Assembly: GCF_900111025.1 (NCBI RefSeq)
Contig: NZ_FOFN01000001.1
Span: 1-64,000 of the forward strand
Origin: Hyunsoonleella jejuensis
GTDB taxonomy: Bacteria > Bacteroidota > Bacteroidia > Flavobacteriales > Flavobacteriaceae
Reading direction: 5' to 3'
Length of the DNA stretch: 64,000 nucleotides
A program made the translations under genes and the position numbers. This document shows, one piece after another, positions 1-64,000 of this stretch. The notes under the pieces were generated by a model. It saw nothing but the letters and a program-made list of their open reading frames with translations. It was not told the origin of the DNA and ran no database searches. Position 1 is the first letter of the stretch. Each line of letters opens with the position of its first letter.

Positions 1-365
1 GAGCTACTGACGTTTCAACAACTTGAAATCGAGTTTTTATACTCAAAGAACTGAACGAAATCTTAGTAGTAAAAGAGAGAGGGTTACCAATGTTGTCGAA
101 GTCCAAAGCTTCACCGTGTATACTAACCTTATTTCTCTCTTTTGTTCTTTCTGATTAATAGTCTAATTTATTGAATTGTAAACTTAAGACGTGAATAGCT
201 CATTGCTTCTGAATTTCCTACTCGGAAATTCTTGCGCAATTTGCTATCTTGTTTCCTTAATCGGAAAACCCTACGGATTTTCCGCAACAAGCCATACACG
301 AACACGTTGGCAACAACTTGGAGATGATTCGAATTTGGTGTATATTTACATCAAATAATTAAATT
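1..365. other. noncoding region with hairpin-forming elements
   Basis: I see no gene here. Positions 71-79 (AAAAGAGAG) pair with 135-143 (CTCTCTTTT), and 82-86 (GGTTA) with 124-128 (TAACC), giving a long interrupted hairpin. A second element at about 200-317 contains two short hairpins: GAATTTCC 211-218 with GGAAATTC 224-231, and CGGAAAA 262-268 with TTTTCCG 278-284. It ends in CACGTTGGCAACAAC at 303-317. Similar GTTG-ended gaps recur before other genes up to about 10 kb. Confidence 0.6.
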
Positions 366-605
366 ATGGCAAGACAAAGTATATCATTCACCGAGCCAAA
401 CGATGAATGGCTAAAAACTCAAGTGGATAAAAAAGAGTATTCAAGTAAGAGTGAATTAATAAATGACTTAATTAGACAAGCCCGAAAACAACAAATTGAA
501 ATTAACTGGATTCGCGCTAAATTGGAGAAAGCCGAAAATAGCGGGTTTACAAGTGAAAGTAAAAATGAAATTTTAGCTCAATCAAAGTCTTTACTTAATG
601 ACTAA
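366..605 (+). CDS. ParD/RHH-type antitoxin
   Basis: This 79-residue protein looks like the antitoxin of a type II toxin-antitoxin pair. Residues 1-45 read as a ribbon-helix-helix DNA-binding module: a short basic beta strand (MARQSISF) followed by two predicted helices (DEWLKTQVDKK and SKSELINDLIRQAR). The polar helical tail would wrap the toxin. The layout is typical of the ParD/CopG family. It lies directly upstream of a ParE/RelE-fold gene and overlaps it by 8 nt, so translation is probably coupled. Such antitoxins usually repress their own promoter; the likely site lies in the 60 bp before the start, where TATATTTA (about 340-348) resembles a Bacteroidota -7 element. Family assignment is from visible sequence pattern only. 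Confidence 0.85.
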   Translation: MARQSISFTEPNDEWLKTQVDKKEYSSKSELINDLIRQARKQQIEINWIRAKLEKAENSGFTSESKNEILAQSKSLLND

Positions 606-885
606 ATATAGATTAAGCAATGAAGCTAAAAATGACTTGATACGGATTCATCATTACGGTGTGAAAAAATTTGGAATGACTCAAGCGGACAAATACTTTG
701 AATCATTTTTTAAATATTTTGAAATTATTGTACAAAGACCCTTTTCATTTGAATTGGTTGACTATATTAAAAAAGACTACAGACGTTGTGTTTGTGGAGT
801 TGATAGCATTTATTTTAAAGTAAATGAGGATATTGTAGAAATAATGGCAATTGTCGGCAGGCAAGATTTGAATGAAAAACTATAA
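598..885 (+). CDS. ParE/RelE-type toxin
   Basis: This 95-residue protein is the probable toxin partner of the preceding antitoxin, whose 3' end it overlaps by 8 nt. The order beta (KYRLSNEAKNDL), two helices (IRIHHYGVKKFG and QADKYFESFFKYFEIIVQRP) and a C-terminal sheet containing YRRCVCGVDSIYFKV and VEIMAIVGRQD matches the ParE/RelE fold. ParE members poison DNA gyrase and RelE members cut mRNA; the sequence alone does not decide the target, although the IVGRQD ending is ParE-like. The length is normal, with no truncation. Toxin-antitoxin pairs are common in mobile or cassette-like blocks, which fits the surrounding accessory region. Confidence 0.85.
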   Translation: MTKYRLSNEAKNDLIRIHHYGVKKFGMTQADKYFESFFKYFEIIVQRPFSFELVDYIKKDYRRCVCGVDSIYFKVNEDIVEIMAIVGRQDLNEKL

Positions 886-916
886 TCTGAATTAAAAAAA
901 ACTGTTGCCTACAATT

Positions 917-1000
917 GCTATAAGTAATTGCTTGTTCTCGCCTACTTCTGAAAATCCTCGCCAATTTTCTATTCGGTTTGTATTTGCTAAATTAGTTGCT
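917..1000 (+). repeat. intergenic repeat A, copy 1
   Basis: This stretch matches 4885-4956 along most of its length (shared GTTCTCGCCT, CTGAAAA, TTTCTATT and GGTTTGTATTT). It lies between the toxin gene and the first DUF6090 gene. The gap opens with GTTGCCTACAA at 903-913 and closes with CCGTTGTGC at 1029-1037, which are partly complementary ends. Confidence 0.7.
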
Positions 1001-1063
1001 GAAACACGCAACGACGTCATACACAAATCCGTTGTGCTTCATTATTTAACCAATCATTACTAC

Positions 1064-1822
1064 ATGATAAAGTTCTTTAGAAAAATTAGACACGACTTAC
1101 TTTCAGAAGGAAAAACTGGAAAGTATTTAAAATATGCTCTTGGAGAAATTATCCTTGTGGTTATTGGAATATTAATTGCCCTACAGTTAAATAATTATAA
1201 TGAAACTTTAAAACAAAATAGCTTAGAGATAAACGCAATTAATAATTTAAAGTTGGATTTTAAATACAACAAATCACAACTTAGTAATTCAATTGAGGAA
1301 CTTAATGAAATTATAAATGCTTGTTTTGAAATACTCAACCAAACTGGCAATAAATATCAAGATGGCTTTAAAATAGATAGTTTATTACAGCTTGCACCTA
1401 GCATTCCGCAATACTTTCCACAAAATGGGTTTTTAATGGATTTGATTAATTCAGGAAAACTTGGAATTATTGAAAATGATATTTTAAGGAATAAACTTTC
1501 CTCTTGGTTGCCAACTTTAGAGACTTTGAAAAATAGGGAGGACCAATCAACTGTTTATGATAATGACCTTATTCGGTTTATAATTAAAAATGGTAGTTGG
1601 TTAAATTCTGATCAAATGTCTTCTGATAAAGAAATAACTGCCTTAAAATTTCCAAAGTCTGGATTTGAAATAGACAATAATAATTTACTTCAGAGTATTG
1701 AATTCGAAAATATGATAGAAAATCAAATTGTATTTCATTCACAACTACAATCTAAACACAAAGAATGTTTAAAACTTGCTGTAGAGATAATAGAACTTTT
1801 AGAAACCGAAAACAACAAATAA
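1064..1822 (+). CDS. DUF6090-family membrane-anchored protein (paralog 1)
   Basis: This protein of 252 residues has unknown function. The signature is the N-terminus MIKFFRKIRHDLLSEGK, a basic amphipathic segment, followed by one membrane segment at about residues 27-43 with the motif IGEII/IGILIALQxNN, then a long helical, probably periplasmic domain. The frame is open upstream to an ATG at 905, but that extension (53 codons) falls inside intergenic repeat A. Alignment with the paralogs at 9951 and 10746 places the true start at 1064. Those two share the same opening almost word for word. The function of DUF6090 is not known to me. Confidence 0.85.
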   Translation: MIKFFRKIRHDLLSEGKTGKYLKYALGEIILVVIGILIALQLNNYNETLKQNSLEINAINNLKLDFKYNKSQLSNSIEELNEIINACFEILNQTGNKYQDGFKIDSLLQLAPSIPQYFPQNGFLMDLINSGKLGIIENDILRNKLSSWLPTLETLKNREDQSTVYDNDLIRFIIKNGSWLNSDQMSSDKEITALKFPKSGFEIDNNNLLQSIEFENMIENQIVFHSQLQSKHKECLKLAVEIIELLETENNK

Positions 1823-2143
1823 TAAAAGCATATTAATCGCAATAAGTAATCCCTTAATTTCACCTACTTCTTTTAATTAATTTAGCTACTTTTAGTCGAC
1901 ACCTCTTGCACCTCGTTACCTACAGCGTTTTTACAAAATCTCCCGTTGCACTAATAACATCCCAAAACCCGCTGTGAGTTGTATTCCAAGTATTTTCACT
2001 GTATATTTACAAGAGTCCAAGGAAAATCTTCACAAAACTACCCACAACAGCCTGCATAACGGATAGCGAGAACAATAGCTTTAGGTGGACAGGACCCATT
2101 TGCGCTATGTACAAAACTGGTAGACAATATTTAAAAACAATAG
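1823..2143. other. noncoding gap containing repeat B
   Basis: No gene is supported in these 321 bp. The centre holds repeat B copy 1 (1956-2023). The right part resembles a further element but has no clear partner in the window. The sequence TGTATATTTAC inside repeat B could act as a -7 promoter element for the next gene; that is inference. Confidence 0.5.
1956..2023 (+). repeat. intergenic repeat B, copy 1
   Basis: About 60 of 68 positions match 4254-4321. The shared core includes GCTGTGAGTTGTATTCCAAG and TATTTTCAC, then TATATTTACAAGA. Both copies lie upstream of a single + strand accessory gene and are in the same orientation. Confidence 0.85.
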
Positions 2144-3361
2144 ATGAAAAAAGTAATAGATAAAGAAGAAGGAAATAATAGAAGAGATTTTCTTAAAAAA
2201 TGTAGTCTTTCAACTGTTCCATTTTTGCTTCCAACAGTTGGCTTAAATGCAATGTCTTGGTCTGAAAACAAGACACTTGATTCAGTAAATAATCCAGAAG
2301 TAGCGGTCAACTTTATTTATGATGGTCTTAACCTATCACCACGACAGTATTTAAAAAAACTTACTGAAATTGATGAGAGGGAAAGTCTTGAACCTGACTT
2401 TTATGGAAATGGCGGCACTACCAGAGCTCTTGAAGAAAAATTTGCGAAATTAACAGGAAAGGGAAAAGCTATCTATTTACCAACTGGGACAATGGCAAAT
2501 CAATTAGCAATAAAGTTATTGAATGGAAATAACACCAAGGTAATTGTACCTGAAAACTCTCATATTTTTCGAGATGAGGCTGATGCCTCTCAAAGTGTTC
2601 ATAGTTTAAGATTAGTTCCTATTGGCAAAGACAAATCTTATTTTCAATTGGACGATTTAGTAAGTACTGTAAAATACATCGATGAAAATGAGGTGTTTCG
2701 TAGTGGGCTAGGTACAGTTGTAGTTGAAAATCCCATAAGGCGTGCCAATGGAACAGCAATACCTATCGCTACCCTCAAAGAGATAAGGGCCTATTGCAAA
2801 AACAATGGCTATAAAATGCATTTAGATGGTGCTCGTATCCATTTAGCATCAGCATTTACAAATGTTTCAGTTGAAGAATATGCTTCTTATTTTGATACAG
2901 TGTATGTATCCTTATACAAATATCTAAACGCAAATGGAGGAGCAATGCTTTGTGGTGATGCGGAAATAATTGATCAAATTTCTCATCAAAGGAAAATACT
3001 TGGGGGAAATATGTTTCAGAATTGGAATAACACGGCTATTGCGTTACATTATTTAGACGGGATAACCGAACGATTACACCAAGTAGTTGTTACAGCCAAA
3101 ATATTAATTATTGAACTTAATAAGATAGACGGAATTACCATAAGCCCTACAAAGAATGGAACTAATATTTATACCCTTAATTTAGCTGACAACATCAACT
3201 CAAAAGAACTAGCGGAAAAATTATTTGAAGAACATAATATTCTAATACGTCCTAGTGAAAATGGTATGCTGCGATTTGCAGTAAATGAGAGCTTGCTTAC
3301 TAGAGACGTGCAGGAAATTATTAATGCTTGGAAAACAGCTGTTAATCATTTGCGTAAATAA
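2144..3361 (+). CDS. Tat-exported threonine-aldolase-like PLP enzyme
   Basis: This 405-residue protein belongs to the beta-eliminating lyase / L-threonine aldolase fold-type I PLP family. Visible landmarks are the N-terminal GNGGTTRALEEKFAKLTG region, the HLDGAR motif (Asp228, which contacts the PLP pyridine nitrogen, and Arg231) and the probable Schiff-base lysine Lys259 in SLYKYLNANGG. Family members split threonine to glycine and acetaldehyde or act on related beta-hydroxy amino acids. What is odd is the N-terminus: NRRDFLKK at residues 12-19 followed by a hydrophobic stretch is a twin-arginine export signal, so the enzyme is predicted to act outside the cytoplasm, loaded with PLP before export. 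It stands alone, with no operon partner. Substrate is unknown. Confidence 0.8.
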   Translation: MKKVIDKEEGNNRRDFLKKCSLSTVPFLLPTVGLNAMSWSENKTLDSVNNPEVAVNFIYDGLNLSPRQYLKKLTEIDERESLEPDFYGNGGTTRALEEKFAKLTGKGKAIYLPTGTMANQLAIKLLNGNNTKVIVPENSHIFRDEADASQSVHSLRLVPIGKDKSYFQLDDLVSTVKYIDENEVFRSGLGTVVVENPIRRANGTAIPIATLKEIRAYCKNNGYKMHLDGARIHLASAFTNVSVEEYASYFDTVYVSLYKYLNANGGAMLCGDAEIIDQISHQRKILGGNMFQNWNNTAIALHYLDGITERLHQVVVTAKILIIELNKIDGITISPTKNGTNIYTLNLADNINSKELAEKLFEEHNILIRPSENGMLRFAVNESLLTRDVQEIINAWKTAVNHLRK

Positions 3362-3441
3362 AAAACACTGCTCATAGATCTGCCTACACCATTAAAACGG
3401 CTCATATACCAAACCGTTGTAACCAATTAAAAAATAATAAT

Positions 3442-4218
3442 ATGAAAACTAGAATCATATTTGAAATTGGGTTTGTAATATTAATCTTTTGCGTTTTTTC
3501 ATTTTCTAGTATAGAGGATGAGAAAACCACTCCCTCATCAAGAATAGAGACATTTACATTCTCCTCCAATGGGACAAACACAAAAGGTAAAATTTATTTG
3601 CCCGACTCATTTGCAACTCATAAAGATTTGCCGGCTATCTATTTAATAGATTTTACAGAACAACATTTTAAACTTGCAACCGACGAATTTGAAATGGTCG
3701 TTGCTGGCGTTAAGCAAATTGAGGGGTTTGACGCATTGGTGGTAAGTTTAGAAAATATACCTGATATCGATGCTGAACCAGAAATATTTCAAGACCAATA
3801 TGAAGTTTATAAAAATATGACATCATTTGTTGACACCAATTACACCACCAATTCTACGAGAACATTTATCGGTAGAGGTAGTGAAGGAGGCTTGGTACTA
3901 ATGGCCCTTTTTATTGAAAATAAGGAAACTGCCGTATTTGAGAACTTCATAGTCACAGACCCTTCGCCCAATTATGCCTCTGCGATAATAGAATTAATTG
4001 AAAAAGATACCATTTCAATAAATCAATTGGGAAAAAAATTGCATTATTCATTTTCCACAAGTAATGATCGTGCAAAATGCACCAAACTGATAGATTTGAT
4101 TAAGGACTCCAATTATAAATGGTTGCATTTTGAATCTAAAGAATATACGAATAGCAATTACGAAAACACTTATCCAATCGCTTATGCTGAAGGAATAAAA
4201 TATGTTTTTAATAAATAA
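3442..4218 (+). CDS. esterase-like alpha/beta-hydrolase, probably inactive
   Basis: This 258-residue protein starts with a signal peptide or anchor (about residues 5-23). The rest aligns by eye with the putative esterase family (enterochelin-esterase/COG2819 type): a KGKIYLPDSF strand, a LPAIYLIDF strand, SFVDTNYTTN, then the nucleophile elbow. The elbow reads GRGSEGG (Ser147), not the usual GHSxGG: the residue two before Ser is Arg145 rather than Gly. At the C-terminus, where active members have a histidine (THGS-like) before the final helix, this protein has NYENTYP. The triad therefore seems degraded. It may bind rather than cleave, or be decaying. It is a single gene in the accessory block. 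Confidence 0.6.
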   Translation: MKTRIIFEIGFVILIFCVFSFSSIEDEKTTPSSRIETFTFSSNGTNTKGKIYLPDSFATHKDLPAIYLIDFTEQHFKLATDEFEMVVAGVKQIEGFDALVVSLENIPDIDAEPEIFQDQYEVYKNMTSFVDTNYTTNSTRTFIGRGSEGGLVLMALFIENKETAVFENFIVTDPSPNYASAIIELIEKDTISINQLGKKLHYSFSTSNDRAKCTKLIDLIKDSNYKWLHFESKEYTNSNYENTYPIAYAEGIKYVFNK

Positions 4219-4253
4219 ATTCAGAAAAACTGGCTGCAACAAGAATGAAAAAT

Positions 4254-4321
4254 AACATCCCGAAGCACGCTGTGAGTTGTATTCCAAGTATTTTCACATT
4301 ATATTTACAAGACTCCACGAG
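4254..4321 (+). repeat. intergenic repeat B, copy 2
   Basis: This is the second copy of the element at 1956-2023, in the same orientation, placed between the esterase-like gene and the DUF4440 gene. Confidence 0.85.
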
Positions 4322-4405
4322 AACTCTACACTAAAGGACGCGTAGTTAGTTGGACCGCAACACTGCGACAGCAGACGTTATTCTGGTATTTAAAAAACTT
4401 TAAAA

Positions 4406-4861
4406 ATGAAAAAAATTAGTCTTACAATTTTCATCTTTGTATTACCAATATTACAGATGTTAGCGCAAGAGCGTTGTTTAACTACTGAAAACCTAAAAAA
4501 ACTAGACGCTTCTTGGGAAAAGGCTCAGTTAGAATTAGACTTTGATACTCTCGATTCTTTGTTAGCTGAAGATTTTATATGGGTTCATAATCATGCGAAT
4601 ACAATAGACAATAAAACGGCTGTTTTAGAAAGAGTTAATCGATATTTAAAAAGCAATAATCGAAACACTAAATCAAGAATTTCTAAAGATGTTAAAGTAA
4701 TTATTTTGGGAGCTACTGGTATTGTTTCTGGTTATACTGTTGTGGATAGAGGGCCCGTACCCACCACCTATAAATTTATGAGAACTTACGTAGAAACAAA
4801 TGGAAAATGCTATCTTCTGGCTAACCAGACTATGGCAATTCCTGAAAATGAAAAAGATTAA
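4406..4861 (+). CDS. secreted DUF4440 / SnoaL-like protein
   Basis: This 151-residue protein has a signal peptide (cleavage probably after LQMLAQ, about residue 20). The remainder has the NTF2-like cone fold pattern of DUF4440: an N-terminal helix (LKKLDASWEKAQLELDFDTLDSLLAEDFIWVH is visible as two helices in sequence, given here in separate parts: LDASWEKAQLELD and TLDSLLAEDF), then IWVHNHAN and a sheet ending in VETNGKCYLLANQTMAIP. Family members include enzymes and binding proteins; the sequence does not show which. It is followed by repeat A copy 2. Confidence 0.75.
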   Translation: MKKISLTIFIFVLPILQMLAQERCLTTENLKKLDASWEKAQLELDFDTLDSLLAEDFIWVHNHANTIDNKTAVLERVNRYLKSNNRNTKSRISKDVKVIILGATGIVSGYTVVDRGPVPTTYKFMRTYVETNGKCYLLANQTMAIPENEKD

Positions 4862-4884
4862 TAAAATGACAACTCAAGACAGTT

Positions 4885-4956
4885 TATAATTAATTACTGG
4901 TTCTCGCCTGCTCCTGAAAACTCTTGCGGTTTTTCTATTAGGTTTGTATTTACTAA
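4885..4956 (+). repeat. intergenic repeat A, copy 2
   Basis: This stretch matches 917-1000 in the same orientation (shared GTTCTCGCCT, CTGAAAA, GGTTTGTATTTxCTAAA). It lies directly before the frameshifted membrane-protein gene. Confidence 0.7.
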
Positions 4957-5004
4957 AGTGAAAACTAATGGCCAACATAAAAAACAATTTCAATAAAGCA
5001 TTTT

Positions 5005-5751
5005 TTGTTAATTGTTATTTTAACAAGTATCACAGGGTTTTGGAATATCTATTTTCGTCCAGATTCAGATCCGACTTTTTATCAAAACTTACATGTTCTG
5101 ACTACTTTTATTTGGCTTGGACTACTCTTAACACAATTAGTTTTTATTGATTCAAAACATTATTCTGCACACAAAAGCTTAGGTAAATCCATCTTTGTTG
5201 TTGGACCTATTCTTATTGCAACATTACTATTGTTATCTGTTCACTCCGCATCAAAATCGGCCGCGCGAGGTGAAGCTGATATGCTGGTAATACAAAATAT
5301 TTTTCCTGCAATAGAAGTCGCTTTGCTTATTTTGTTAGGGTTTCTTTTTCGAAACAACAGACTGCTACACGGACATTTTCTAATGAGTACATCTCTCTTG
5401 TTTTTTGGAATAGCCCTATTTTTTACTTTAATTAGTTTTATACCAGGATATATAATTGAAGGCCCAGAAACGTTTTATCGTTTTGAAAGGGCAGGCATTA
5501 CCGCAACTTACATAAGTGTTGCCTTGGGACTTATATTATTTCTTATCCAATGGAGGTCAGGGTGGCCATGGCTTTTGGTATGTATTTTATTTTTTATAAA
5601 TGGTTTCATAGGTAGATTAATTGAAGAAGCTAATCAAATGGTTTATTTAACCCAATTTATCGGTTCAATAAATGAACTTGCAACTTTTTTGATTACATTG
5701 GTAATGATGTTAGTAGTACTAATCTTTTCATTATGGAAAAGAAAAGTTTAA
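5005..5751 (+). CDS. multi-pass membrane protein, likely frameshifted at its start
   Basis: About 248 residues with six or seven predicted membrane segments; no family recognised with confidence. The frame lacks an ATG: the first possible start is TTG at 5005, inside the first hydrophobic segment. An ATG at 4968 in another frame encodes MANIKNNFNKAF, a typical cytoplasmic N-terminus, and runs into a six-T tract at 5001-5006. Removing one T would join the two frames into MANIKNNFNKAF-LLIVILTSITGF, a sensible N-terminus plus first helix. The gene is therefore either truncated by a 1-nt insertion, rescued by slippage, or misread in the assembly. It is followed 18 bp later by another membrane-protein gene. 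Confidence 0.6.
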   Translation: MLIVILTSITGFWNIYFRPDSDPTFYQNLHVLTTFIWLGLLLTQLVFIDSKHYSAHKSLGKSIFVVGPILIATLLLLSVHSASKSAARGEADMLVIQNIFPAIEVALLILLGFLFRNNRLLHGHFLMSTSLLFFGIALFFTLISFIPGYIIEGPETFYRFERAGITATYISVALGLILFLIQWRSGWPWLLVCILFFINGFIGRLIEEANQMVYLTQFIGSINELATFLITLVMMLVVLIFSLWKRKV

Positions 5752-5769
5752 ACATCTAAATAAACATAT

Positions 5770-6255
5770 ATGGAATATAATCCAACTGCATATTATACAA
5801 TCGCTCAAATAGCAATTACGCTAACAGGATTTATAGCAGTTCTGGTAGCAATTCAGCACGAAGACAATAAATTTTCAAGACTTGCAGTCGTAACAATTTT
5901 TGGCACTACTGGTGGCGCATTAATATTTGCATTCGTACCTGATTTATTATTAAATATTGTAAAAGATAACACTGCATGGCGTATCGCATGTGGCACATTT
6001 GGTCTATATCATTTAGCATTAATTTTTAATCATCAAATCCGGCAATTACAGTTTAGAAAGAATACTCCTACTCAATTACTAATTGTAATCTTGTCAATTT
6101 TTCCAGTAATTTTCCTCAAGATTGCTGTTGGATTTGGTTTTTTCTTAAATCACGCTAATGAAATATTTTTACTTGGATTAGTATGGTGCATTTTTATTCC
6201 ATTGTACTTATTCTCTTTAATAATATTGGCTTATACAAAACAAAAAACAGATTAA
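5770..6255 (+). CDS. small multi-pass membrane protein, unknown function
   Basis: This 161-residue protein has about five hydrophobic segments (around residues 10-27, 37-60, 70-85, 98-125 and 132-153). A histidine and acidic residues (QHEDN) follow the first segment. No family is recognised. It lies 18 bp downstream of the frameshifted membrane-protein gene on the same strand, so the two are probably co-transcribed and may work together. Confidence 0.65.
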   Translation: MEYNPTAYYTIAQIAITLTGFIAVLVAIQHEDNKFSRLAVVTIFGTTGGALIFAFVPDLLLNIVKDNTAWRIACGTFGLYHLALIFNHQIRQLQFRKNTPTQLLIVILSIFPVIFLKIAVGFGFFLNHANEIFLLGLVWCIFIPLYLFSLIILAYTKQKTD

Positions 6256-6337
6256 ACAATTATGCTAACGTCCTTTATAAATACCTACTTTGGCAAGTGT
6301 TTATTTTGAAACACATAACTAATTAAAACTAAAAAAC

Positions 6338-7276
6338 ATGAAAACAGTTGGTATTATTGGAGGCTCGGGCTTTATTGGAAGCCATACTACAAAAAAATTT
6401 TTAGAGGAAGGGTTTAAGGTCAAAGTATCAGCCACCGACATTTCCAAAACAGAAAAATATAGCCATTTAAAAGCATTACCAAATGCAGAAAACCTTAAAA
6501 TTCTTCCGTTAAAAGTTGAAAATAAACCTCAACTAAAAGCATTCGTTAAAGGCTGTAACATCCTTGTTCACGGAGGAACTCCATTTCAGCTAGATGTACA
6601 AAATCCTAAAACAGAATTATTTGATCCTACCATTAAAGGAACAGAAAATTTTCTTGATGTAATTTCGGAAACGTCTGGAATTGAAAAGGTGGTTTTTATT
6701 GCTTCGGTAGCATCATATAACACGAATTTCCCAATGCTTCCTGATGGAAAGGATGTTAACGATGTAATTGATGAATCTGACCAGCCATTTATGAGCGAAG
6801 AAAGCCATCCTTATGCCCAAGCTAAGTTTATTGCAAATCAAGTAGTGGAAAAATTTATAAAAGAACATCCAAATGTTGATTTTGAAATTACTAGTGTATC
6901 ACCAGTTGCTGTAATGGGTAAATCGCTTTCGCAAAGAGAGGACTCAACCTCGTCTGGTTTACAATTCCTTTTCAAAAATAAAATAGCACCAAATCCGTTT
7001 GTTCAAATGTTATATGATACAGATGTAGAATTTGCAATAGTAGATGTAAAAGATGTTGCCGACGGCATTTATAGTTCGGGTACAAAAACAGGATTGCACG
7101 GAAAAAATTATTTATTGAGTAGTGAAAGCTGGAAAGTTTCAGACATTTCAAAAATGTTGAATAATGAAATGCCGAACGGCAATGCCAAAGTTGTCTACAA
7201 AAACGACAATGCAAAAAAAGATTTGGGAATTAAATTCAATTCAGCAGAAATTCCATTGAAAGCATTTGGAAATTAA
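6338..7276 (+). CDS. NAD(P)-dependent epimerase/dehydratase-like protein (extended SDR)
   Basis: This 312-residue protein has the Rossmann dinucleotide motif GIIGGSGFIGSH at residues 5-16 and the SDR catalytic pair Tyr159 and Lys163 (YAQAK). SPVAVMGK sits where the extended SDR substrate loop lies. It resembles dihydroflavonol-4-reductase-like and 3-beta-HSD-like members, which reduce or oxidise keto or hydroxy groups on varied small molecules. The substrate cannot be told from sequence. A small palindrome-free gap separates it from the transporter gene downstream. It stands alone on the + strand. Confidence 0.8.
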   Translation: MKTVGIIGGSGFIGSHTTKKFLEEGFKVKVSATDISKTEKYSHLKALPNAENLKILPLKVENKPQLKAFVKGCNILVHGGTPFQLDVQNPKTELFDPTIKGTENFLDVISETSGIEKVVFIASVASYNTNFPMLPDGKDVNDVIDESDQPFMSEESHPYAQAKFIANQVVEKFIKEHPNVDFEITSVSPVAVMGKSLSQREDSTSSGLQFLFKNKIAPNPFVQMLYDTDVEFAIVDVKDVADGIYSSGTKTGLHGKNYLLSSESWKVSDISKMLNNEMPNGNAKVVYKNDNAKKDLGIKFNSAEIPLKAFGN

Positions 7277-7443
7277 AGGCCTAAGCCAAATAATGAGAGT
7301 AGTTCATAACAGTCGAATTTCTTATCGAAATTCCAAGCTTTTTTTACTAAATTTTATATTATCAAAGAATGTTACTAACGTACCACGCACAAGGACACCT
7401 TAGCCAATTTTCTGAAATGTAATACCCTAGAATAAATAAAGGA

Positions 7444-8937
7444 ATGAGAAAACTAAAATTTCCAACCGCCCAAACCATTTTAATCTTTATTGCGATAGTA
7501 GTTACCTTATTAACTTGGTTAGTTCCAGCAGGAAAATATGATACTTTGGTATACAATACTGAAAGTGAGACGTTTTTTAAAACTAGCTTAGAAAAGCGTA
7601 TAGAATTACCTGCAACACAAGAGACTCTAGATAACCTTGCAATTAAAATCCCCGTTAAAAAATTTATAAACGGTGATATTTATAAACCTATCGCCATTCC
7701 AAACACCTACAAAAAATTGGAACCAAGACCCCAAGGCCTTGCCGAATTAGCAAAAGCGCCAATTAAAGGAATAATTGCAGCTTCCGATATTATTTTTTTA
7801 ATTCTAATTATTGGAGGCTTAATAGGTATAATGAATCTCACTGGCGCCTTTGATGCTGGAATTTCTTGGATGTCAAAAATACTTCAAGGCAGAGAGTATA
7901 TTCTAATTATTTTGGTAACTACACTTATTGCTGCTGGAGGCACAACCTTTGGACTAGCAGAAGAAACCATGGCCTTCTATCCTATTCTAATTCCTGTATT
8001 TATAGCTGCGAAATACGATGCAATGGTAGGACTTGCTTGTATATTTCTTGGTTCAGGTATTGGGTCAATGTGTTCTACTATAAATCCGTTTTCCACAATT
8101 ATTGCTTCGGATGCAGCTGGGATACATTGGACAACAGGACTCGAAAATCGATTGATAATGTTATGCATTTGTTTGGTTATTACTATCCTTTACATTCTTC
8201 GCTATGCAAAACGTGTTAAAGAAGATCCATCAAAATCCCTCATTTATGATCAAAAGGAAGCATTAGAAGCGCTTTTTGGATTAAAAACGGTGAGTACAAC
8301 CACAATATTCACAAATAGGCTGAGGCTTATTATCGTTGTTTTTTCATTATGCTTTGTGGTTATGATTATTGGTGTGTCATTTTTAGATTGGTGGTTTGTA
8401 GAAATGACAGCCACATTTCTTGTTGGCGCTATTGTAATAGGCTTTATCGCAAGAATTAAGGAAAGTGTTTTTGTGGAAGAGTTTGCAAAGGGTGCTGCTA
8501 CTTTGCTTAGTGTAGCTTTTATCGTAGGTATTGCTAGAGGTATAACAATTTTAATGGAAGATGGACTTATTAGCGATACTATTCTATATCATGCAAGTTC
8601 AATAACCGAAGGTATGAACAAAGGTGTTTTTGCAAACTTTATGCTCTTTATTTACGGCGGTTTATCTTTTTTCATGCCATCATCTTCAGGGATGGCAGTA
8701 TTAACAATGCCAATTATGTCGCCATTGGCTGATACCGTTAATATAGGCAGAGAAACTATCGTAGACACTTATCAATACGGTATGGGGTTATTTTACCTTA
8801 TAAATCCTACTAGTTTAATATTAGCGGCATTGGCAATTGTAAAAATAGGGTTTAATAAGTGGTTAAAATTTGTAATGCCACTTCTTTTAATTCTATTAGT
8901 AACATTAATGATATTCTTAACAATTTCTGTTTACTAA
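7444..8937 (+). CDS. YfcC-family transporter
   Basis: This 497-residue inner-membrane protein has about 12 hydrophobic segments. The opening FPTAQTILIFIAIVVTLLTWLVPAG (shown in part: LLTWLVPAGKYD) followed by a periplasmic loop is the hallmark of the YfcC / DcuC-related ion transporter superfamily. Conserved glycine- and serine-rich re-entrant-like segments are visible: TFGLAEETMAFYP, LGSGIGSMCSTINPFST and FMPSSSGMAVLTMP. Relatives are annotated as amino-acid or C4-dicarboxylate exchangers; the substrate here is unknown. The gene stands alone, without a metabolic neighbour to suggest the substrate. Confidence 0.85.
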   Translation: MRKLKFPTAQTILIFIAIVVTLLTWLVPAGKYDTLVYNTESETFFKTSLEKRIELPATQETLDNLAIKIPVKKFINGDIYKPIAIPNTYKKLEPRPQGLAELAKAPIKGIIAASDIIFLILIIGGLIGIMNLTGAFDAGISWMSKILQGREYILIILVTTLIAAGGTTFGLAEETMAFYPILIPVFIAAKYDAMVGLACIFLGSGIGSMCSTINPFSTIIASDAAGIHWTTGLENRLIMLCICLVITILYILRYAKRVKEDPSKSLIYDQKEALEALFGLKTVSTTTIFTNRLRLIIVVFSLCFVVMIIGVSFLDWWFVEMTATFLVGAIVIGFIARIKESVFVEEFAKGAATLLSVAFIVGIARGITILMEDGLISDTILYHASSITEGMNKGVFANFMLFIYGGLSFFMPSSSGMAVLTMPIMSPLADTVNIGRETIVDTYQYGMGLFYLINPTSLILAALAIVKIGFNKWLKFVMPLLLILLVTLMIFLTISVY

Positions 8938-9031
8938 ATTAGTTGCTACAAACACAATTAACCATAGGCAAAACTGTTGCTTTTCATTGCTTAAAGTAAA
9001 CTTTTACCAGAAACATTAGAACGCATAACAA

Positions 9032-9772
9032 ATGAGATGTTTAAATTGCAATAGCTTAGTTACAGCAAATTTTTGTCCAAATTGCGGACAAAAAACATCA
9101 ACTAAACGATTTTCGTTTAATCATATTTTTGAGAACGGAGTTTTAAGCGGCATCTTCAACGTTAATCGAAGTTTGTTATACACGTTAAAGGAGCTTTTCA
9201 CGAGACCTGGTCACAGTATAAGAGACTATATACAAGGAAAGAGAATAAAACATATTAATAGTTTTAGCCTTTTAGTGGTATTAATTGCCATCGAAATTTT
9301 AATTCAAAAATTATTCGCCAGTGATAATGAGGTCTTACCTGAAATTCTAGAAGATTCTACGGACTCTTTTAACCAAATAATGATTTCTTATCCACAGCTT
9401 ATTTATATTATTGTGATAGTTACTATGGCCGTTTCAACTTTTGTGTTATTTAGAAAAAGTAAAACCAATTTTGCAGAAAATATCTTGTTGAACGTATATG
9501 TCATGTCTGGTATGATTACTCTAAGTTTCCCTTTTACAATACTAAATTATTGGATACAAGAAGACACCTTTCGTACAATCCTTGATGTTTACTCAATTAT
9601 AGCTATTGTTTATGTTTTTTGGTTCATTTATCAATTTTTCTCTAAATACAAATACAGAAAAATAACTTTGGTTTTATTTGTTTTAGTTTCAATTGTTATT
9701 TCACAATTATTAAAATTCGCTACTTTAATCGGTATAATTGAGATTAAAAAAATTTTGGAGGCCTTTGTTTAA
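9032..9772 (+). CDS. DUF3667-family membrane protein with N-terminal zinc ribbon
   Basis: This 246-residue protein begins with a rubredoxin-like zinc ribbon, Cys3-x2-Cys6 and Cys15-x2-Cys18 (CLNC and CPNC), followed by a segment with the DUF3667 motif FTRPGHSIRDYIQGKR, then four or five membrane segments. DUF3667 proteins are common in Bacteroidota; their function is not known to me. Lengths of this order are usual for the family. The gene is upstream of five membrane-anchored proteins on the same strand (9951-12869), but with a 178-bp gap, so an operon link is uncertain. Confidence 0.85.
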   Translation: MRCLNCNSLVTANFCPNCGQKTSTKRFSFNHIFENGVLSGIFNVNRSLLYTLKELFTRPGHSIRDYIQGKRIKHINSFSLLVVLIAIEILIQKLFASDNEVLPEILEDSTDSFNQIMISYPQLIYIIVIVTMAVSTFVLFRKSKTNFAENILLNVYVMSGMITLSFPFTILNYWIQEDTFRTILDVYSIIAIVYVFWFIYQFFSKYKYRKITLVLFVLVSIVISQLLKFATLIGIIEIKKILEAFV

Positions 9773-9950
9773 TTTGGAATTTGAAACAACGAAATATCAA
9801 TAATGTATATAAAAATTGCTATTTTGTACTCAACCAATGGTAGTTGCTTTATTTAGGCTTCTGATTTTTTATTTTTTAAAATCCTCGCACATAAACCCGC
9901 AACTATGCTTAAACGAGACCTTAAGCTTCGTTATAACCAACCGCCAACCA

Positions 9951-10715
9951 ATGATGAAATTTTTTCGAAAAATTAGACAAAACTTACTTTCAGAAGGAAA
10001 AACTGCAAAGTATTTTAAATATGCTATTGGTGAGATAATACTTGTTATGATTGGTATATTATTGGCTTTACAAGTTAATAATTGGAATAATGAAAGACTG
10101 GCAGAAAAACAAATGCGTTCATTTCTACATGGAATAATAAATGATTTGAAATCAGATACGTTGCAATTTGAAAATAGAATTCAAATCTTCAACAATCTTA
10201 AGGAACATAAAAAGACATTACTTCAATTATCAAATTTTGAGGAAATCGATTCCGATAGCCTTTTTATGATGATACGCCCAAGGATTGCGAATTACGAAAT
10301 AAATATGACAACTTTTGACAAAATTAAAAGTTTAGATATTACACAAATTTCAGAAAATGACAGTCTCTCTACAACCGTCTATAATTATTACACCGTTTGG
10401 ACTAATTCTTTAATAAATCTTATGAATTGGGATAATGAAGAATCTAAGGAAGAAGCCTATTACTTTTATTTTAATCATAATCAATTTGAGATTAGCCTGG
10501 AGGGATACAATTTTGAAGATTCTAATGAAATTATAAATTTTCAAGAAGAATCAATTAGAAAGGCAAATCTGGTCAAATTATTATCTGAACCAACTGGACG
10601 AAATCACTTAAAACGAGATTATACCAGGAAACAGATTATTTTAAATAGACTTGAAAGATTTAAAGATAGAGCAACTAGCCTGATTGCTGACATAGAAAAA
10701 GAATTGAATAAATAA
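9951..10715 (+). CDS. DUF6090-family membrane-anchored protein (paralog 2)
   Basis: This 254-residue protein starts with MMKFFRKIRQNLLSEGK, followed by the DUF6090 membrane segment (GEIILVMIGILLALQVNNWN) and a long, charged, largely helical domain predicted outside the membrane. The frame is open back to 9816, but the extension runs through the noncoding gap and lacks any family similarity; alignment with the other paralogs supports the start at 9951. Paralog 3 begins 30 bp after its stop, so the two form an operon. Function unknown. Confidence 0.85.
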   Translation: MMKFFRKIRQNLLSEGKTAKYFKYAIGEIILVMIGILLALQVNNWNNERLAEKQMRSFLHGIINDLKSDTLQFENRIQIFNNLKEHKKTLLQLSNFEEIDSDSLFMMIRPRIANYEINMTTFDKIKSLDITQISENDSLSTTVYNYYTVWTNSLINLMNWDNEESKEEAYYFYFNHNQFEISLEGYNFEDSNEIINFQEESIRKANLVKLLSEPTGRNHLKRDYTRKQIILNRLERFKDRATSLIADIEKELNK

Positions 10716-10745
10716 ATATTCTAACTTTAGAGAAATTCTCGATTA

Positions 10746-11492
10746 ATGATAAAATTCTTTAGAAAAATTAGACAGAACTTACTTACCGAGGGAAAAACTG
10801 GAAAGTATTTAAAATATGCTATTGGTGAGATAATACTTGTTATGATTGGTATTCTACTGGCGCTGCAAGTGAATAATTGGAACGAACAAAGAAAAATAGT
10901 CCAAAAGGAAATTCAGGTACTGCAAGCATTGAAAGAAGATATTAAATCTAACATAAACAATTTAAATAAAGGAATTGGCGAACTTAATCGAATGAAATCC
11001 AATAATATAGAAGTCATTAAGTTTTTTGAACAAAAAACACCTTACAACGAAAGCATGAACCAATATTTTTTTAATTTTTTATCGTTCTGGGATCCTGATT
11101 TTTCTTATGCTTCCTTTGAAAATTTAAAAGATCAAGGTGTTGATTTAATTTCGAATGTTGATTTAAGAAAATCTATTATTAATCTATTCGACGTTGATAT
11201 GGATATTTTAGACATAGCAGATATGGCAAGAATGCATATTTTATTTGAAAATATGGTTATTCCGATACAGAGAAAATACTTTTATAGAGACCATACATCA
11301 ATGGAGCCATGGTCTACTACGCCTTTTTTGCCGCTTAACTACAATGATATGATACATGATATGGAGTTTTATTCTGTATGTACAGAAATAGCTTACAGGC
11401 AAACAAGGTCAATTCAGCTATACAAGGCATTTAATTTAAATGCTGAAAGTCTGGTAAAGGAAATTAATTCTGAAATTAAAAATCTTGAATAA
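10746..11492 (+). CDS. DUF6090-family membrane-anchored protein (paralog 3)
   Basis: This 248-residue protein has the same architecture as the paralogs at 1064 and 9951: basic MIKFFRKIRQNLLTEGK, one membrane segment at about residues 27-43 (IGILLALQVNNWNE), then a helical, coiled-coil-prone region (about residues 50-90). The N-terminal 45 residues are nearly identical to paralog 2, while the rest diverges strongly, which suggests a conserved anchor with variable outer domains. It lies 30 bp downstream of paralog 2. Confidence 0.85.
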   Translation: MIKFFRKIRQNLLTEGKTGKYLKYAIGEIILVMIGILLALQVNNWNEQRKIVQKEIQVLQALKEDIKSNINNLNKGIGELNRMKSNNIEVIKFFEQKTPYNESMNQYFFNFLSFWDPDFSYASFENLKDQGVDLISNVDLRKSIINLFDVDMDILDIADMARMHILFENMVIPIQRKYFYRDHTSMEPWSTTPFLPLNYNDMIHDMEFYSVCTEIAYRQTRSIQLYKAFNLNAESLVKEINSEIKNLE

Positions 11493-11547
11493 CAAACGAC
11501 TAACACCGTAGAAACCAAATCTACTGTGGTTCACAAATTAGGATAAA

Positions 11548-12201
11548 ATGAATTTTTTAATTTTTGTAATAGTACTACTCATAATTTTGATTACGTTCTT
11601 CTCTTTTAATAAGAGGTTTAAAGGAATAAGAAAAAAGTATACTAATGGCATTGATTTCTATTTCACGCTAATTGCTACAATTATTGGTGTATTGTTAGCC
11701 TTCTATTTTTCTGATTTGGCAGAAAGAAAAAAAGACAAACAATACGTTATAGATATGCTTGAAATTTCTAAAAGCAATGTTGACCAAAATATTCTAGAAA
11801 ATAAAAACCTTATTAACCTATACAAACGCGTAGAATTAGATTCTTTAAACGTTGCGATTAATGCTTTAAACTACCCCGTATTTACAGAGCAAATAATCTT
11901 CGCAGACCCAAAAATTAATCAATATATTTCTAGGACAACTTACAAATCCCTTTTGTCTAGATTTGAATCTTCAAAAAAAATGAGAAATTTGTTTCATACC
12001 TATTCTTTCAATCAAAGTAGCATAGTAGCTGAACAATACAACTTAACGCTAACCAAAATTTCTACTGACTTGAACTTAGAAATCCAGTTGCAAAAGGAAA
12101 TATTGGATGAAATTGAGGTTGTTAAAAAGAGAGATTCATTGCATATAGTTTTTAGAAATAGAATAGAAGAAATTAATACAAACCCTATAATTAATAAGTA
12201 A
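11548..12201 (+). CDS. membrane-anchored helical protein, DUF6090-like layout
   Basis: This 217-residue protein of unknown function has two hydrophobic segments: residues 2-20 and about 38-56. The second reads TLIATIIGVLLAFYFSDLAER, which resembles the DUF6090 segment IGILLALQVNNWNE in spacing and character. A helical domain follows. The centre (NYPVFTEQIIFAD) resembles LPYPDLFEQIILSE in the next gene, so the two are probably paralogs. It lies 55 bp after DUF6090 paralog 3. Confidence 0.7.
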   Translation: MNFLIFVIVLLIILITFFSFNKRFKGIRKKYTNGIDFYFTLIATIIGVLLAFYFSDLAERKKDKQYVIDMLEISKSNVDQNILENKNLINLYKRVELDSLNVAINALNYPVFTEQIIFADPKINQYISRTTYKSLLSRFESSKKMRNLFHTYSFNQSSIVAEQYNLTLTKISTDLNLEIQLQKEILDEIEVVKKRDSLHIVFRNRIEEINTNPIINK

Positions 12202-12272
12202 CCTATTAAACCAACTCTAATTTCTACATAACATCGAAACAGAGGTCATTATGAACAAATAAAATGTAAGCC

Positions 12273-12869
12273 ATGATTATTAAAATTCTCTTATTACTTC
12301 TAATTGTATTTGCTGTTTTTTTTCTTTTCAAGCTACTAAAAAGAAAAAATGGCGCTGAGCTTTTTAATTTTTTAACTACAACTTTAGCAACGTTATTAGG
12401 TGTTTTAATAGCCGTAAGCTTAACAAATTACCAAGAAAAACTTAAAGAGACCGAGGATACTGTTAAACTAATGAAATCCGCGAAACGAACCTTAGACCTA
12501 AATTATGAATATGCAAAAGGGACAATACAATATCTTGAATCTCAATACAAGGACTCTTTAAATTCTGAGGTGAAAATAAATAGAGAATTAATTAATAATT
12601 CACTTCCCTATCCAGATTTATTCGAACAAATTATTTTAAGCGAAAATTCTTCTAAGAACATCTCTGAGGCTTCTTTATTTAATATGTACAATGTACTTGT
12701 TAATCTGCGGAGGCTATCAGGAAAAAATATTGAAAGGAGAACGTATTTAAGAGAGCTAGAGCGATTAAAAACAATAATGCAACTTGAAATTGATTATCAA
12801 TCTGGAAATTTATCGTATTCAGCATTAGAAAAGAAAATACAAACCATCGTAAAAAAGGATTTGCAATAA
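12273..12869 (+). CDS. membrane-anchored helical protein, paralog of 11548-12201
   Basis: This 198-residue protein has hydrophobic residues 2-20, a short basic loop (KLLKRKN) and a second segment TTLATLLGVLIAVSLTNYQEK. Downstream it is helical and charged. It shares the two-segment layout and the FEQIIL motif with the preceding gene. No characterised family is recognised. The start ATG at 12273 is the first in frame. Confidence 0.7.
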   Translation: MIIKILLLLLIVFAVFFLFKLLKRKNGAELFNFLTTTLATLLGVLIAVSLTNYQEKLKETEDTVKLMKSAKRTLDLNYEYAKGTIQYLESQYKDSLNSEVKINRELINNSLPYPDLFEQIILSENSSKNISEASLFNMYNVLVNLRRLSGKNIERRTYLRELERLKTIMQLEIDYQSGNLSYSALEKKIQTIVKKDLQ

Positions 12870-13015
12870 AAATTATTGCTGTTTCCTTTACGTTTTATAT
12901 CACAGCAAATTACATACGTTAATAGTTGGCTGAGTCCTTAGAATTATTTTGGGCAATGCAATACTATAGCTAACCGCATTAGAAAGCAATTTCCTAGAGG
13001 TAAAATTAGTTTTAG

Positions 13016-13023
13016 TACATTTG
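13016..13023 (+). promoter_or_regulatory. candidate -7 promoter element of ppgK
   Basis: TACATTTG matches the Bacteroidota consensus TAnnTTTG and lies 18 bp before the ppgK ATG. No good -33 element is visible. Confidence 0.45.
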
Positions 13024-13041
13024 AAAATACTCATAAAAACC

Positions 13042-13776
13042 ATGAAAGTTTTAGGAATAGATATTGGAGGCTCTGGCATGAAAGGCGGAATTGTTGATTT
13101 AGAATCTGGAGAAATGATCACCGAACGTTATAGGATACCAACCCCTGCATCACGAAAACCAAAAGAAATGGCAGAGGTGTTCAGGGATATTGTAAATCAC
13201 TTTGAGTATAAAGGCCCTATTGGATGTGGTTTCCCAACTATTATAAAACACGGTGTATGCAAGTCGGTCAGCAACCTTAACAAAGGATGGTTAAATTTAG
13301 ATACACAAAAATTATTTTCAGATGCTTGTGGGCAACCTGTCACTGTTATTAATGACGCCGATGCCGCAGGATATGCGGTAATGAAATATGGTATAGGCAA
13401 AAATGAAGACGGCTTGGTGTTAATGATAACCATAGGCACAGGAATAGGAAGTGGCGCTTTTTTTGACGGTGTACTTATTCCTAATTTCGAACTAGGCCAA
13501 ATACCTTACAAAAAGTATAAAAAAATTGAGCATTATGCTGCAGATTCGGTAAGAAAGAATAAGAATCTTAGTTTCAAGGAATTTGGAAAACGCGTCAATA
13601 AATTTTTAGAATTTGTAGATATTTTAGTTTGCCCAGACCTTATTATTTTAGGGGGAGGTGTATCAAAATATTTTGATAAATTCGAAAAGGAAATAAAAAT
13701 TGAAACCCCCGTAAAACCAGCTATTCTAGGCAATCATGCAGGAATTATTGGTGCAGCTGCCGCTGTATCATTTTAA
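13042..13776 (+). CDS. ppgK: polyphosphate glucokinase (ROK family)
   Basis: This 244-residue cytoplasmic enzyme phosphorylates glucose using polyphosphate, and in some members ATP. Landmarks are the phosphate-binding DIGGSG at residues 7-12, GCGFPT, the catalytic NDADAAG region and the ITIGTGIGSG loop. The size and the lack of the classical ROK zinc motif fit the short PpgK subgroup. The ATG at 13042 is chosen over an upstream TTG at 13021, because the motif then starts in the normal place and a -7 element ends at 13023. It converges on argH, 52 bp apart. It probably marks the right edge of the accessory block. Confidence 0.85.
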   Translation: MKVLGIDIGGSGMKGGIVDLESGEMITERYRIPTPASRKPKEMAEVFRDIVNHFEYKGPIGCGFPTIIKHGVCKSVSNLNKGWLNLDTQKLFSDACGQPVTVINDADAAGYAVMKYGIGKNEDGLVLMITIGTGIGSGAFFDGVLIPNFELGQIPYKKYKKIEHYAADSVRKNKNLSFKEFGKRVNKFLEFVDILVCPDLIILGGGVSKYFDKFEKEIKIETPVKPAILGNHAGIIGAAAAVSF

Positions 13777-13828
13777 AACAGTTTGTGTTTTCTTAGTTGT
13801 CGTTTGCATTGAAGCTATCCTAAAGGCC

Positions 13829-15103
13829 CTAATTAGGATATTTATCCCGAATCTTATCTAAGCTCAAATTGTGTATACTTCCCTCATGTGTATGCTGCTT
13901 AGACGTGTCAGGAACGTAGGTGCCATCTTGCACTTGGCCACCAATTTTTTGATACGCTTCCCTAAATGACAAACCTTCAACAACGAGCGTGTTTATATTA
14001 TCTACCGTAAATAGATATTTGTACTTATCATCCTGAATATTTATATCCTTTACGATGACCTGCTGTATTGAGTAATTAAATATATCTAAAATGTCCTTTA
14101 ACTCTTCAAAAGCGGCAATCATATTTTCTTTTAACAACTGAAAATCCCTGTGATATCCACTCGGTAAATTATTGGTAATTAATACCATTTCAGTTTGAAG
14201 TGCTTGTATTTTATTGCACTTGCCACGAATTAATTCAAAAACATCTGGATTCTTTTTATGTGGCATAATGCTACTACCTGTGGTTAATTCATCAGGAAAG
14301 GAAATAAAGCCAAAATTCTGACTCATGTACAAACATACATCCATGGCAAATCTAGAAAGCGTATTCGCTAAACTACCTAAGGCTGCTGCAATGGTACGTT
14401 CGTTTTTACCACGGCCCATTTGAGCCGCAACCACGTTGTACTTTAAAGTTGAAAACTTCATTTCTTTGGTGGTTAACTCCCTATCGATTGGGAACGAACT
14501 GCCATAACCAGCTGCAGAACCTAAAGGGTTCTGATCTACTGTTTTTAAAGCCGCATTTAGTAAATACACATCATCAATCATCAATTCGGCATAAGCTGAA
14601 AACCACAATCCGAATGATGATGGCATCGCTACTTGTAAATGCGTATACCCTGGTAAAACTTTGTCCTTATAGGTATCTGCTAAATCTAAAAGTGTATCAA
14701 AAAGTGTTTTTGTTTTTGTTTGAATCAACTTTAAATTTTCTTTATAGTACAAATGGCATGCCACTAAAACCTGATCGTTTCTAGAGCGTGCCGTGTGGAT
14801 TTTTTTACCAACTTCACCCAGAGATTTTGTAAGCTCAAACTCTATTTTAGAATGTACATCCTCAAATTGCGCATCAATTTCAAAGGTGCCTTCTTCAATC
14901 TGGGATTCTAGTACATCTAAACCCTCAAGTAATTGTTGTAATTCTTCGGAAGTTAAAATACCGATACTTTGCAACATTTTTGCATGCGCTTTCGATGCTA
15001 TTACATCGTATTTTGCAATATGGATATCAATCTCTCGGTCGTTCCCAACGGTAAATTGTTCTATTTTCTTGTCTATTGATATGCCTTTATCCCAGAGTTT
15101 CAT
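13829..15103 (-). CDS. argH: argininosuccinate lyase
   Basis: The last step of arginine synthesis: argininosuccinate to arginine and fumarate. The 424-residue protein is of the fumarase/aspartase superfamily. It has TARSRNDQ at 104-111, the catalytic His in GYTHLQ (about 155) and the signature GSSIMPHKKNPD at 276-287, which holds the catalytic serine loop. It is a little shorter than the roughly 460 residues of many ArgH proteins, mainly at the C-terminus. It is the last gene of the arginine/proline operon, 36 bp after argE. Confidence 0.95.
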   Translation of the reverse strand: MKLWDKGISIDKKIEQFTVGNDREIDIHIAKYDVIASKAHAKMLQSIGILTSEELQQLLEGLDVLESQIEEGTFEIDAQFEDVHSKIEFELTKSLGEVGKKIHTARSRNDQVLVACHLYYKENLKLIQTKTKTLFDTLLDLADTYKDKVLPGYTHLQVAMPSSFGLWFSAYAELMIDDVYLLNAALKTVDQNPLGSAAGYGSSFPIDRELTTKEMKFSTLKYNVVAAQMGRGKNERTIAAALGSLANTLSRFAMDVCLYMSQNFGFISFPDELTTGSSIMPHKKNPDVFELIRGKCNKIQALQTEMVLITNNLPSGYHRDFQLLKENMIAAFEELKDILDIFNYSIQQVIVKDINIQDDKYKYLFTVDNINTLVVEGLSFREAYQKIGGQVQDGTYVPDTSKQHTHEGSIHNLSLDKIRDKYPN

Positions 15104-15139
15104 TTTGTAAAACGTTTATTTGTTGATACGTTGATTTGT

Positions 15140-16204
15140 TTAGACGATAACTCCATTTAACAATTCAACATAAATTTTAATGCCTTCTTCTATCTCATTC
15201 AAATATATAAATTCATCTGCTGAATGTGAACGTGTACTATCGCCAGGACCTAATTTTAAACTAGGACAAGACAATACGGCCTGATCTGATAAGGTTGGTG
15301 AACCATAGGTAGTTCTTCCCATTGCAATTCCTGCCTTAACTAAATCATGATCCAACGGAATACAGGATGAGTTTAATCGTAAGCTTCTTGGTATAATGCT
15401 TGTTACTGGTGCTTCTTTCTGCAAAATATCGGCTACTTCTCTATTACTGTATGCATCATTTACTCTTACGTCTATCACCAAACTTAAATCTGCGGGTACT
15501 GCGTTGTGCTGTTTTCCTGCACTAATTTGACTCACAGTTAATTTCACATCTCCTAGAGTTTCAGAACCTCTTTCAAACTTAAAATCCCTGAACCATTGTA
15601 AGACATCAATAGATTTATAAATTACATTATCATTGTTGGGATGTGCGGCATGACTAGGTGTTCCCGTAACCACTGCATCAAACACTACCAATCCTTTCTC
15701 AGCAACTGCCAAGTTCATTTGAGTGGGTTCTCCAACGATAGCCACATCAATCTTTGGAATTACCGACAGCATACTGTTCAATCCGTTAGGACCACTACTC
15801 TCCTCTTCCGCAGAAGCAACAATAACTAAATTATATTTTAAATCGTGATGATTGTAAAAATAAACAAACGTAGCCATTAATGATACCAAACAACCGCCTG
15901 CATCATTACTGCCTAAACCGTATAATTTACCATCCTCCACTATGGCACGAAACGGATTTTTAGTATATGCAGAGTTTGGTTTAACCGTATCATGATGTGA
16001 ATTTAAAAGTAACGTTGGCTTGCTATCATCAAAATGTTTATTTACGGCCCAAACGTTGTTTTTTGTACGTTTAAAATCAATATCATAACGTTGAAACCAT
16101 TTTTCAATATGAGCTGCAGTAACATCTTCTTCTGAGGAAAATGATTGAGTTTCAATCAAAGTCTTTAAAAGTGAAATGGCATCTTTGGTCAGTTTCTCTA
16201 TCAT
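15140..16204 (-). CDS. argE: acyl-ornithine deacylase, M20 family (ArgE-like)
   Basis: This 354-residue M20-type metallopeptidase-fold enzyme is predicted to remove the acetyl or succinyl group from acyl-citrulline or acyl-ornithine. Metal-site motifs are visible: HHDTVKP at 70-76, GSNDAGG near 97-103 and the AEEESSG acidic motif near 131. In a pathway with an acyl-ornithine carbamoyltransferase (argF', upstream), the natural substrate is the acylated citrulline. The start overlaps the end of argB by 4 nt, indicating coupled translation. The acyl group is not decided by this gene alone. Confidence 0.88.
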   Translation of the reverse strand: MIEKLTKDAISLLKTLIETQSFSSEEDVTAAHIEKWFQRYDIDFKRTKNNVWAVNKHFDDSKPTLLLNSHHDTVKPNSAYTKNPFRAIVEDGKLYGLGSNDAGGCLVSLMATFVYFYNHHDLKYNLVIVASAEEESSGPNGLNSMLSVIPKIDVAIVGEPTQMNLAVAEKGLVVFDAVVTGTPSHAAHPNNDNVIYKSIDVLQWFRDFKFERGSETLGDVKLTVSQISAGKQHNAVPADLSLVIDVRVNDAYSNREVADILQKEAPVTSIIPRSLRLNSSCIPLDHDLVKAGIAMGRTTYGSPTLSDQAVLSCPSLKLGPGDSTRSHSADEFIYLNEIEEGIKIYVELLNGVIV

Positions 16205-16980
16205 AAGTACAAAGTAGTAAACTTTTGATTTTTATCACTAATTATCGTTGGGTTTCCAACAAAAACTCTTGAAACACCAGATTCAATAGCGTGAAAACTA
16301 TTATCTAGTTTAGGGAGCATGCCATCATGAAAAGCACCTCCATGCTTTAACATTTCGTAGGTGCCATAATCCATATATTCTATAACCGAATTATCGTCTT
16401 CTACAGATTTTAGAACACCGTTTTTTTCAAAACAGTAATACAACTCAACACTATATAATTTTGAGAGCGCTATAGCCAATTCTGAGGCAATGGTATCTGC
16501 ATTTGTATTAAATAATTGCCCTTTTTTATCATGTGTAATGGCGCAAAACACAGGTGTAAAACCTGCTTTAATCAATTTGTTTATAGATTGATGATTCACT
16601 TTTTTAACATCACCTACAAAGCCATAATCGATTTCTTTTACTGGGCGCTTTTCAGAATATATACTATTAATATCTGCACCTGTTAACCCAATAGCATCAA
16701 TATTCAATCCTTGAAGTTGTGCCACAATATTTTTATTTACCAATCCACCATATACCATTGTTATCACCTCTAAGGTATCAGCATCAGTAATACGCCTTCC
16801 ATTAATCATTTTAGAAGGGACACCTAATTTAGAAGCTATGTAGGTAGCACGTTTTCCACCTCCATGTACTAAAATCTTATTCCCCTTAAGCTTAGAGAAA
16901 CGTTCTAAAAATAATTTTAGTGCTTCTGCATCTTCGATAACATTACCGCCAATTTTAACGATGGATAATTGTGCTTTCAT
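16201..16980 (-). CDS. argB: acylglutamate kinase
   Basis: This 259-residue amino-acid-kinase-fold enzyme phosphorylates N-acyl-glutamate. Visible are KIGGN at 9-13, the HGGGK loop at 39-43, and the NADTIASELA segment that lines the nucleotide site. There is no N-terminal helix of the arginine-feedback-sensitive hexameric type, so feedback inhibition by arginine through that route is not expected. It sits 34 bp after argF' and overlaps argE by 4 nt. Whether it acts on acetyl- or succinyl-glutamate is unknown. Confidence 0.93.
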   Translation of the reverse strand: MKAQLSIVKIGGNVIEDAEALKLFLERFSKLKGNKILVHGGGKRATYIASKLGVPSKMINGRRITDADTLEVITMVYGGLVNKNIVAQLQGLNIDAIGLTGADINSIYSEKRPVKEIDYGFVGDVKKVNHQSINKLIKAGFTPVFCAITHDKKGQLFNTNADTIASELAIALSKLYSVELYYCFEKNGVLKSVEDDNSVIEYMDYGTYEMLKHGGAFHDGMLPKLDNSFHAIESGVSRVFVGNPTIISDKNQKFTTLYL

Positions 16981-17014
16981 ATTTTGTTTTTAAGACTTTT
17001 GTACTACTATTACT

Positions 17015-17953
17015 CTATAAATTTTCTAATATCTTTTTTAACACCAATTGTGCGGCATAGGTTCTGTTGTTAGCTTGTTCAATAACGATGGAATTATGGC
17101 TATCTAATACTGCATCTTCAACTACTACGTTGCGTCTTACTGGCAAACAATGCATAAATTTCGCATCGCCTATTTTATCTTTAGTAATCATCCAATCAGT
17201 ACCCTTATTTATAACTTTACCGTAAGCGTCGTAAGCACTCCAGTTTTTCGTATAAATAAAATCAGCATCTTTAAATGCCTCTTCTTGATTGTGGTAAATC
17301 GGTGTATCACCAGTAATTTCAGGATTTAAATCATAGCCTTCTGGGTTTGCTATCACAAACTCCACATCCATTTTTTGCATTGCTTGTGTAAAGCTATTGG
17401 CAACGGCATGCGGTAAAGCCTTAATATGGGGTGCCCAACTCAGCACTACTTTTGGTTTGGCTTTTTGTGAGAATTCCGAAATAGTGAGCGCATCGGTTAA
17501 ACCCTGTAATGGATGTCCTGTAGCACTTTCCATATTCACAATTGGAACAGAGGCATACTCCATAAAAGCATTCAAAACCTGTTCACTTTCGTCTTTAGCT
17601 TTATCGGTTAATGTTGGAAATGCCCTAACCGCAATTATATCGCAATATTGAGATACTACTGCAGCTGCTTCTTTAATATGTTCTGCCGTATTACCATTCA
17701 TAATAGTACCATCATCAAACTCTAAGCCCCAAGCATCTCCGGATACATTCATTACAATAGGGTTCATTCCTAAATTCAATGCTGCTTTTTGCGTACTTAA
17801 ACGGGTACGCAAACTGGAATTAAAGAATAATAACCCTATGGTCATATGCTTTCCTAGCGCAACATGCTGCAACGGATTTGCCTTTAACGTTTTGGCGTCT
17901 TCAATCCATTTCTTAATATTATCAATATCATGTATGGATGTGTAATGCTTCAT
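17015..17953 (-). CDS. argF': N-acyl-ornithine carbamoyltransferase (succinyl type suspected)
   Basis: This 312-residue transcarbamylase acts on N-acylated ornithine. The carbamoyl-phosphate motif reads SSLRTRLST rather than STRTR of ordinary OTCase, and HCLPVRR near the C-terminus is typical of the acetyl/succinyl subgroup. At the position known to set specificity (Glu92 in Xanthomonas acetylornithine, Pro90 in Bacteroides succinylornithine enzyme) the sequence is GNTAEH, that is Ala90. A small residue there fits succinyl-ornithine better. The alignment is by eye and the family numbers are from memory. It lies 7 bp after proB. Confidence 0.88.
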   Translation of the reverse strand: MKHYTSIHDIDNIKKWIEDAKTLKANPLQHVALGKHMTIGLLFFNSSLRTRLSTQKAALNLGMNPIVMNVSGDAWGLEFDDGTIMNGNTAEHIKEAAAVVSQYCDIIAVRAFPTLTDKAKDESEQVLNAFMEYASVPIVNMESATGHPLQGLTDALTISEFSQKAKPKVVLSWAPHIKALPHAVANSFTQAMQKMDVEFVIANPEGYDLNPEITGDTPIYHNQEEAFKDADFIYTKNWSAYDAYGKVINKGTDWMITKDKIGDAKFMHCLPVRRNVVVEDAVLDSHNSIVIEQANNRTYAAQLVLKKILENL

Positions 17954-17960
17954 TTCTATT

Positions 17961-18725
17961 TTATTTTATCTTCGTAAACGGTACTTTATGCGCTATAGCA
18001 TTGAGAATAAAATTATCCTCTAATCCGTTTACAATCCACGTTTCAATATTTGCTTTTTTTGTAACCTCAGCAGCTTCTATTTTAGATTGCATCCCACCAC
18101 TGCCATGAGAGGATTTAGAACTGACTACTTCCTCTGCTAATTCCTTAAAATCATTTACTTCTTCGATAGTTTTAGGCGAACCACTTTCTATAGATAGCTT
18201 AGTGTAAATACCATTTGTATTGGTTGCTATTATAAATAAATCAGCACCCAATAAAGATGCCGTTAAAGCGCCTAATTTATCATTATCACCAAATTTAATT
18301 TCATCTGTAGCAACTGTGTCGTTTTCATTAATGATTGGAATGTAATTGTTATTCACCAGAACATTAATAGTATTCATAATATTGCTTCTGCTGTCTTCCT
18401 TTTCAAAATCGGAATAGGATAATAAACACTGCGAACTCAACAAGCCATATTCTCTAAAAATCTCTTGATAAATTCTAATTAAATGAGGTTGACCTATGGA
18501 TGCCAAAGCTTGCTTTACAAATACATCTTGTTGCTTGCTCTCCAATTTCACAAATTGTTTTGCTACTGCAATAGCGCCAGAACTTACAATAATAAACTCA
18601 CAGGAATCCTGAAGTTTTGCAATTTGATTTGCGATGTCTTCAATCTTGCCTCTGGAAATATTATCGGTTTCCTTGGTTAAGGTATTAGAACCTACTTTTA
18701 ATAATATGCGTTTTTTCTTCTGCAT
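17961..18725 (-). CDS. proB: glutamate 5-kinase
   Basis: The first step of proline synthesis, phosphorylating glutamate. The 254-residue protein has the amino-acid-kinase domain only (KVGSN near residue 10, SSGAIAVA, the NENDTVATDEI acid loop, and GGMQSKI), lacking the C-terminal PUA domain of longer ProB proteins. The start lies 1 bp past the proA stop, so the two are tightly coupled. The presence of pro genes inside an arg operon fits shared glutamate semialdehyde chemistry. Confidence 0.94.
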   Translation of the reverse strand: MQKKKRILLKVGSNTLTKETDNISRGKIEDIANQIAKLQDSCEFIIVSSGAIAVAKQFVKLESKQQDVFVKQALASIGQPHLIRIYQEIFREYGLLSSQCLLSYSDFEKEDSRSNIMNTINVLVNNNYIPIINENDTVATDEIKFGDNDKLGALTASLLGADLFIIATNTNGIYTKLSIESGSPKTIEEVNDFKELAEEVVSSKSSHGSGGMQSKIEAAEVTKKANIETWIVNGLEDNFILNAIAHKVPFTKIK

Positions 18726-18726
18726 G

Positions 18727-19920
18727 CTATCTTATTTGTCCGTTACCATGAACGTACCATTTGTTAGTCACCAAATGTTGCAACCCTATTGGTCCGCGTT
18801 GGTGCAATTTATCTGTACTAATAGCTAATTCGCCCCCTAAACCTAACTGACCACCATCTGTAAAACGTGTAGATGCGTTATGATACACCGCTGCTGTATC
18901 GACGTTTTCCATAAAGGTTTTAGCTTCTACTTCATCAGTTGTAATAATAGACGATGAATGCCCACCGGAATATGTATTAATCATAGCAATAGCATCTTGA
19001 TTAGATGCTATTTCACCAATAAGAATTTTATAATCTAGAAATTCCTCGTACCAAATGTCATCAGATTTAATGGATTCCAACCCGTTCTCTTTTGAAATAG
19101 TTTCATCACCTAAAACTTCAATTTTGAAATCTTTTAATTTAGAAACCAAAGTGTTTACAAACTCCTGTTTATTTGGAAGATTTTTATCAATCAATACTTT
19201 ATCTACTGCATTACACGCTGATATTTTCGACTTTCCGTTCATAATCACATCAATGGCAATATCTAAATCGGCTTCTTTATGAACGTACACAAAATTATTA
19301 CCACGCCCGCTAATAATAACAGGACAGGTTGCATGTTGTTTTACAAAGGCTATTAAACGTTCACCACCACGAGGTACAATTAAATCAACCCGTTGTGTTG
19401 GGTTTTCTAAAAAGGCTTGCGTTTCCGTTCGGTTGTATTGTAAATATTCAACCCAATCGGTAGATGCGCCTTCTTCCTGCAATGCTTGATGCCACAACTC
19501 CACAATTTTTAGGTTAGATCTTAGCGACTCTTTTCCCCCTTTTAGTAAAATTTTATTTCCTGATTTAAAGGCAATGCCTGCTGCTTCAACTGTTACATCT
19601 GGACGAGATTCGTAAATAATCAATACCGTTCCAAAAGACGCCGTTTTATTAAATACCTGCATGCCATTTTCATGTTTAAAACTGAATCGTTCCACACCAA
19701 CCGGATCGTCTTGTGATGCCAAATGTGTTGCTGCTTTAATCATTTCATCTACCTTATTATCGTCCACTTTCAAACGGTCAAACATAGAGATATCATCCCC
19801 TTTATAGGATTGTAAATCAACTTTATTAATATCAATTATCGCCTGACGTTCTTGCTCTAGAAGTGCCGCCATTTTTAATAAAACAGCGTTTCTTTTTTCT
19901 ATAGATAATAGCGTGTTCAT
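18727..19920 (-). CDS. proA: glutamate-5-semialdehyde dehydrogenase
   Basis: This 397-residue enzyme reduces glutamyl-5-phosphate to the semialdehyde in proline synthesis. The aldehyde-dehydrogenase fold is clear: the Rossmann-like TVLIIYESRPDVTVEA segment, the SGNKILLKGGKE loop, and catalytic Cys236 in SKISACNAVDK. The length is normal for ProA. It lies 23 bp after argD and 1 bp before proB. Confidence 0.95.
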   Translation of the reverse strand: MNTLLSIEKRNAVLLKMAALLEQERQAIIDINKVDLQSYKGDDISMFDRLKVDDNKVDEMIKAATHLASQDDPVGVERFSFKHENGMQVFNKTASFGTVLIIYESRPDVTVEAAGIAFKSGNKILLKGGKESLRSNLKIVELWHQALQEEGASTDWVEYLQYNRTETQAFLENPTQRVDLIVPRGGERLIAFVKQHATCPVIISGRGNNFVYVHKEADLDIAIDVIMNGKSKISACNAVDKVLIDKNLPNKQEFVNTLVSKLKDFKIEVLGDETISKENGLESIKSDDIWYEEFLDYKILIGEIASNQDAIAMINTYSGGHSSSIITTDEVEAKTFMENVDTAAVYHNASTRFTDGGQLGLGGELAISTDKLHQRGPIGLQHLVTNKWYVHGNGQIR

Positions 19921-19943
19921 TTTATTTGTTTTGAGTCTTAATC

Positions 19944-21092
19944 TCAGTCTACAATTTGTTCTGCATTTTTCAAAGCTCCTTTCAAAGCTTCAAAAAACTG
20001 ATCAATATTTTGTTTTTCTATATTCAAAGGCGGTAAAATTCTTAAAAGTTTTTTATTTGCTGCTCCTCCTGTAAATATCTTATAATTATAAATTAAATCT
20101 TTACGAAGGTCTCCTACTTCAAAGTCGAATTCTAAACCAAGCATTAATCCTCTACCTTTTATATTTTTTATTTGCGGGATAGTTTTGGCTTTTTCTATAA
20201 AATAATGAGACATGGCATCTACATTAGCCATTAATCCCTCGTCTTCAATCGTATGCAACACCGCTAATCCCGCAGCGCATGCCAGATGATTACCACCAAA
20301 AGTGGTACCTAACATGCCATATTTTGCTTCTATATTTGGATGAATTAAAATACCACCAATAGGAAATCCGTTGCCCATACCTTTTGCTATGGAAATAATA
20401 TCAGGGGTTACATTGTAATGTTGAAACGCAAAGAATTTCCCTGAACGGCCATAACCAGATTGTACCTCATCTGCAATAAACATGGTGTTATTCGTTTTAC
20501 ACAGCGCATACACTTGCTCAAAAAAAGCTGCAGAACCTTGATCTAAACCACCGACACCTTGTATAAACTCAACGATAACCGCGCACACATCACCTTTTTC
20601 CAATTCAGCTTTAACACCCAAAATATCATTGAGTTCTAAAAACGTCACTTTCTGTTGTGCATTTATTGGTGCTACTACATTTGGATTATCAGTAGCTGCA
20701 ACAGCAGCCGATGTGCGTCCGTGAAATCCATTTTTAAAAGCTATCACTCGAGATTTTCCCGTTTTAAAAGATGCTAATTTTAAAGCGTTTTCATTGGCTT
20801 CAGCTCCAGAATTTACTAAAAACAACTCATAGCCTTGGCAACCAGAAAGTGCTTCGATCTTATCGGCCAATTGCTTTTGTAAAGGATTCTGAATCGCATT
20901 AGAATAAAATCCCAATGCATTTACTTGACTGGTAATAGCCTCCACATAGTTTGGATGTGCATGCCCAATAGAAATCACAGCGTGACCTCCATAAAGGTCC
21001 AGATATTCTTCACCTTTATCATCGTAAACATGAATACCTTTCCCAGAAACTGGGGTAACATTATATAATGGATAAACGTCAAATAATGGCAT
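19944..21092 (-). CDS. argD: acyl-ornithine aminotransferase
   Basis: This 382-residue PLP aminotransferase of class III makes N-acyl-ornithine from the acyl-glutamate semialdehyde. PLP-site features are NSGAEANENALK at 94-105, GFHGRT near 122, IADEVQSGYGR near 206, and Schiff-base Lys237 in SIAKGMGNGFP. Members of this family often accept acetyl- and succinyl-ornithine alike. It lies 2 bp after proC and 23 bp before proA. Confidence 0.93.
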   Translation of the reverse strand: MPLFDVYPLYNVTPVSGKGIHVYDDKGEEYLDLYGGHAVISIGHAHPNYVEAITSQVNALGFYSNAIQNPLQKQLADKIEALSGCQGYELFLVNSGAEANENALKLASFKTGKSRVIAFKNGFHGRTSAAVAATDNPNVVAPINAQQKVTFLELNDILGVKAELEKGDVCAVIVEFIQGVGGLDQGSAAFFEQVYALCKTNNTMFIADEVQSGYGRSGKFFAFQHYNVTPDIISIAKGMGNGFPIGGILIHPNIEAKYGMLGTTFGGNHLACAAGLAVLHTIEDEGLMANVDAMSHYFIEKAKTIPQIKNIKGRGLMLGLEFDFEVGDLRKDLIYNYKIFTGGAANKKLLRILPPLNIEKQNIDQFFEALKGALKNAEQIVD

Positions 21093-21094
21093 GT

Positions 21095-21889
21095 TTAACT
21101 ATTTTTAATTTGGTTAATTTTTTCAAACGAAGCCGTAATACCCTTGATTAAAGACGAACTCAATCCTTGGTGCTCCATTTCATTAAGGCCCTCAATTGTA
21201 CAACCGCTTGGTGTAGTTACTCTATCGATTTCAGCCTCTGGATGTCTACCAGATTCTTTCAATAAACTAGCCGCTCCATAGCAGGTTTGTAATGCTAATT
21301 GGTGTGCTTCTTCTGCCTCAAAACCTAGTTGAATAGCGCCTTGGGTTGTAGCACGCACCAAGCGCATCCAAAAAGCAATACCACTCGCGCAGATTACAGT
21401 TGCTGCTTGAATTTGTTCTTCTGGAATTACCATAGTTGTTCCTAATTGATTGAAAATAGTCTTTGCCAATTCTATTTTCAACTGCCCCACAAGATTTGCC
21501 GACAAACACGTCATGGATTTACCAATAGAAATCGCCGTGTTTGGCATCACACGAATAATGTGTTTATCCTCACCTAAAATGGCCTCAATCTTTGCAATGG
21601 AAAATCCTGCGGCAACCGACATCACAACATGCTCCTCAGTAATCAATGGTTGTATTTCTTTTAATACACCTTCAATATGGCGCGGTTGTAATGCAAAAAT
21701 CACAACGTCGCTGTTTTCAACTGCAGCAGCGTTATTATTGGTAATCGTCACATATGCTTCATCCACAAATTCATTCACTTGCGACGTGTTTTTGTCGCTC
21801 AAGTACAACGACGTGAAAGACTTGTTTTTTATCAGCCCTTTTGCAATCGAACTTCCCAAATTTCCCGTTCCAATAATCGCTATTTTCAT
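21095..21889 (-). CDS. proC: pyrroline-5-carboxylate reductase
   Basis: This 264-residue NAD(P)H-dependent enzyme makes proline from pyrroline-5-carboxylate. It has the Rossmann motif IGTGNLGSS at 6-14, VIFALQPRHIE, and the C-terminal helical domain with RVTTPSGCTIEGL, the usual signature. It is 2 bp before argD; upstream a 128-bp gap carries an inverted pair of REP-like repeats separating it from argC. With proA and proB it completes proline synthesis inside the operon. Confidence 0.93.
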   Translation of the reverse strand: MKIAIIGTGNLGSSIAKGLIKNKSFTSLYLSDKNTSQVNEFVDEAYVTITNNNAAAVENSDVVIFALQPRHIEGVLKEIQPLITEEHVVMSVAAGFSIAKIEAILGEDKHIIRVMPNTAISIGKSMTCLSANLVGQLKIELAKTIFNQLGTTMVIPEEQIQAATVICASGIAFWMRLVRATTQGAIQLGFEAEEAHQLALQTCYGAASLLKESGRHPEAEIDRVTTPSGCTIEGLNEMEHQGLSSSLIKGITASFEKINQIKNS

Positions 21890-21900
21890 AATTCCTAGTA

Positions 21901-22018
21901 AGCCCTTCCTAACCTACCCATAGGGAGGAACAAAAGCTATTTTTTTATGTTATTATTTATATCTCAATACTATATACTCACAAGAGTTTCCTCTCCTTCG
22001 GAGGGGTTAGGGGAGGCT
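21901..22018. repeat. inverted pair of REP-like elements (REPIN-like)
   Basis: Two related GC-rich arms face each other in the proC-argC gap: the left arm near 21903-21930 (AAGCCCTTCCTAACC ... AGGGAGGAAC) and the right arm near 21985-22018, whose reverse complement reads AAGCCTCCCCTAACCCC then AGGAGAGGAAAC. Each arm has its own short hairpin (CTCCTTCGGAG in the right one). The spacer of about 55 nt is AT-rich. The right arm overlaps the argC stop. The unit CTCCTTCGGAGGGGTTAGG is known to me as a dispersed repeat in Flavobacteriia. Confidence 0.7.
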
Positions 22019-22995
22019 TAAAAGTAAGTCGCTTTCAATCCTAATCCTGTTGTTTCTTCTAATCCGAACATCAAATTCATATTCTGTACAGCTTGTCCTG
22101 AAGCGCCTTTCAATAAATTATCAATAGTACTAGTTATTAGTAATTTACCGTTGTGCTTATGCAAATGCACCAAACATTTGTTAGTATTTACCACCTGTTT
22201 CATATGTAAAAAATCATCCGAAACAAAAGTAAACTTCGCATCCTTGTAAAACGATTTATAAATGGTTTTTGCATCTTCAACCGATCCTTCGAAATCGGTA
22301 TAAATAGTTGCAAAAATTCCTCTTGAAAAATTACCTCTATTTGGCATAAAAATAATTTCAGAAAAAAAATCAGACTGTAATTGATTCACAGATTGATTGA
22401 TTTCACCTAAATGCTGATGCGTAAAGGGTTTGTAATACGAAAAATTATTGTCTCTCCATGTAAAATGAGTGGTAGCTGACAGTGATGTGCCTGCACCAGT
22501 TGCACCAGTTACAGCATTTACATGCACATCTTTAGTAATTAAACCTGCATCTGCCAATGGCAATAGCCCTAACTGAATCGCCGTGGCAAAACAACCAGGG
22601 TTTGCGATATATTTCGCATTTACAATAGCCTCTTTATTTAATTCTGGCAACCCATAAACAAAAGTTTTACCTTCAAAAGTTTTATCCGCTTCAAGTCTAA
22701 AATCGTTTCCTAAATCTATAATTTTAGTAGTTTCAGAAAAGGTATTTGCCGATAAAAACTTTACTGAATTACCATGACCTAAGCATAAAAACAACACATC
22801 TATATTCGGGTTTACGGTATCCGTAAATTTTAAATCTAACGATCCTACTAAATCTTGGTGTACTTTACTAATGTGGTTCCCAGCATTCGAGGTACTGAAT
22901 ACAAAATCTATCTCTGCATTTGGATGATTAATCAATATCCTAATTAACTCTCCAGCTGTATATCCTGCACCACCAATAATTCCAACCTTAATCAT
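22018..22995 (-). CDS. argC: N-acyl-gamma-glutamyl-phosphate reductase
   Basis: This 325-residue NADPH-dependent enzyme reduces acyl-glutamyl phosphate. It has the Rossmann motif GIIGGAGYTAGEL at 5-17 and the catalytic Cys135 in NPGCFATA. The HxxxLGEI motif near the middle of the protein is the usual ArgC substrate region. Length is normal for the short ArgC type. It lies 3 bp after argG and is separated from proC by a repeat pair. Confidence 0.95.
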   Translation of the reverse strand: MIKVGIIGGAGYTAGELIRILINHPNAEIDFVFSTSNAGNHISKVHQDLVGSLDLKFTDTVNPNIDVLFLCLGHGNSVKFLSANTFSETTKIIDLGNDFRLEADKTFEGKTFVYGLPELNKEAIVNAKYIANPGCFATAIQLGLLPLADAGLITKDVHVNAVTGATGAGTSLSATTHFTWRDNNFSYYKPFTHQHLGEINQSVNQLQSDFFSEIIFMPNRGNFSRGIFATIYTDFEGSVEDAKTIYKSFYKDAKFTFVSDDFLHMKQVVNTNKCLVHLHKHNGKLLITSTIDNLLKGASGQAVQNMNLMFGLEETTGLGLKATYF

Positions 22996-22998
22996 ATT

Positions 22999-24174
22999 TT
23001 AAGAGTTTACCTGTTGATATATTTTGTTTTGATTTCCAAGAATTTTAATAAATCCTTTAGCATCATCAGCAGTCCAAGCTCTATTTTCTTCCCCATAGCT
23101 TCCAAATTTCGCACTCATTAAATCATGCTCAGATGTTATACCATCTAATGAGAAATGATAAGGTTTCAAGGTTACTGTAACATCTCCCGACACCATATCT
23201 TGACTACTTTGTAGAAATGCTTCAATATTTCGCATTACTGGGTCTAAATACTGTCCTTCATGTAAATGCATACCATAAAAACTAGACAAGTATTCTTTAT
23301 GCTGCAATTGCCATTTGGTTAATGTATGCTTTTCTAATAGGTGGTGCGCTTTCACTGTAATTAAAGCTGCGGCAGCTTCAAATCCAACTCTTCCTTTTAT
23401 ACCAACAATGGTATCACCAACATGTATATCTCTACCGATGGCATAGGCCGAAGCTATATCATTTAGTTTTTCAATATTTACTTCTGGAGCATTTTCTTCA
23501 CCGTTTAGCGCAACGAACTCTCCCTTTTTAAAAGTTAAGGTTACTTTTTCTTCTCCCTCTTTTTCCAATTGTGATGGATAAGCCTCACTTGGTAAAGGTT
23601 TTTCTGATTCTAATGTTTCAACACCTCCAACACTAGTACCCCAAAGCCCTTTGTTTACAGAGTATTTAGATTTTTCCCAAGGCATATCAATACCTTCAGA
23701 TTTTAAATAATCAATCTCTTCCTGTCTGGTTAATTTTTGGTCTCTAATTGGAGTAATAATCTTGATATTCGGTGCCAACGTTTGGAAGATCATATCAAAT
23801 CTTACTTGATCATTTCCTGCACCTGTACTGCCGTGGGCTATATATTCTGCATTAATACTTTTAGCATATTCAATAATTTCAATCGCTTGAATAATACGCT
23901 CTGCACTTACAGATAGCGGATATGTATTGTTTTTTAATACGTTACCAAATATTAAGTATTTTACCACTTTTTGATAAAAGGTAGCAACCGCATCAATGTT
24001 CTTGTATGTAGAAACCCCCATTTTATAGGCGTTACTTTCAATATGTTTAATTTCTTCTTGTGTAAAACCTCCTGTATTCACACTTACCGCATGCACATCA
24101 TAGTCTTTAGATAAACTAACTGCACAGTACGAGGTATCCAATCCGCCACTATAAGCTATTACTAATTTTTTCAT
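22999..24174 (-). CDS. argG: argininosuccinate synthase
   Basis: This 391-residue enzyme joins citrulline and aspartate using ATP. The N-terminal PP-loop AYSGGLDTS at 7-15 binds ATP, and GSTGAGNDQVRFD is the conserved substrate-binding signature. The length is typical of the family. It is the second gene of the operon, 4 bp after the GNAT gene and 3 bp before argC. Confidence 0.96.
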   Translation of the reverse strand: MKKLVIAYSGGLDTSYCAVSLSKDYDVHAVSVNTGGFTQEEIKHIESNAYKMGVSTYKNIDAVATFYQKVVKYLIFGNVLKNNTYPLSVSAERIIQAIEIIEYAKSINAEYIAHGSTGAGNDQVRFDMIFQTLAPNIKIITPIRDQKLTRQEEIDYLKSEGIDMPWEKSKYSVNKGLWGTSVGGVETLESEKPLPSEAYPSQLEKEGEEKVTLTFKKGEFVALNGEENAPEVNIEKLNDIASAYAIGRDIHVGDTIVGIKGRVGFEAAAALITVKAHHLLEKHTLTKWQLQHKEYLSSFYGMHLHEGQYLDPVMRNIEAFLQSSQDMVSGDVTVTLKPYHFSLDGITSEHDLMSAKFGSYGEENRAWTADDAKGFIKILGNQNKIYQQVNS

Positions 24175-24178
24175 TGTA

Positions 24179-24796
24179 TTATTTTTTGTCTTTTTTTAGA
24201 AACAAAGCTTCTTTAATTCGTTTTAATCTGTTAAACGCACCTTCTTTGACTTTTACTTTTTCGTCTTTCTTGGCTTTTTCAGGATCGTAAAGCATACCTG
24301 TACACAAACACATTTTTCTATTGGTACGAGTTAATACATCGTAATTTTTGCAAGTTTGGCAGCCATCCCAAAAGGTCTGGTCATCTGTTAATTCAGAAAA
24401 GGGAACAGGTTTATAACCTAAATCGCTATTCATTTTCATTACAGGTAAACCAGTAGTAATACTAAACACTTTGGCATCTGGAAACTTATTTCTAGAATGC
24501 TCAAATATCTTATGCTTAATTTGTTTTGCAAGACCATGCCCTCTATAATCTGGATGCACAATTAAGCCAGAATTGGCTACAAATTTGCCATGTCCCCATT
24601 TTTCGATGTAACAAAATCCAGCAAATTTATCGCCATCCAAAGCTATAACGGCGTTTCCGTTTTCAATTTTTGTCGCAATATATTCTGGTGTGCGTCTGGC
24701 AATACCTGTGCCTCTAACCTGGGCAGATTCAGCGATAGTGTCGCAGATGGCTTCTGCGTATTTAATATGTGATATATCGGCTATTACAACCTTCAT
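24179..24796 (-). CDS. GNAT acyltransferase, candidate acylglutamate synthase
   Basis: This 205-residue protein opens the arginine operon. The GNAT acyl-CoA-binding signature lies at about residues 78-92 (VHPDYRGHGLAKQIK). The C-terminal part carries four cysteines, Cys146-x2-Cys149 and Cys163-x-Cys165, which could bind a metal; this is unusual in a simple GNAT. No classical argA or argJ is seen in the operon, so this protein is the natural candidate for the first step, acylating glutamate. Whether the donor is acetyl-CoA or succinyl-CoA is open; the argF' product hints at succinyl. Its leader region holds two arginine-rich frames. Confidence 0.75.
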   Translation of the reverse strand: MKVVIADISHIKYAEAICDTIAESAQVRGTGIARRTPEYIATKIENGNAVIALDGDKFAGFCYIEKWGHGKFVANSGLIVHPDYRGHGLAKQIKHKIFEHSRNKFPDAKVFSITTGLPVMKMNSDLGYKPVPFSELTDDQTFWDGCQTCKNYDVLTRTNRKMCLCTGMLYDPEKAKKDEKVKVKEGAFNRLKRIKEALFLKKDKK

Positions 24797-24879
24797 TTTT
24801 TGTCGTCTTTTTAAATTTTAAAATTTTCTTTTGAATACTGAACCGGACTCACCTAAGCTCAAAAAAATAGATAGTACCC

Positions 24880-24909
24880 TTACGGGCGACGAGGGAAACG
24901 ACGACGCAT
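24880..24909 (-). CDS. arginine-rich leader peptide 2
   Basis: The frame reads MRRRFPRRP and then TAA: five of nine residues are arginine. All codons (CGT, CGT, CGT, CGT, CGC) are read straight from the sequence. It ends 83 bp upstream of the GNAT start and is followed within about 15 nt by a T-run on the transcript strand. A 9-residue frame is too short for its own support, but its composition at the head of an arginine operon is hard to dismiss. Confidence 0.7.
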   Translation of the reverse strand: MRRRFPRRP

Positions 24910-24921
24910 AATAGAATTGTG

Positions 24922-24939
24922 GTTAATTATTGAATTAAC
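24922..24939 (-). promoter_or_regulatory. hairpin between the two leader peptides
   Basis: GTTAATT-CAAT-AATTAAC is a perfect 7-bp inverted repeat with a 4-nt loop, 12 bp upstream of leader peptide 2. It is AT-only in its outer pairs, so it would be weak as a terminator; it could occlude or pace translation of the second frame. Confidence 0.45.
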
Positions 24940-25023
24940 TTTATTTTGAAATGCTATGTTTTGATTTTTGGACACTGTTTGAAAAATTAAAATGACGTTT
25001 TGGGTTTTACTAATTTTAAAGTA

Positions 25024-25095
25024 TTAGAAGCGGCGGCGTCTGCGCGCGGGGAAACCGGGAGTGGTAAAACGTATCTTATGTTTTAAATTTTTCAT
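25024..25095 (-). CDS. arginine-rich leader peptide 1
   Basis: This 23-residue frame starts with MKNLKHKIRF, continues with TTPGFPA and ends in five consecutive Arg codons (CGC AGA CGC CGC CGC) and Phe before TAA. The in-frame stop upstream lies at 25107-25105, so the ATG at 25095 is the natural start. It sits 228 bp upstream of the GNAT start, on the operon strand. Its placement and Arg run fit a regulatory leader peptide that stalls when arginyl-tRNA is low. Confidence 0.75.
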   Translation of the reverse strand: MKNLKHKIRFTTPGFPARRRRRF

Positions 25096-25218
25096 GTAGT
25101 AAAACTAAAACTTTATTTCATAAACACCTAAAAACCATGAGACTTTTGATGAAAATTGAATAAATCTCTTTTTTTCAAAGGTTTTGTTTTGAAAAATTTA
25201 AAAAATAGAAGTTTTAGC

Positions 25219-25247
25219 AAAAAAAATGCACGTCTTAAATCGTGCAT
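25219..25247 (-). terminator. intrinsic terminator after the DUF1080 gene
   Basis: On the minus strand ATGCACG pairs with CGTGCAT (25226-25232 with 25241-25247) and is followed by eight T. It lies 27 bp after the stop of the DUF1080 gene at 25274 and so separates the sugar operon from the arginine leader. Confidence 0.8.
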
Positions 25248-25273
25248 ATATTATAGTTTGAAGTAAGAACCTT

Positions 25274-26068
25274 TTAATCGAGTGCTCTAACCCAGATATT
25301 TCGATAACTTACGCGGCTGTTATCTCCATGATCCTGTAATCGAATAGGTGCTTTACCATGTGGGTTGTTTTTTGGCCAGCCAATATATTCTGTAGTACCT
25401 TTTATCTCAAAATGGTCTTGAATGAGTACATTATTATGTAAAACAGTGACTGTGGCAGATTTTGTTTTTTCACCAACATCGCTAAATTCAGGAGCATGGT
25501 AAATAATATCATAAGTATTCCAATCTCCAGAAGGTACCGAGGCCTTTGCTAATGGCACTGATTGTTTATAAATTGAGCCTACTTGACCATTTACATATGT
25601 GTCATTATCGTTATTATCCAATACTTGAACTTCATAAAGCCCTTGTAAAAACACGCCACTATTGCCCCTACTTTGCCCTTTACCCTGAGTGTCTTTTGGA
25701 GATTTCCATTCAACATGTAACTGCACGGAGCCAAATTTTTGCTTCGTCTGAATATCGCCAGACTTATTTTTAACGATCATTGAGCCATCATCATTCAATA
25801 GCCATTCTGCCGGCCTACCATCTTTAGAATCCTCCCATGCATCCAAATTGGAGCCATCAAACAATACAATAGCATCACTCGGAATTCCATTTTTCCCCGT
25901 AGGATCAACCACAGGCGGCACAGGCTTATAAAACTCAGTAGCTTCAGGAGTTGTAGGTTCTACTTCATCTGCGATGTTATTTTCAGTATATATTTTTAAT
26001 GGTGTTTCCTGCTTTTGATTGCATGACAAAAACAACAATCCCATTAATAAAACATAAACTCTTTTCAT
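25274..26068 (-). CDS. DUF1080 / 3-keto-disaccharide hydrolase lipoprotein
   Basis: This 264-residue protein carries a lipoprotein signal (LLFLSC, Cys16) and is expected in the periplasm or outer membrane. From about residue 65 it shows the DUF1080 concanavalin-like fold: IVLFDGSNLDAWE, SVQLHVEWKSP, RGNSGVFLQG and a final IRLQDHGDNSRVSYRNIWVR. DUF1080 members hydrolyse 3-keto-glycosides. The neighbours (GMC oxidoreductase, Gfo/Idh/MocA dehydrogenase, TIM-barrel isomerases) support that role. It is the last gene of the minus-strand arm, 2 bp after the isomerase gene. Confidence 0.88.
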   Translation of the reverse strand: MKRVYVLLMGLLFLSCNQKQETPLKIYTENNIADEVEPTTPEATEFYKPVPPVVDPTGKNGIPSDAIVLFDGSNLDAWEDSKDGRPAEWLLNDDGSMIVKNKSGDIQTKQKFGSVQLHVEWKSPKDTQGKGQSRGNSGVFLQGLYEVQVLDNNDNDTYVNGQVGSIYKQSVPLAKASVPSGDWNTYDIIYHAPEFSDVGEKTKSATVTVLHNNVLIQDHFEIKGTTEYIGWPKNNPHGKAPIRLQDHGDNSRVSYRNIWVRALD

Positions 26069-26070
26069 AT

Positions 26071-27123
26071 TTAAATCCCTAAAATACTTTTCAAATAATC
26101 TTCATCTATATCACCACCAGCAAAATCATCAAAACTACGCGTTGCTGCCTCTATGATATGTTTTTGAATAAACGGCGCACCCTCTCTTGCACCTTGTTCA
26201 GAAGATTTAATACAACATTCCCATTCCATAACCGCCCATAAATCCAACCCGTATTTGGTTAATTTAGAAAATATACCACTAAAATCTACCTGTCCGTCTC
26301 CTAAACTTCTAAATCTACCTGCGCGGTCCTTCCAATCGGCATAACCTCCATAAACACCTTGTCTACCAGTTGGGTTAAACTCAGCATCTTTTACATGAAA
26401 CGCTCTAATGCGCTCATGGTAAATATCAATAAAAGATAGATAATCTAACTGTTGTAACACAAAATGACTTGGATCATACAACAAATTAGCACGTGAGTGA
26501 TTTCCCGTGGCTTCTAAAAAGCGTTCATACGAAATCCCATCATGCAAATCTTCACCAGGATGAATTTCATAACACACATCCACACCTTGTTCATCAAAAT
26601 GATTTAAAATAGGAAGCCATCTATTTGCCAATTCCTTGAAGCCCATTTCTACCAATCCATTAGGGCGCTGTGGCCAAGGGTACACGGTGTGCCACATCAA
26701 AGCTCCTGAAAACGTAGCATGCGCCTTCAAGCCTAATCGTGCGCTCGCTGTTCCAGATTTTTTCACAAAATCTATCGCCCATTCCGTTCTTGCTTTTGGG
26801 TTGCCTCTTACATGTTCTGGCGCAAACCCATCAAACATGGTGTCGTACGCAGGATTTACAGCCACCAATTGTCCTTGTAAGTGCGTAGAAAGTTCTGTGA
26901 TTTCTAAACCATAAGAATTCACTTTTCCTTTTAATTCATCGCAGTATATCTGACTTTCGGCCGCTGTTTCAATATCAATTAAACTCGCTTCCCACGTCGG
27001 AATTTGTATGCCTCTATAGCCCAAATCCGCAGCCCATTTCCACATGCCATCTAAAGTGTTAAACGGTGCTTCACTTCCTGCAAACTGTGCCAGAAATACA
27101 GCTGGTCCTTTTATAGTCTTCAT
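26071..27123 (-). CDS. sugar phosphate isomerase/epimerase-like TIM-barrel protein
   Basis: This 350-residue protein has the AP-endonuclease-2/xylose-isomerase-like TIM barrel. Metal-binding type residues are seen in CYEIHPGEDLHDG, LYDPSHFVLQQ, HVKDAEFN and VMEWECC, arranged in the usual Glu-Asp-His-Glu order. It probably isomerises or epimerises a keto or free sugar derived from the 3-keto pathway. No export signal is seen. It follows a 126-bp gap with a dispersed repeat and precedes the DUF1080 gene by 2 bp. Confidence 0.85.
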   Translation of the reverse strand: MKTIKGPAVFLAQFAGSEAPFNTLDGMWKWAADLGYRGIQIPTWEASLIDIETAAESQIYCDELKGKVNSYGLEITELSTHLQGQLVAVNPAYDTMFDGFAPEHVRGNPKARTEWAIDFVKKSGTASARLGLKAHATFSGALMWHTVYPWPQRPNGLVEMGFKELANRWLPILNHFDEQGVDVCYEIHPGEDLHDGISYERFLEATGNHSRANLLYDPSHFVLQQLDYLSFIDIYHERIRAFHVKDAEFNPTGRQGVYGGYADWKDRAGRFRSLGDGQVDFSGIFSKLTKYGLDLWAVMEWECCIKSSEQGAREGAPFIQKHIIEAATRSFDDFAGGDIDEDYLKSILGI

Positions 27124-27142
27124 ATTTTTTAGTTATTTTTTT

Positions 27143-27219
27143 GGCGTTACCACAAGGGTCGGGCTTTCGCTAGTCGCTCTCTGCGAGGAGCTCCAACATA
27201 CCGCTCAATCCCTAACGCG
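27143..27219. repeat. dispersed intergenic repeat with GCGTTA/TAACGC ends
   Basis: The element is bounded by GCGTTA (27144-27149) and TAACGC (27213-27218), with GGGTCGGGC and a central GCTC...GAGC stem in between. I recognise the pattern GGCGTTxCC-AAGGGTCGGGCTTT...CAATCCCTAACGC as a common Flavobacteriia repeat. Confidence 0.7.
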
Positions 27220-27249
27220 GGCATATCCGCCAACTTTAGTTTTTAAAAT

Positions 27250-28398
27250 CTAGTTTATTTTCGTCCAAGCAGCATTATTTTTATCACTTTCCACAGCTGC
27301 ATAAATAAATTTCATACCACGCACACCATCTTCAACAGTGGGATAATCTGGGTTCTCAACAGACTTTCCTTCATTAATCGCATTCACATGTGTTGCGAAA
27401 TTTTTATAAATAGTGGCAAAAGCCTCCAAATAGCCTTCAGGATGTCCCGCAGGAATTCTACACACTTCCAAAGCTTCTTCGTGTAAACCATTACCATTTG
27501 GAGTATACACTTTTTTAGGCTCCTCCAACCATCGAGTTATTAATTCATTAGGGTTTTCTTGATACCATTCCAAACTTCCCTTGGTACCATATACCTTAAT
27601 ACCTAGGTTGTTTTCCTCTCCTAAAGCAATTTGAGAAATAGAAATTGTTCCCTTCGCTCCATTCTCCATTCTAATCAACATATTACCATCATCATCCAAA
27701 ATTCGGCCTTCTCCAAATCGCCCTAAATCGGCAGCAATCTCTTCAATTTTTAGACCTGTAATATATTCAATTAAGTTCTCAGCATGTGTACCAATATCTC
27801 CTAAAGCACCCCCAATTCCGGAGCGTTTAGGGTCTACTCTCCAAGCCGCTTGTTTTTGCTCGGTTTTTTCTAAAGATGTAGACAACCACCCTTGTAAATA
27901 CTGTGCTTGTATTTTTCTAATAGTTCCAAACTCACCTTTTGCAACCATTGCTTTAGCTTGTTTCACCATGGAATTACCTGTGTAATTATGCGTTAAAGCA
28001 AATAATTTTCCGTTTTTAGCTACAATATTTTGCAATTCCACGGCTTCCTCCAAAGTTAGTGTTACAGGCTTATCAGAAACCACATGAAACCCATATTCCA
28101 AAGCCATTTTTGCTGGTGGAAAATGCATATGATTAGGCGTTACAATAGCCACAAAATCCATTCGGATATCCTCGGGCAATGCTTTTTCTTTTTGAATCAT
28201 TTCCTCAAAGGTGCCATAACATCTGTTTTTATCTAAATTCAAGGCCAATCCTGATGCAATAGATTTTTCAGCAGTACTGCTAAATGCACCACATACCAAT
28301 TCAATCATCCCATCAATGGCTGCGGCTTTTCTATGCACATCGCCAATAAATGAGCCAGCACCACCGCCAACCATTCCCATTCTTAATTTTCTACTCAT
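27250..28398 (-). CDS. Gfo/Idh/MocA-family oxidoreductase
   Basis: This 382-residue NAD(P)-dependent dehydrogenase has the Rossmann motif GGGAGSFIGDVH at 11-22 and the DKPVTLTLEEA variant of the family's EKP motif near residue 110. The C-terminal alpha/beta domain contains GGALGDIGTHAENL, the typical substrate-binding region. Members oxidise or reduce sugar hydroxyl groups, often at C3 in keto-glycoside pathways. There is no Tat signal, so it is cytoplasmic. It follows the MFS gene by 6 bp. Confidence 0.9.
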   Translation of the reverse strand: MSRKLRMGMVGGGAGSFIGDVHRKAAAIDGMIELVCGAFSSTAEKSIASGLALNLDKNRCYGTFEEMIQKEKALPEDIRMDFVAIVTPNHMHFPPAKMALEYGFHVVSDKPVTLTLEEAVELQNIVAKNGKLFALTHNYTGNSMVKQAKAMVAKGEFGTIRKIQAQYLQGWLSTSLEKTEQKQAAWRVDPKRSGIGGALGDIGTHAENLIEYITGLKIEEIAADLGRFGEGRILDDDGNMLIRMENGAKGTISISQIALGEENNLGIKVYGTKGSLEWYQENPNELITRWLEEPKKVYTPNGNGLHEEALEVCRIPAGHPEGYLEAFATIYKNFATHVNAINEGKSVENPDYPTVEDGVRGMKFIYAAVESDKNNAAWTKIN

Positions 28399-28404
28399 AA
28401 ATAT

Positions 28405-29577
28405 TTAAACTTCTGAAGGTTTATATCTTTTTTTCATGTAAATATGCAATCCTAAAAATGCTACTATTAATATCGCAGGCAATATAGACATGGTGCGAAG
28501 TGCTTCTGATGCACTTGCATTATCCATTAAATTACCCATAATTGGTAGCACTATTGAAACTGAAAACATACCTGCACCTCCCATAATCGAAAGTCCTAAC
28601 GCTCCAGTTTCTGGTAAATATTCTGCAACAAAACCAAGCATTGTTGGCCAGAAAAACGTGACACCAATGGCAAATACAGCAGCAGCTACAAACGTCATCC
28701 CACCACTAGATATAGTTAACAACCACAACCCGACAAAGGTGAAAATTGCTGAATACAGCAACATCCCTGAAGGACTTAATTTATGCACAACTTGACCTGC
28801 AAACAAACGCCCCAATGCCATAATACCATTTATAAATGCTAACACCAATAACGGTTTAGCTACCGATTCTTTCAACAAAGATTCTATACGCTGCGTTGTT
28901 CCAAGTTCTGAGGCTGCGGTTAAAAACATACAAGCCACCATGAATAAAAACAAAGGTTTTAAAACACTGGAAAACATCTTTTTATTACTAATACCCAATT
29001 GTACGCGCTCTGTTACAGGAATGTTTTGACCAAAAAACAAAAATCCGTAAATTATGAGTGGAATGAACAAAGTGCCTACCATAACTTGCCAACTTAAGCC
29101 CAAAACATCCATAACAAGCCAGCCTACCAAAGCACCAATTACAATACCTCCAGGGAACCACACATGAAATCTGTTTAACATTTTCGTTTTTTCCTCTGGA
29201 TACATCGATGCCACCATTGGGTTTAGGGCAGCTTCTACAAATCCATTACCAATACCGATAAATAGGGTAGCAATAAATAGTGAAGTCATGGAGTCTGCTA
29301 ATAAGGTTAACACGATGCCAACGGCATGGGTAATAAACGCCATCCACGTTATTTTTTTAATTCCTAATAAATCTACTAATGGTCCTCCAATAATCATGGC
29401 TATTGTAAATCCAAAAAAGGCAGGTGCAAAGGCATACCCAATTTGTTCTAAAGTTAAGCCTACACCCTCGGGACCAAAAACGGTTTCTAAACGCGCACGA
29501 ATTGCAAACGTCATTGCGGTTGTAATTAAAGCTAAACAGCTTGCTAGAAATAGCCTATTTTTATTTATATGTTCCAT
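28405..29577 (-). CDS. MFS transporter (sugar or nucleoside type)
   Basis: This 390-residue inner-membrane protein has about 12 hydrophobic segments with the MFS loop features (VDLLGIKKITWMAF after segment 2, MYPEEKTKMLNRFHVWFPGG in the middle region). It resembles the family of fucose/glucose-type permeases. In this setting it probably imports a keto sugar or a glycoside. It lies 28 bp after the Tat-type TIM-barrel gene and 6 bp before the dehydrogenase gene. Confidence 0.85.
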   Translation of the reverse strand: MEHINKNRLFLASCLALITTAMTFAIRARLETVFGPEGVGLTLEQIGYAFAPAFFGFTIAMIIGGPLVDLLGIKKITWMAFITHAVGIVLTLLADSMTSLFIATLFIGIGNGFVEAALNPMVASMYPEEKTKMLNRFHVWFPGGIVIGALVGWLVMDVLGLSWQVMVGTLFIPLIIYGFLFFGQNIPVTERVQLGISNKKMFSSVLKPLFLFMVACMFLTAASELGTTQRIESLLKESVAKPLLVLAFINGIMALGRLFAGQVVHKLSPSGMLLYSAIFTFVGLWLLTISSGGMTFVAAAVFAIGVTFFWPTMLGFVAEYLPETGALGLSIMGGAGMFSVSIVLPIMGNLMDNASASEALRTMSILPAILIVAFLGLHIYMKKRYKPSEV

Positions 29578-29605
29578 AATGTATTTGGTTTGGTTGGTTT
29601 TCTCT

Positions 29606-30574
29606 TTAAGACAGTTGTTTACCTACATTTATAAGTAAATCTCTCGTCGCTTTTATCCCTTCATCTTCAGACAAGCGTTTACCTTCATATTCAACGCCTA
29701 CAAATCCCGTGTAATTTACATCCTTTACCATTTTCATCACTTTCATAAAATCTATAGTGGTTTCATTACCGTTAGCATCAAAATCATAAGACTTTGCGCT
29801 TACCGCTTTAGCAAAAGGCAGTAACTCTTCCATTCCCTTATACCTGTCGTAAGCCTCTATACAATTGCGTTCTTTATCTTTTGTAATGCAGAAATTTCCA
29901 AAATCTGGCAGCGTACCACAATTTTCACTTTTCACCTGAGAGAACACGTTGTGCATCCATTCTCCATTTGAAGAAAAACCACCGTGATTTTCAACTAAAA
30001 TATTGATGTTTGCTCCTTTTGCATAGTTCGAGAGCTGCTCTAAAGAATCAACTGCAGCTTTTGCAGCATCAGTTTTGTTAATACCTCCCGCCAAATTAAC
30101 ACGAATGGCATGACAACCTAAAAAGTGAGCTGCATCTACCCATTTATGATGGTTTTCAATCGCTTGTAATCGTGCTTTTGTATCAGCATGTGCTAATTCG
30201 CCTTCGCCATCAATCATGATTAGCACATTTTGCTGACCTTCAGCATCTGCTCTACTATTCATTTCTTTTAAATACAATTTATCTTTCGCCTTATCCTTAA
30301 AAAAAGCATTCACATATTCTAAACCTTCACACCCAAACCTTCTGGATGCCGCCGCAAAATCAAGGTTATTCATCTTCTTATCAAACAAACCGCGATGTAA
30401 AGACCATTGCGCCAAAGATATCTTGAAGAACAAATTGTTGGAAGATGTAACAACTTCATGATTTTCTTCTTCCAAATTATTTTTCTCTTTTGAATTTTTA
30501 CAAGCCAAAAAACCTAAAGTAGATAAGGCTATACTTGTTTGAGATGTTTTAATAACGAATTCTCTGCGCTTCAT
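29606..30574 (-). CDS. exported hydroxypyruvate-isomerase-like TIM-barrel protein
   Basis: This 322-residue protein starts with MKRREFVIKTSQTS, a Tat-type signal, followed by a lipobox-like GFLAC at about residues 21-25. The rest is an AP-endonuclease-2-type TIM barrel: ILVENHGG, GTLPDFGNF, SAKSYDFD and FVGVEYEG supply metal-ligand type Glu, Asp and His. It is predicted to act on a sugar in the periplasm. It is the first gene of the minus-strand arm, with the divergent GMC gene 198 bp away. Confidence 0.87.
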   Translation of the reverse strand: MKRREFVIKTSQTSIALSTLGFLACKNSKEKNNLEEENHEVVTSSNNLFFKISLAQWSLHRGLFDKKMNNLDFAAASRRFGCEGLEYVNAFFKDKAKDKLYLKEMNSRADAEGQQNVLIMIDGEGELAHADTKARLQAIENHHKWVDAAHFLGCHAIRVNLAGGINKTDAAKAAVDSLEQLSNYAKGANINILVENHGGFSSNGEWMHNVFSQVKSENCGTLPDFGNFCITKDKERNCIEAYDRYKGMEELLPFAKAVSAKSYDFDANGNETTIDFMKVMKMVKDVNYTGFVGVEYEGKRLSEDEGIKATRDLLINVGKQLS

Positions 30575-30615
30575 ATGGATAGTATTATCTTTTGTAGTTA
30601 TGTTAATCTTCTGGG

Positions 30616-30631
30616 TATCCTAAATAGGATA
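30616..30631. promoter_or_regulatory. inverted repeat between divergent sugar operons
   Basis: TATCCTA-AA-TAGGATA is a perfect 7-bp inverted repeat with a 2-nt centre. It lies in the 198-bp region between the divergent TIM-barrel and GMC genes, 42 bp from the former start. It is a plausible operator for a regulator coded elsewhere. Confidence 0.45.
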
Positions 30632-30772
30632 GCGCAAAAGACTTGATTTAACAATATTGCAACACAAAATAGCTATTTTTCCATTTATATTAATATTTTT
30701 ATGAATATTATTCGTTTTTCATTAAAAAATAGAATTTCAATAGGATATTTATTTTCAACAGAACCAACTAGA

Positions 30773-32479
30773 ATGAACTACAACAAAAAAAACAAAACCT
30801 CAGAATACGATGCTATTGTAATTGGCACAGGAATTACTGGAGGTTGGGCAGCTAAGGAACTTTGTGAGAACGGACTCAAAACTTTGGTTTTAGAACGCGG
30901 CAGAATAGTTGAGCACATTAAAGATTACCCCACTATGCATTTAGACCCATGGGACATGGAGCTTCGAGGTGACCCTACAGCAGAAGAAAAAGCGAGACAG
31001 TATAAGCAGGCAAGAACAGGTTATGTAGTTAAAAAAGATTCTAGACACTGGTTTGTTGATGATATAGACCATCCATATAATGAAACAAAACGGTTTGATT
31101 GGATTAGAGGGTATCATGTTGGAGGGCGTTCTATTATGTGGGGTAAGCAAACCTACAGACTAAGTGATTTAGATTTTGAAGCTAATAAAAAAGACGGTTA
31201 TGGCGTAGATTGGCCTATTCGCTATAAAGATATTGAACCTTGGTATAGCTACGTAGAACGTTATGTAGGCATTAGCGGGGAAGCTTTAGGCTTACCACAA
31301 CTTCCCGATAGTATTTTTGAACCACCTATGGAACTTAATTGTGTAGAGCAGCATCTTAAAGAAGAAATGGCAAAAAACCAAGGACGTGTTTTAACTATTG
31401 GTAGAGTTGCCCATATCACTGGAGATACCCCACACGAAGGGCGTGGTAAATGCCAGTATAGAAATAGATGCAGACGTGGCTGTCCGTATGGCGCTTATTT
31501 CAGCAGTAATGCATCTACTCTTCCAGCCGCCGCTCGTACAGGCAATATGACATTAAGACCACATTCTATAGCTTATGAAATTGTATATGATGACAATTTA
31601 AAAAAAGCAACTGGTGTAAAAATAATAGATTCAGAAACTAAAGAAAAATTTGAATTTGAAGCTGATATTATTTTTTGTTGTGCCTCTGCAATTGCTTCAG
31701 CGTCTATTTTATTGCAATCTAAATCTGAACGTTTCCCCAACGGATTAGGAAATGATTCTGGTGAGTTAGGACATAATATTATGGACCACCACCTAGGCTC
31801 AGGTGCTTCAGGCACCATAGATGGTTTCGATGATAAATATTACAAAGGGAGAAGACCCAATGGCATCTATATTCCTCGTTTTAGAAATCTTGGTGATAGT
31901 GCCAGTTATACAAATAAATTCCTAAGAGGGTATGGGTATCAAGGTGGGGCCGGAAGACATGGCATTGCAGAACATGTAGCCGAATTAGGTTACGGCGCTG
32001 AATTTAAAGAGAAAATTCTTGAACCTGGTAGTTGGAGAATGGGCTTAGGAGGTTTTGGGGAATGCCTACCCTACCACGACAATAAAATGACGCTAAACTA
32101 TGACAAACTAGATCAATGGGGCCTCCCCACCATAACCTTTGATGCTGAATGGAAAGAGAACGAGCTCAATATGAGAAAAGATATTATTGAACAAGCCGTA
32201 GATATGTTAGAAAAAGCAGGGTTTAAAAACATTCAAACATTTGATAGACCTGCCGCACCTGGTATTGGCATACACGAAATGGGAACTGCTAGAATGGGTA
32301 GAGACCCCAAAACATCTGTCTTGAATAAATACAATCAAATTCATAGTGTGCCAAATGTGTATGTAACCGACGGTGCCTGTATGACCTCAGCAGGATGCCA
32401 AAATCCATCTTTAACCTATATGGCATTAACTGCTAGAGCTGCACATCACGCTGTTAAACATTTTAAAGCTAAACAATAA
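30773..32479 (+). CDS. GMC-family oxidoreductase, probable sugar 3-dehydrogenase
   Basis: This 568-residue FAD protein has GTGITGG at 18-24, the LVLERG strand, a Cys-rich segment (RGKCQYRNRCRRGCPYG), and the C-terminal GMC domain with HEMGTARMG and CQNPSLT, which supply the catalytic His and Asn. With a gluconate-2-dehydrogenase subunit 3-like partner directly after it (1-nt overlap), it resembles the LacA/LacC type enzymes that oxidise C3 of glycosides. The ATG at 30773 is preferred over one at 30701 because the FAD strand then begins about 12 residues in, as is usual. Confidence 0.9.
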   Translation: MNYNKKNKTSEYDAIVIGTGITGGWAAKELCENGLKTLVLERGRIVEHIKDYPTMHLDPWDMELRGDPTAEEKARQYKQARTGYVVKKDSRHWFVDDIDHPYNETKRFDWIRGYHVGGRSIMWGKQTYRLSDLDFEANKKDGYGVDWPIRYKDIEPWYSYVERYVGISGEALGLPQLPDSIFEPPMELNCVEQHLKEEMAKNQGRVLTIGRVAHITGDTPHEGRGKCQYRNRCRRGCPYGAYFSSNASTLPAAARTGNMTLRPHSIAYEIVYDDNLKKATGVKIIDSETKEKFEFEADIIFCCASAIASASILLQSKSERFPNGLGNDSGELGHNIMDHHLGSGASGTIDGFDDKYYKGRRPNGIYIPRFRNLGDSASYTNKFLRGYGYQGGAGRHGIAEHVAELGYGAEFKEKILEPGSWRMGLGGFGECLPYHDNKMTLNYDKLDQWGLPTITFDAEWKENELNMRKDIIEQAVDMLEKAGFKNIQTFDRPAAPGIGIHEMGTARMGRDPKTSVLNKYNQIHSVPNVYVTDGACMTSAGCQNPSLTYMALTARAAHHAVKHFKAKQ

Positions 32480-33066
32480 TGAAACGTAGAGAAGCATTAA
32501 AAAATATTGGTTTAACCCTAGGATACTCCGCGATAGTGCCAAGTGCGTTTAGCATTTTACAAAGTTGCACAAGCGATGTTGAAAAATGGACACCTGTTTT
32601 CTTTAACCAAGAAGAAAGTATCGTTATAAAAAAATTAGTGGATTTAATATTGCCCAAAACTGAAGCCACACCTGGAGCCTTAGATGTTAACGTTCCTGAA
32701 TTTTTAGATTTATATGCCGCAAAGGCTTATGATGATGAAGGTAAAACAAAATATAGAAAAGGGATAAAAAGTATACTTAAAGCACTCCCTATTTCAGAAT
32801 CAGGAGCAAAAGATTTAAAAACTGAAGATTACATAATACTCTTAGATAAGTATTTGAGAGCTACTAAAACAGAAAAAAATCAATTTAGAAAAGAGAAGAA
32901 CTTAGTGTATAGATCACTTGAAAACTTAAGAGATCAATCGGTTTGGGCCTATAAAACAAGTGAAAATGTAGGAGAACATGTTTTGGCATACGACCCGATA
33001 CCAGCTCAACAAAAAGGTTGTATTTCTCTAGAAGAAGCCACAGGTGGTAAAGCATGGTCTTTATAA
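32479..33066 (+). CDS. gluconate 2-dehydrogenase subunit 3-family protein
   Basis: This 195-residue small subunit pairs with the GMC oxidoreductase. It starts with MKRREALKNIGLT, a Tat-type signal, with a lipobox-like LQSC near residue 28. The helical domain carries LVDLILPKTEATPGALDVNVPEF, of which the part ILPKTEATPGA is the family hallmark. The Tat signal is probably what carries the FAD subunit across the membrane by hitchhiking, since that subunit lacks one. The start codon shares one base with the GMC stop. Confidence 0.9.
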   Translation: MKRREALKNIGLTLGYSAIVPSAFSILQSCTSDVEKWTPVFFNQEESIVIKKLVDLILPKTEATPGALDVNVPEFLDLYAAKAYDDEGKTKYRKGIKSILKALPISESGAKDLKTEDYIILLDKYLRATKTEKNQFRKEKNLVYRSLENLRDQSVWAYKTSENVGEHVLAYDPIPAQQKGCISLEEATGGKAWSL

Positions 33067-33078
33067 AATGAATGACCG

Positions 33079-33879
33079 ATGAAATTTTCAAACAAATTAT
33101 TGGCAGTTGTAGTACTATTGCTTTTTGTGATACAGTCTTGCAAACAAAAGCAAAATGAAACATCTGTTATTGAAACAGAAAAGTGGATTGAATTATTTAA
33201 TGGGAAAAATCTAGATGGCTGGACCCCCAAAATTAAGGGCTACACCTACGGAGACAATTACAATAATACATTTATAGTTGAAAACGGCATATTAAAAGTA
33301 TCCTATAAAGCTTATGACTCTTTTAATAATGCATTTGGACACTTATTTTATAAAAATCCGTACAGTAACTATCGCTTTAAAATGGATTACCGTTTTACAG
33401 GTGAACAAGTTTCAGGAGGAAGGCCATGGGCGCTTCGAAATAGTGGTATAATGATTCATTGCGAAGACCCCAAAAACATGGGTTTGGAACAAAACTTTCC
33501 TGTTTCAATTGAAGTGCAACTTTTAGGTGGTAATGGTATCGATGAGCGTTCAACGGGAAATTTATGCACCCCTGGAACCCATGTTTTTTATAAAGACTCG
33601 CTAATTACAGAACATATCATTCAATCGTCTTCAAAAACCTATCATGGCGACCAATGGGTAAATGTGGAAATTGAAGTTAGAAACGATTCAATAATTAAAC
33701 ATTTTATAAACGGGAAAGAAGTTTTACAATACAACAAACCTCATATTGGAGGTGGTGCTGTTAACACAGGAGATAAATGGAAATCAAAAGAAAATCAACC
33801 ACTAAAAAGCGGCTATATTTCTTTACAAAGCGAAAGTCATCCTGTGGAGTTTAAAAACATTAAACTTTTAGAATTGTAA
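33079..33879 (+). CDS. DUF1080 / 3-keto-disaccharide hydrolase lipoprotein (second copy)
   Basis: This 266-residue protein has a lipobox (VIQSC, Cys20) and the DUF1080 fold: WIELFNGKNLDGWTPK, GHLFYKNPYSNYRFK, NSGIMIHCEDP, and SGYISLQSESHPVEFKNI. It is only distantly similar to the copy at 25274, so the two may act on different 3-keto-glycosides. It closes the + strand arm after the small GMC subunit, 12 bp away. Confidence 0.9.
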   Translation: MKFSNKLLAVVVLLLFVIQSCKQKQNETSVIETEKWIELFNGKNLDGWTPKIKGYTYGDNYNNTFIVENGILKVSYKAYDSFNNAFGHLFYKNPYSNYRFKMDYRFTGEQVSGGRPWALRNSGIMIHCEDPKNMGLEQNFPVSIEVQLLGGNGIDERSTGNLCTPGTHVFYKDSLITEHIIQSSSKTYHGDQWVNVEIEVRNDSIIKHFINGKEVLQYNKPHIGGGAVNTGDKWKSKENQPLKSGYISLQSESHPVEFKNIKLLEL

Positions 33880-33911
33880 ATAAGGGGTTCTAAAAAATAC
33901 GCTTTCCCGTG

Positions 33912-35150
33912 TTATTCAATATACCCAGTTATTTTCTGGTGTATGGCCTTTGCGGCTAATTCTCCTGAAAGCATTGCAGCATTAAGCGACCCATTGAGTA
34001 ACGTATCTCCTACTAAGTAAATAGAATCTGTTAATTGTGTTTCTGAAGGATCAATGCTGTAAGACACATTAGCAAGATCTGGCAATGCCTTTTCTATGGT
34101 GTAAGTTTTTAAATGTCTTAATGTTGAAATACTGAAGTAAAGGTTCAATTCTTCCATAATGCGTTTGATAAGTTCTTCTTCACTCAGACCATGTCGTTTT
34201 ACGACACTAACTGACAATAATTTGTTAGTGTGATGTTCAGAAAAAGGAAAAGAAATAGAATTAATTAGTGCATCTTCAGCATCTGCAAGTAACCCTATGA
34301 TTTGTTTTTGAAACACCATAGTAGCATCAACTTCAAAATAGAGCGTTTGCGTGCTTTTCCAGCTATTTATATGCCTTGTCATGTTAGGAATGAGACTGGA
34401 GGCTTCGGTAGCAACTATACAATAATCACATGTAATATTTGAACCATCTTTAAGAACAATTGTATTTTCTTTAACGGTTTCAACACTCTGCTGATACTTA
34501 ACCGTAGTTTGCTTTAATTTAGATAGTAACTGATTAGGTATTTCTTGAATGCCATACTTTGGGATTACCGCTTCGCCTTCGCCGAACATTTTAAAGATAA
34601 ACTCGAACATTCTTGAGGATGTTTTTAAATCAGTCTCTAGAAAAATACCTGTGAAAAACGGTTTAAAAAAATCATTTATGATGGCATCTGAAAATCCAAA
34701 ACGTTCTAAATATTTCTGTGTGGTTAATGCTTCGTCGTTAAAGATAGCATCGATGGATTTTTTATTGAGCAGTCTATTAAGCTTAAACACTTTTATTTTA
34801 TCTGAAAACTTACCTACTGAAGAAAAAAGCGTTGGCCATAAAAGTGAAATATCTCTTAAAGGATCGCCAATACAAAATTGCTTACCTTTTTTAAAAATAT
34901 ATGATCCTGAAACAAATGATTCAAGTTGTAGCTCGTTATAATCTAAATATTTCTTAGCCAGAGGATAGGCACTAAGTAATACTTGAAACCCTCTATCTAA
35001 AGTATAACCATCTACTACATCAGATTGTACCCGCCCTCCAACACGCTTATCAGCTTCAAGTATTTTGGGTTTATAACCATATTTCTCTAGTTGTAATGCT
35101 GCAACTAAACCACTAATTCCTGCTCCTACAATCACAATATTTTTATCCAT
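33912..35150 (-). CDS. FAD-dependent amine-oxidase-like oxidoreductase
   Basis: This 412-residue protein has the FAD motif VGAGISGLVAALQLEKYG at residues 7-24, the RVGGRVQS second motif near 41, and LVGDTLLNGSLNAAMLSGE near the C-terminus. It belongs to the protoporphyrinogen oxidase / phytoene-desaturase-like amine oxidase group; many Flavobacteriia have such a gene of unknown substrate. It stands alone, tail-to-tail with the DUF1080 gene and separated from the azurin gene by a strong terminator. Confidence 0.8.
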   Translation of the reverse strand: MDKNIVIVGAGISGLVAALQLEKYGYKPKILEADKRVGGRVQSDVVDGYTLDRGFQVLLSAYPLAKKYLDYNELQLESFVSGSYIFKKGKQFCIGDPLRDISLLWPTLFSSVGKFSDKIKVFKLNRLLNKKSIDAIFNDEALTTQKYLERFGFSDAIINDFFKPFFTGIFLETDLKTSSRMFEFIFKMFGEGEAVIPKYGIQEIPNQLLSKLKQTTVKYQQSVETVKENTIVLKDGSNITCDYCIVATEASSLIPNMTRHINSWKSTQTLYFEVDATMVFQKQIIGLLADAEDALINSISFPFSEHHTNKLLSVSVVKRHGLSEEELIKRIMEELNLYFSISTLRHLKTYTIEKALPDLANVSYSIDPSETQLTDSIYLVGDTLLNGSLNAAMLSGELAAKAIHQKITGYIE

Positions 35151-35190
35151 TTTCTCTAGCTTTTATAAACAAAATTAAGTCTTGTAAATG

Positions 35191-35222
35191 AAAAAGTGCT
35201 TTATTTTACAATAAAGCACTTT
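35191..35222. terminator. strong bidirectional-looking terminator
   Basis: AAAGTGCTTTATT (35193-35205) pairs perfectly with AATAAAGCACTTT (35210-35222) through a 4-nt loop. On the minus strand the stem runs into a T-rich tail, so it ends the azurin transcript. Confidence 0.85.
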
Positions 35223-35243
35223 AAATAAAATTCAAGTTCTATA

Positions 35244-35759
35244 TTATTCTACAATAAACTTTCCTTTCATTAGTGCATAATGTCCAGGAAAGCTGCACAT
35301 AAAATCATAAATCCCCGCAGATGGTGCATCAAACTCGATGGATGTGGTTTGCCCACCACCTATAATTTTTGTATAAGCTATAACATCACCTTCAGAATCT
35401 ACAGGAATATATCCGTTATCTTTTGCCGTAGCTGCTTTATTACCAAATGCTGTAATATTTACGCCTTGTTTTAAAATTACAACATTATGCCCCATTACAT
35501 TCACATCCATCTTACCTGTATGCCTTAATGTTAGTTTTACTTTTTGCCCTGCCTTTGCTTTTAGCTCTTTTTTATCAAATTGCATGGCGTCATTTCCAGA
35601 AATCACCAAATTAGCCACATTTTCATCAACTTTCTTTTCGTCTTTTTTAGTGCTTAATTTAATTTTTTCTTTTGGCTCCTCCTTCTTTTTATCGCCTCCG
35701 CAATTAAACAAAAGCGATGCGGTAAATACTACCGTAAATAAAAATTTAATCGTTTTCAT
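35244..35759 (-). CDS. azurin-like blue copper lipoprotein
   Basis: This 171-residue protein has a lipobox (LLFNC, Cys20) and a charged linker (residues 22-46), then a cupredoxin domain. The four type-1 copper ligands are visible: His91 (MGHNVV), Cys155, His160 and Met164 (CSFPGHYALM). Azurins carry electrons in the periplasm, often to oxidases. The start at 35759 is chosen because it gives a normal lipoprotein signal; an in-frame upstream start would add only basic residues. No partner oxidase lies nearby. Confidence 0.92.
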   Translation of the reverse strand: MKTIKFLFTVVFTASLLFNCGGDKKKEEPKEKIKLSTKKDEKKVDENVANLVISGNDAMQFDKKELKAKAGQKVKLTLRHTGKMDVNVMGHNVVILKQGVNITAFGNKAATAKDNGYIPVDSEGDVIAYTKIIGGGQTTSIEFDAPSAGIYDFMCSFPGHYALMKGKFIVE

Positions 35760-35921
35760 AATCTTTCTTTTTTGTTTTTGCAAAGATAAATATTACCATC
35801 CATATCCGCTCACGATTTCATGCATTGTGAAAAAATTACTCCTATAATAGAATCGTTCTAAACAACGGAAAACAATGTGTGTTTAAGCTATCTAGGTTAC
35901 CTTATCAAATAAATATCAGAG

Positions 35922-37514
35922 TTACAAAATATAATCTGTACTAATAAAATTAGACGTTTTTTTATCTAACAATTCATTTAGAATGGCATTGTTATATTCG
36001 TTGTTTTTAGCTGCAACAAAAGTTCTTATAGAAAATGAGCGCAAAGCATCAGTAACACTTAATGTACCAACTGCAGAATCTTTTCTACCAGTGAAGGGGT
36101 AAACATCAGGCCCACGCTGGCAGGAACTATTTAAATTTACACGACACACCAAATTCACTAAAGTATCAATTAATGGAGACAACGTATTGACGTTTTTACC
36201 AAACAAACTTACTTGTTGTCCGTAATCAGACTCTGCCATATCATCTAGCGGTTCATCAATATTTGAAAATGGCACTACTGGAATAACCGGCCCGAATTGT
36301 TCTTCCTTAAAAACGCGCATAGCTTTACGCACAGGAAATAATACTGCTGGAAAAATAAAATTTTCGGTAGTTTCTCCTCCTTTTTTATTTAATATTTTTG
36401 CGCCTTTTTTAGTTGCATCATCAATTAATTCTTGAATATAAGCTGGCTTATCAACCTCGGGAAGCGGTGTTAATTTTGCGCCATCATCCCATGGATTTCC
36501 AAATTTAAGCTGGTCTACCTTGTAGGCAAACCTTCTGTTAAATTCTTCAACAATAGATTCATGAACGTAGAGTACCTTTAACGCAGTACAACGTTGCCCA
36601 TTAAACGACAAGGTTCCGGCAATGCATTCTTCTACAGCCAAATCTAAATCCGCATCAGGCAGTACAATTGCTGGATTTTTAGCTTCAAGCCCTAATACCA
36701 TTCGTAACCTGTTGCCTTTAGGGTGTTGACTTTGTAATGCGTTTGCAGATTTACTATTACCAATTAATGCCAAAACATCAACCTTTCCAGATTTCATAAT
36801 TGGTGTTGCCAATACCCTTCCGCGTCCATAAACAATATTCACCACACCCTTTGGAAAACTACTTTGAAAGGCTTCTAACAGTGGAGAAATTAATAGCACT
36901 CCTAGTTTTGCTGGTTTAAAAATGGTGGTATTCCCCATGATTAAAGCAGGAATTAACAAGCAGAATGTTTCGTTTAGAGGATAATTATAAGGTCCTAAAC
37001 ACAATACCACTCCAAGAGGGCCTCTGCGTATGTGCGCATGTACACCAGAGTGTTTCTCAAAACGTGCTGAGTCTCTATCTATATCTTTATAAGCTTCAAT
37101 GGTATCATTTATATATTCGATGGTTCTGTCAAATTCTTTTTGAGAATCTGGCAGATTTTTGCCTATTTCCCACATCAACAACTTCACCACCTCATCGCGC
37201 TTTGTTTTCATCTGTTCCACAAACTTCTCCATACATGCAATACGATCTTCCACCTTCATGGTTGGCCAAAGTCCTTTACCATTATCATAGGCAGTAGTGG
37301 CAGAATTTAATGCCTCCAATGCTTCGGTTTCACCTAATTGCGGAATTGTACCCAACAAGGTTGGCTTATACGTTTTGGTGGATGAAATTGTAGAATATAT
37401 TTCAGCGGTATCACCATGCCACTGCTTCAACTCCCCATCTACTAAATATGTGCTTTGGTGCAACAAACTATCAATTTGATATGCTTTAGGAATATTGGTC
37501 TCTGAATTACTCAT
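35922..37514 (-). CDS. gapN: NADP-dependent glyceraldehyde-3-phosphate dehydrogenase (GapN-like)
   Basis: This aldehyde dehydrogenase of about 530 residues resembles the non-phosphorylating GAPDH family. Visible are the cofactor segment [10 protein letters not shown], the catalytic Cys in [10 protein letters not shown], the [13 protein letters not shown] motif and the GapN-type C-terminal [12 protein letters not shown] and [12 protein letters not shown]. It would oxidise glyceraldehyde-3-phosphate directly to 3-phosphoglycerate with NADPH gain. The start at 37514 is preferred; an upstream start at 37562 adds 16 residues without family support. It stands alone on the minus strand. Confidence 0.85.
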
Positions 37515-37669
37515 TTTATTTAATTTATTAGTACTGCTAAGATATTGATTATTGAAACGCATCTACATTACAAAAGTCGATAAAACCCTGATAAACTAAA
37601 TATTTAACGACAATTTTACACAAAAAACAAACTAAATCGTTTGAGTATAATTTCTATTTAATGAAAGAT

Positions 37670-38929
37670 TTAGACTAAGAATCTAAATAAATCGGGCGTA
37701 TTGTTAAGATAGTCTCCATAAAAATTTAGCGCTTTCATTTTGGCAATAAGAGGCTCTAAATCATTTTTAGACTTTAATTCGATACCAACCACAGCTGACC
37801 CATTTTCACGATTACTTTTTTTAGTGTATTCAAAATGTGTAATATCATCATTTGGCCCTAAAACTTCTACTAAAAATTCTTTAAGGGCTCCTGCTCGTTG
37901 TGGAAATTTTACGATAAAGTAGTGTTTTAAATTTTCATAAAGAAGGGCTCTCTCTTTTATTTCTGCTGTGCGGGTAATATCATTATTGCTACCACTTACC
38001 ACGCAAACTACGTTTTTACCTTTTATTTCTTCTGAATAATAATCTAGAGCGGCGATGCTTAAGGCTCCGGCAGGTTCTACTACAATAGCATCTCTGTTAT
38101 AGAGATCTAAAATGGTTTGACATATTTTGCCCTCTGGTACAGAAATCATGGCATGTAAATTCCCTTTGCAAATGGGAAACGTTAAATCTCCCACGCGCTT
38201 TACTGCAGCACCATCTACAAATTTTTCTATATGCTTTAAAGTGGTGTTTTTATTGTTTTTGATGGAAACCGACATTGAAGGCGCTCCCTCTGGTTCTACT
38301 CCTATAATTTTGGTTTTTGGCGATAAAACCTTAAACACTGTAGATAGACCCGCGGACAAACCACCACCCCCTACAGGCACAAAAACATAATCTATTGACG
38401 CTTTTGCTTGATTTAATATTTCGAGCCCTACCGTTGCTTGCCCTTCTATAACCTTTTTATCATTAAATGGATGAATAAACGTTTTTTTAAGTTGCTCACA
38501 TTCTTCCATAGACGCATGATAAGCATCGTCAAAGGTATCGCCAACCAATTTTATTTCTATAAATTCCTCGCCAAACATTTTCACCTGCTTTACTTTTTGG
38601 CTAGGTGTAGGGGTGGGCATAAAAATTGTACCTTTTATTTGTAATAGCTTACAAGATAACGCTACGCCTTGGGCATGATTTCCTGCGCTTGCACAAACCA
38701 CTCCCTTTTTGGAATCTTCTGATGATAATGAACTTAATTTATTGTATGCCCCTCTAATTTTATATGAGCGTACGCGTTGCAAATCCTCGCGTTTATACAG
38801 AACCTCAGCATTAAATTCTTTAGAATGTCTTACACTCTTTATTAATGGCGTTACTTCTGATACATCTCTAATAGTCTCCGCCGCAAGTTTTACAGATTCA
38901 ATAGTTGGAAAGTAGATCGTCTTTTTCAT
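37670..38929 (-). CDS. ilvA: threonine dehydratase, biosynthetic
   Basis: This 419-residue PLP enzyme makes 2-oxobutanoate from threonine for isoleucine synthesis. Schiff-base Lys57 lies in VRSYKIRGAYN, the phosphate-binding GGGGLSAG is intact, and one ACT-like regulatory domain (about residues 325-419) follows. A single ACT domain marks the short IlvA form. The start at 38929 is preferred over a GTG at 38941. It lies downstream of ilvC but behind a clear terminator, so it may be transcribed less or separately. Confidence 0.93.
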   Translation of the reverse strand: MKKTIYFPTIESVKLAAETIRDVSEVTPLIKSVRHSKEFNAEVLYKREDLQRVRSYKIRGAYNKLSSLSSEDSKKGVVCASAGNHAQGVALSCKLLQIKGTIFMPTPTPSQKVKQVKMFGEEFIEIKLVGDTFDDAYHASMEECEQLKKTFIHPFNDKKVIEGQATVGLEILNQAKASIDYVFVPVGGGGLSAGLSTVFKVLSPKTKIIGVEPEGAPSMSVSIKNNKNTTLKHIEKFVDGAAVKRVGDLTFPICKGNLHAMISVPEGKICQTILDLYNRDAIVVEPAGALSIAALDYYSEEIKGKNVVCVVSGSNNDITRTAEIKERALLYENLKHYFIVKFPQRAGALKEFLVEVLGPNDDITHFEYTKKSNRENGSAVVGIELKSKNDLEPLIAKMKALNFYGDYLNNTPDLFRFLV

Positions 38930-39032
38930 GCTTAACATCACCCCGAATAGGTTGAATTACGATAATTGGTCTTTATAAAATTTACCTCCTATTTCCTTTA
39001 ACACCAACAAAACGTACTTTTAATCTTTTATT

Positions 39033-39066
39033 AAAAAAGCCCCACACTTTACACATGTGAGGCTTT
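39033..39066 (-). terminator. intrinsic terminator between ilvC and ilvA
   Basis: On the minus strand an AAAGCC(T)CACA stem pairs with TGTG(G)GGCTTT (one mismatch) and runs into six T (plus positions 39033-39038). It lies 41 bp after the ilvC stop. Confidence 0.85.
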
Positions 39067-39106
39067 GCAACATTTAAAAAAATGTTTGTCTAGTTTAGTT
39101 GAATTG

Positions 39107-40582
39107 TTATACTATTGGCTTCATAGCCGTCATAGATTCTCTTAAGAACGCTCCTATTTTCTCAACGGGGTGCGCTCGTAAAGTAGCATTAATCTCAATT
39201 AATTTAGCATTATCCACACCGTCTCCATTATCTTTTGCGAATGGCTTACCAATCACGTCAGTATCAATGGTTCTCATAAAATCAGCTAAAAGTGGTTTAC
39301 ATGCATGGTCGAACAAATAACATCCATACTCCGCAGTATCAGAAATTACACGGTTCATTTCGAATAATTTCTTTCTAGCAATTGTATTTGCAATTAGCGG
39401 TGTTTCGTGCAAAGATTCGTAGTACGCAGACTCATCAATAATACCAGATTCTGTCATGGCTTCAAAAGCTAATTCAACTCCAGCACGCACTAAAGCAACC
39501 ATGAGTACACCATTATCGTAGTATTCTTGCTCGCTTATTTCCATATCGCCAGCTGGTGTTTTTTCAAAAGCGGTTTCAGCCGTAGCTGCTCTCCAATCTA
39601 AAAGGTTTTTATCGCCTTGTGCCCAATCTGCCATCATGTTTTTAGAAAACACACCTTCCATAATATCGTCCATATGCTTTTGGAATAACGGACGCATAAT
39701 GTCTTTTAATTCTTCAGATAATTCAAAAGCTTTAATTTTTGCAGGGTTGGATAATCTGTCCATCATATTAGTGATACCACCATATTTTAAACCTTCAGTA
39801 ACAGTTTCCCAACCGTATTGAATTAATTTTGATGCATATCCTGGATCGATACCTTTTTCTACCATTTTATCAAAACATAAAATAGAACCTGTTTGCAATA
39901 AGCCACAAAGAATGGTTTGCTCTCCCATTAAGTCTGATTTTACTTCAGCAACAAAAGACGACTCTAAAACACCTGCTTTATCTCCACCAGTTGCTACCGC
40001 ATAAGCTTTTGCTTGCGCCAACCCTTTTCCTTCTGGATCATTCTCTGGATGAACTGCAATTAATGTTGGTACGCCAAATCCACGCTTATATTCTTCGCGA
40101 ACCTCAGATCCCGGAGACTTAGGTGCACACATAATTACAGTAATGTCTTTACGTACTTGCATACCTTCTTCTACTATATTGAATCCATGGGAATACGATA
40201 AGGTAGCACCTTTTTTCATTAAAGGCATTACCGAGTTAACTACATTAGTGTGTTGCTTATCTGGAGTTAGATTTAACACTAAATCGGCTGTTGGGATTAA
40301 CTCTTCATAAGTCCCTACATTAAAACCATTTTCGGTTGCATTTACATAAGATGCACGCTTTTCTTTTATCGCCGCTTCACGTAAGGTATAAGAAATATCT
40401 AAACCAGAATCTCTCATGTTTAAGCCTTGGTTTAATCCTTGAGCACCGCAACCTACAATTACAATTTTTTTGCCTTTCAATGCATTTACGCCATCAGCAA
40501 ATTCTGAGGCATCCATAAATCTACATTTAGACAATTGGTTTAATTTACCAGCTAATGTAAGTGTGTTAAAATAATTTTCCAT
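39107..40582 (-). CDS. ilvC: ketol-acid reductoisomerase, class II
   Basis: This 491-residue enzyme converts acetolactate and acetohydroxybutyrate to the dihydroxy acids. The nucleotide-binding motif [14 protein letters not shown] lies near residue 40; the length of 491 and the duplicated C-terminal helical domain mark the long, class II (E. coli-like) form. Metal ligands in the [14 protein letters not shown] segment are present. It follows ilvN by 73 bp. Confidence 0.95.
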
Positions 40583-40655
40583 TGTTATTTATTGATTTAA
40601 TAGTCTGTTTGTTTGCATCTTAAACGATTATGATGCATTATTTAATATTGGTTTA

Positions 40656-41189
40656 TTATTGATTTTTAAATTCTTCTAGTATTTCTGAAACTTTCATTTC
40701 ATCTTTAGTTACAGCTATACGACCCGAGCGTACAAATTGCATAATACCGTAAGCCTCTAACTTTTCTCTCAGTTCTTCAATTTCAAAACGTCTTCCCGAT
40801 TTTTCTAAAACGAAAAACTCTTTATTTACTGTTACAATTCTAGAATCACTATCTTTTATAATATTCTGAATTTGTGGTTCATCGAACAGTAAATCTGATT
40901 TTATTTTGAACATACAAGACTCTGTGAAAATTGTCTCTTCATTCGTATGGTAATAAGCGCGTATAGCTTCGACTTGCTTTTCAATCTGGCGAACAACTTT
41001 AATTGCTTGATCTTCTGTAATTTTTACTACAATTACAAAACGATTTACGTCTTTAATTTCAGATTGCGATGTCGTTAAACTTTCTATATTGATGTGTCTA
41101 CGTTGAAAAATAGCCGAAATACGATTAAGCAGTCCGATATTATTTTCGGTGTAAACCGATATGGTGAATGTCTTTATTTCTTGACTCAT
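40656..41189 (-). CDS. ilvN: acetolactate synthase small subunit
   Basis: This 177-residue regulatory subunit has an N-terminal ACT domain (about residues 5-80: FTISVYTENNIGLLNRISAIF in its first part, with the core NIGLLNRISAIFQRR) and a C-terminal ACT-like half. It activates the catalytic subunit and confers feedback inhibition by valine. Longer C-terminal domain versions exist; this length is typical for Bacteroidota. It starts 10 bp after the ilvB stop. Confidence 0.94.
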   Translation of the reverse strand: MSQEIKTFTISVYTENNIGLLNRISAIFQRRHINIESLTTSQSEIKDVNRFVIVVKITEDQAIKVVRQIEKQVEAIRAYYHTNEETIFTESCMFKIKSDLLFDEPQIQNIIKDSDSRIVTVNKEFFVLEKSGRRFEIEELREKLEAYGIMQFVRSGRIAVTKDEMKVSEILEEFKNQ

Positions 41190-41199
41190 GTTTTTTAGT

Positions 41200-42933
41200 T
41201 TAGCTTAAACGAATATCTGAAACTGAAGCTCCTGAAGGAATCATTGGGAATACATTATCTTCCTTCTCTACACAAACTTCTAAGAAATATGATGCATCTG
41301 ATTCCATCATTTCTTTTACAGCATCAGCCAACTCTTCACGCTTCGTTACACGTTTTCCTTCAATATGATAGCCTTTTGCTATGGTTACAAAATCTGGGTT
41401 GGTCATTTCAGTAGAGGCATATCTTTTATCAAAGAATAATTGTTGCCACTGGCGTACCATTCCAAGGAACTCATTGTTCAATACCACAATTTTAACAGCT
41501 GCTTTTTGTTGAAAAATAGTGCCTAGTTCTTGAATATTCATTTGGTAACCGCCATCTCCAATTATAGCAACAACTTCACGTTGTGGTTCAGCCATTTTAG
41601 CACCAATAGCTGCAGGAAGCGCAAACCCCATAGTTCCTAAGCCACCAGATGTAATGTTACTTTTAGATTTATTAAATTCAGCATAACGACACGCAATCAT
41701 TTGATGTTGGCCAACATCAGATACAATAGCAGCATCGCCATTACTATAATTATTGATTTCCTTAAGAACCTCACCCATAGTTAGGCCTTCTTTTTCAGGT
41801 AACAAATCGTCCTTAATAACCGCTTCATATTCAATAGCATATAAATCCTTGAATTCTTGAAGCCAAGAGTCGTGCGAATTTGCCTTTAATTCAGAATGCA
41901 ATAATGCTAAACTTTCTTTTGAATCTCCCAACACAGCAATATCAACTTTTACATTTTTGTTGATTTCTGCTGGATCTATATCAAAATGAATAATTTTAGC
42001 TTGTTTAGCATACGTATTTAAATCACCAGTAACACGGTCATCGAAACGCATACCTATGGCAATTAATACATCACATTCGTTAGTTAACTTGTTAGGCGCA
42101 TAGTTACCATGCATCCCCACCATACCAATATTTAATGGATGTGATGTTGGAATTGCAGAAGCTCCTAAAATAGTCCAAGCCGCTGGAACTCCAGATTTTT
42201 CAATTACAGCCTTTAGCTCTTCTTCAGCTTTACCCAAAATAACACCTTGACCCCAAACTATCATTGGCTTTTTGGCGTTATTAATCAATTCTGCAGCAGC
42301 TTTCACAATGTTTTTATCCGTTTTTGGAACAGGATTATAACTTCTTACAGCTGTACACTTTTCGTATTTAAAATCAAATTCTTCAAACTGTGCATCTTTT
42401 GTAATATCAACCAATACTGGCCCTGGTCTTCCACTTTTAGCAATATAGAATGCTTTTGCCATTACTTCTGGAATTTCAGATGCTTTGGTTACTTGAGCAT
42501 TCCATTTTGTAACTGGTGTAGAAATACCAACAATATCAGTCTCCTGAAATGCATCTGTACCCAATAAATGTGAAGGCACTTGCCCCGTAATACATACTAT
42601 AGGTGTAGAATCTATTTGTGCGTCGGCTATTCCAGTAATTAGGTTTGTGGCTCCTGGGCCTGAAGTGGCCATAGCAACACCAACTTTCCCTGAAATTCTG
42701 GCATACCCTTGGGCTGCATGTGCGGCTCCTTGCTCGTGACGCGTCAATACATGATGTATTCTGTCTTGGTATTTAAACAACTCATCATAAACCGGCATAA
42801 TTGCACCTCCCGGATACCCATAAAGTATATCTACGCCTTCAGCAATTAAGCATCTTATGATGGCTTCAGAACCAGAAATACGTTCCGTTTTAGCTGTTTT
42901 GTTTTCTTCTTTTTTTATTGTTTCTGTATTCAT
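41200..42933 (-). CDS. ilvB: acetolactate synthase large subunit
   Basis: This 577-residue ThDP enzyme forms acetolactate from pyruvate. The sequence shows the catalytic Glu in TRHEQGAAHAAQGYAR, the FAD-binding middle domain, and the ThDP motif GDGGYQMNIQELGT with a NNEFLGMVRQWQ segment. It forms a complex with the ilvN product directly downstream. A 101-bp gap with a repeat remnant separates it from ilvD. Confidence 0.96.
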   Translation of the reverse strand: MNTETIKKEENKTAKTERISGSEAIIRCLIAEGVDILYGYPGGAIMPVYDELFKYQDRIHHVLTRHEQGAAHAAQGYARISGKVGVAMATSGPGATNLITGIADAQIDSTPIVCITGQVPSHLLGTDAFQETDIVGISTPVTKWNAQVTKASEIPEVMAKAFYIAKSGRPGPVLVDITKDAQFEEFDFKYEKCTAVRSYNPVPKTDKNIVKAAAELINNAKKPMIVWGQGVILGKAEEELKAVIEKSGVPAAWTILGASAIPTSHPLNIGMVGMHGNYAPNKLTNECDVLIAIGMRFDDRVTGDLNTYAKQAKIIHFDIDPAEINKNVKVDIAVLGDSKESLALLHSELKANSHDSWLQEFKDLYAIEYEAVIKDDLLPEKEGLTMGEVLKEINNYSNGDAAIVSDVGQHQMIACRYAEFNKSKSNITSGGLGTMGFALPAAIGAKMAEPQREVVAIIGDGGYQMNIQELGTIFQQKAAVKIVVLNNEFLGMVRQWQQLFFDKRYASTEMTNPDFVTIAKGYHIEGKRVTKREELADAVKEMMESDASYFLEVCVEKEDNVFPMIPSGASVSDIRLS

Positions 42934-42943
42934 AATATGTCAT

Positions 42944-43025
42944 TTAATGATACCCTTCGCTAACTTCGTTATATACTTTCAATAAAAGTTTACTTTCATT
43001 TCAGTAGTGCTCAGGGCGACATCAT
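42944..43025. repeat. remnant of a dispersed repeat between ilvD and ilvB
   Basis: Imperfect inverted arms GATACCCTTCGCT (from 42949) and TCAGGGCGACATC (up to 43023) face each other. The reverse complement GTCGCCCTGAGC...GCGAAGGGTATC resembles the widespread Bacteroidota repeat GTCACCCTGAGC...CGAAGGGT. The copy is degraded. Confidence 0.4.
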
Positions 43026-43034
43026 ATTATATAT

Positions 43035-44723
43035 TTAAAATGCATCCGTTACACAACCCTTAGAGGCAGATGCTACGGACTTTGCAAACTTATAAAGTAT
43101 GCCTTTTTTATGTTTTAATGGTGGCTCTACCCACGCCTCTTTCCTTTTTGCTATTTCTTCATCAGATAACAACACGTTAATTGAATTGTCTTCTGCACTA
43201 ATTTTAATTCTATCTCCTGTTTCAATAATTGCTATAGTACCACCAGATTGTGCTTCGGGTGTAATGTGCCCCACTACAAAACCATGGGTTCCTCCAGAAA
43301 AGCGACCATCTGTAATTAAGGCCACAGATTTCCCTAAACCTGCCCCCATAATCATAGAAGTCGGTTTCAGCATCTCTGGCATTCCAGGACCACCTTTAGG
43401 ACCAACATAACGAATAACTACAACATCACCTTTTTCCACTTCGCCCTTACTAATACCTGTATTGGCTTCTTGCTCGCTATTGTACACCACCGCTTTACCT
43501 TCAAAAAGCAATCCTTCGTTTCCAGATATTTTCGCCACAGCACCTTCCGAGGCTAAATTTCCATAAAGAATCTGTATGTTCCCCGAAGATTTCAATGCCT
43601 TATCCTTTGGATAAATGACAGCTTGACTATCATCTTCAAACTGAAGTGGTGCTACATCCGCTAAATTTTCGGCCAACGTTTTGCCTGTTACCGTCATACA
43701 ATCACCATGTAAATAGCCATTATCCAACAAATATTTCATTACTGCTGGCGTCCCACCAATTCCATGAACATCTTCCATCAGGTATTTTCCAGATGGTTTT
43801 AAATCGCCAATTAGCGGTGTTTTATCACTTATACGCTGAAAATCTTCAAGAGTAAAATCTATATCTGCGGCAAATGCAATGGCTAAAAAGTGCAGCACTG
43901 CATTAGTAGAACCCCCAAGTGCATTTACCATTGTAACTGCATTCTCAAGAGATTTCTTAGTAATAATATCCAGTGGTTTTAAATCTAACTCCAACAAGTT
44001 TTTTATAGCTCTGGCATGTCGTTCTGCCTCCGATAATTTACTAGGGTTTTCAGCAGGAATAGAAGAATTATAAGGCAACGCAAACCCCATAGCTTCAATT
44101 GAAGATGCCATTGTATTTGCAGTATACATACCACCACAAGCCCCTGCTCCAGGAATAGATCGTTTTATAATCTCTTTATATTCCTCTTCATCAATCTCTC
44201 CAGATACTTTTTGTCCCAAAGCTTCAAAAGCCGAAACAATATTTAGTTTTTTGCCTTTGTACATACCTGATGCCGTAGCACCACCATACATCATTATAGA
44301 CGGACGGTTTAAACGACACATCGCAATTACTGCTCCAGGCATATTTTTATCACAACCTACAACCGCAACTAAAGCGTCGTAACTCTGTGCTTGCATTACA
44401 GTTTCTATAGAATCTGCAATAATATCTCTAGAAGCCAAAGAATAATTCATCCCAGAAGTTCCCATAGAAATTCCGTCGCTCACACCAATAGTATTAAAAC
44501 CTAAACCAACTAAACCTGCAATATTACACTCTAGCTTAACCTCATCTTTCAACCTGTTTAAGTGCATATTACAAGGGTTGCCATCAAAACCCGTACTAGC
44601 AATACCTACTTGAGCCTTGTTCATATCATCATCGGTAAACCCTGCAGCATACAACATAGCCTGTGATGCCGGTTGCGATTCATCTTGTGTTAATCTTTTA
44701 CTATATTTATTGAGTTCTTGCAT
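43035..44723 (-). CDS. ilvD: dihydroxy-acid dehydratase
   Basis: This 562-residue Fe-S enzyme makes the 2-oxo acids for valine and isoleucine. Cluster-ligand motifs are GCDKNMPG and [12 protein letters not shown], together with the early NPCNMH. The C-terminal [17 protein letters not shown] region is typical. It is the first gene of the ilv block; upstream lies a 474-bp region shared with metK, which may hold a leader peptide for this operon. Confidence 0.96.
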
Positions 44724-44881
44724 TTTTGGTGAAAATAATTTTGGTTTTAAATAGACTTTTTAAAAATTATTCAATCGATTTAAGACTTTTAACATTAATC
44801 TTAAATTTCAGTTAACGAAAATAAATGTTTATACACTTACTATAGGTCGTAGCAAATTTTAATGGGTTAAATTCACTACCC

Positions 44882-44914
44882 CTAAAAATCTATTATATTG
44901 CTGTTTATCAGCAT
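44882..44914 (-). CDS. possible ilv leader peptide
   Basis: The frame reads MLINSNIIDF and stop: three Ile (all ATA codons, with two adjacent) and one Leu in ten residues. It lies on the ilv strand, 158 bp upstream of ilvD. A weak GGGT/ACCC stem follows. The composition is suggestive but short frames rich in Ile arise easily in AT-rich DNA, so this is tentative. Confidence 0.35.
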   Translation of the reverse strand: MLINSNIIDF

Positions 44915-44940
44915 ACTAAGTCTATTTTTTTATGATGTTC

Positions 44941-44978
44941 AAAACCAAAAAAGAATATGAAAATTTTTTTTTGGTTTT
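44941..44978. repeat. 12-bp perfect inverted repeat between ilvD and metK
   Basis: AAAACCAAAAAA (44941-44952) pairs with TTTTTTGGTTTT (44967-44978) around a 14-nt loop. It has T-runs on both strands, but few G-C pairs, so its role as terminator or operator is not clear. Confidence 0.7.
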
Positions 44979-45050
44979 ACACTGCCAGCTAGTGATCTTG
45001 GTTTGCACGATATCTTTTTGCCATAACGCATATATTTCTCTTATTTTTTT

Positions 45051-45058
45051 TACTTTTG
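45051..45058 (+). promoter_or_regulatory. candidate -7 promoter element of metK
   Basis: TACTTTTG matches TAnnTTTG and lies about 16 bp before the riboswitch, which places the transcript start directly ahead of the aptamer. The same octamer precedes the histidine-kinase gene at 52722. Confidence 0.6.
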
Positions 45059-45073
45059 CACATCGATAAATCA

Positions 45074-45180
45074 TAGAGGAAAGATTTGACTGATTGCAAC
45101 CTCTTTACACCACAAAAATCGTGTAAGCAAAAATGCTAAAGGCAGTGTAAACTCCTGAGACGTTTTCCGTCAAATCTTAC
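45074..45180 (+). ncRNA. SAM-I (S-box) riboswitch
   Basis: The region directly upstream of metK folds as an S-box aptamer: P1 is AAGATTTGAC (45081-45090) with GTCAAATCTT (45169-45178), a perfect 10-bp stem. Inside are the conserved GCAACC (45096-45101), a TTACAC/GTGTAA stem (45105-45110 with 45121-45126) and the TGCTAAA segment (45134-45140). It binds S-adenosylmethionine, the product of metK, giving feedback control. P1 ends 20 bp before the ATG, so sequestration of the start region is a likely output; no separate terminator is visible. Confidence 0.88.
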
Positions 45181-45197
45181 TTCGAAAACAAAATAGT

Positions 45198-46451
45198 ATG
45201 CCATATTTATTTACTTCAGAAAGTGTTTCTGAAGGACATCCAGATAAAGTTGCCGACCAAATAAGCGACGCCTTAATTGATAATTTTTTAGCCTTTGATG
45301 CCGACTCAAAAGTAGCTTGTGAAACTCTAGTAACTACGGGACAAGTAGTGCTTGCTGGCGAGGTAAAATCACATACCTATCTTGACGTGCAAAAAATTGC
45401 AAGGGATACTATAAACAAAATTGGATATACCAAAGGCGAGTATATGTTCGATGGGAATTCCTGTGGTGTCTTTTCGGCAATACATGAACAATCTGAAGAC
45501 ATCAATCAAGGTGTAGATCGTGCTACCAAAGAGGAACAAGGTGCCGGAGACCAAGGGATGATGTTTGGTTATGCCACCAACGAAACCGAAAACTATATGC
45601 CTTTGGCTTTAGATTTATCGCATCGCATTTTAATTGAATTGGCGGCGCTACGTCGTGAAAACAAAGACATCACCTACTTAAGACCAGATTCTAAAAGTCA
45701 GGTAACCATTGAATATAGTGACGATAATGTACCGCAACGCATTGATGCTATTGTAGTATCTACACAACATGATGAGTTTGCCGATGATGATACCATGTTG
45801 GCAAAAATAAGAAAGGACATCGTAGAAATTTTAATACCGCGCGTGGTTGCTAAACTTCCTGAAAAGATTCAAACCTTATTTAATAGCGATATTAAGTATC
45901 ATATCAACCCCACCGGGAAATTTGTAATTGGCGGTCCGCATGGAGATACGGGCCTAACAGGGCGTAAAATTATTGTAGACACTTACGGCGGCAAAGGTGC
46001 CCATGGTGGTGGTGCATTTTCTGGGAAAGACCCTAGCAAAGTAGATAGAAGTGGAGCATATGCTACGCGACATATTGCTAAAAACCTAGTGGCAGCAGGT
46101 GTTGCAGATGAAGTTTTAGTGCAAGTAAGTTACGCTATTGGTGTTGTAGAACCTATGGGTATTTTTATTGATACTTATGGCACTTCAAAAGTAAACTTGA
46201 GCGATGGCGAAATTGCTGAAAAGGTGTCACAAATTTTTGATATGCGCCCTTACGCGATTGAGACACGACTAAAATTACGGTCGCCCATGTACAGTGAAAC
46301 AGCCGCTTATGGCCACATGGGGCGCACTAACAGAACCGTAACAAAAACCTTTGAACAACCTAATGGCGAAAGCACAACGCTTGATGTGGAGTTGTTTACT
46401 TGGGAAAAGTTGGATTTTGTGGATAAGGTGAAGCATGTGTTTAACTTGTAA
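45198..46451 (+). CDS. metK: S-adenosylmethionine synthase
   Basis: This 417-residue enzyme makes S-adenosylmethionine from methionine and ATP. It has [15 protein letters not shown] at 11-25, the [12 protein letters not shown] loop and [16 protein letters not shown], the family signatures. The length is slightly above the roughly 385 residues of the E. coli protein. It stands alone on the + strand behind an S-box riboswitch, and is closed by a terminator at 46588-46620. Confidence 0.97.
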
Positions 46452-46587
46452 CTGACTACTAAAGACCAACTTCAAAAAAGCACTATTTCGTTCTGAATAC
46501 AACGAGTAGGTTTTAAATTTATATCCACAGTCCATTGAATTAACAGCGCATTTTGTGCAGCTTTTTTGAGTTGCATAAAATTTTGAA

Positions 46588-46620
46588 TAAAAAAAGACGG
46601 TTTAAATACCGTTTTTTTTA
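46588..46620. terminator. bidirectional intrinsic terminator
   Basis: ACGGT (46597-46601) pairs with ACCGT (46608-46612), flanked by an A-run on the left and eight T on the right. It can end metK on the + strand and the beta-barrel gene on the minus strand. Confidence 0.8.
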
Positions 46621-46721
46621 TTGAAACTCATCTTGAATTTGTAAAAATTTTACACTATTCATGTCTACTGGCGGATATAAGCCCTTAACTTACAGATATA
46701 CGAGACTGGTAAACGAACCTC

Positions 46722-49427
46722 CTAAATCTCATATCTTAATCGAAACGTCACAAACCTTGGTTGTATAAAATATTCCGAAGTAAATACAGATACATTATTA
46801 TTACCGTTTTGTATTAAAGACGTGGCATTTAACAGGTTGGTCGCCTTAAGGGTATATTCCCATTTTGCATCACGGTCTTTTCTGTAAGACAGGGAAGCAT
46901 TCCATATTTCAAACTCTTGTGGAGACCCATTTGGATTGCTTTGGCGTGTGTATGCATAATCGGTTAAAAATGTGAATTTCTTCCAGATATAGGCATCAAA
47001 CTCAATAGATGGGGCATTAGTGGTAAAGGTTGTGCTTCGCCCACCTTGCTGGTTTGTGTTTACCGCGTAACGGTAAGAGATTTCAAAATTTGGCGCCTCC
47101 CTAAAATTAGTTCTTAGCTCTGGTGTATAAGATTGCTGAAAATTCTCATTAATAGAGCGCTCCCCTTGGATAAACTGATTAAACTTACTGTAATTAAAAC
47201 GGGTATTGATACTAGCTCTCAACTTACCGAATGTACGCTGAAAACGCCCAAAAGCCGTAACACTTTCGTCGGCAAAACCAGAATTAAAAAAGTTATTGGT
47301 ACGCACTACACTTTCAAAATTAGAAATAGAGCGTATTTGGTCTACTGCATTACTATAATTTACAACAGCAAACACATTGGTATAGTTAAACAGGTTAAAG
47401 CTTCTGTAAATTAAACTAACGTTATTGGTTAATGCATTTTGCAACTCTGGATTACCTACTTGAATGCTATTAAACCCATTTAATACAATACCACTTGCTA
47501 ATCGCGTAACATCGGTAAATTGGTTACGCATAGTGTACCTGAGTGTTAAACTCTCGCTCTTTTTAAATTGCATACGGGTTTCGAAACTTGGTAATAGCAA
47601 TCCGAAATTATCTTGGAATTCTTGACCAAACTGATCGTTACCGTATCTGTAAGCATGCGCGGAAACCCCGGGCATAAAGGTAAAAATTCCAGCTTTTAAG
47701 GTGTATTTCGCTCCTAAATAATAATCGCTAAAGCTATATACAATGTCGTTAATAGCTATACCATTGTTGAAGTTTGGTGTGGGATCAAAATTAGAATCAT
47801 CGTCCAAAATTTGAAATAAATTAGAATTAAAATCTTGCCTACTGGAAATAGCACCTAAGGTTAGGTTGATGTTACTCTTATCATTTAAAACGTTCCAGTA
47901 GTCTAATTTAGCATCTAACTGATTGGTTTTTACACGTCTGGTTTGATTGATGTTGTATCCTATCTGATCTGGATCTAAACCTAAGGCATCTGCTGTATTT
48001 TCGTAATTATCCTTATCCTCTAAAATTGCGTTATAAAATGGGTCTTCATCCTGTAGCAAATGTTGTACCTCTAAAGCAAAAATGTTGGTTTCGTTTAGGG
48101 TGTAGTAATAATTTAAATTCTGATTGATACTATAGGGCGTGTTGTCTTCAAACTGGTTTGTGTTTCCAATAACCGATGAAAAGAAGTTCTGCTCTTGCGA
48201 CTCTTTTGTTACGCGTCCTAACACATCATAATCCATTTGGTTATTAAAATTAGGCTTGTACGTGGCACTTAGCTTCACCAATCCAATATCTGAACGCTGT
48301 GACGTGATTTGATCTGTATCTTCATCGGGAATTCCCAAATTCGGATTTGTATATTGCACAGATCTTATCTGTCGGATATCAACACTACTACTATTAAAAA
48401 TTCCAAAACCACTGATATCTAAAGCCCTATTTGGAGAATAACTAAAATTCGCCGAAGCCAGTTTATTTTCAATATTTTGAGCGCGATTGTTTTGGGTTGC
48501 TAAAAACCCTAAATCGTTGTTTCCTAAATTTAAACTGGTACCACTATCTCTACTTGGAGACCTAAAACCGCCGCCAAAACCTCTTAAGTCGCGTCGTGAA
48601 AGTGCTGGTTCTCCGGTATTATTCAAATCACCAATAATGTTAATGCTATATTTAGGGCTGTAATAAAACAATTTGGGTTGCACGAGATACAACTCATCAT
48701 CTGGCGACGACCCACCACCCGCAGTTACATTACCAAACCAGAAATTCTTTTTTCCTTCTTTTAACTTAATATTTATGGCGTAGTTATCTTGATTATTGGT
48801 TACACCGCTTAATTGACCAACTTCGGCATAATTTTTAAGCACCTGTACCTTATCCACAGCGTTGGATGGGATGTTTTTGGTAGCTAATTTGGTGTCGCCA
48901 TCAAAAAAATCTTTACCATCTACCATAATTTTAGACACACGTTGGCCTTCAACTTCAATTTGGCCTTCGTCATTTACCTCTACACCAGGTAATTTTTCCA
49001 ATACATCTTCCAGCTTTCGCTCTGTACCGTTTTTAAAAGAATCTGCATTATATATCAACGTATCGCCTTTTATAGTTACTGGCATTTCATAAGTTAGCTC
49101 TACCGCATCCAAAGCATTATCAGTAACCATGGTGATGTCTTTATCAATATTTGCATCTGTGGTTTCTATAATCTCTTCGAACGTTTTCATACCGATATAG
49201 CTCACTTGCAGTTTGTACTGAGAATTTTTACCTAGTGTTAACACAAACTTCCCTTTCTCGTTCGTAATTCCGTAAGATTCCATGGCATTCGTCTCTTGGT
49301 TAAGTGCCATAACGTTTGCCAATTCTAACGGGCTGCCTATACTATCTTTTACAACCCCTTGCAGTTTAACTTGCGAAAAGCCCAGGGTTACTAATAATGT
49401 AAATACTATGGTTAGTTTTAATTTCAT
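46722..49427 (-). CDS. outer-membrane beta-barrel receptor with regulatory-like N-domain
   Basis: This 901-residue protein has a signal peptide (about residues 1-18), a carboxypeptidase-regulatory-like beta-sandwich (about 21-100, VKLQGVVKDSIGSPLELANV in its first part), a plug-like region (about 125-215, LEDVLEKLPGVEV and VSKIMVDGKDFFDGD) and a long barrel ending in an aromatic-rich strand (PRFVTFRLRYEI). It is of the TonB-dependent receptor-like family found with GLPGLI genes. It starts 17 bp after the first GLPGLI gene stop and probably shares its transcript. The ligand is unknown. Confidence 0.85.
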   Translation of the reverse strand: MKLKLTIVFTLLVTLGFSQVKLQGVVKDSIGSPLELANVMALNQETNAMESYGITNEKGKFVLTLGKNSQYKLQVSYIGMKTFEEIIETTDANIDKDITMVTDNALDAVELTYEMPVTIKGDTLIYNADSFKNGTERKLEDVLEKLPGVEVNDEGQIEVEGQRVSKIMVDGKDFFDGDTKLATKNIPSNAVDKVQVLKNYAEVGQLSGVTNNQDNYAINIKLKEGKKNFWFGNVTAGGGSSPDDELYLVQPKLFYYSPKYSINIIGDLNNTGEPALSRRDLRGFGGGFRSPSRDSGTSLNLGNNDLGFLATQNNRAQNIENKLASANFSYSPNRALDISGFGIFNSSSVDIRQIRSVQYTNPNLGIPDEDTDQITSQRSDIGLVKLSATYKPNFNNQMDYDVLGRVTKESQEQNFFSSVIGNTNQFEDNTPYSINQNLNYYYTLNETNIFALEVQHLLQDEDPFYNAILEDKDNYENTADALGLDPDQIGYNINQTRRVKTNQLDAKLDYWNVLNDKSNINLTLGAISSRQDFNSNLFQILDDDSNFDPTPNFNNGIAINDIVYSFSDYYLGAKYTLKAGIFTFMPGVSAHAYRYGNDQFGQEFQDNFGLLLPSFETRMQFKKSESLTLRYTMRNQFTDVTRLASGIVLNGFNSIQVGNPELQNALTNNVSLIYRSFNLFNYTNVFAVVNYSNAVDQIRSISNFESVVRTNNFFNSGFADESVTAFGRFQRTFGKLRASINTRFNYSKFNQFIQGERSINENFQQSYTPELRTNFREAPNFEISYRYAVNTNQQGGRSTTFTTNAPSIEFDAYIWKKFTFLTDYAYTRQSNPNGSPQEFEIWNASLSYRKDRDAKWEYTLKATNLLNATSLIQNGNNNVSVFTSEYFIQPRFVTFRLRYEI

Positions 49428-49444
49428 GGTTTTTGGTTGTTTAT

Positions 49445-50287
49445 CTATCGCCTAGAGCCTCCACCCCTCCTAAAATTTTCCCTCATTTCTTGGAACTTGC
49501 TCGTGGCAATATCTACGTATTCTTCTTTTGTTACTTCTTTTCCTTTAGATGGTTTTTTTATAGTTGCCTTATCCTCTGGATTTAATATTATTTTGGTACA
49601 CAACATGGTAGTTTTATCGGTATTAATCTCCAGAATTAAACCTGGTAAGCCTTGGTAGAAATCTGGACCATGATTTACAGGTATTTGCATAGTGTACCAT
49701 GCTGTTATTGTAATGGGTTGTTCTGCTTCCTGTTCTGCTTCATCATCTTTATCCTCAGTAGTATCAGAAGGTCTTCTAAAGCTAGACATATCAAAATCTT
49801 TCCATGTTTTTATTGCCGTAGCCTTAAAACAGGTATAACCACCAATTTGCTTGGTTTCTCCAGTCATTTTCCAATCTAACTCAGGAATATCATCTTTTAT
49901 TAAAAACAGTTTTCCAAAGAGTTCATGTTCACTCAAAATTTCTTTAGACTTAATGTTTTTGTAAGTAACACCATCAATTGCACCGGACATTACAGAACCA
50001 AATCTTCCACCCTGACCTTGCCCAGGTGTTTCTAATTTTTCATCTAATTTATAAACCGACTCTACTTTGTTAAAGTCTAAAATAAAGGTCTTTTCAAACA
50101 TTTGCTTTAAGCGTTCTGCCATTCGTTTCTTTTGGTCTTCAGACATATTTGGTCGTCCAAAGTTGCTCATATCTACTGAAGTTTTAGACATATAATAAGC
50201 TTTACCTTGGAACTCTTGAGCATTTATGACTAGTGAAAAGATTAAAAATAAAAGAGGAATTGAACGCACTGCAGTGGTTTTTGTCAT
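49445..50287 (-). CDS. GLPGLI-family secreted protein (copy 1)
   Basis: This 280-residue protein has a signal peptide (about residues 1-23) and the namesake motif, here QGLPGLILEIN near residue 210, preceded by the conserved WYTMQIPVNHGP. It carries EFQGKAYY after the signal peptide and ILNPEDKATIKKPSKGKEV near the end, shared with the two other copies. The function of the family is unknown. It directly precedes the outer-membrane receptor gene in the same operon. The C-terminus is rich in Arg and Gly. Confidence 0.92.
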   Translation of the reverse strand: MTKTTAVRSIPLLFLIFSLVINAQEFQGKAYYMSKTSVDMSNFGRPNMSEDQKKRMAERLKQMFEKTFILDFNKVESVYKLDEKLETPGQGQGGRFGSVMSGAIDGVTYKNIKSKEILSEHELFGKLFLIKDDIPELDWKMTGETKQIGGYTCFKATAIKTWKDFDMSSFRRPSDTTEDKDDEAEQEAEQPITITAWYTMQIPVNHGPDFYQGLPGLILEINTDKTTMLCTKIILNPEDKATIKKPSKGKEVTKEEYVDIATSKFQEMRENFRRGGGSRR

Positions 50288-50416
50288 GATAATTAGTGTT
50301 TGATGTTATCTTAAAATATATGCTCCTAAAGAAACTATTTCTTTCTGAAAGACGTTTATATTTGACTAAACCAAAACCTGTAAGTTTAAAGCTATTGTAT
50401 TAAAATATTGTTAAAA

Positions 50417-51268
50417 TTATCGACTGTAACGTCTACCAACTCTATTATCACGAAACTCCTTCATTTTTTTGAAGATGATTTCTTTGTATTCTGCTTTTGT
50501 TACTTCTTGACCTCTATTTGGTGCTTCAATTTTTATTTTCTCCTGAGGATTCATTACCAGCTTAGAACATAATATGGTAGTTGTACCAATATTTAATTCG
50601 AAAATTAACCCAGGTAAACCCCAAAATTCTGATGGCCCTTGACTTACTGGTACTTGCGGCGAATACCAAGCTTCTACTTCTGTCATAGGAATCTCTTCTT
50701 CTATATCTTCAGAATTCGCATCTGACGAATCATTTTCATCCTCGTTTGTTTCCTGACGCAATTGGCTCCAAGAAAATTCCCAGAACGACAATTCTGAAGT
50801 AGGTATCATGGCTGTAGCTTTCATACAAGTATAATTACCAATTTGCTTTGTCTCGGCACTTATCTTCCAATCAATTTTCAATAATTTGTCTTCTATTAAA
50901 AACTTTTTACCATAAAACTCTTGGTCTTGCACAAAGGTATTGGTCTTTACGTTTTTGTACTGTTCCCCTGGCGTAAAATTCTTGCCCCAAGAATCAGTTG
51001 CTCCAGACATAGCATCCAATTTTTCATACTCATTATAGACCGATGCTTCCTTGTTGAACGTTAAAATGTATGTTTTTTCCAGTCTATTTTTTAAACGTGC
51101 AGCAATCTGCTTCTTTTGGGCTTCACTCATTTTTGCACCCCAACGCCCCAAATTCATCTGAGCTTTGTAAACATACTCTGCCTTACCTTGAAACTCTTGT
51201 GCACTTATAGAAACTGGCACTATAAAACTTAAACAAAAAATTACTATGGCGAACTTAACTGACTTCAT
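50417..51268 (-). CDS. GLPGLI-family secreted protein (copy 2)
   Basis: This 283-residue paralog has a signal peptide, EFQGKAEYVYK after it, an acidic insert (NEDENDSSDANSEDIEEE) and the motif WGLPGLIFELN. The gene has its own candidate promoter: TATATTTG on the minus strand (51302-51295), with TAACATATT direct repeats 28 bp further upstream. That layout matches the neighbouring two-component promoter. Confidence 0.92.
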   Translation of the reverse strand: MKSVKFAIVIFCLSFIVPVSISAQEFQGKAEYVYKAQMNLGRWGAKMSEAQKKQIAARLKNRLEKTYILTFNKEASVYNEYEKLDAMSGATDSWGKNFTPGEQYKNVKTNTFVQDQEFYGKKFLIEDKLLKIDWKISAETKQIGNYTCMKATAMIPTSELSFWEFSWSQLRQETNEDENDSSDANSEDIEEEIPMTEVEAWYSPQVPVSQGPSEFWGLPGLIFELNIGTTTILCSKLVMNPQEKIKIEAPNRGQEVTKAEYKEIIFKKMKEFRDNRVGRRYSR

Positions 51269-51294
51269 GATGCTGTTAGATTTAAAATGTTCAA

Positions 51295-51350
51295 CAAATA
51301 TAGATAATTATTAAACAAAATAATTTTTTATAACATATTTCTAACATATT
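51295..51350 (-). promoter_or_regulatory. promoter of GLPGLI copy 2 with direct repeats
   Basis: The minus strand shows TATATTTG (51302-51295), matching TAnnTTTG. Upstream, AATATGTTA occurs twice (plus-strand TAACATATT at 51331-51339 and 51342-51350) with an 11-bp period. The gap between the repeats and the -7 element is 28 bp, close to the arrangement at 52669-52729. Confidence 0.6.
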
Positions 51351-51371
51351 CATCTAAAAACTAAGTGTTTC

Positions 51372-52196
51372 TTAGCCGCCAACGTGAAACATCACACGTT
51401 CTCCACTTTTCTTGCCACTGTTTACGGATCGAAATTCTTCTAACCTTTCTGCCGTTTTTTTATCTTGTATGTCGTCAAATTCTTCTTGAGATACTTTTTT
51501 GCCTTTTGCAGGCTCAGCTATTTCGACTACTTCTTCTGGGTTTAAAACTATCTTGGTACATACTAATGTGAGTTTTCCATCATTCACTTCTAAAATTAAA
51601 CCTGGAAGTCCGAAATAATTAGAAGGCCCATTACTCACAGGTATTTGAGGCGTATACCAAACCGTGGTGGTGCGTGGTTTTGTTACGGTTGTGAACTCCC
51701 CTTCTTCATTGAAGGTTCTAGTGGTATATTCATCCTCAAAAATAGCTTTGTAACAGGTATACTCGCCTATATTTTTAGTTTCATTAACTAATTGCCATGT
51801 TCTGCTGGTTAATGAATCTTTGATTAAAAATAATTTCCCGTAAAGTTCAGTTTTATTGGTGTAACGTCGCTCCTTAATATTTTTATACATTATATCGTCA
51901 CCTTGAACTATTTTAATACTTATACCCGAACTTGGAGGTTGCGGTGCATCAAGCTTTTGTTCTTGCTTGTAAATAGACTCATATGTATTGAACTCTAAGG
52001 TGTACTCGCGCTGAAACTGCTTTTTTAACTGCTCCTGAATCATTTTTTGTTGGGCATTATCCATTTTATCATCTCCCATTTTCAAATCTACTTTTCGGTG
52101 TGATTTATAAGTAGCAACCCCCTGGAATTCTTGCGCTTCTAGCTTTGACACTACCAATAGCGTGAAAACAATGATTATATATACTAAGGTTTTCAT
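51372..52196 (-). CDS. GLPGLI-family secreted protein (copy 3)
   Basis: This 274-residue paralog has a signal peptide (about residues 1-21), EFQGVATYKS after it and the motif YFGLPGLILEVN, with VWYTPQIPVSNGP before it. It starts 2 bp after the stop of the small secreted protein gene at 52199, so the two share a transcript. Three diverged copies in tandem suggest duplication followed by specialisation. Confidence 0.92.
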   Translation of the reverse strand: MKTLVYIIIVFTLLVVSKLEAQEFQGVATYKSHRKVDLKMGDDKMDNAQQKMIQEQLKKQFQREYTLEFNTYESIYKQEQKLDAPQPPSSGISIKIVQGDDIMYKNIKERRYTNKTELYGKLFLIKDSLTSRTWQLVNETKNIGEYTCYKAIFEDEYTTRTFNEEGEFTTVTKPRTTTVWYTPQIPVSNGPSNYFGLPGLILEVNDGKLTLVCTKIVLNPEEVVEIAEPAKGKKVSQEEFDDIQDKKTAERLEEFRSVNSGKKSGERVMFHVGG

Positions 52197-52198
52197 AA

Positions 52199-52564
52199 TT
52201 ATGATTTGTTTTTGTAATATTTGATTGCCGATTTTCTTATCAATTTAATGCTTTTAATAAAACCATCTAAATCATTAGTATTACCTTTTACTTTATACGT
52301 TAGGTGACTATTTGAATTTTCGGCTGTATTCTCGCATGTAACTGTAAAACTCAACGCTTCATTGTCATCAACATCTAAAACAATGTTTTTAATGTCACTA
52401 ACATCAAATGTTCTTTTTATATCCTCTGCCGAATTAACCGTTACAGAAATATTAAGGTTTTCGAATGTCACTTTATCTTTTGAAATATCGCCTTCCAAAG
52501 TAGTGTTTTGAGCCGAAGCGAACGTAAAACTAATAAGTGCTAAAATTGTAACTAAATTTTTCAT
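52199..52564 (-). CDS. small secreted protein, unknown function
   Basis: This 121-residue protein has a signal peptide ending near SFTFASA (about residue 18). The mature part (about 100 residues) looks like a small beta-rich domain with a basic helical C-terminus (LIRKSAIKYYKNK). No family is recognised. It is the first gene of the minus-strand arm, divergent from the histidine-kinase gene, and 2 bp ahead of GLPGLI copy 3. Confidence 0.7.
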   Translation of the reverse strand: MKNLVTILALISFTFASAQNTTLEGDISKDKVTFENLNISVTVNSAEDIKRTFDVSDIKNIVLDVDDNEALSFTVTCENTAENSNSHLTYKVKGNTNDLDGFIKSIKLIRKSAIKYYKNKS

Positions 52565-52638
52565 GTGTTTTGATTTTTAAGATTAATACTTTTTTTGATT
52601 ATAAAAACAACTGTAGTCGTTCTTTGATTGATGTGGTA

Positions 52639-52646
52639 CAAATATC
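52639..52646 (-). promoter_or_regulatory. candidate -7 element of the 52199-52564 transcript
   Basis: GATATTTG on the minus strand differs from TAnnTTTG at the first base. It lies 22 bp downstream, in that reading direction, of the GTTAAC repeats. Confidence 0.4.
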
Positions 52647-52668
52647 ATAAGCAAAAACGGTTATGAAA

Positions 52669-52694
52669 GTTAACCAGTGTTAACGAGTGTTAAC
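52669..52694. promoter_or_regulatory. three GTTAAC repeats at exact 10-bp spacing
   Basis: GTTAAC occurs at 52669, 52679 and 52689, one helical turn apart, in the gap between the divergent small-secreted-protein and histidine-kinase genes. The two later copies share the longer unit AGTGTTAAC. The layout is that expected of a cooperatively binding OmpR/PhoB-type regulator; the adjacent response regulator is the obvious candidate. Confidence 0.7.
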
Positions 52695-52721
52695 CGATTA
52701 GTTTTTAAGGGTTTTTCCCTT

Positions 52722-52729
52722 TACTTTTG
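52722..52729 (+). promoter_or_regulatory. candidate -7 element of the two-component operon
   Basis: TACTTTTG matches TAnnTTTG and ends only 4 bp before the kinase ATG at 52734, so the transcript may be leaderless or nearly so. It lies 27 bp after the GTTAAC repeats. Confidence 0.6.
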
Positions 52730-52733
52730 AAGT

Positions 52734-54278
52734 ATGAACGATAAACGATATACATACATTCTCTATATAATTATTGCTGTAATTATAGCTACCATTGGTA
52801 TACAAGCCTATTGGAACTATAAAAATTATCTTTCTAATAAACAGCAACTTATTATTGATGTACAAACGAGTTTAGATAAAGTGGTGGACGATTATTACAC
52901 CGATTTAGCTCAAAAAACCACCTTAGGCTTAACTTTTGAGGGGGAAAATCAAAAAAACGTCTTTAGCGAAGGTGGAATTTTAGAAAAAATCTCAAAATCT
53001 ATTGACGAAAATGATAAAACATTTAAAGGAATAGATTCCTTAAACCTAAATTCTATTGAAGGTATAACTATTATTAAAGGGTTAAAAGCTGACTCTTTAC
53101 TGCCTAAAGAAAAGAATAACAAATTCCCATTTTGGAAACAGGATTCATCGAAACAGCGCCAACAAGTTCACCTATTGAAAGCTGACTCAATAGCTAATAA
53201 ATTTAAATTATTAACCTCTAAAGTAATTATCTCAATTAATAAAGACACATTAAACGTAGCTGCAATTGACAGCTTATTGCAACTAAACTTAAAAGACAAA
53301 CAGATTGATTTAAATTACCAGATAAACTACAGCAAACCCATAGAACGATTTCCGCGTTTTTTCTCTTCAGCAACAAATGAAACAACCAAAGCGGTTGATT
53401 CATCCGCGAATAACAACACATTGAATGTTACTTCAAAATCCACCTTTTTACCAAAAGGCAGTACGCTTGGAGTATCCTTTGACAATGCTAATTGGGCAGC
53501 CTTTAAAAAAGGGATAAGTGCTATTTTAATCTCCACACTTTTGGTTTTAGCGGTTATTAGCTGTTTGTTTTTTCTATTAAAAATAATAAAGGAACAAAAG
53601 CAGTTGGCAGAAGTTAAAAACGATTTGATTAGTAACATTACCCATGAATTTAAAACGCCTATTGCTACCATTGGTGTTGCTTTAGAGAGCATTAGTAATT
53701 TTAACGTGATTGAAGACAAAGAAAAAACAAAGCAATATGTAGATATGTCTTCTAACCAGCTATCAAAACTTAATTTAATGGTAGAAAAATTACTGGAAAC
53801 TGCAACCTTAGATAGTGAATCTTTAAAATTCAACAAAGAACCGCTTGATGTGTCGCATTTGCTTGACACAATGGTTAACCGCTACAAAACTCAACGTCAA
53901 AACAAAAACTTCAACTTACATCTTGATAGTGAAAATATAGTAATACATGCTGATGTGTTTCACTTTGAAAATGCCTTGAACAACATTTTAGATAATGCTG
54001 TGAAATATGGTGGTGATGATATTTCGGTGTACTTAAAATCCAGTAGCAATAGCGTTCAAATTTCAATTTCTGACAACGGAAATTTATTAAAGAAAGAGAA
54101 CAAACATAGAATTTTCGAAAAGTTTTATCGCATTCCAAAAGGCAACACACACGACGTTAAAGGCTATGGCATTGGGCTATATTATACCAAAACCATTATC
54201 AATAAACATAACGGTACTATTGCTCTTGATTTAAGCGAAAATCTAACCTCATTTAAAATTTCCATACCCAATGGCTAA
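52734..54278 (+). CDS. membrane sensor histidine kinase
   Basis: This 514-residue kinase has two membrane segments (about residues 8-26 and 262-285) enclosing a periplasmic sensor domain of about 230 residues that matches no family I know. The dimerisation box NITHEFKTP carries the phosphorylated His304. The ATPase domain shows NNILDNAVKYGG (N box), ISDNG (G1) and GYGIGLYY (G2). No HAMP domain is evident. The stop overlaps the response-regulator start by 8 nt, so the pair is translationally coupled. The neighbouring GLPGLI/receptor genes suggest an envelope-related signal. Confidence 0.92.
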   Translation: MNDKRYTYILYIIIAVIIATIGIQAYWNYKNYLSNKQQLIIDVQTSLDKVVDDYYTDLAQKTTLGLTFEGENQKNVFSEGGILEKISKSIDENDKTFKGIDSLNLNSIEGITIIKGLKADSLLPKEKNNKFPFWKQDSSKQRQQVHLLKADSIANKFKLLTSKVIISINKDTLNVAAIDSLLQLNLKDKQIDLNYQINYSKPIERFPRFFSSATNETTKAVDSSANNNTLNVTSKSTFLPKGSTLGVSFDNANWAAFKKGISAILISTLLVLAVISCLFFLLKIIKEQKQLAEVKNDLISNITHEFKTPIATIGVALESISNFNVIEDKEKTKQYVDMSSNQLSKLNLMVEKLLETATLDSESLKFNKEPLDVSHLLDTMVNRYKTQRQNKNFNLHLDSENIVIHADVFHFENALNNILDNAVKYGGDDISVYLKSSSNSVQISISDNGNLLKKENKHRIFEKFYRIPKGNTHDVKGYGIGLYYTKTIINKHNGTIALDLSENLTSFKISIPNG

Positions 54279-54954
54279 CCCGGTAAAACTTATATTAGCA
54301 GAGGACGAGCCTGCTTTGGGCCAAATCATAAAAGAAAGTCTTGAAACCAGAAATTTTAAGGTGACACTCTGTGAAGACGGTGAAAAAGCATTAAAACAAT
54401 ATCACATTATTAATCCTGAATTGTTGGTACTTGATGTGATGATGCCAAAAAAGGATGGTTTTACCTTGGCTAAAGAAATTCGCGAAATTGATGATGCTAT
54501 TCCTATTATCTTTTTAACTGCAAAATCGCAAACGCAAGATGTTGTGGAAGGTTTTACCATTGGTGGTAATGATTATTTAAAAAAGCCATTCAGTATGGAG
54601 GAACTCATTGTTCGCATTAATAATTTATTGAACCGCAGCAAAGAGCAACAACAATCAGAAATTATCATATTGGGCGATTACACCTTTAATTTTCCCAAAC
54701 AAACATTGCAGTTTCAATCTGAAGATAAAGTTCAGCTTACGCACCGCGAAGCACATTTGTTATTTCATTTGATAAAAAATAAAAATAAGGTTTTAGATCG
54801 CTCTTTAATTTTGAATAAGCTCTGGGGAACCGATGATTTTTTTGCAGCTAGAAGTATGGATGTCTTTATTACCAAACTTCGAAAAAAACTAAAAAAAGAT
54901 ACCAACATTGAAATTATAAATGTTCGCGGTTATGGCTATAAGTTAATTTTATAG
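54271..54954 (+). CDS. OmpR-type response regulator
   Basis: This 227-residue regulator has a receiver domain (residues 6-120) with the acidic pair in LAEDEP, phospho-acceptor Asp55 in VLDVMMPKKDG, Thr in FLTAK and Lys in LKKPFS. A winged-helix DNA-binding domain follows (about 130-225) with TLQFQSEDKVQLTHREAHLL (read as LTHREAHLLFHLI) and VFITKLRKKLKK, the recognition helix. It is the natural candidate to bind the 10-11 bp direct repeats at 52669 and 51331. It overlaps the kinase gene by 8 nt. Confidence 0.94.
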   Translation: MANPVKLILAEDEPALGQIIKESLETRNFKVTLCEDGEKALKQYHIINPELLVLDVMMPKKDGFTLAKEIREIDDAIPIIFLTAKSQTQDVVEGFTIGGNDYLKKPFSMEELIVRINNLLNRSKEQQQSEIIILGDYTFNFPKQTLQFQSEDKVQLTHREAHLLFHLIKNKNKVLDRSLILNKLWGTDDFFAARSMDVFITKLRKKLKKDTNIEIINVRGYGYKLIL

Positions 54955-54987
54955 AAGTGGTTTGATTTTTGTACTTTTCAAACCGAA

Positions 54988-55767
54988 ATGAAAACAGTTT
55001 TATATTTTTTTTTACTGCTTTGGGTTTCAATAGGCGCTCAAGAACCTATTGAAATAGCACCCCTTAAAACTACACCTTTAAAAGCTGATAGTGTTGTTGG
55101 CGTTGATAATTTTGGCACTATTTTCTTCACTCAAGAAAGTACCATTTACAAGAAAAATAAAGACACTACAATTAGCTACAACAATTTGCAATTAGGAAAA
55201 CTAACGTCGGCAAATAGTTTTAATCCACTAAAAATCAACGTGTTTTATCAAGAATTCAACACTGTTATTATTTTAGATAATCGTTTAGCTGAAATATTTA
55301 AAGTTGATTTTAATACCCTAAATAACTACAAAAATGTATCGCATATTTCTACCGGATACGACAATACCATTTGGATTTTTAATCAAGACACACAACTCTT
55401 AGAAGTATTTGATTATAAAACCAGAACTACAAAAGCACAAACGCTGAAACCTATTGATAGTCCTATATTAGATTTAACAAGTAATTACAACTATGCGTAT
55501 CTACTAACTGAAGATTCTATTTTGGTTTATAATTACTTTGGAAGTTTGGTAAAGAAAATAAAAAATGCTGGATTCACTGAGATTGTTGAAAATAACGAGA
55601 GTTTGTACTTAAAAAAGGAAAATGGCTTATTTTATTTGGCAAAAGATTCTACAGCCGTAATTCCTGTAAAAACTAATAATAATTTGGTACCGCAATTTTT
55701 TGTAACCAATGAAACCTTGTATATTTACAACTTTGAAACTCTCCAAGAATTCCGAATAAAAAATTAA
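54988..55767 (+). CDS. secreted beta-propeller-like protein, unknown function
   Basis: This 259-residue protein has a signal peptide (about residues 1-17) and repeated short strands of the kind DNFGTIFFTQESTIYKK, SHISTGYDNTIWIFNQDT and YNYAYLLTEDSILVYN, suggesting a propeller of five or so blades. No family name is supported. It lies 33 bp after the response regulator, and 7 bp before the deoxynucleoside kinase gene, so it may be co-transcribed with both. No link of function is apparent. Confidence 0.7.
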   Translation: MKTVLYFFLLLWVSIGAQEPIEIAPLKTTPLKADSVVGVDNFGTIFFTQESTIYKKNKDTTISYNNLQLGKLTSANSFNPLKINVFYQEFNTVIILDNRLAEIFKVDFNTLNNYKNVSHISTGYDNTIWIFNQDTQLLEVFDYKTRTTKAQTLKPIDSPILDLTSNYNYAYLLTEDSILVYNYFGSLVKKIKNAGFTEIVENNESLYLKKENGLFYLAKDSTAVIPVKTNNNLVPQFFVTNETLYIYNFETLQEFRIKN

Positions 55768-55774
55768 TTAAACT

Positions 55775-56389
55775 ATGCATATTGCTGTAGCCGGAAATAT
55801 TGGCGCTGGAAAAACGACGCTGACCAAATTACTTGCAAAACACTATAAATGGGAAGCACAACTAGAAGATGTGGTTGACAATCCTTATTTAGATGATTTT
55901 TACAATCAAATGGAACGCTGGAGTTTCAACCTACAAGTTTACTTTTTAAATAGTCGTTTTCGTCAAGTATTGCAAATTCGAGAAAGTGGAAAAGACATTA
56001 TTCAAGATAGAACCATTTACGAAGATGCCCATATTTTTGCACCCAACCTACATGCCATGGGTTTAATGACAAATAGGGATTTTAGCAATTACAGCACACT
56101 GTTTGATTTAATGGAATCGCTTGTTCAAGGCCCTGATTTATTAATTTATTTGCGTAGTTCTATCCCTAATTTGGTATCGCAAATTCATAAACGTGGTAGG
56201 GATTATGAGAACTCCATTAGTATAGATTACCTCAGCAGATTAAACGAGCGCTACGAAGCTTGGATTCATGGGTATGACAAAGGCAAATTATTGATAATGG
56301 ATGTCGATAAATTAAACTTCGTAGATAATCCTGAAGATTTAGGACATGTTATCAATACTATTGATGCTGAAATTAACGGGTTGTTTTAA
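55775..56389 (+). CDS. deoxynucleoside kinase
   Basis: This 204-residue cytoplasmic enzyme phosphorylates deoxynucleosides for salvage. The P-loop GNIGAGKTT lies at residues 7-15; the DRTIYED motif near 80-86 and the lid RGRDYENSI are those of the deoxyadenosine/deoxyguanosine kinase family. The preferred base cannot be read from sequence. It lies 7 bp after the secreted-protein gene. Confidence 0.92.
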   Translation: MHIAVAGNIGAGKTTLTKLLAKHYKWEAQLEDVVDNPYLDDFYNQMERWSFNLQVYFLNSRFRQVLQIRESGKDIIQDRTIYEDAHIFAPNLHAMGLMTNRDFSNYSTLFDLMESLVQGPDLLIYLRSSIPNLVSQIHKRGRDYENSISIDYLSRLNERYEAWIHGYDKGKLLIMDVDKLNFVDNPEDLGHVINTIDAEINGLF

Positions 56390-56523
56390 AAGGCTTCTTC
56401 CGATTTTACAGTTAAAAATCTATTAAAAACCACAGGAGTTTTTACATAAGTTATTTTAATAACGTTATTTTGTAATTAGGCAAATATTAAAACGCCCACC
56501 CTACTTACAACACATTAAATAAA

Positions 56524-58536
56524 ATGAAACGATTACTATTTCTGCTTTTAATTTTATATACTAGTTTAGCATTTTCACAGATGTATAATCCTGTAAAATG
56601 GAAAACTCAAGTTGAAAAAATATCTGATTCAGAATACAACTTAATTTCTATTGCAACAATTGAGGAAGGTTCTCACCTGTACGCTCAAAACATTCCAGAA
56701 GGAGGACCAATTCCGACTGAATTCAATTACCATAACGACAACAACGATTATACGCTTATCGGTAATACTTCAGAAGAAGAAGGCATAACCGTTAACGACG
56801 CAGTATTTGAAATGGAAATTAAGTATTTTGAAAACACGGCTGTTTTTAAGCAAAAAGTAAAGCTTATTAATGCCATAGACAAAATAACTGGTAGTGTATT
56901 GTTTATGGCTTGTGATGATGAAAAATGCACGCCCCCAACAGATTTTGAATTAGTTTTTATTCTGAATGAATCAAAAAAAGCTGCTTCTGAAAACACCAAT
57001 AAACAGATTGAAATTGACTCCAATAAAACAAACCATTTACTATATGGAATGTCTTCTGATGATATTATTAAACCAACTACATCTTGTGGAAATGAAGTCG
57101 AAAATTTGAATGTTACCTCAAGCAATAGTTCATTATGGCGTATTTTTGGATTGGGTTTCTTAGGGGGGTTGTTGGCATTATTAACACCTTGCGTATTCCC
57201 TATGATTCCGCTCACAGTTAGTTTTTTCACAAAAAACAGCAGTGAAAACAAAGGATCGGGCGTATCAAAAGCCTTACTGTATGGCTTCTTTATTTTCGCT
57301 GTTTATATTTTACTAAGCGTACCATTTCATTTGTTAGATTCGGTAAACCCAGATATTCTAAATGAGATTTCAACCAACATCTGGCTAAATATTATCTTCT
57401 TTTTAATTTTTGTGTTCTTTGCCTTTTCATTTTTCGGATATTACGAATTAACATTACCGTCTAGTTGGACGACAAAAACAACACAAGGCGAAAATACAGG
57501 TGGTTTAGTTGGAATATTTTTCATGGCACTTACACTAGCTATAGTATCCTTTTCTTGTACAGGACCTATTCTGGGGTCTTTACTCGCAGGCTCTTTAACA
57601 GCAGATGGTGGCGCGTGGGAACTCACAGCAGGTATGGCTGGTTTTGGAGTATCTTTAGGTTTACCTTTTGCATTATTCGCCATGTTTCCTAATATGATGA
57701 ATGCCCTACCAAAGTCTGGTGGATGGTTAAATACAACAAAGGTAATTTTAGGGTTTTTAGAGTTAGCCTTAGCTTTCAAATTTTTATCGAATGCCGACTT
57801 GGTTGCACATTGGAATGTCTTAAAAATTGAACCCTTTTTAATTTTGTGGATTTTAATATTTGCAGGTTTAGCTTTATACCTTTTCGGTAAGATTAAATTC
57901 CCTCATGATTCACCAATAAAAAAATTATCATTTTCTAGAATTACAGGAGGTGTTTTAGTGGCATCTTTCGTTATTTATTTGGCGTCGGGATTTAGAGTTA
58001 ACAAAGACACCAACACCTTTAAATCACTCACACTGTTAAGTGGTTTAGCCCCTCCCGTAGGATACAGTTTTTTGTATCCAAATGAATGCCCTAATAATTT
58101 AGATTGTTTTAAAGATTTAAAAGAGGGACTAGCCTATGCAAAAAAAGCCAACAAACCTATTATCATAGATTTTACTGGTTTGGCTTGTGTTAATTGCCGT
58201 AAAATGGAAGAGCATGTTTGGCCGGATTCCACTATTGACAATTACTTAAGGAACGATTATGTTTTAATTTCTCTTTATGTTGATGATAAAAAAGAGTTGC
58301 CAGAAACTGAAAAAATATATGTAAAACGTGTCGATGGCGGTGTAAGAAAACTTGAAAACTATGGACATAAATGGGCTCATTTTCAAACGGAATTTTTCCA
58401 ATCAAACTCCCAACCCTATTATGTACTTTTAGATTCAAATGGCAAAAAAGTTTTAAATACTCCCATGCCCTATACTCCAGACGCCAAAGAGTATGCAGCG
58501 TTTTTAGAGTGCGGCTTGAAGGTTTTCAATGAATAA
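56524..58536 (+). CDS. dsbD: thiol:disulfide interchange protein DsbD-like
   Basis: This 670-residue protein moves electrons from the cytoplasm to the periplasm. It has a signal peptide, an N-terminal DsbD-alpha-like domain with a CDDEKC motif near residue 133, a CcdA-like membrane core of about eight segments with the cysteines in [10 protein letters not shown] and [10 protein letters not shown], and a C-terminal thioredoxin-like domain with CVNC in [15 protein letters not shown]. All three modules and their cysteines are intact. It stands alone. Confidence 0.92.
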
Positions 58537-58560
58537 TTTCTAGATCAAACATATGTTGAC

Positions 58561-60054
58561 ATGATTAGTCCCAAAGCAAAACAGCCAACACGTCTGGAAA
58601 ATTATTTCGAAAAATTCCGAAACAATATTGTAGGTATTGACTCTTATTTCGTATCGCCTTACGGTAGAAAAAAAATTATTTATGCAGATTGGACAGCTAG
58701 TGGAAGACTATACAAACCCATTGAAGAAAAGATAAGCAAAGAGATAGGAACTTTTGTTGCCAATACACACACTGAGACTTCCATCACAGGAAGTGTAATG
58801 ACACATGCCTACCATGATGCGCGAACAATCATAAAACAACACGTTAATGCATCGCAAGACGATGTACTAATTACTGTTGGTACAGGAATGACTGGAGCAG
58901 TAAATAAGTTTCAACGTATTTTAGGCCTTAAATTGTGTGAGAATTTAAAAGAAAACACCATAGTTCCTGAAGAGAAACGCCCTATAATTTTTGTATCACA
59001 TATGGAACATCATTCCAATCAAACCTCTTGGTTGGAAACCATAGCTCGCGTTAAGGTAATCCCATCAAACAATGAAGGCCTGCCATGTTTAGTTAAACTC
59101 GAAGAACTGTTGGAGGAATTTAAACATGTACCTATAAAAATTGCAGCTATTACAGGATGTTCTAACGTTACAGGAATTGCAACCAACTACTATGAAGTTG
59201 CAAAAACGATGCATCGCAACAATGGATTGTGTTTTGTAGATTTTGCATGTTCTGCACCATATATAAATATTAATATGCATCCAAAAGATGAGGACGCCTA
59301 TTTAGACGCAATAACCTTCTCACCTCATAAATTTTTGGGCGGCCCAGGTTCATCTGGAGTATTAATATTCAACAAAAAATTATATAAAAATTTAGTACCC
59401 GATAATCCTGGTGGCGGAACGGTAAGCTATACAAATCCTTGGGGCGACCATGATTATATTGATGATATTGAAACTCGAGAAGATGGCGGTACGCCAGGGT
59501 TTTTACAAGCTATTAGAATTGCATTATCCATAAAGCTTAAAGAAGATATGGGAGTGCAAAATATTTTGGATAGAGAGCATGAACTGAATACAATTATATT
59601 TGAAAGATTATCTAAAATTCCAAACTTAAAAATTTTAGCTCCTGAGCATAAAGACAGATTAGGTGTGTTCTCTTTTTACATTGAAGGTGCACATTACAAT
59701 CTTATAGTAAAACTTCTAAACGATAGATTTGGGGTACAAACACGTGGGGGTTGTTCATGTGCAGGGACTTATGGTCATTACCTGTTAAATGTAGACCAAT
59801 CTACTTCGAAATCTATTGAAGCAAAAATATTGGAAGGCTGTTTAATTGAGCGCCCGGGATGGATACGCATGTCTATTCACCCAACAATGACCAATGATGA
59901 AATTGATTTTATCTGTGATGCAATTGCCGAGGTAGCTGAAAATCATACCAAATGGGGAGAAGATTACGAATATGACGCTGTTAAAAACGAATTTATACAT
60001 AGAAGTAATACTTCAACAGAAAAAGAAATTATAAAGGATTGGTTTACCCTTTAA
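58561..60054 (+). CDS. class-V PLP enzyme, cysteine-desulfurase-like
   Basis: This 497-residue protein belongs to the aminotransferase class V (SufS/NifS/Csd-like) fold. PLP features are HMEHHSNQTSW at 148-158, CFVDFACSAP near 224, and Schiff-base Lys257 in FSPHKFLGGPG. A Cys-rich motif GGCSCAG (Cys398 and Cys400) sits where SufS-type enzymes carry the catalytic Cys loop. It is longer than typical SufS (about 405) at both ends. It could be a desulfurase or a selenocysteine lyase relative. It is 24 bp after dsbD, and may share its transcript; the stop overlaps the lyase stop on the other strand by 4 bp. Confidence 0.8.
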   Translation: MISPKAKQPTRLENYFEKFRNNIVGIDSYFVSPYGRKKIIYADWTASGRLYKPIEEKISKEIGTFVANTHTETSITGSVMTHAYHDARTIIKQHVNASQDDVLITVGTGMTGAVNKFQRILGLKLCENLKENTIVPEEKRPIIFVSHMEHHSNQTSWLETIARVKVIPSNNEGLPCLVKLEELLEEFKHVPIKIAAITGCSNVTGIATNYYEVAKTMHRNNGLCFVDFACSAPYININMHPKDEDAYLDAITFSPHKFLGGPGSSGVLIFNKKLYKNLVPDNPGGGTVSYTNPWGDHDYIDDIETREDGGTPGFLQAIRIALSIKLKEDMGVQNILDREHELNTIIFERLSKIPNLKILAPEHKDRLGVFSFYIEGAHYNLIVKLLNDRFGVQTRGGCSCAGTYGHYLLNVDQSTSKSIEAKILEGCLIERPGWIRMSIHPTMTNDEIDFICDAIAEVAENHTKWGEDYEYDAVKNEFIHRSNTSTEKEIIKDWFTL

Positions 60055-61793
60055 TTTAACACAATGCGATTTACAGATTGGTTTGATCTTAAAATATAAA
60101 TACCCTTTGAAAAATTGCTAATATCGATTTCAGCCTTTTTTAGCTCTAAATTTTCGGTACGAAGAAGTTGCCCCCTAGTATTAAATATTTTAACTTTTCC
60201 AATAATATCGTCCTTATTTAAAATCGTTAACTTCCCTTTAGTGGGTGAGGGATAAATTTTGATGCTATTTTTATCTAGGAACAAACTGCTAACGGACAAG
60301 GCATTTAAGGCACCAAAACCTAGTTTCACTCCCACATCAGTTAACGTGTAAGGTCTAGATGTACCACTCGCATTAAATTCTTCGGCTCCGGCATCGATGT
60401 TGGCGTCTCTATCTCCATATAAAATATCCTTGTTTAAAAAAGTATAGGTCCCTACACCAGCATCTATCGCTGCACTTCCAGCAGTTATCCTATAGAAATC
60501 GCTACCACTGGTTAATAATCCTGAAGCTACTGTTTGGTTTGAATTAACACCATTAGTTAAATCCCAACTTCCATTTTGTGTAATATTACCCGCGTTACTT
60601 GAAGCTCCTGTTGGTGCCGTAAGTATTTGAAATGCGTTTATATCAGAGTTTAAAATAATGTTATTAGCAACTGTAAGGTTTTCTGGTGCAAGCGTTGCTC
60701 CACTCAAACTAGTTCCAATTCTAATACCTAAATCACAATCTACGAGTGTATTATTTACAATTTGTACATTTTTAACTTGATAATATCCATTTAACGGAGA
60801 GTTTTCTAAACCGTTCATAACATTTAATGCTCCTGTGGTACTAGACCCCGACCCATTTGGTTTTCTATACCTAAGTTTTTCAAAATAGTTGTTATATACT
60901 TTATGACCTTCTCCGATAACTCTTACACCACCAGAAAAAGAATTATTATTTCCAAAGAAGAAATTATTAAATACTTCTGTATTATTACCATGTCTCAAAG
61001 TTAAAGTACCTTGGTAATCTCTAAAAGTGTTATTATAATATTTGTTTCCTCCGCTTTTATTTGAAATGATTTCTACTTCTCCAGACCAGTTATGAAACAA
61101 GTTATCATAAACATCTGTAAATGAATCAGACAGAGAGGTTGTGCTCACTCCAATTCTTATGGCATCTTGATCATTTAAACCGTTAACATCATTGTTGACT
61201 GGAATTCTATCCGCAAAATAGTTATGGTGTATTTTAGAATAATCGGGCGTTGCGTTATTATGATTATCATTGATAATGCTTCCTACCCCATTTTTGCCAA
61301 GAAATGAGCAATAACTTACCTCATTATATGCGCCATAAATAATCACCCATTTAAAAATATCTTCTTCTTGACTAACGGTACCGTTATATGAATCAATCTT
61401 TACATTTCTAACGGTGCAGTTTACACAATCATTATTGCTTGCATCTCTAAATTCGATAACAGGTTCAATTCTTCCATCGTTTGAAATGAGGCCTAAGGCA
61501 TTCTGAAAAATAATACCTTCAAAAATAATATAAGAACCTCCAATACTGATGTTTGAACGCCCTTCAAAAAACACATTTCCCAAATTTTGAGCTTTAATTA
61601 TACAAGGCTGAAGTTCTGTAGCATTTACATTAATTGATATTTGCACATCCAACCAAGTACCATCGGCCAATTCAATTATAGTACCCGCTGCTGCATTTGA
61701 AATTGCGTTTTGAAGTTCAGCATTATTACTCACAACTTGCCCATTTACAGCAATTATTAAAAATAAGGTGATAATTGATATATAATGTTTCAT
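60051..61793 (-). CDS. PL6-family alginate lyase with T9SS sorting domain
   Basis: This 580-residue secreted protein degrades alginate. It has a signal peptide (about residues 1-18), a parallel beta-helix of the PL6 / chondroitinase-B type (about 20-470), and the catalytic Lys246 (EIISNKSGG) and Arg267 (LTLRHGN) at the positions equivalent to the base and acid of known PL6 enzymes. A C-terminal type A sorting domain (about 505-580: YPSPTKGKLTIL and GIYILRS) sends it out through the type IX system. No SusC/SusD, KDG kinase or other alginate genes are seen here; an isolated lyase gene with a 16-bp palindrome upstream suggests control from a distant locus. Confidence 0.9.
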   Translation of the reverse strand: MKHYISIITLFLIIAVNGQVVSNNAELQNAISNAAAGTIIELADGTWLDVQISINVNATELQPCIIKAQNLGNVFFEGRSNISIGGSYIIFEGIIFQNALGLISNDGRIEPVIEFRDASNNDCVNCTVRNVKIDSYNGTVSQEEDIFKWVIIYGAYNEVSYCSFLGKNGVGSIINDNHNNATPDYSKIHHNYFADRIPVNNDVNGLNDQDAIRIGVSTTSLSDSFTDVYDNLFHNWSGEVEIISNKSGGNKYYNNTFRDYQGTLTLRHGNNTEVFNNFFFGNNNSFSGGVRVIGEGHKVYNNYFEKLRYRKPNGSGSSTTGALNVMNGLENSPLNGYYQVKNVQIVNNTLVDCDLGIRIGTSLSGATLAPENLTVANNIILNSDINAFQILTAPTGASSNAGNITQNGSWDLTNGVNSNQTVASGLLTSGSDFYRITAGSAAIDAGVGTYTFLNKDILYGDRDANIDAGAEEFNASGTSRPYTLTDVGVKLGFGALNALSVSSLFLDKNSIKIYPSPTKGKLTILNKDDIIGKVKIFNTRGQLLRTENLELKKAEIDISNFSKGIYILRSNQSVNRIVLN

Positions 61794-61821
61794 TGATATT
61801 TAATTTAGATTTGGAAAACCA

Positions 61822-61837
61822 AATTGGTTAACCAATT
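61822..61837. promoter_or_regulatory. 16-bp perfect palindrome upstream of the alginate lyase
   Basis: AATTGGTTAACCAATT is a perfect palindrome 29 bp before the lyase start. Its core TTGGT-TA-ACCAA resembles operators of GntR/FadR-type regulators. Confidence 0.65.
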
Positions 61838-61880
61838 CAAAGATAACAAGTTTGTCTTGATAAAATGAAACTATTTACAT

Positions 61881-61905
61881 AAAAAAAACCACGCTTTCAC
61901 GTGGC
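61881..61905 (-). terminator. intrinsic terminator of hppA
   Basis: On the minus strand CCACG and CGTGG (61889-61893 with 61900-61904) pair around a 6-nt loop and are followed by eight T (plus 61881-61888). It lies 54 bp after the hppA stop. Confidence 0.85.
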
Positions 61906-61923
61906 CTTTAAATAATTAGCTTA

Positions 61924-61943
61924 TTTAGTTTAGTTTAGTTTAG
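61924..61943. repeat. four tandem TTTAG units
   Basis: TTTAG is repeated four times without interruption, between the hppA terminator and stop. It is a short microsatellite and could vary in copy number. Confidence 0.8.
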
Positions 61944-61958
61944 TTGATAGTTTTTAGT

Positions 61959-64000
61959 TTAAGACGTTTTTTCTTCTTTTTCTAAAGCTTCCAGTTTAGC
62001 TTCAACCTGAGTTTTTGTACCTGTAATCGTTTCATAAGTAGTTGATTCTTCACCATTTTCAACAGTCACCGTGGTAACTACTGCTTTTACAACACCATCC
62101 TCTTCTGTTTCAGTTAATTCTACTTTAACTTCCTTTTGAATTTGAACTTGTTCTACAGTAGTATCATCAGAAACATAAGCCGTAACAGCATCAGCAGATA
62201 AAGCAATACTTGGTGCAATTACCAAAGCAACAACCGACATTAATTTTAATAAAATATTTAAAGAAGGCCCTGAAGTATCTTTAAAAGGATCTCCAACAGT
62301 ATCGCCTACAACAGCTGCCTTGTGTGCATCTGTTCCTTTTCTTCCTTGTTCCTCAATCATTTTCTTAGCATTATCCCATGCACCACCAGCATTAGATTGA
62401 AAGATGGCCATAAGCACCCCACAAGTAGTTACACCTGCTAATAAACCACCCAACATTTCGGCTCCTCCAATAAAACCAACAGCAACAGGTACTGCAATGG
62501 CCAATAAACCTGGTAATACCATTTCTTTAATCGATGCTTTAGTAGAAATAGCCACACACTTATCGTATTCTGCCACACCATCGGCATCATCAAATATTTT
62601 ACGTTGCGCATCCGTAGCCTTAGACATATCAGAATCTACGGCTCTCATTACCTCTAGAGCGGCTTTTAATTTTGGTATATCTCTAAATTGGCGTCTTACC
62701 TCTTCAATCATAGCCATAGCTGCGCGTCCTACAGCATTCATTGATAAAGCGGAAAATACGAAAGGCAGCATTCCTCCAACTAAAAGTCCCGCCATAATAT
62801 TTGGTTGCGATACGTCAATTGCGGTTACATTAGCTGTCTTCATAAATGCGGCAAACAATGCCAATGCCGTTAATGCAGCAGAAGCAATAGCAAATCCTTT
62901 ACCTATTGCAGCAGTAGTATTACCAACCGCATCTAATTTATCGGTACGTTCGCGCACTTCACTTGGCAATTCTGCCATTTCAGCAATACCACCAGCATTA
63001 TCAGAAATTGGTCCATATGCATCCACAGCTAACTGAATTCCAGTGTTCGCCAACATACCTACGGCAGCAATGGCAATACCATATAGTCCAGCAAAATGAT
63101 GAGACACTAAAATAGCGGCGGCAATTAAAAGAATAGGAATCATGGTAGACATCATGCCTACACCTAAACCTGCAATAATATTTGTAGCTGCTCCAGTTTC
63201 AGACTGTCGCACTATAGAATTCACAGGTTTTGTACCTGTACCTGTATAATATTCGGTGACTTTCCCAACAGCCAAACCTGCAATTAAACCTGCTATTACG
63301 GCTATAAAAACACCTAACGAACCATGTTCTAGCCCTTCAGTACCTTCTGGTATTAGAGCTCCGATAATAAAATAGGATGCTACCAACATCAACGCTGCAG
63401 AGCCAAACTCACCAATATTTAGAGCTGTTTGAGGATTACCCCCATCCTTTACTTTCACAAAAAATGTTCCAATGATAGACATAATAATTCCAACAGCCGC
63501 TAGTACCAATGGTAAATAAACTGCTCCTAATCCGTTGAACTCAGGAGTAATAATAAATGCTCCTAGTACCATTGTACCAATTATAGAACCTACATATGAT
63601 TCAAATAAATCAGCACCCATTCCAGCTACATCTCCTACGTTATCACCAACGTTATCTGCAATTGTCGCTGGGTTTAACGGATGATCTTCTGGAATACCTG
63701 CTTCAACCTTACCAACTAAATCTGCTCCAACATCAGCGGCTTTAGTGTAAATACCTCCACCAACACGTGCAAACAAGGCTATTGATGATGCTCCAAGAGA
63801 GAAACCAGAAAGCACGTTTAACACTTCATTTAGGCCCCATCCCATTTCACTGTAAATAGCAAATAAACTACTCAATCCCAAAACACCAAGACCAACAACC
63901 CCAAGGCCCATTACAGCACCACCGGCGAAAGCAACTTCTAAGGCTTTTCCTAGCGACGTTCTTGCAGCACTAGTAGTTCTAACATTTGCTTTGGTAGCTA
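61959..64000 (-). CDS. hppA: K+-dependent membrane pyrophosphatase (5' end outside the window)
   Basis: The protein hydrolyses pyrophosphate and pumps H+ or Na+. The visible part is about 680 residues with many membrane segments; the frame stays open to the window edge and reads [21 protein letters not shown] before the Met at 63911, the normal HppA interior, so the gene continues beyond 64000. Catalytic loops [19 protein letters not shown] (shown in part: [11 protein letters not shown]) and [17 protein letters not shown] are intact. [10 protein letters not shown] has Ala where K+-independent enzymes carry Lys, so K+ stimulation is predicted. After the final membrane segment there is an extra, acidic, repetitive tail of about 85 residues ([20 protein letters not shown]-like). 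It is followed by a clear terminator. Confidence 0.93.

Follow-up and report, generated by a model that had tools for sequence, protein, structure and literature searches.

What do two arginine-rich reading frames, lying one after the other ahead of an arginine/proline operon, contribute to its control, and do they act side by side or in series? Both frames lie in the window, the 64,000-nucleotide stretch of Hyunsoonleella jejuensis DNA analyzed here, where a first-pass annotation had noticed them on the operon strand and had proposed a graded response from two Arg leaders. Comparison with the leaders of related genomes makes an Arg-responsive leader-peptide regulator very likely. Within that reading, we favor on balance an arginine-sensing, ribosome-mediated leader of the arginine/proline operon that holds two leader peptides in series, with ORF1 gating ORF2.

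The operon and its leader in related genomes

The features of the locus are collected in Table 1. Nine of ten operon proteins scanned against NCBIfam matched arginine/proline-type families, some of them below the curated cut-off, and the GNAT-like protein matched no NCBIfam model at 1e-10; argH (13829–15103), outside the ten-protein scan, was named by eye. An intrinsic terminator at 25247–25226 (−), after the upstream gene, separates that gene from the arg leader.

Table 1 Features of the arg leader and its operon in the window
Feature	Position	Strand	Basis
−7 promoter box TAGTTTTA, 4 nt before the ORF1 start	25100–25107	−	Read in the sequence; predicted
ORF1, leader peptide 1, MKNLKHKIRFTTPGFPARRRRRF then stop	25024–25095	−	Conserved in relatives; dN/dS
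Stem S, 5′ arm, ORF1 codons 6–11	25065–25079	−	Swap test
Arg cluster of ORF1, CGC AGA CGC CGC CGC	25030–25044	−	Read in the sequence
Hairpin H1 over the ORF1 stop codon, CTAAT...ATTAG	25009–25028	−	Swap test; −2.5 kcal/mol, weak here
Stem S, 3′ arm, upstream of the ORF2 start	24987–25001	−	Swap test
ORF2, leader peptide 2, VSKNQNIAFQNKVNSIINHNSIMRRRFPRRP then stop; GTG start 24975, TAA stop 24880, 31 codons	24880–24975	−	Start and length conservation
Hairpin P0 inside ORF2, GTTAATT...AATTAAC	24922–24939	−	Swap test
Hairpin P1, CGCCC-GTAA-GGGTA, from the last Arg/Pro codons and stop of ORF2	24875–24888	−	Near-invariant stem
Hairpin P2, loop AGGTGNGTCC, covarying stem	24838–24862	−	Covariation; swap test
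Regulated operon: GNAT-like gene, argG, argC, proC, argD, proA, proB, argF′-type carbamoyltransferase, argB, argE/dapE-type, argH	13829–24796	−	

Searches with the GNAT protein returned matches in 267 of 397 family genomes and, at genus level, in 6 of 12 genomes, the own genome counted and one match being weak. In G095, a genome that the GNAT query did not match, a different gene of 194 aa occupies the GNAT place, and the leader, argG and argC are kept (L151, 554–1138; used for gene order only and outside all counts). Because the leader there precedes the 194-aa gene, argG and argC, the element seems to be linked to the arg operon and not to the GNAT gene.

Leaders were gathered from 33 search loci, 97 of 100 fetched regions and 80 named loci (Hyunsoonleella, Jejuia, Algibacter, Polaribacter, Nonlabens, Formosa and others). 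L001 and L008 (duplicates), L006 (no leader), and L127 and L134 (motif not found) were excluded before counting. Removal of 28 repeats from the 210 leaders left 182 distinct ones, 173 of which have a P2 loop and CGCC; nine with no P2 loop or CGCC were left out (L010, L014, L025, L026, L035, L043, L114, L143 and L225). The 173 divide into 130 leaders called tandem and 43 called single, some of the latter (for example, L027, L064 and L120) possibly being tandem with an overlooked ORF1. The tandem set fell to 127 once L144, L081 and L228, with a doubtful ORF1, were removed.

Two arginine-rich frames are conserved in order and spacing

Comparison of the leaders in relatives found both frames conserved in order, in spacing and in their Arg-rich ends, the gap between ORF1 and ORF2 spanning 39–62 nt (median 47) in the 127 tandem leaders. 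The first frame had been described exactly, as 25095–25024 with five consecutive Arg codons, then Phe and a stop; ORF2 has RRR and RR. The closest relatives share an ORF1 like MKNLKNKIRCTTPGLPVRxRRRF followed by a stop, and more distant ones retain chiefly its start, length and Arg-rich end. In nearest-neighbor pairs (53–58 per test, here and below), the dN/dS of ORF1 was 0.60 in its own frame, and the two other frames gave 1.08 and 0.96.

Mean numbers of Arg codons were 5.11 for ORF1 and 3.93 for ORF2 in the 127 tandem leaders, and 4.62 in those 40 single leaders that begin with ATG; the ORF1 counts are not independent evidence, because Arg content helped to define ORF1 and the tandem class. 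The choice of Arg codon in ORF1, unlike their number, is independent evidence. In the C-terminal half of ORF1 in the tandem leaders, 353 of 522 Arg codons are CGC and 20 are AGA; the GNAT genes from the 80 named loci have 637 Arg codons, 32 of them CGC and 402 AGA. The leaders thus prefer a codon seldom used by the gene next to them. By codon counts, the GC-rich look of the leader frames comes from CGC and CGT codons, and some of the CGC bias in ORF2 may be due to the needs of P1.

In 108 of 127 tandem leaders, the 22 nt ahead of ORF1 contain a box of the form TA..TTT[GA] (100 shuffles: mean 10.4, maximum 17), and a −7-type box lies within 30 nt before the ATG start in 26 of 40 single leaders, a count made without a shuffle control. 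A passage of PMC9723704 gives TAnnTTTG as the −7 box consensus. The message probably starts at or just before ORF1, as judged from the placement of this predicted box. A near-leaderless ORF1 would be unusual, because 87% of the predicted transcripts of F. johnsoniae have leaders longer than 10 nt, as given in a part of PMC6847099.

ORF2 is constrained at its arginine-rich end

The second frame had been read as 24909–24880, MRRRFPRRP and a stop. That frame is present, most likely as the 3′ portion of a longer ORF2 with its start at GTG 24975. At 30 or 31 codons from the end, 51 + 72 of the 130 tandem leaders have an in-frame ATG, GTG or TTG, where the other frames average 2.5 per position; 122 of the 127 tandem leaders have an ORF2 with such a start and 30 or 31 codons. 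The start assumed by the first-pass annotation, at −9, is available in frame in 52 of 130 tandem leaders and may serve as an internal ORF2 start in this clade.

ORF2 resembles VSKxxxIAFQNxVNxxIN...FPRRP plus a stop in the closest relatives, most of which keep the FPRRP-stop end. More distant relatives retain the start, the length and usually RRP; the N-terminal part becomes unrecognizable between distant genera, with little besides RRP left. Over the whole of ORF2, no coding constraint was found (dN/dS 0.77 in frame versus 0.84 and 0.75 out of frame), the N-terminal part behaving like the off-frames (0.86) with no conservation of sensor residues, and codons −9 to −3 gave 0.52 in frame versus 1.36 and 1.46 out of frame. 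Among 78 leaders chosen from 93 for an RRP-stop end, a selection that by itself conserves the last four columns, Pro occurs at −4 in 45 and uses all four Pro codons, and the stop is TAA in 66, TAG in 11 and TGA in 1. By these rates, ORF1 and the end of ORF2 are constrained as codons and the ORF2 peptide as a whole is not.

This pattern, constraint in ORF1 and the ORF2 end only, fits codon sensing better than nascent-chain arrest, in which the ORF2 peptide, from within the exit tunnel, would respond to arginine or a metabolite related to it and stall at its Pro-stop, with TnaC and SpeFL as the arrest-peptide comparisons. The Pro-stop end, kept as FPRRP-stop in most of the closest relatives, would suit arrest, yet the N-terminal part of ORF2 shows neither coding constraint nor recognizable likeness across genera, and RRP is demanded by P1 too. 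We regard arrest as highly improbable and retain sensing through Arg codons.

The P2 loop or the ORF2 stop is lost in some relatives. A change in the P1 loop removes the ORF2 stop in L059, L063, L068, L076, L080 and L088, and the stop is likewise lost in Polaribacter loci such as L192 and L196; P1 and P2 stay in both groups, and the read-through frames run on as RRPLG..., RRPQG... or FRPLG.... L010 is a natural loss, with ORF1 intact and the ORF2 end, P1 and P2 decayed. A third frame after P2 was inspected by eye and discarded; its stop is not conserved.

Stem S connects ORF1 with the ORF2 initiation region

Pairing between the arms of each stem was assessed by swap tests in 37 dissimilar tandem leaders, with phylogeny not modeled in the z values. 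Stem S gave z = −8.2 (0 of 5000 permutations), P0 −7.4, P2 −5.5 and H1 a weaker −3.8, against +0.3 and +2.0 for two control pairings. S reaches −5 kcal/mol or better in 124 of 127 tandem leaders, and by medians its 5′ arm lies at nt 12–28 of ORF1, ahead of the Arg cluster, whose first Arg falls at nt 52, and its 3′ arm runs from about −23 to −5 relative to the start of ORF2.

When 594 pairs of 18-nt windows, spaced by 22 nt or more, were scanned in 72 leaders, P2 (t = −9.3) and S (t = −7.0) ranked highest; t also rose to +6.0 with the sign reversed, chiefly between windows lying close together, so that the null of the scan is imperfectly calibrated. S and P2 are not alternatives to each other or to P1. 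Among these pairs, the scan returned no covarying partner of the GNAT start region (best t = −2.1) and no alternative fold explaining the output.

Because S covers the ORF2 initiation region, a serial gate is suggested, and we give the gate as drawn below slightly less than an even chance. Since initiation in F. johnsoniae is tuned by structure around the start, according to a passage of PMC6847099, control by a stem that covers the region of the ORF2 start is plausible. The start codons point the same way: the ORF2 start is GTG or TTG in 107 of 127 tandem leaders, and under one rule for both classes (an in-frame ATG 24–45 codons before the end), ATG is found in 22 of 127 tandem versus 40 of 43 single leaders, so ORF2 of the tandem leaders fits a gated ORF.

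The same two findings weigh against a pair of independent, additive Arg sensors giving a graded response, in which S would shape only ORF1 or the message end. Arg codons in both ORFs would suit that arrangement, and ORF2 seems able to function without ORF1, since the single-ORF leaders (43 of 173) keep ORF2 with P1/P2. The strong covariation by which S links ORF1 codons to the ORF2 initiation region, and the rarity of ATG in tandem ORF2, argue otherwise, and we consider additive sensing unlikely. Of the graded response proposed earlier, the conservation of both leaders holds, but they may not be equal additive sensors, given that S covers the region where ORF2 is initiated. Judged by sequence, the outcomes that would have refuted the first-pass reading, frames not conserved in relatives or a start of the transcript downstream of both, are not seen, the predicted −7 box lying ahead of ORF1. 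Gating of ORF2 by ORF1 remains our preferred reading.

P1 and P2 form a hairpin pair at a near-constant distance from the ORF2 stop

The second frame had been thought to be followed only by weak stems, which understates the region: the ORF2 stop sits in P1, and the covarying P2 lies downstream. A loose P2 loop pattern was passed by 87 of 93 leaders, with the loop GGTGNGTCC in 84 of the 87. The P2 consensus is GGAACYNAGGUGNGUCCRGUUCC, and a script anchored at the loop found a mean of 5.80 of 6 positions paired in the 87 leaders, compared to 5.10 of 6 (maximum 5.26) when the right arms were redealt. In alignment A2, for which 37 of the 87 rows were picked by their two-base bulge, 18 cells changed on both sides, all of them in P2, versus 3.5 in shuffles and above every shuffle; counted as pairs changed on both sides, A2 gave 2 versus 1.2, not above the shuffles. 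P1 is without covariation support because its stem hardly varies, although its loop does. RNAalifold on the MAFFT alignment A1, in which the P2 arms are misaligned, returned only an invariant CGCC-GGTG pairing. Pairing of P1 with the P2 loop through CGCC-GGTG was unsupported in the swap test (z = +1.1).

P2 starts about 19–22 nt after the first base of the ORF2 stop (5–95%), and its distance to the GNAT gene varies from 42 to 94 nt (5–95%). As the stop-to-P2 spacing is nearly constant and the P2-to-GNAT distance is not, P1/P2 seem to cooperate with a ribosome translating ORF2, rather than to mask the start of the gene. In L084, a second GGAATTAGGTGAGTTC-like copy of the P2 motif lies about 144 nt upstream of its P2, near the presumed promoter.

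Model R1, built from A2 and covering P1 and P2, matched 238 of 397 family genomes, with one match per genome among the matches listed. A class sample gave matches in 10 of 395 genomes, nine of the same family and one weak (E = 9.6e-4), around which a script found no P2 loop. The next match of R1 in the own genome had E = 0.016. The P2 loop motif occurs at four other sites in the genome, without hairpin context by eye, and a reversed-pattern control gave three matches. By these comparisons, the tandem leader lies well beyond chance, its P1/P2 part alone recurring across the family.

Rfam gave no match at the arg leader in the window; between 24780 and 25300, its ten matches with E up to 10 were all far below gathering scores. 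The sole Rfam match in the window is a SAM-II riboswitch at 45070–45149 (+), near ilvD on the other strand. Upstream of ilvD (ATG 44723, −), no leader peptide rich in branched-chain residues was seen by eye.

The near-uniform P2 loop and the relatives that keep P1/P2 after loss of the ORF2 stop would be expected if the RNA were a metabolite- or protein-binding element with the ORFs secondary. Coding constraint in ORF1 and in the ORF2 end speaks against such an element, two small hairpins are small for a riboswitch, and Rfam offers no family for them; we judge it improbable and keep the hairpins as partners of a ribosome on ORF2.

Attenuation is likely without a strong terminator

A standard terminator scan of the window found none that is strong on the operon strand between ORF1 and the GNAT gene. 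Elsewhere in this genome, hisG is preceded by the leader MNITHIHHHFFICSQAK (HIHHH) and a 12-bp terminator of −16.8 kcal/mol (L232, 2166–2280, −), and trpE by the leader MNKKLNNTWWWCFSKLTFVK (WWW) and a 13-bp terminator of −17.7 kcal/mol (L234, 2929–3046, −). By their sequence, these his and trp leaders are classical attenuators with strong terminators. Ordinary attenuation at an intrinsic terminator finds no support in the arg leader, although P1 is terminator-like by a loose rule. Under that rule, sites were called at 51 of 118 tandem loci, where shuffles predict 23.4, and at 13 of 18 single loci, where 4.0 are expected; P1 accounts for 41 of the tandem and 9 of the single sites. The T-run noted after the second frame is present and lies before P2; in relatives it is a soft, T-rich tail (70–83% T at positions 9–11 after P1) and no strict U-tract.

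The excess of loose-rule sites and the T-rich tail, together with the overlap of P1 with the last codons and stop of ORF2, are what would be seen if P1 were itself a weak intrinsic terminator whose 5′ arm is blocked by a ribosome paused on the RR codons, for which the pyrBI leader of Escherichia coli is the comparison. P1 has a median of −6.6 kcal/mol, far from the his and trp values, and the 8 positions after it contain 4.0 T on average. It was not among the calls of the standard scan of the window, and P2 would be left without a role. We consider transcription attenuation at P1 by itself rather unlikely. For the arg leader as a whole, attenuation that works without a strong terminator is likely.

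Proposed mechanism

From these features, we infer pausing at Arg codons, the gating direction of S, a role of P1/P2 and the output step, and we tentatively combine them into a two-stage cascade: an Arg pause in a near-leaderless ORF1 would keep the weak ORF2 start open through S, and a pause in ORF2 would set expression through the new hairpin pair, with no strong terminator involved. Transcription would begin at ORF1 or immediately upstream. A shortage of charged tRNA-Arg would make ribosomes pause in the Arg run at the ORF1 end. The model needs a ribosome queue, because a paused leading ribosome alone leaves the S 5′ arm free. From ribosome footprint sizes, a pause at nt 52 would put the next queued ribosome on about nt 4–34, over the S 5′ arm; with the early ORF1 codons so occupied, S could not close over the ORF2 initiation region. 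The open ORF2, mostly with a weak start codon, would then be translated, and its ribosome would pause on the RR(P) codons, which form the P1 5′ arm beside P2. P1 would be held open and the operon expressed.

When arginine is plentiful, ribosomes would clear ORF1, S and H1 would form, ORF2 would be little translated, P1 and P2 would be free, and the operon would be turned down. The output of this turn-down is most likely, at a guess, transcription termination without a strong intrinsic terminator, either Rho-assisted or with P1 as a weak terminator. If the cascade is true, two pauses are needed in series, and the response would be steep and not graded. The leader would also be a probable example of attenuation that manages without a strong terminator, beside ordinary his and trp leaders in the same genome, and it contributes a structured RNA, with no Rfam match, that occurs in 238 of 397 family genomes sampled.

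Comparison with known systems

In searches of open-access PMC texts, no title or opening of an abstract named this arg leader, and no paper joined leader-peptide attenuation with arginine biosynthesis in Bacteroidetes. In the same family, a part of PMC9723704 describes clues for leader-peptide attenuation before amino-acid operons of Flavobacterium psychrophilum; one of its sections lists pheA and hisG among conserved elements and names no arg gene, tandem leader or P1/P2 structure. Arg codons in a leader ORF are linked to arginine in the speF leader of Salmonella (PMC6386406), speF being a decarboxylase gene, and rbfL of Staphylococcus aureus is an Arg-sensing single uORF that blocks the start of the next gene (in a passage of PMC13009471). 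Both resemble the arg leader in their Arg codons, and neither, as far as the texts consulted show, has this tandem arrangement or P1/P2.

The his and trp attenuators, those of this genome included, share with the arg leader a short ORF upstream of the operon that is rich in codons for its product. They carry a strong terminator after the leader ORF, whereas the arg leader instead has two ORFs, S and P1/P2.

Serial leader peptides have been described for macrolide-resistance genes, where the interplay of both is still unclear, and in one published model for ermA, pausing on ErmAL1 activates translation of ErmAL2 (as set out in parts of PMC8274638). As far as those parts describe it, ermA answers macrolides and its second leader controls translation of the methylase; the arg leader presumably answers an arginine signal, and the pair scan gave no stem over its GNAT start. 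The likeness lies in the two leader ORFs in series, with S in the arg leader able, as predicted, to close the start region of the second.
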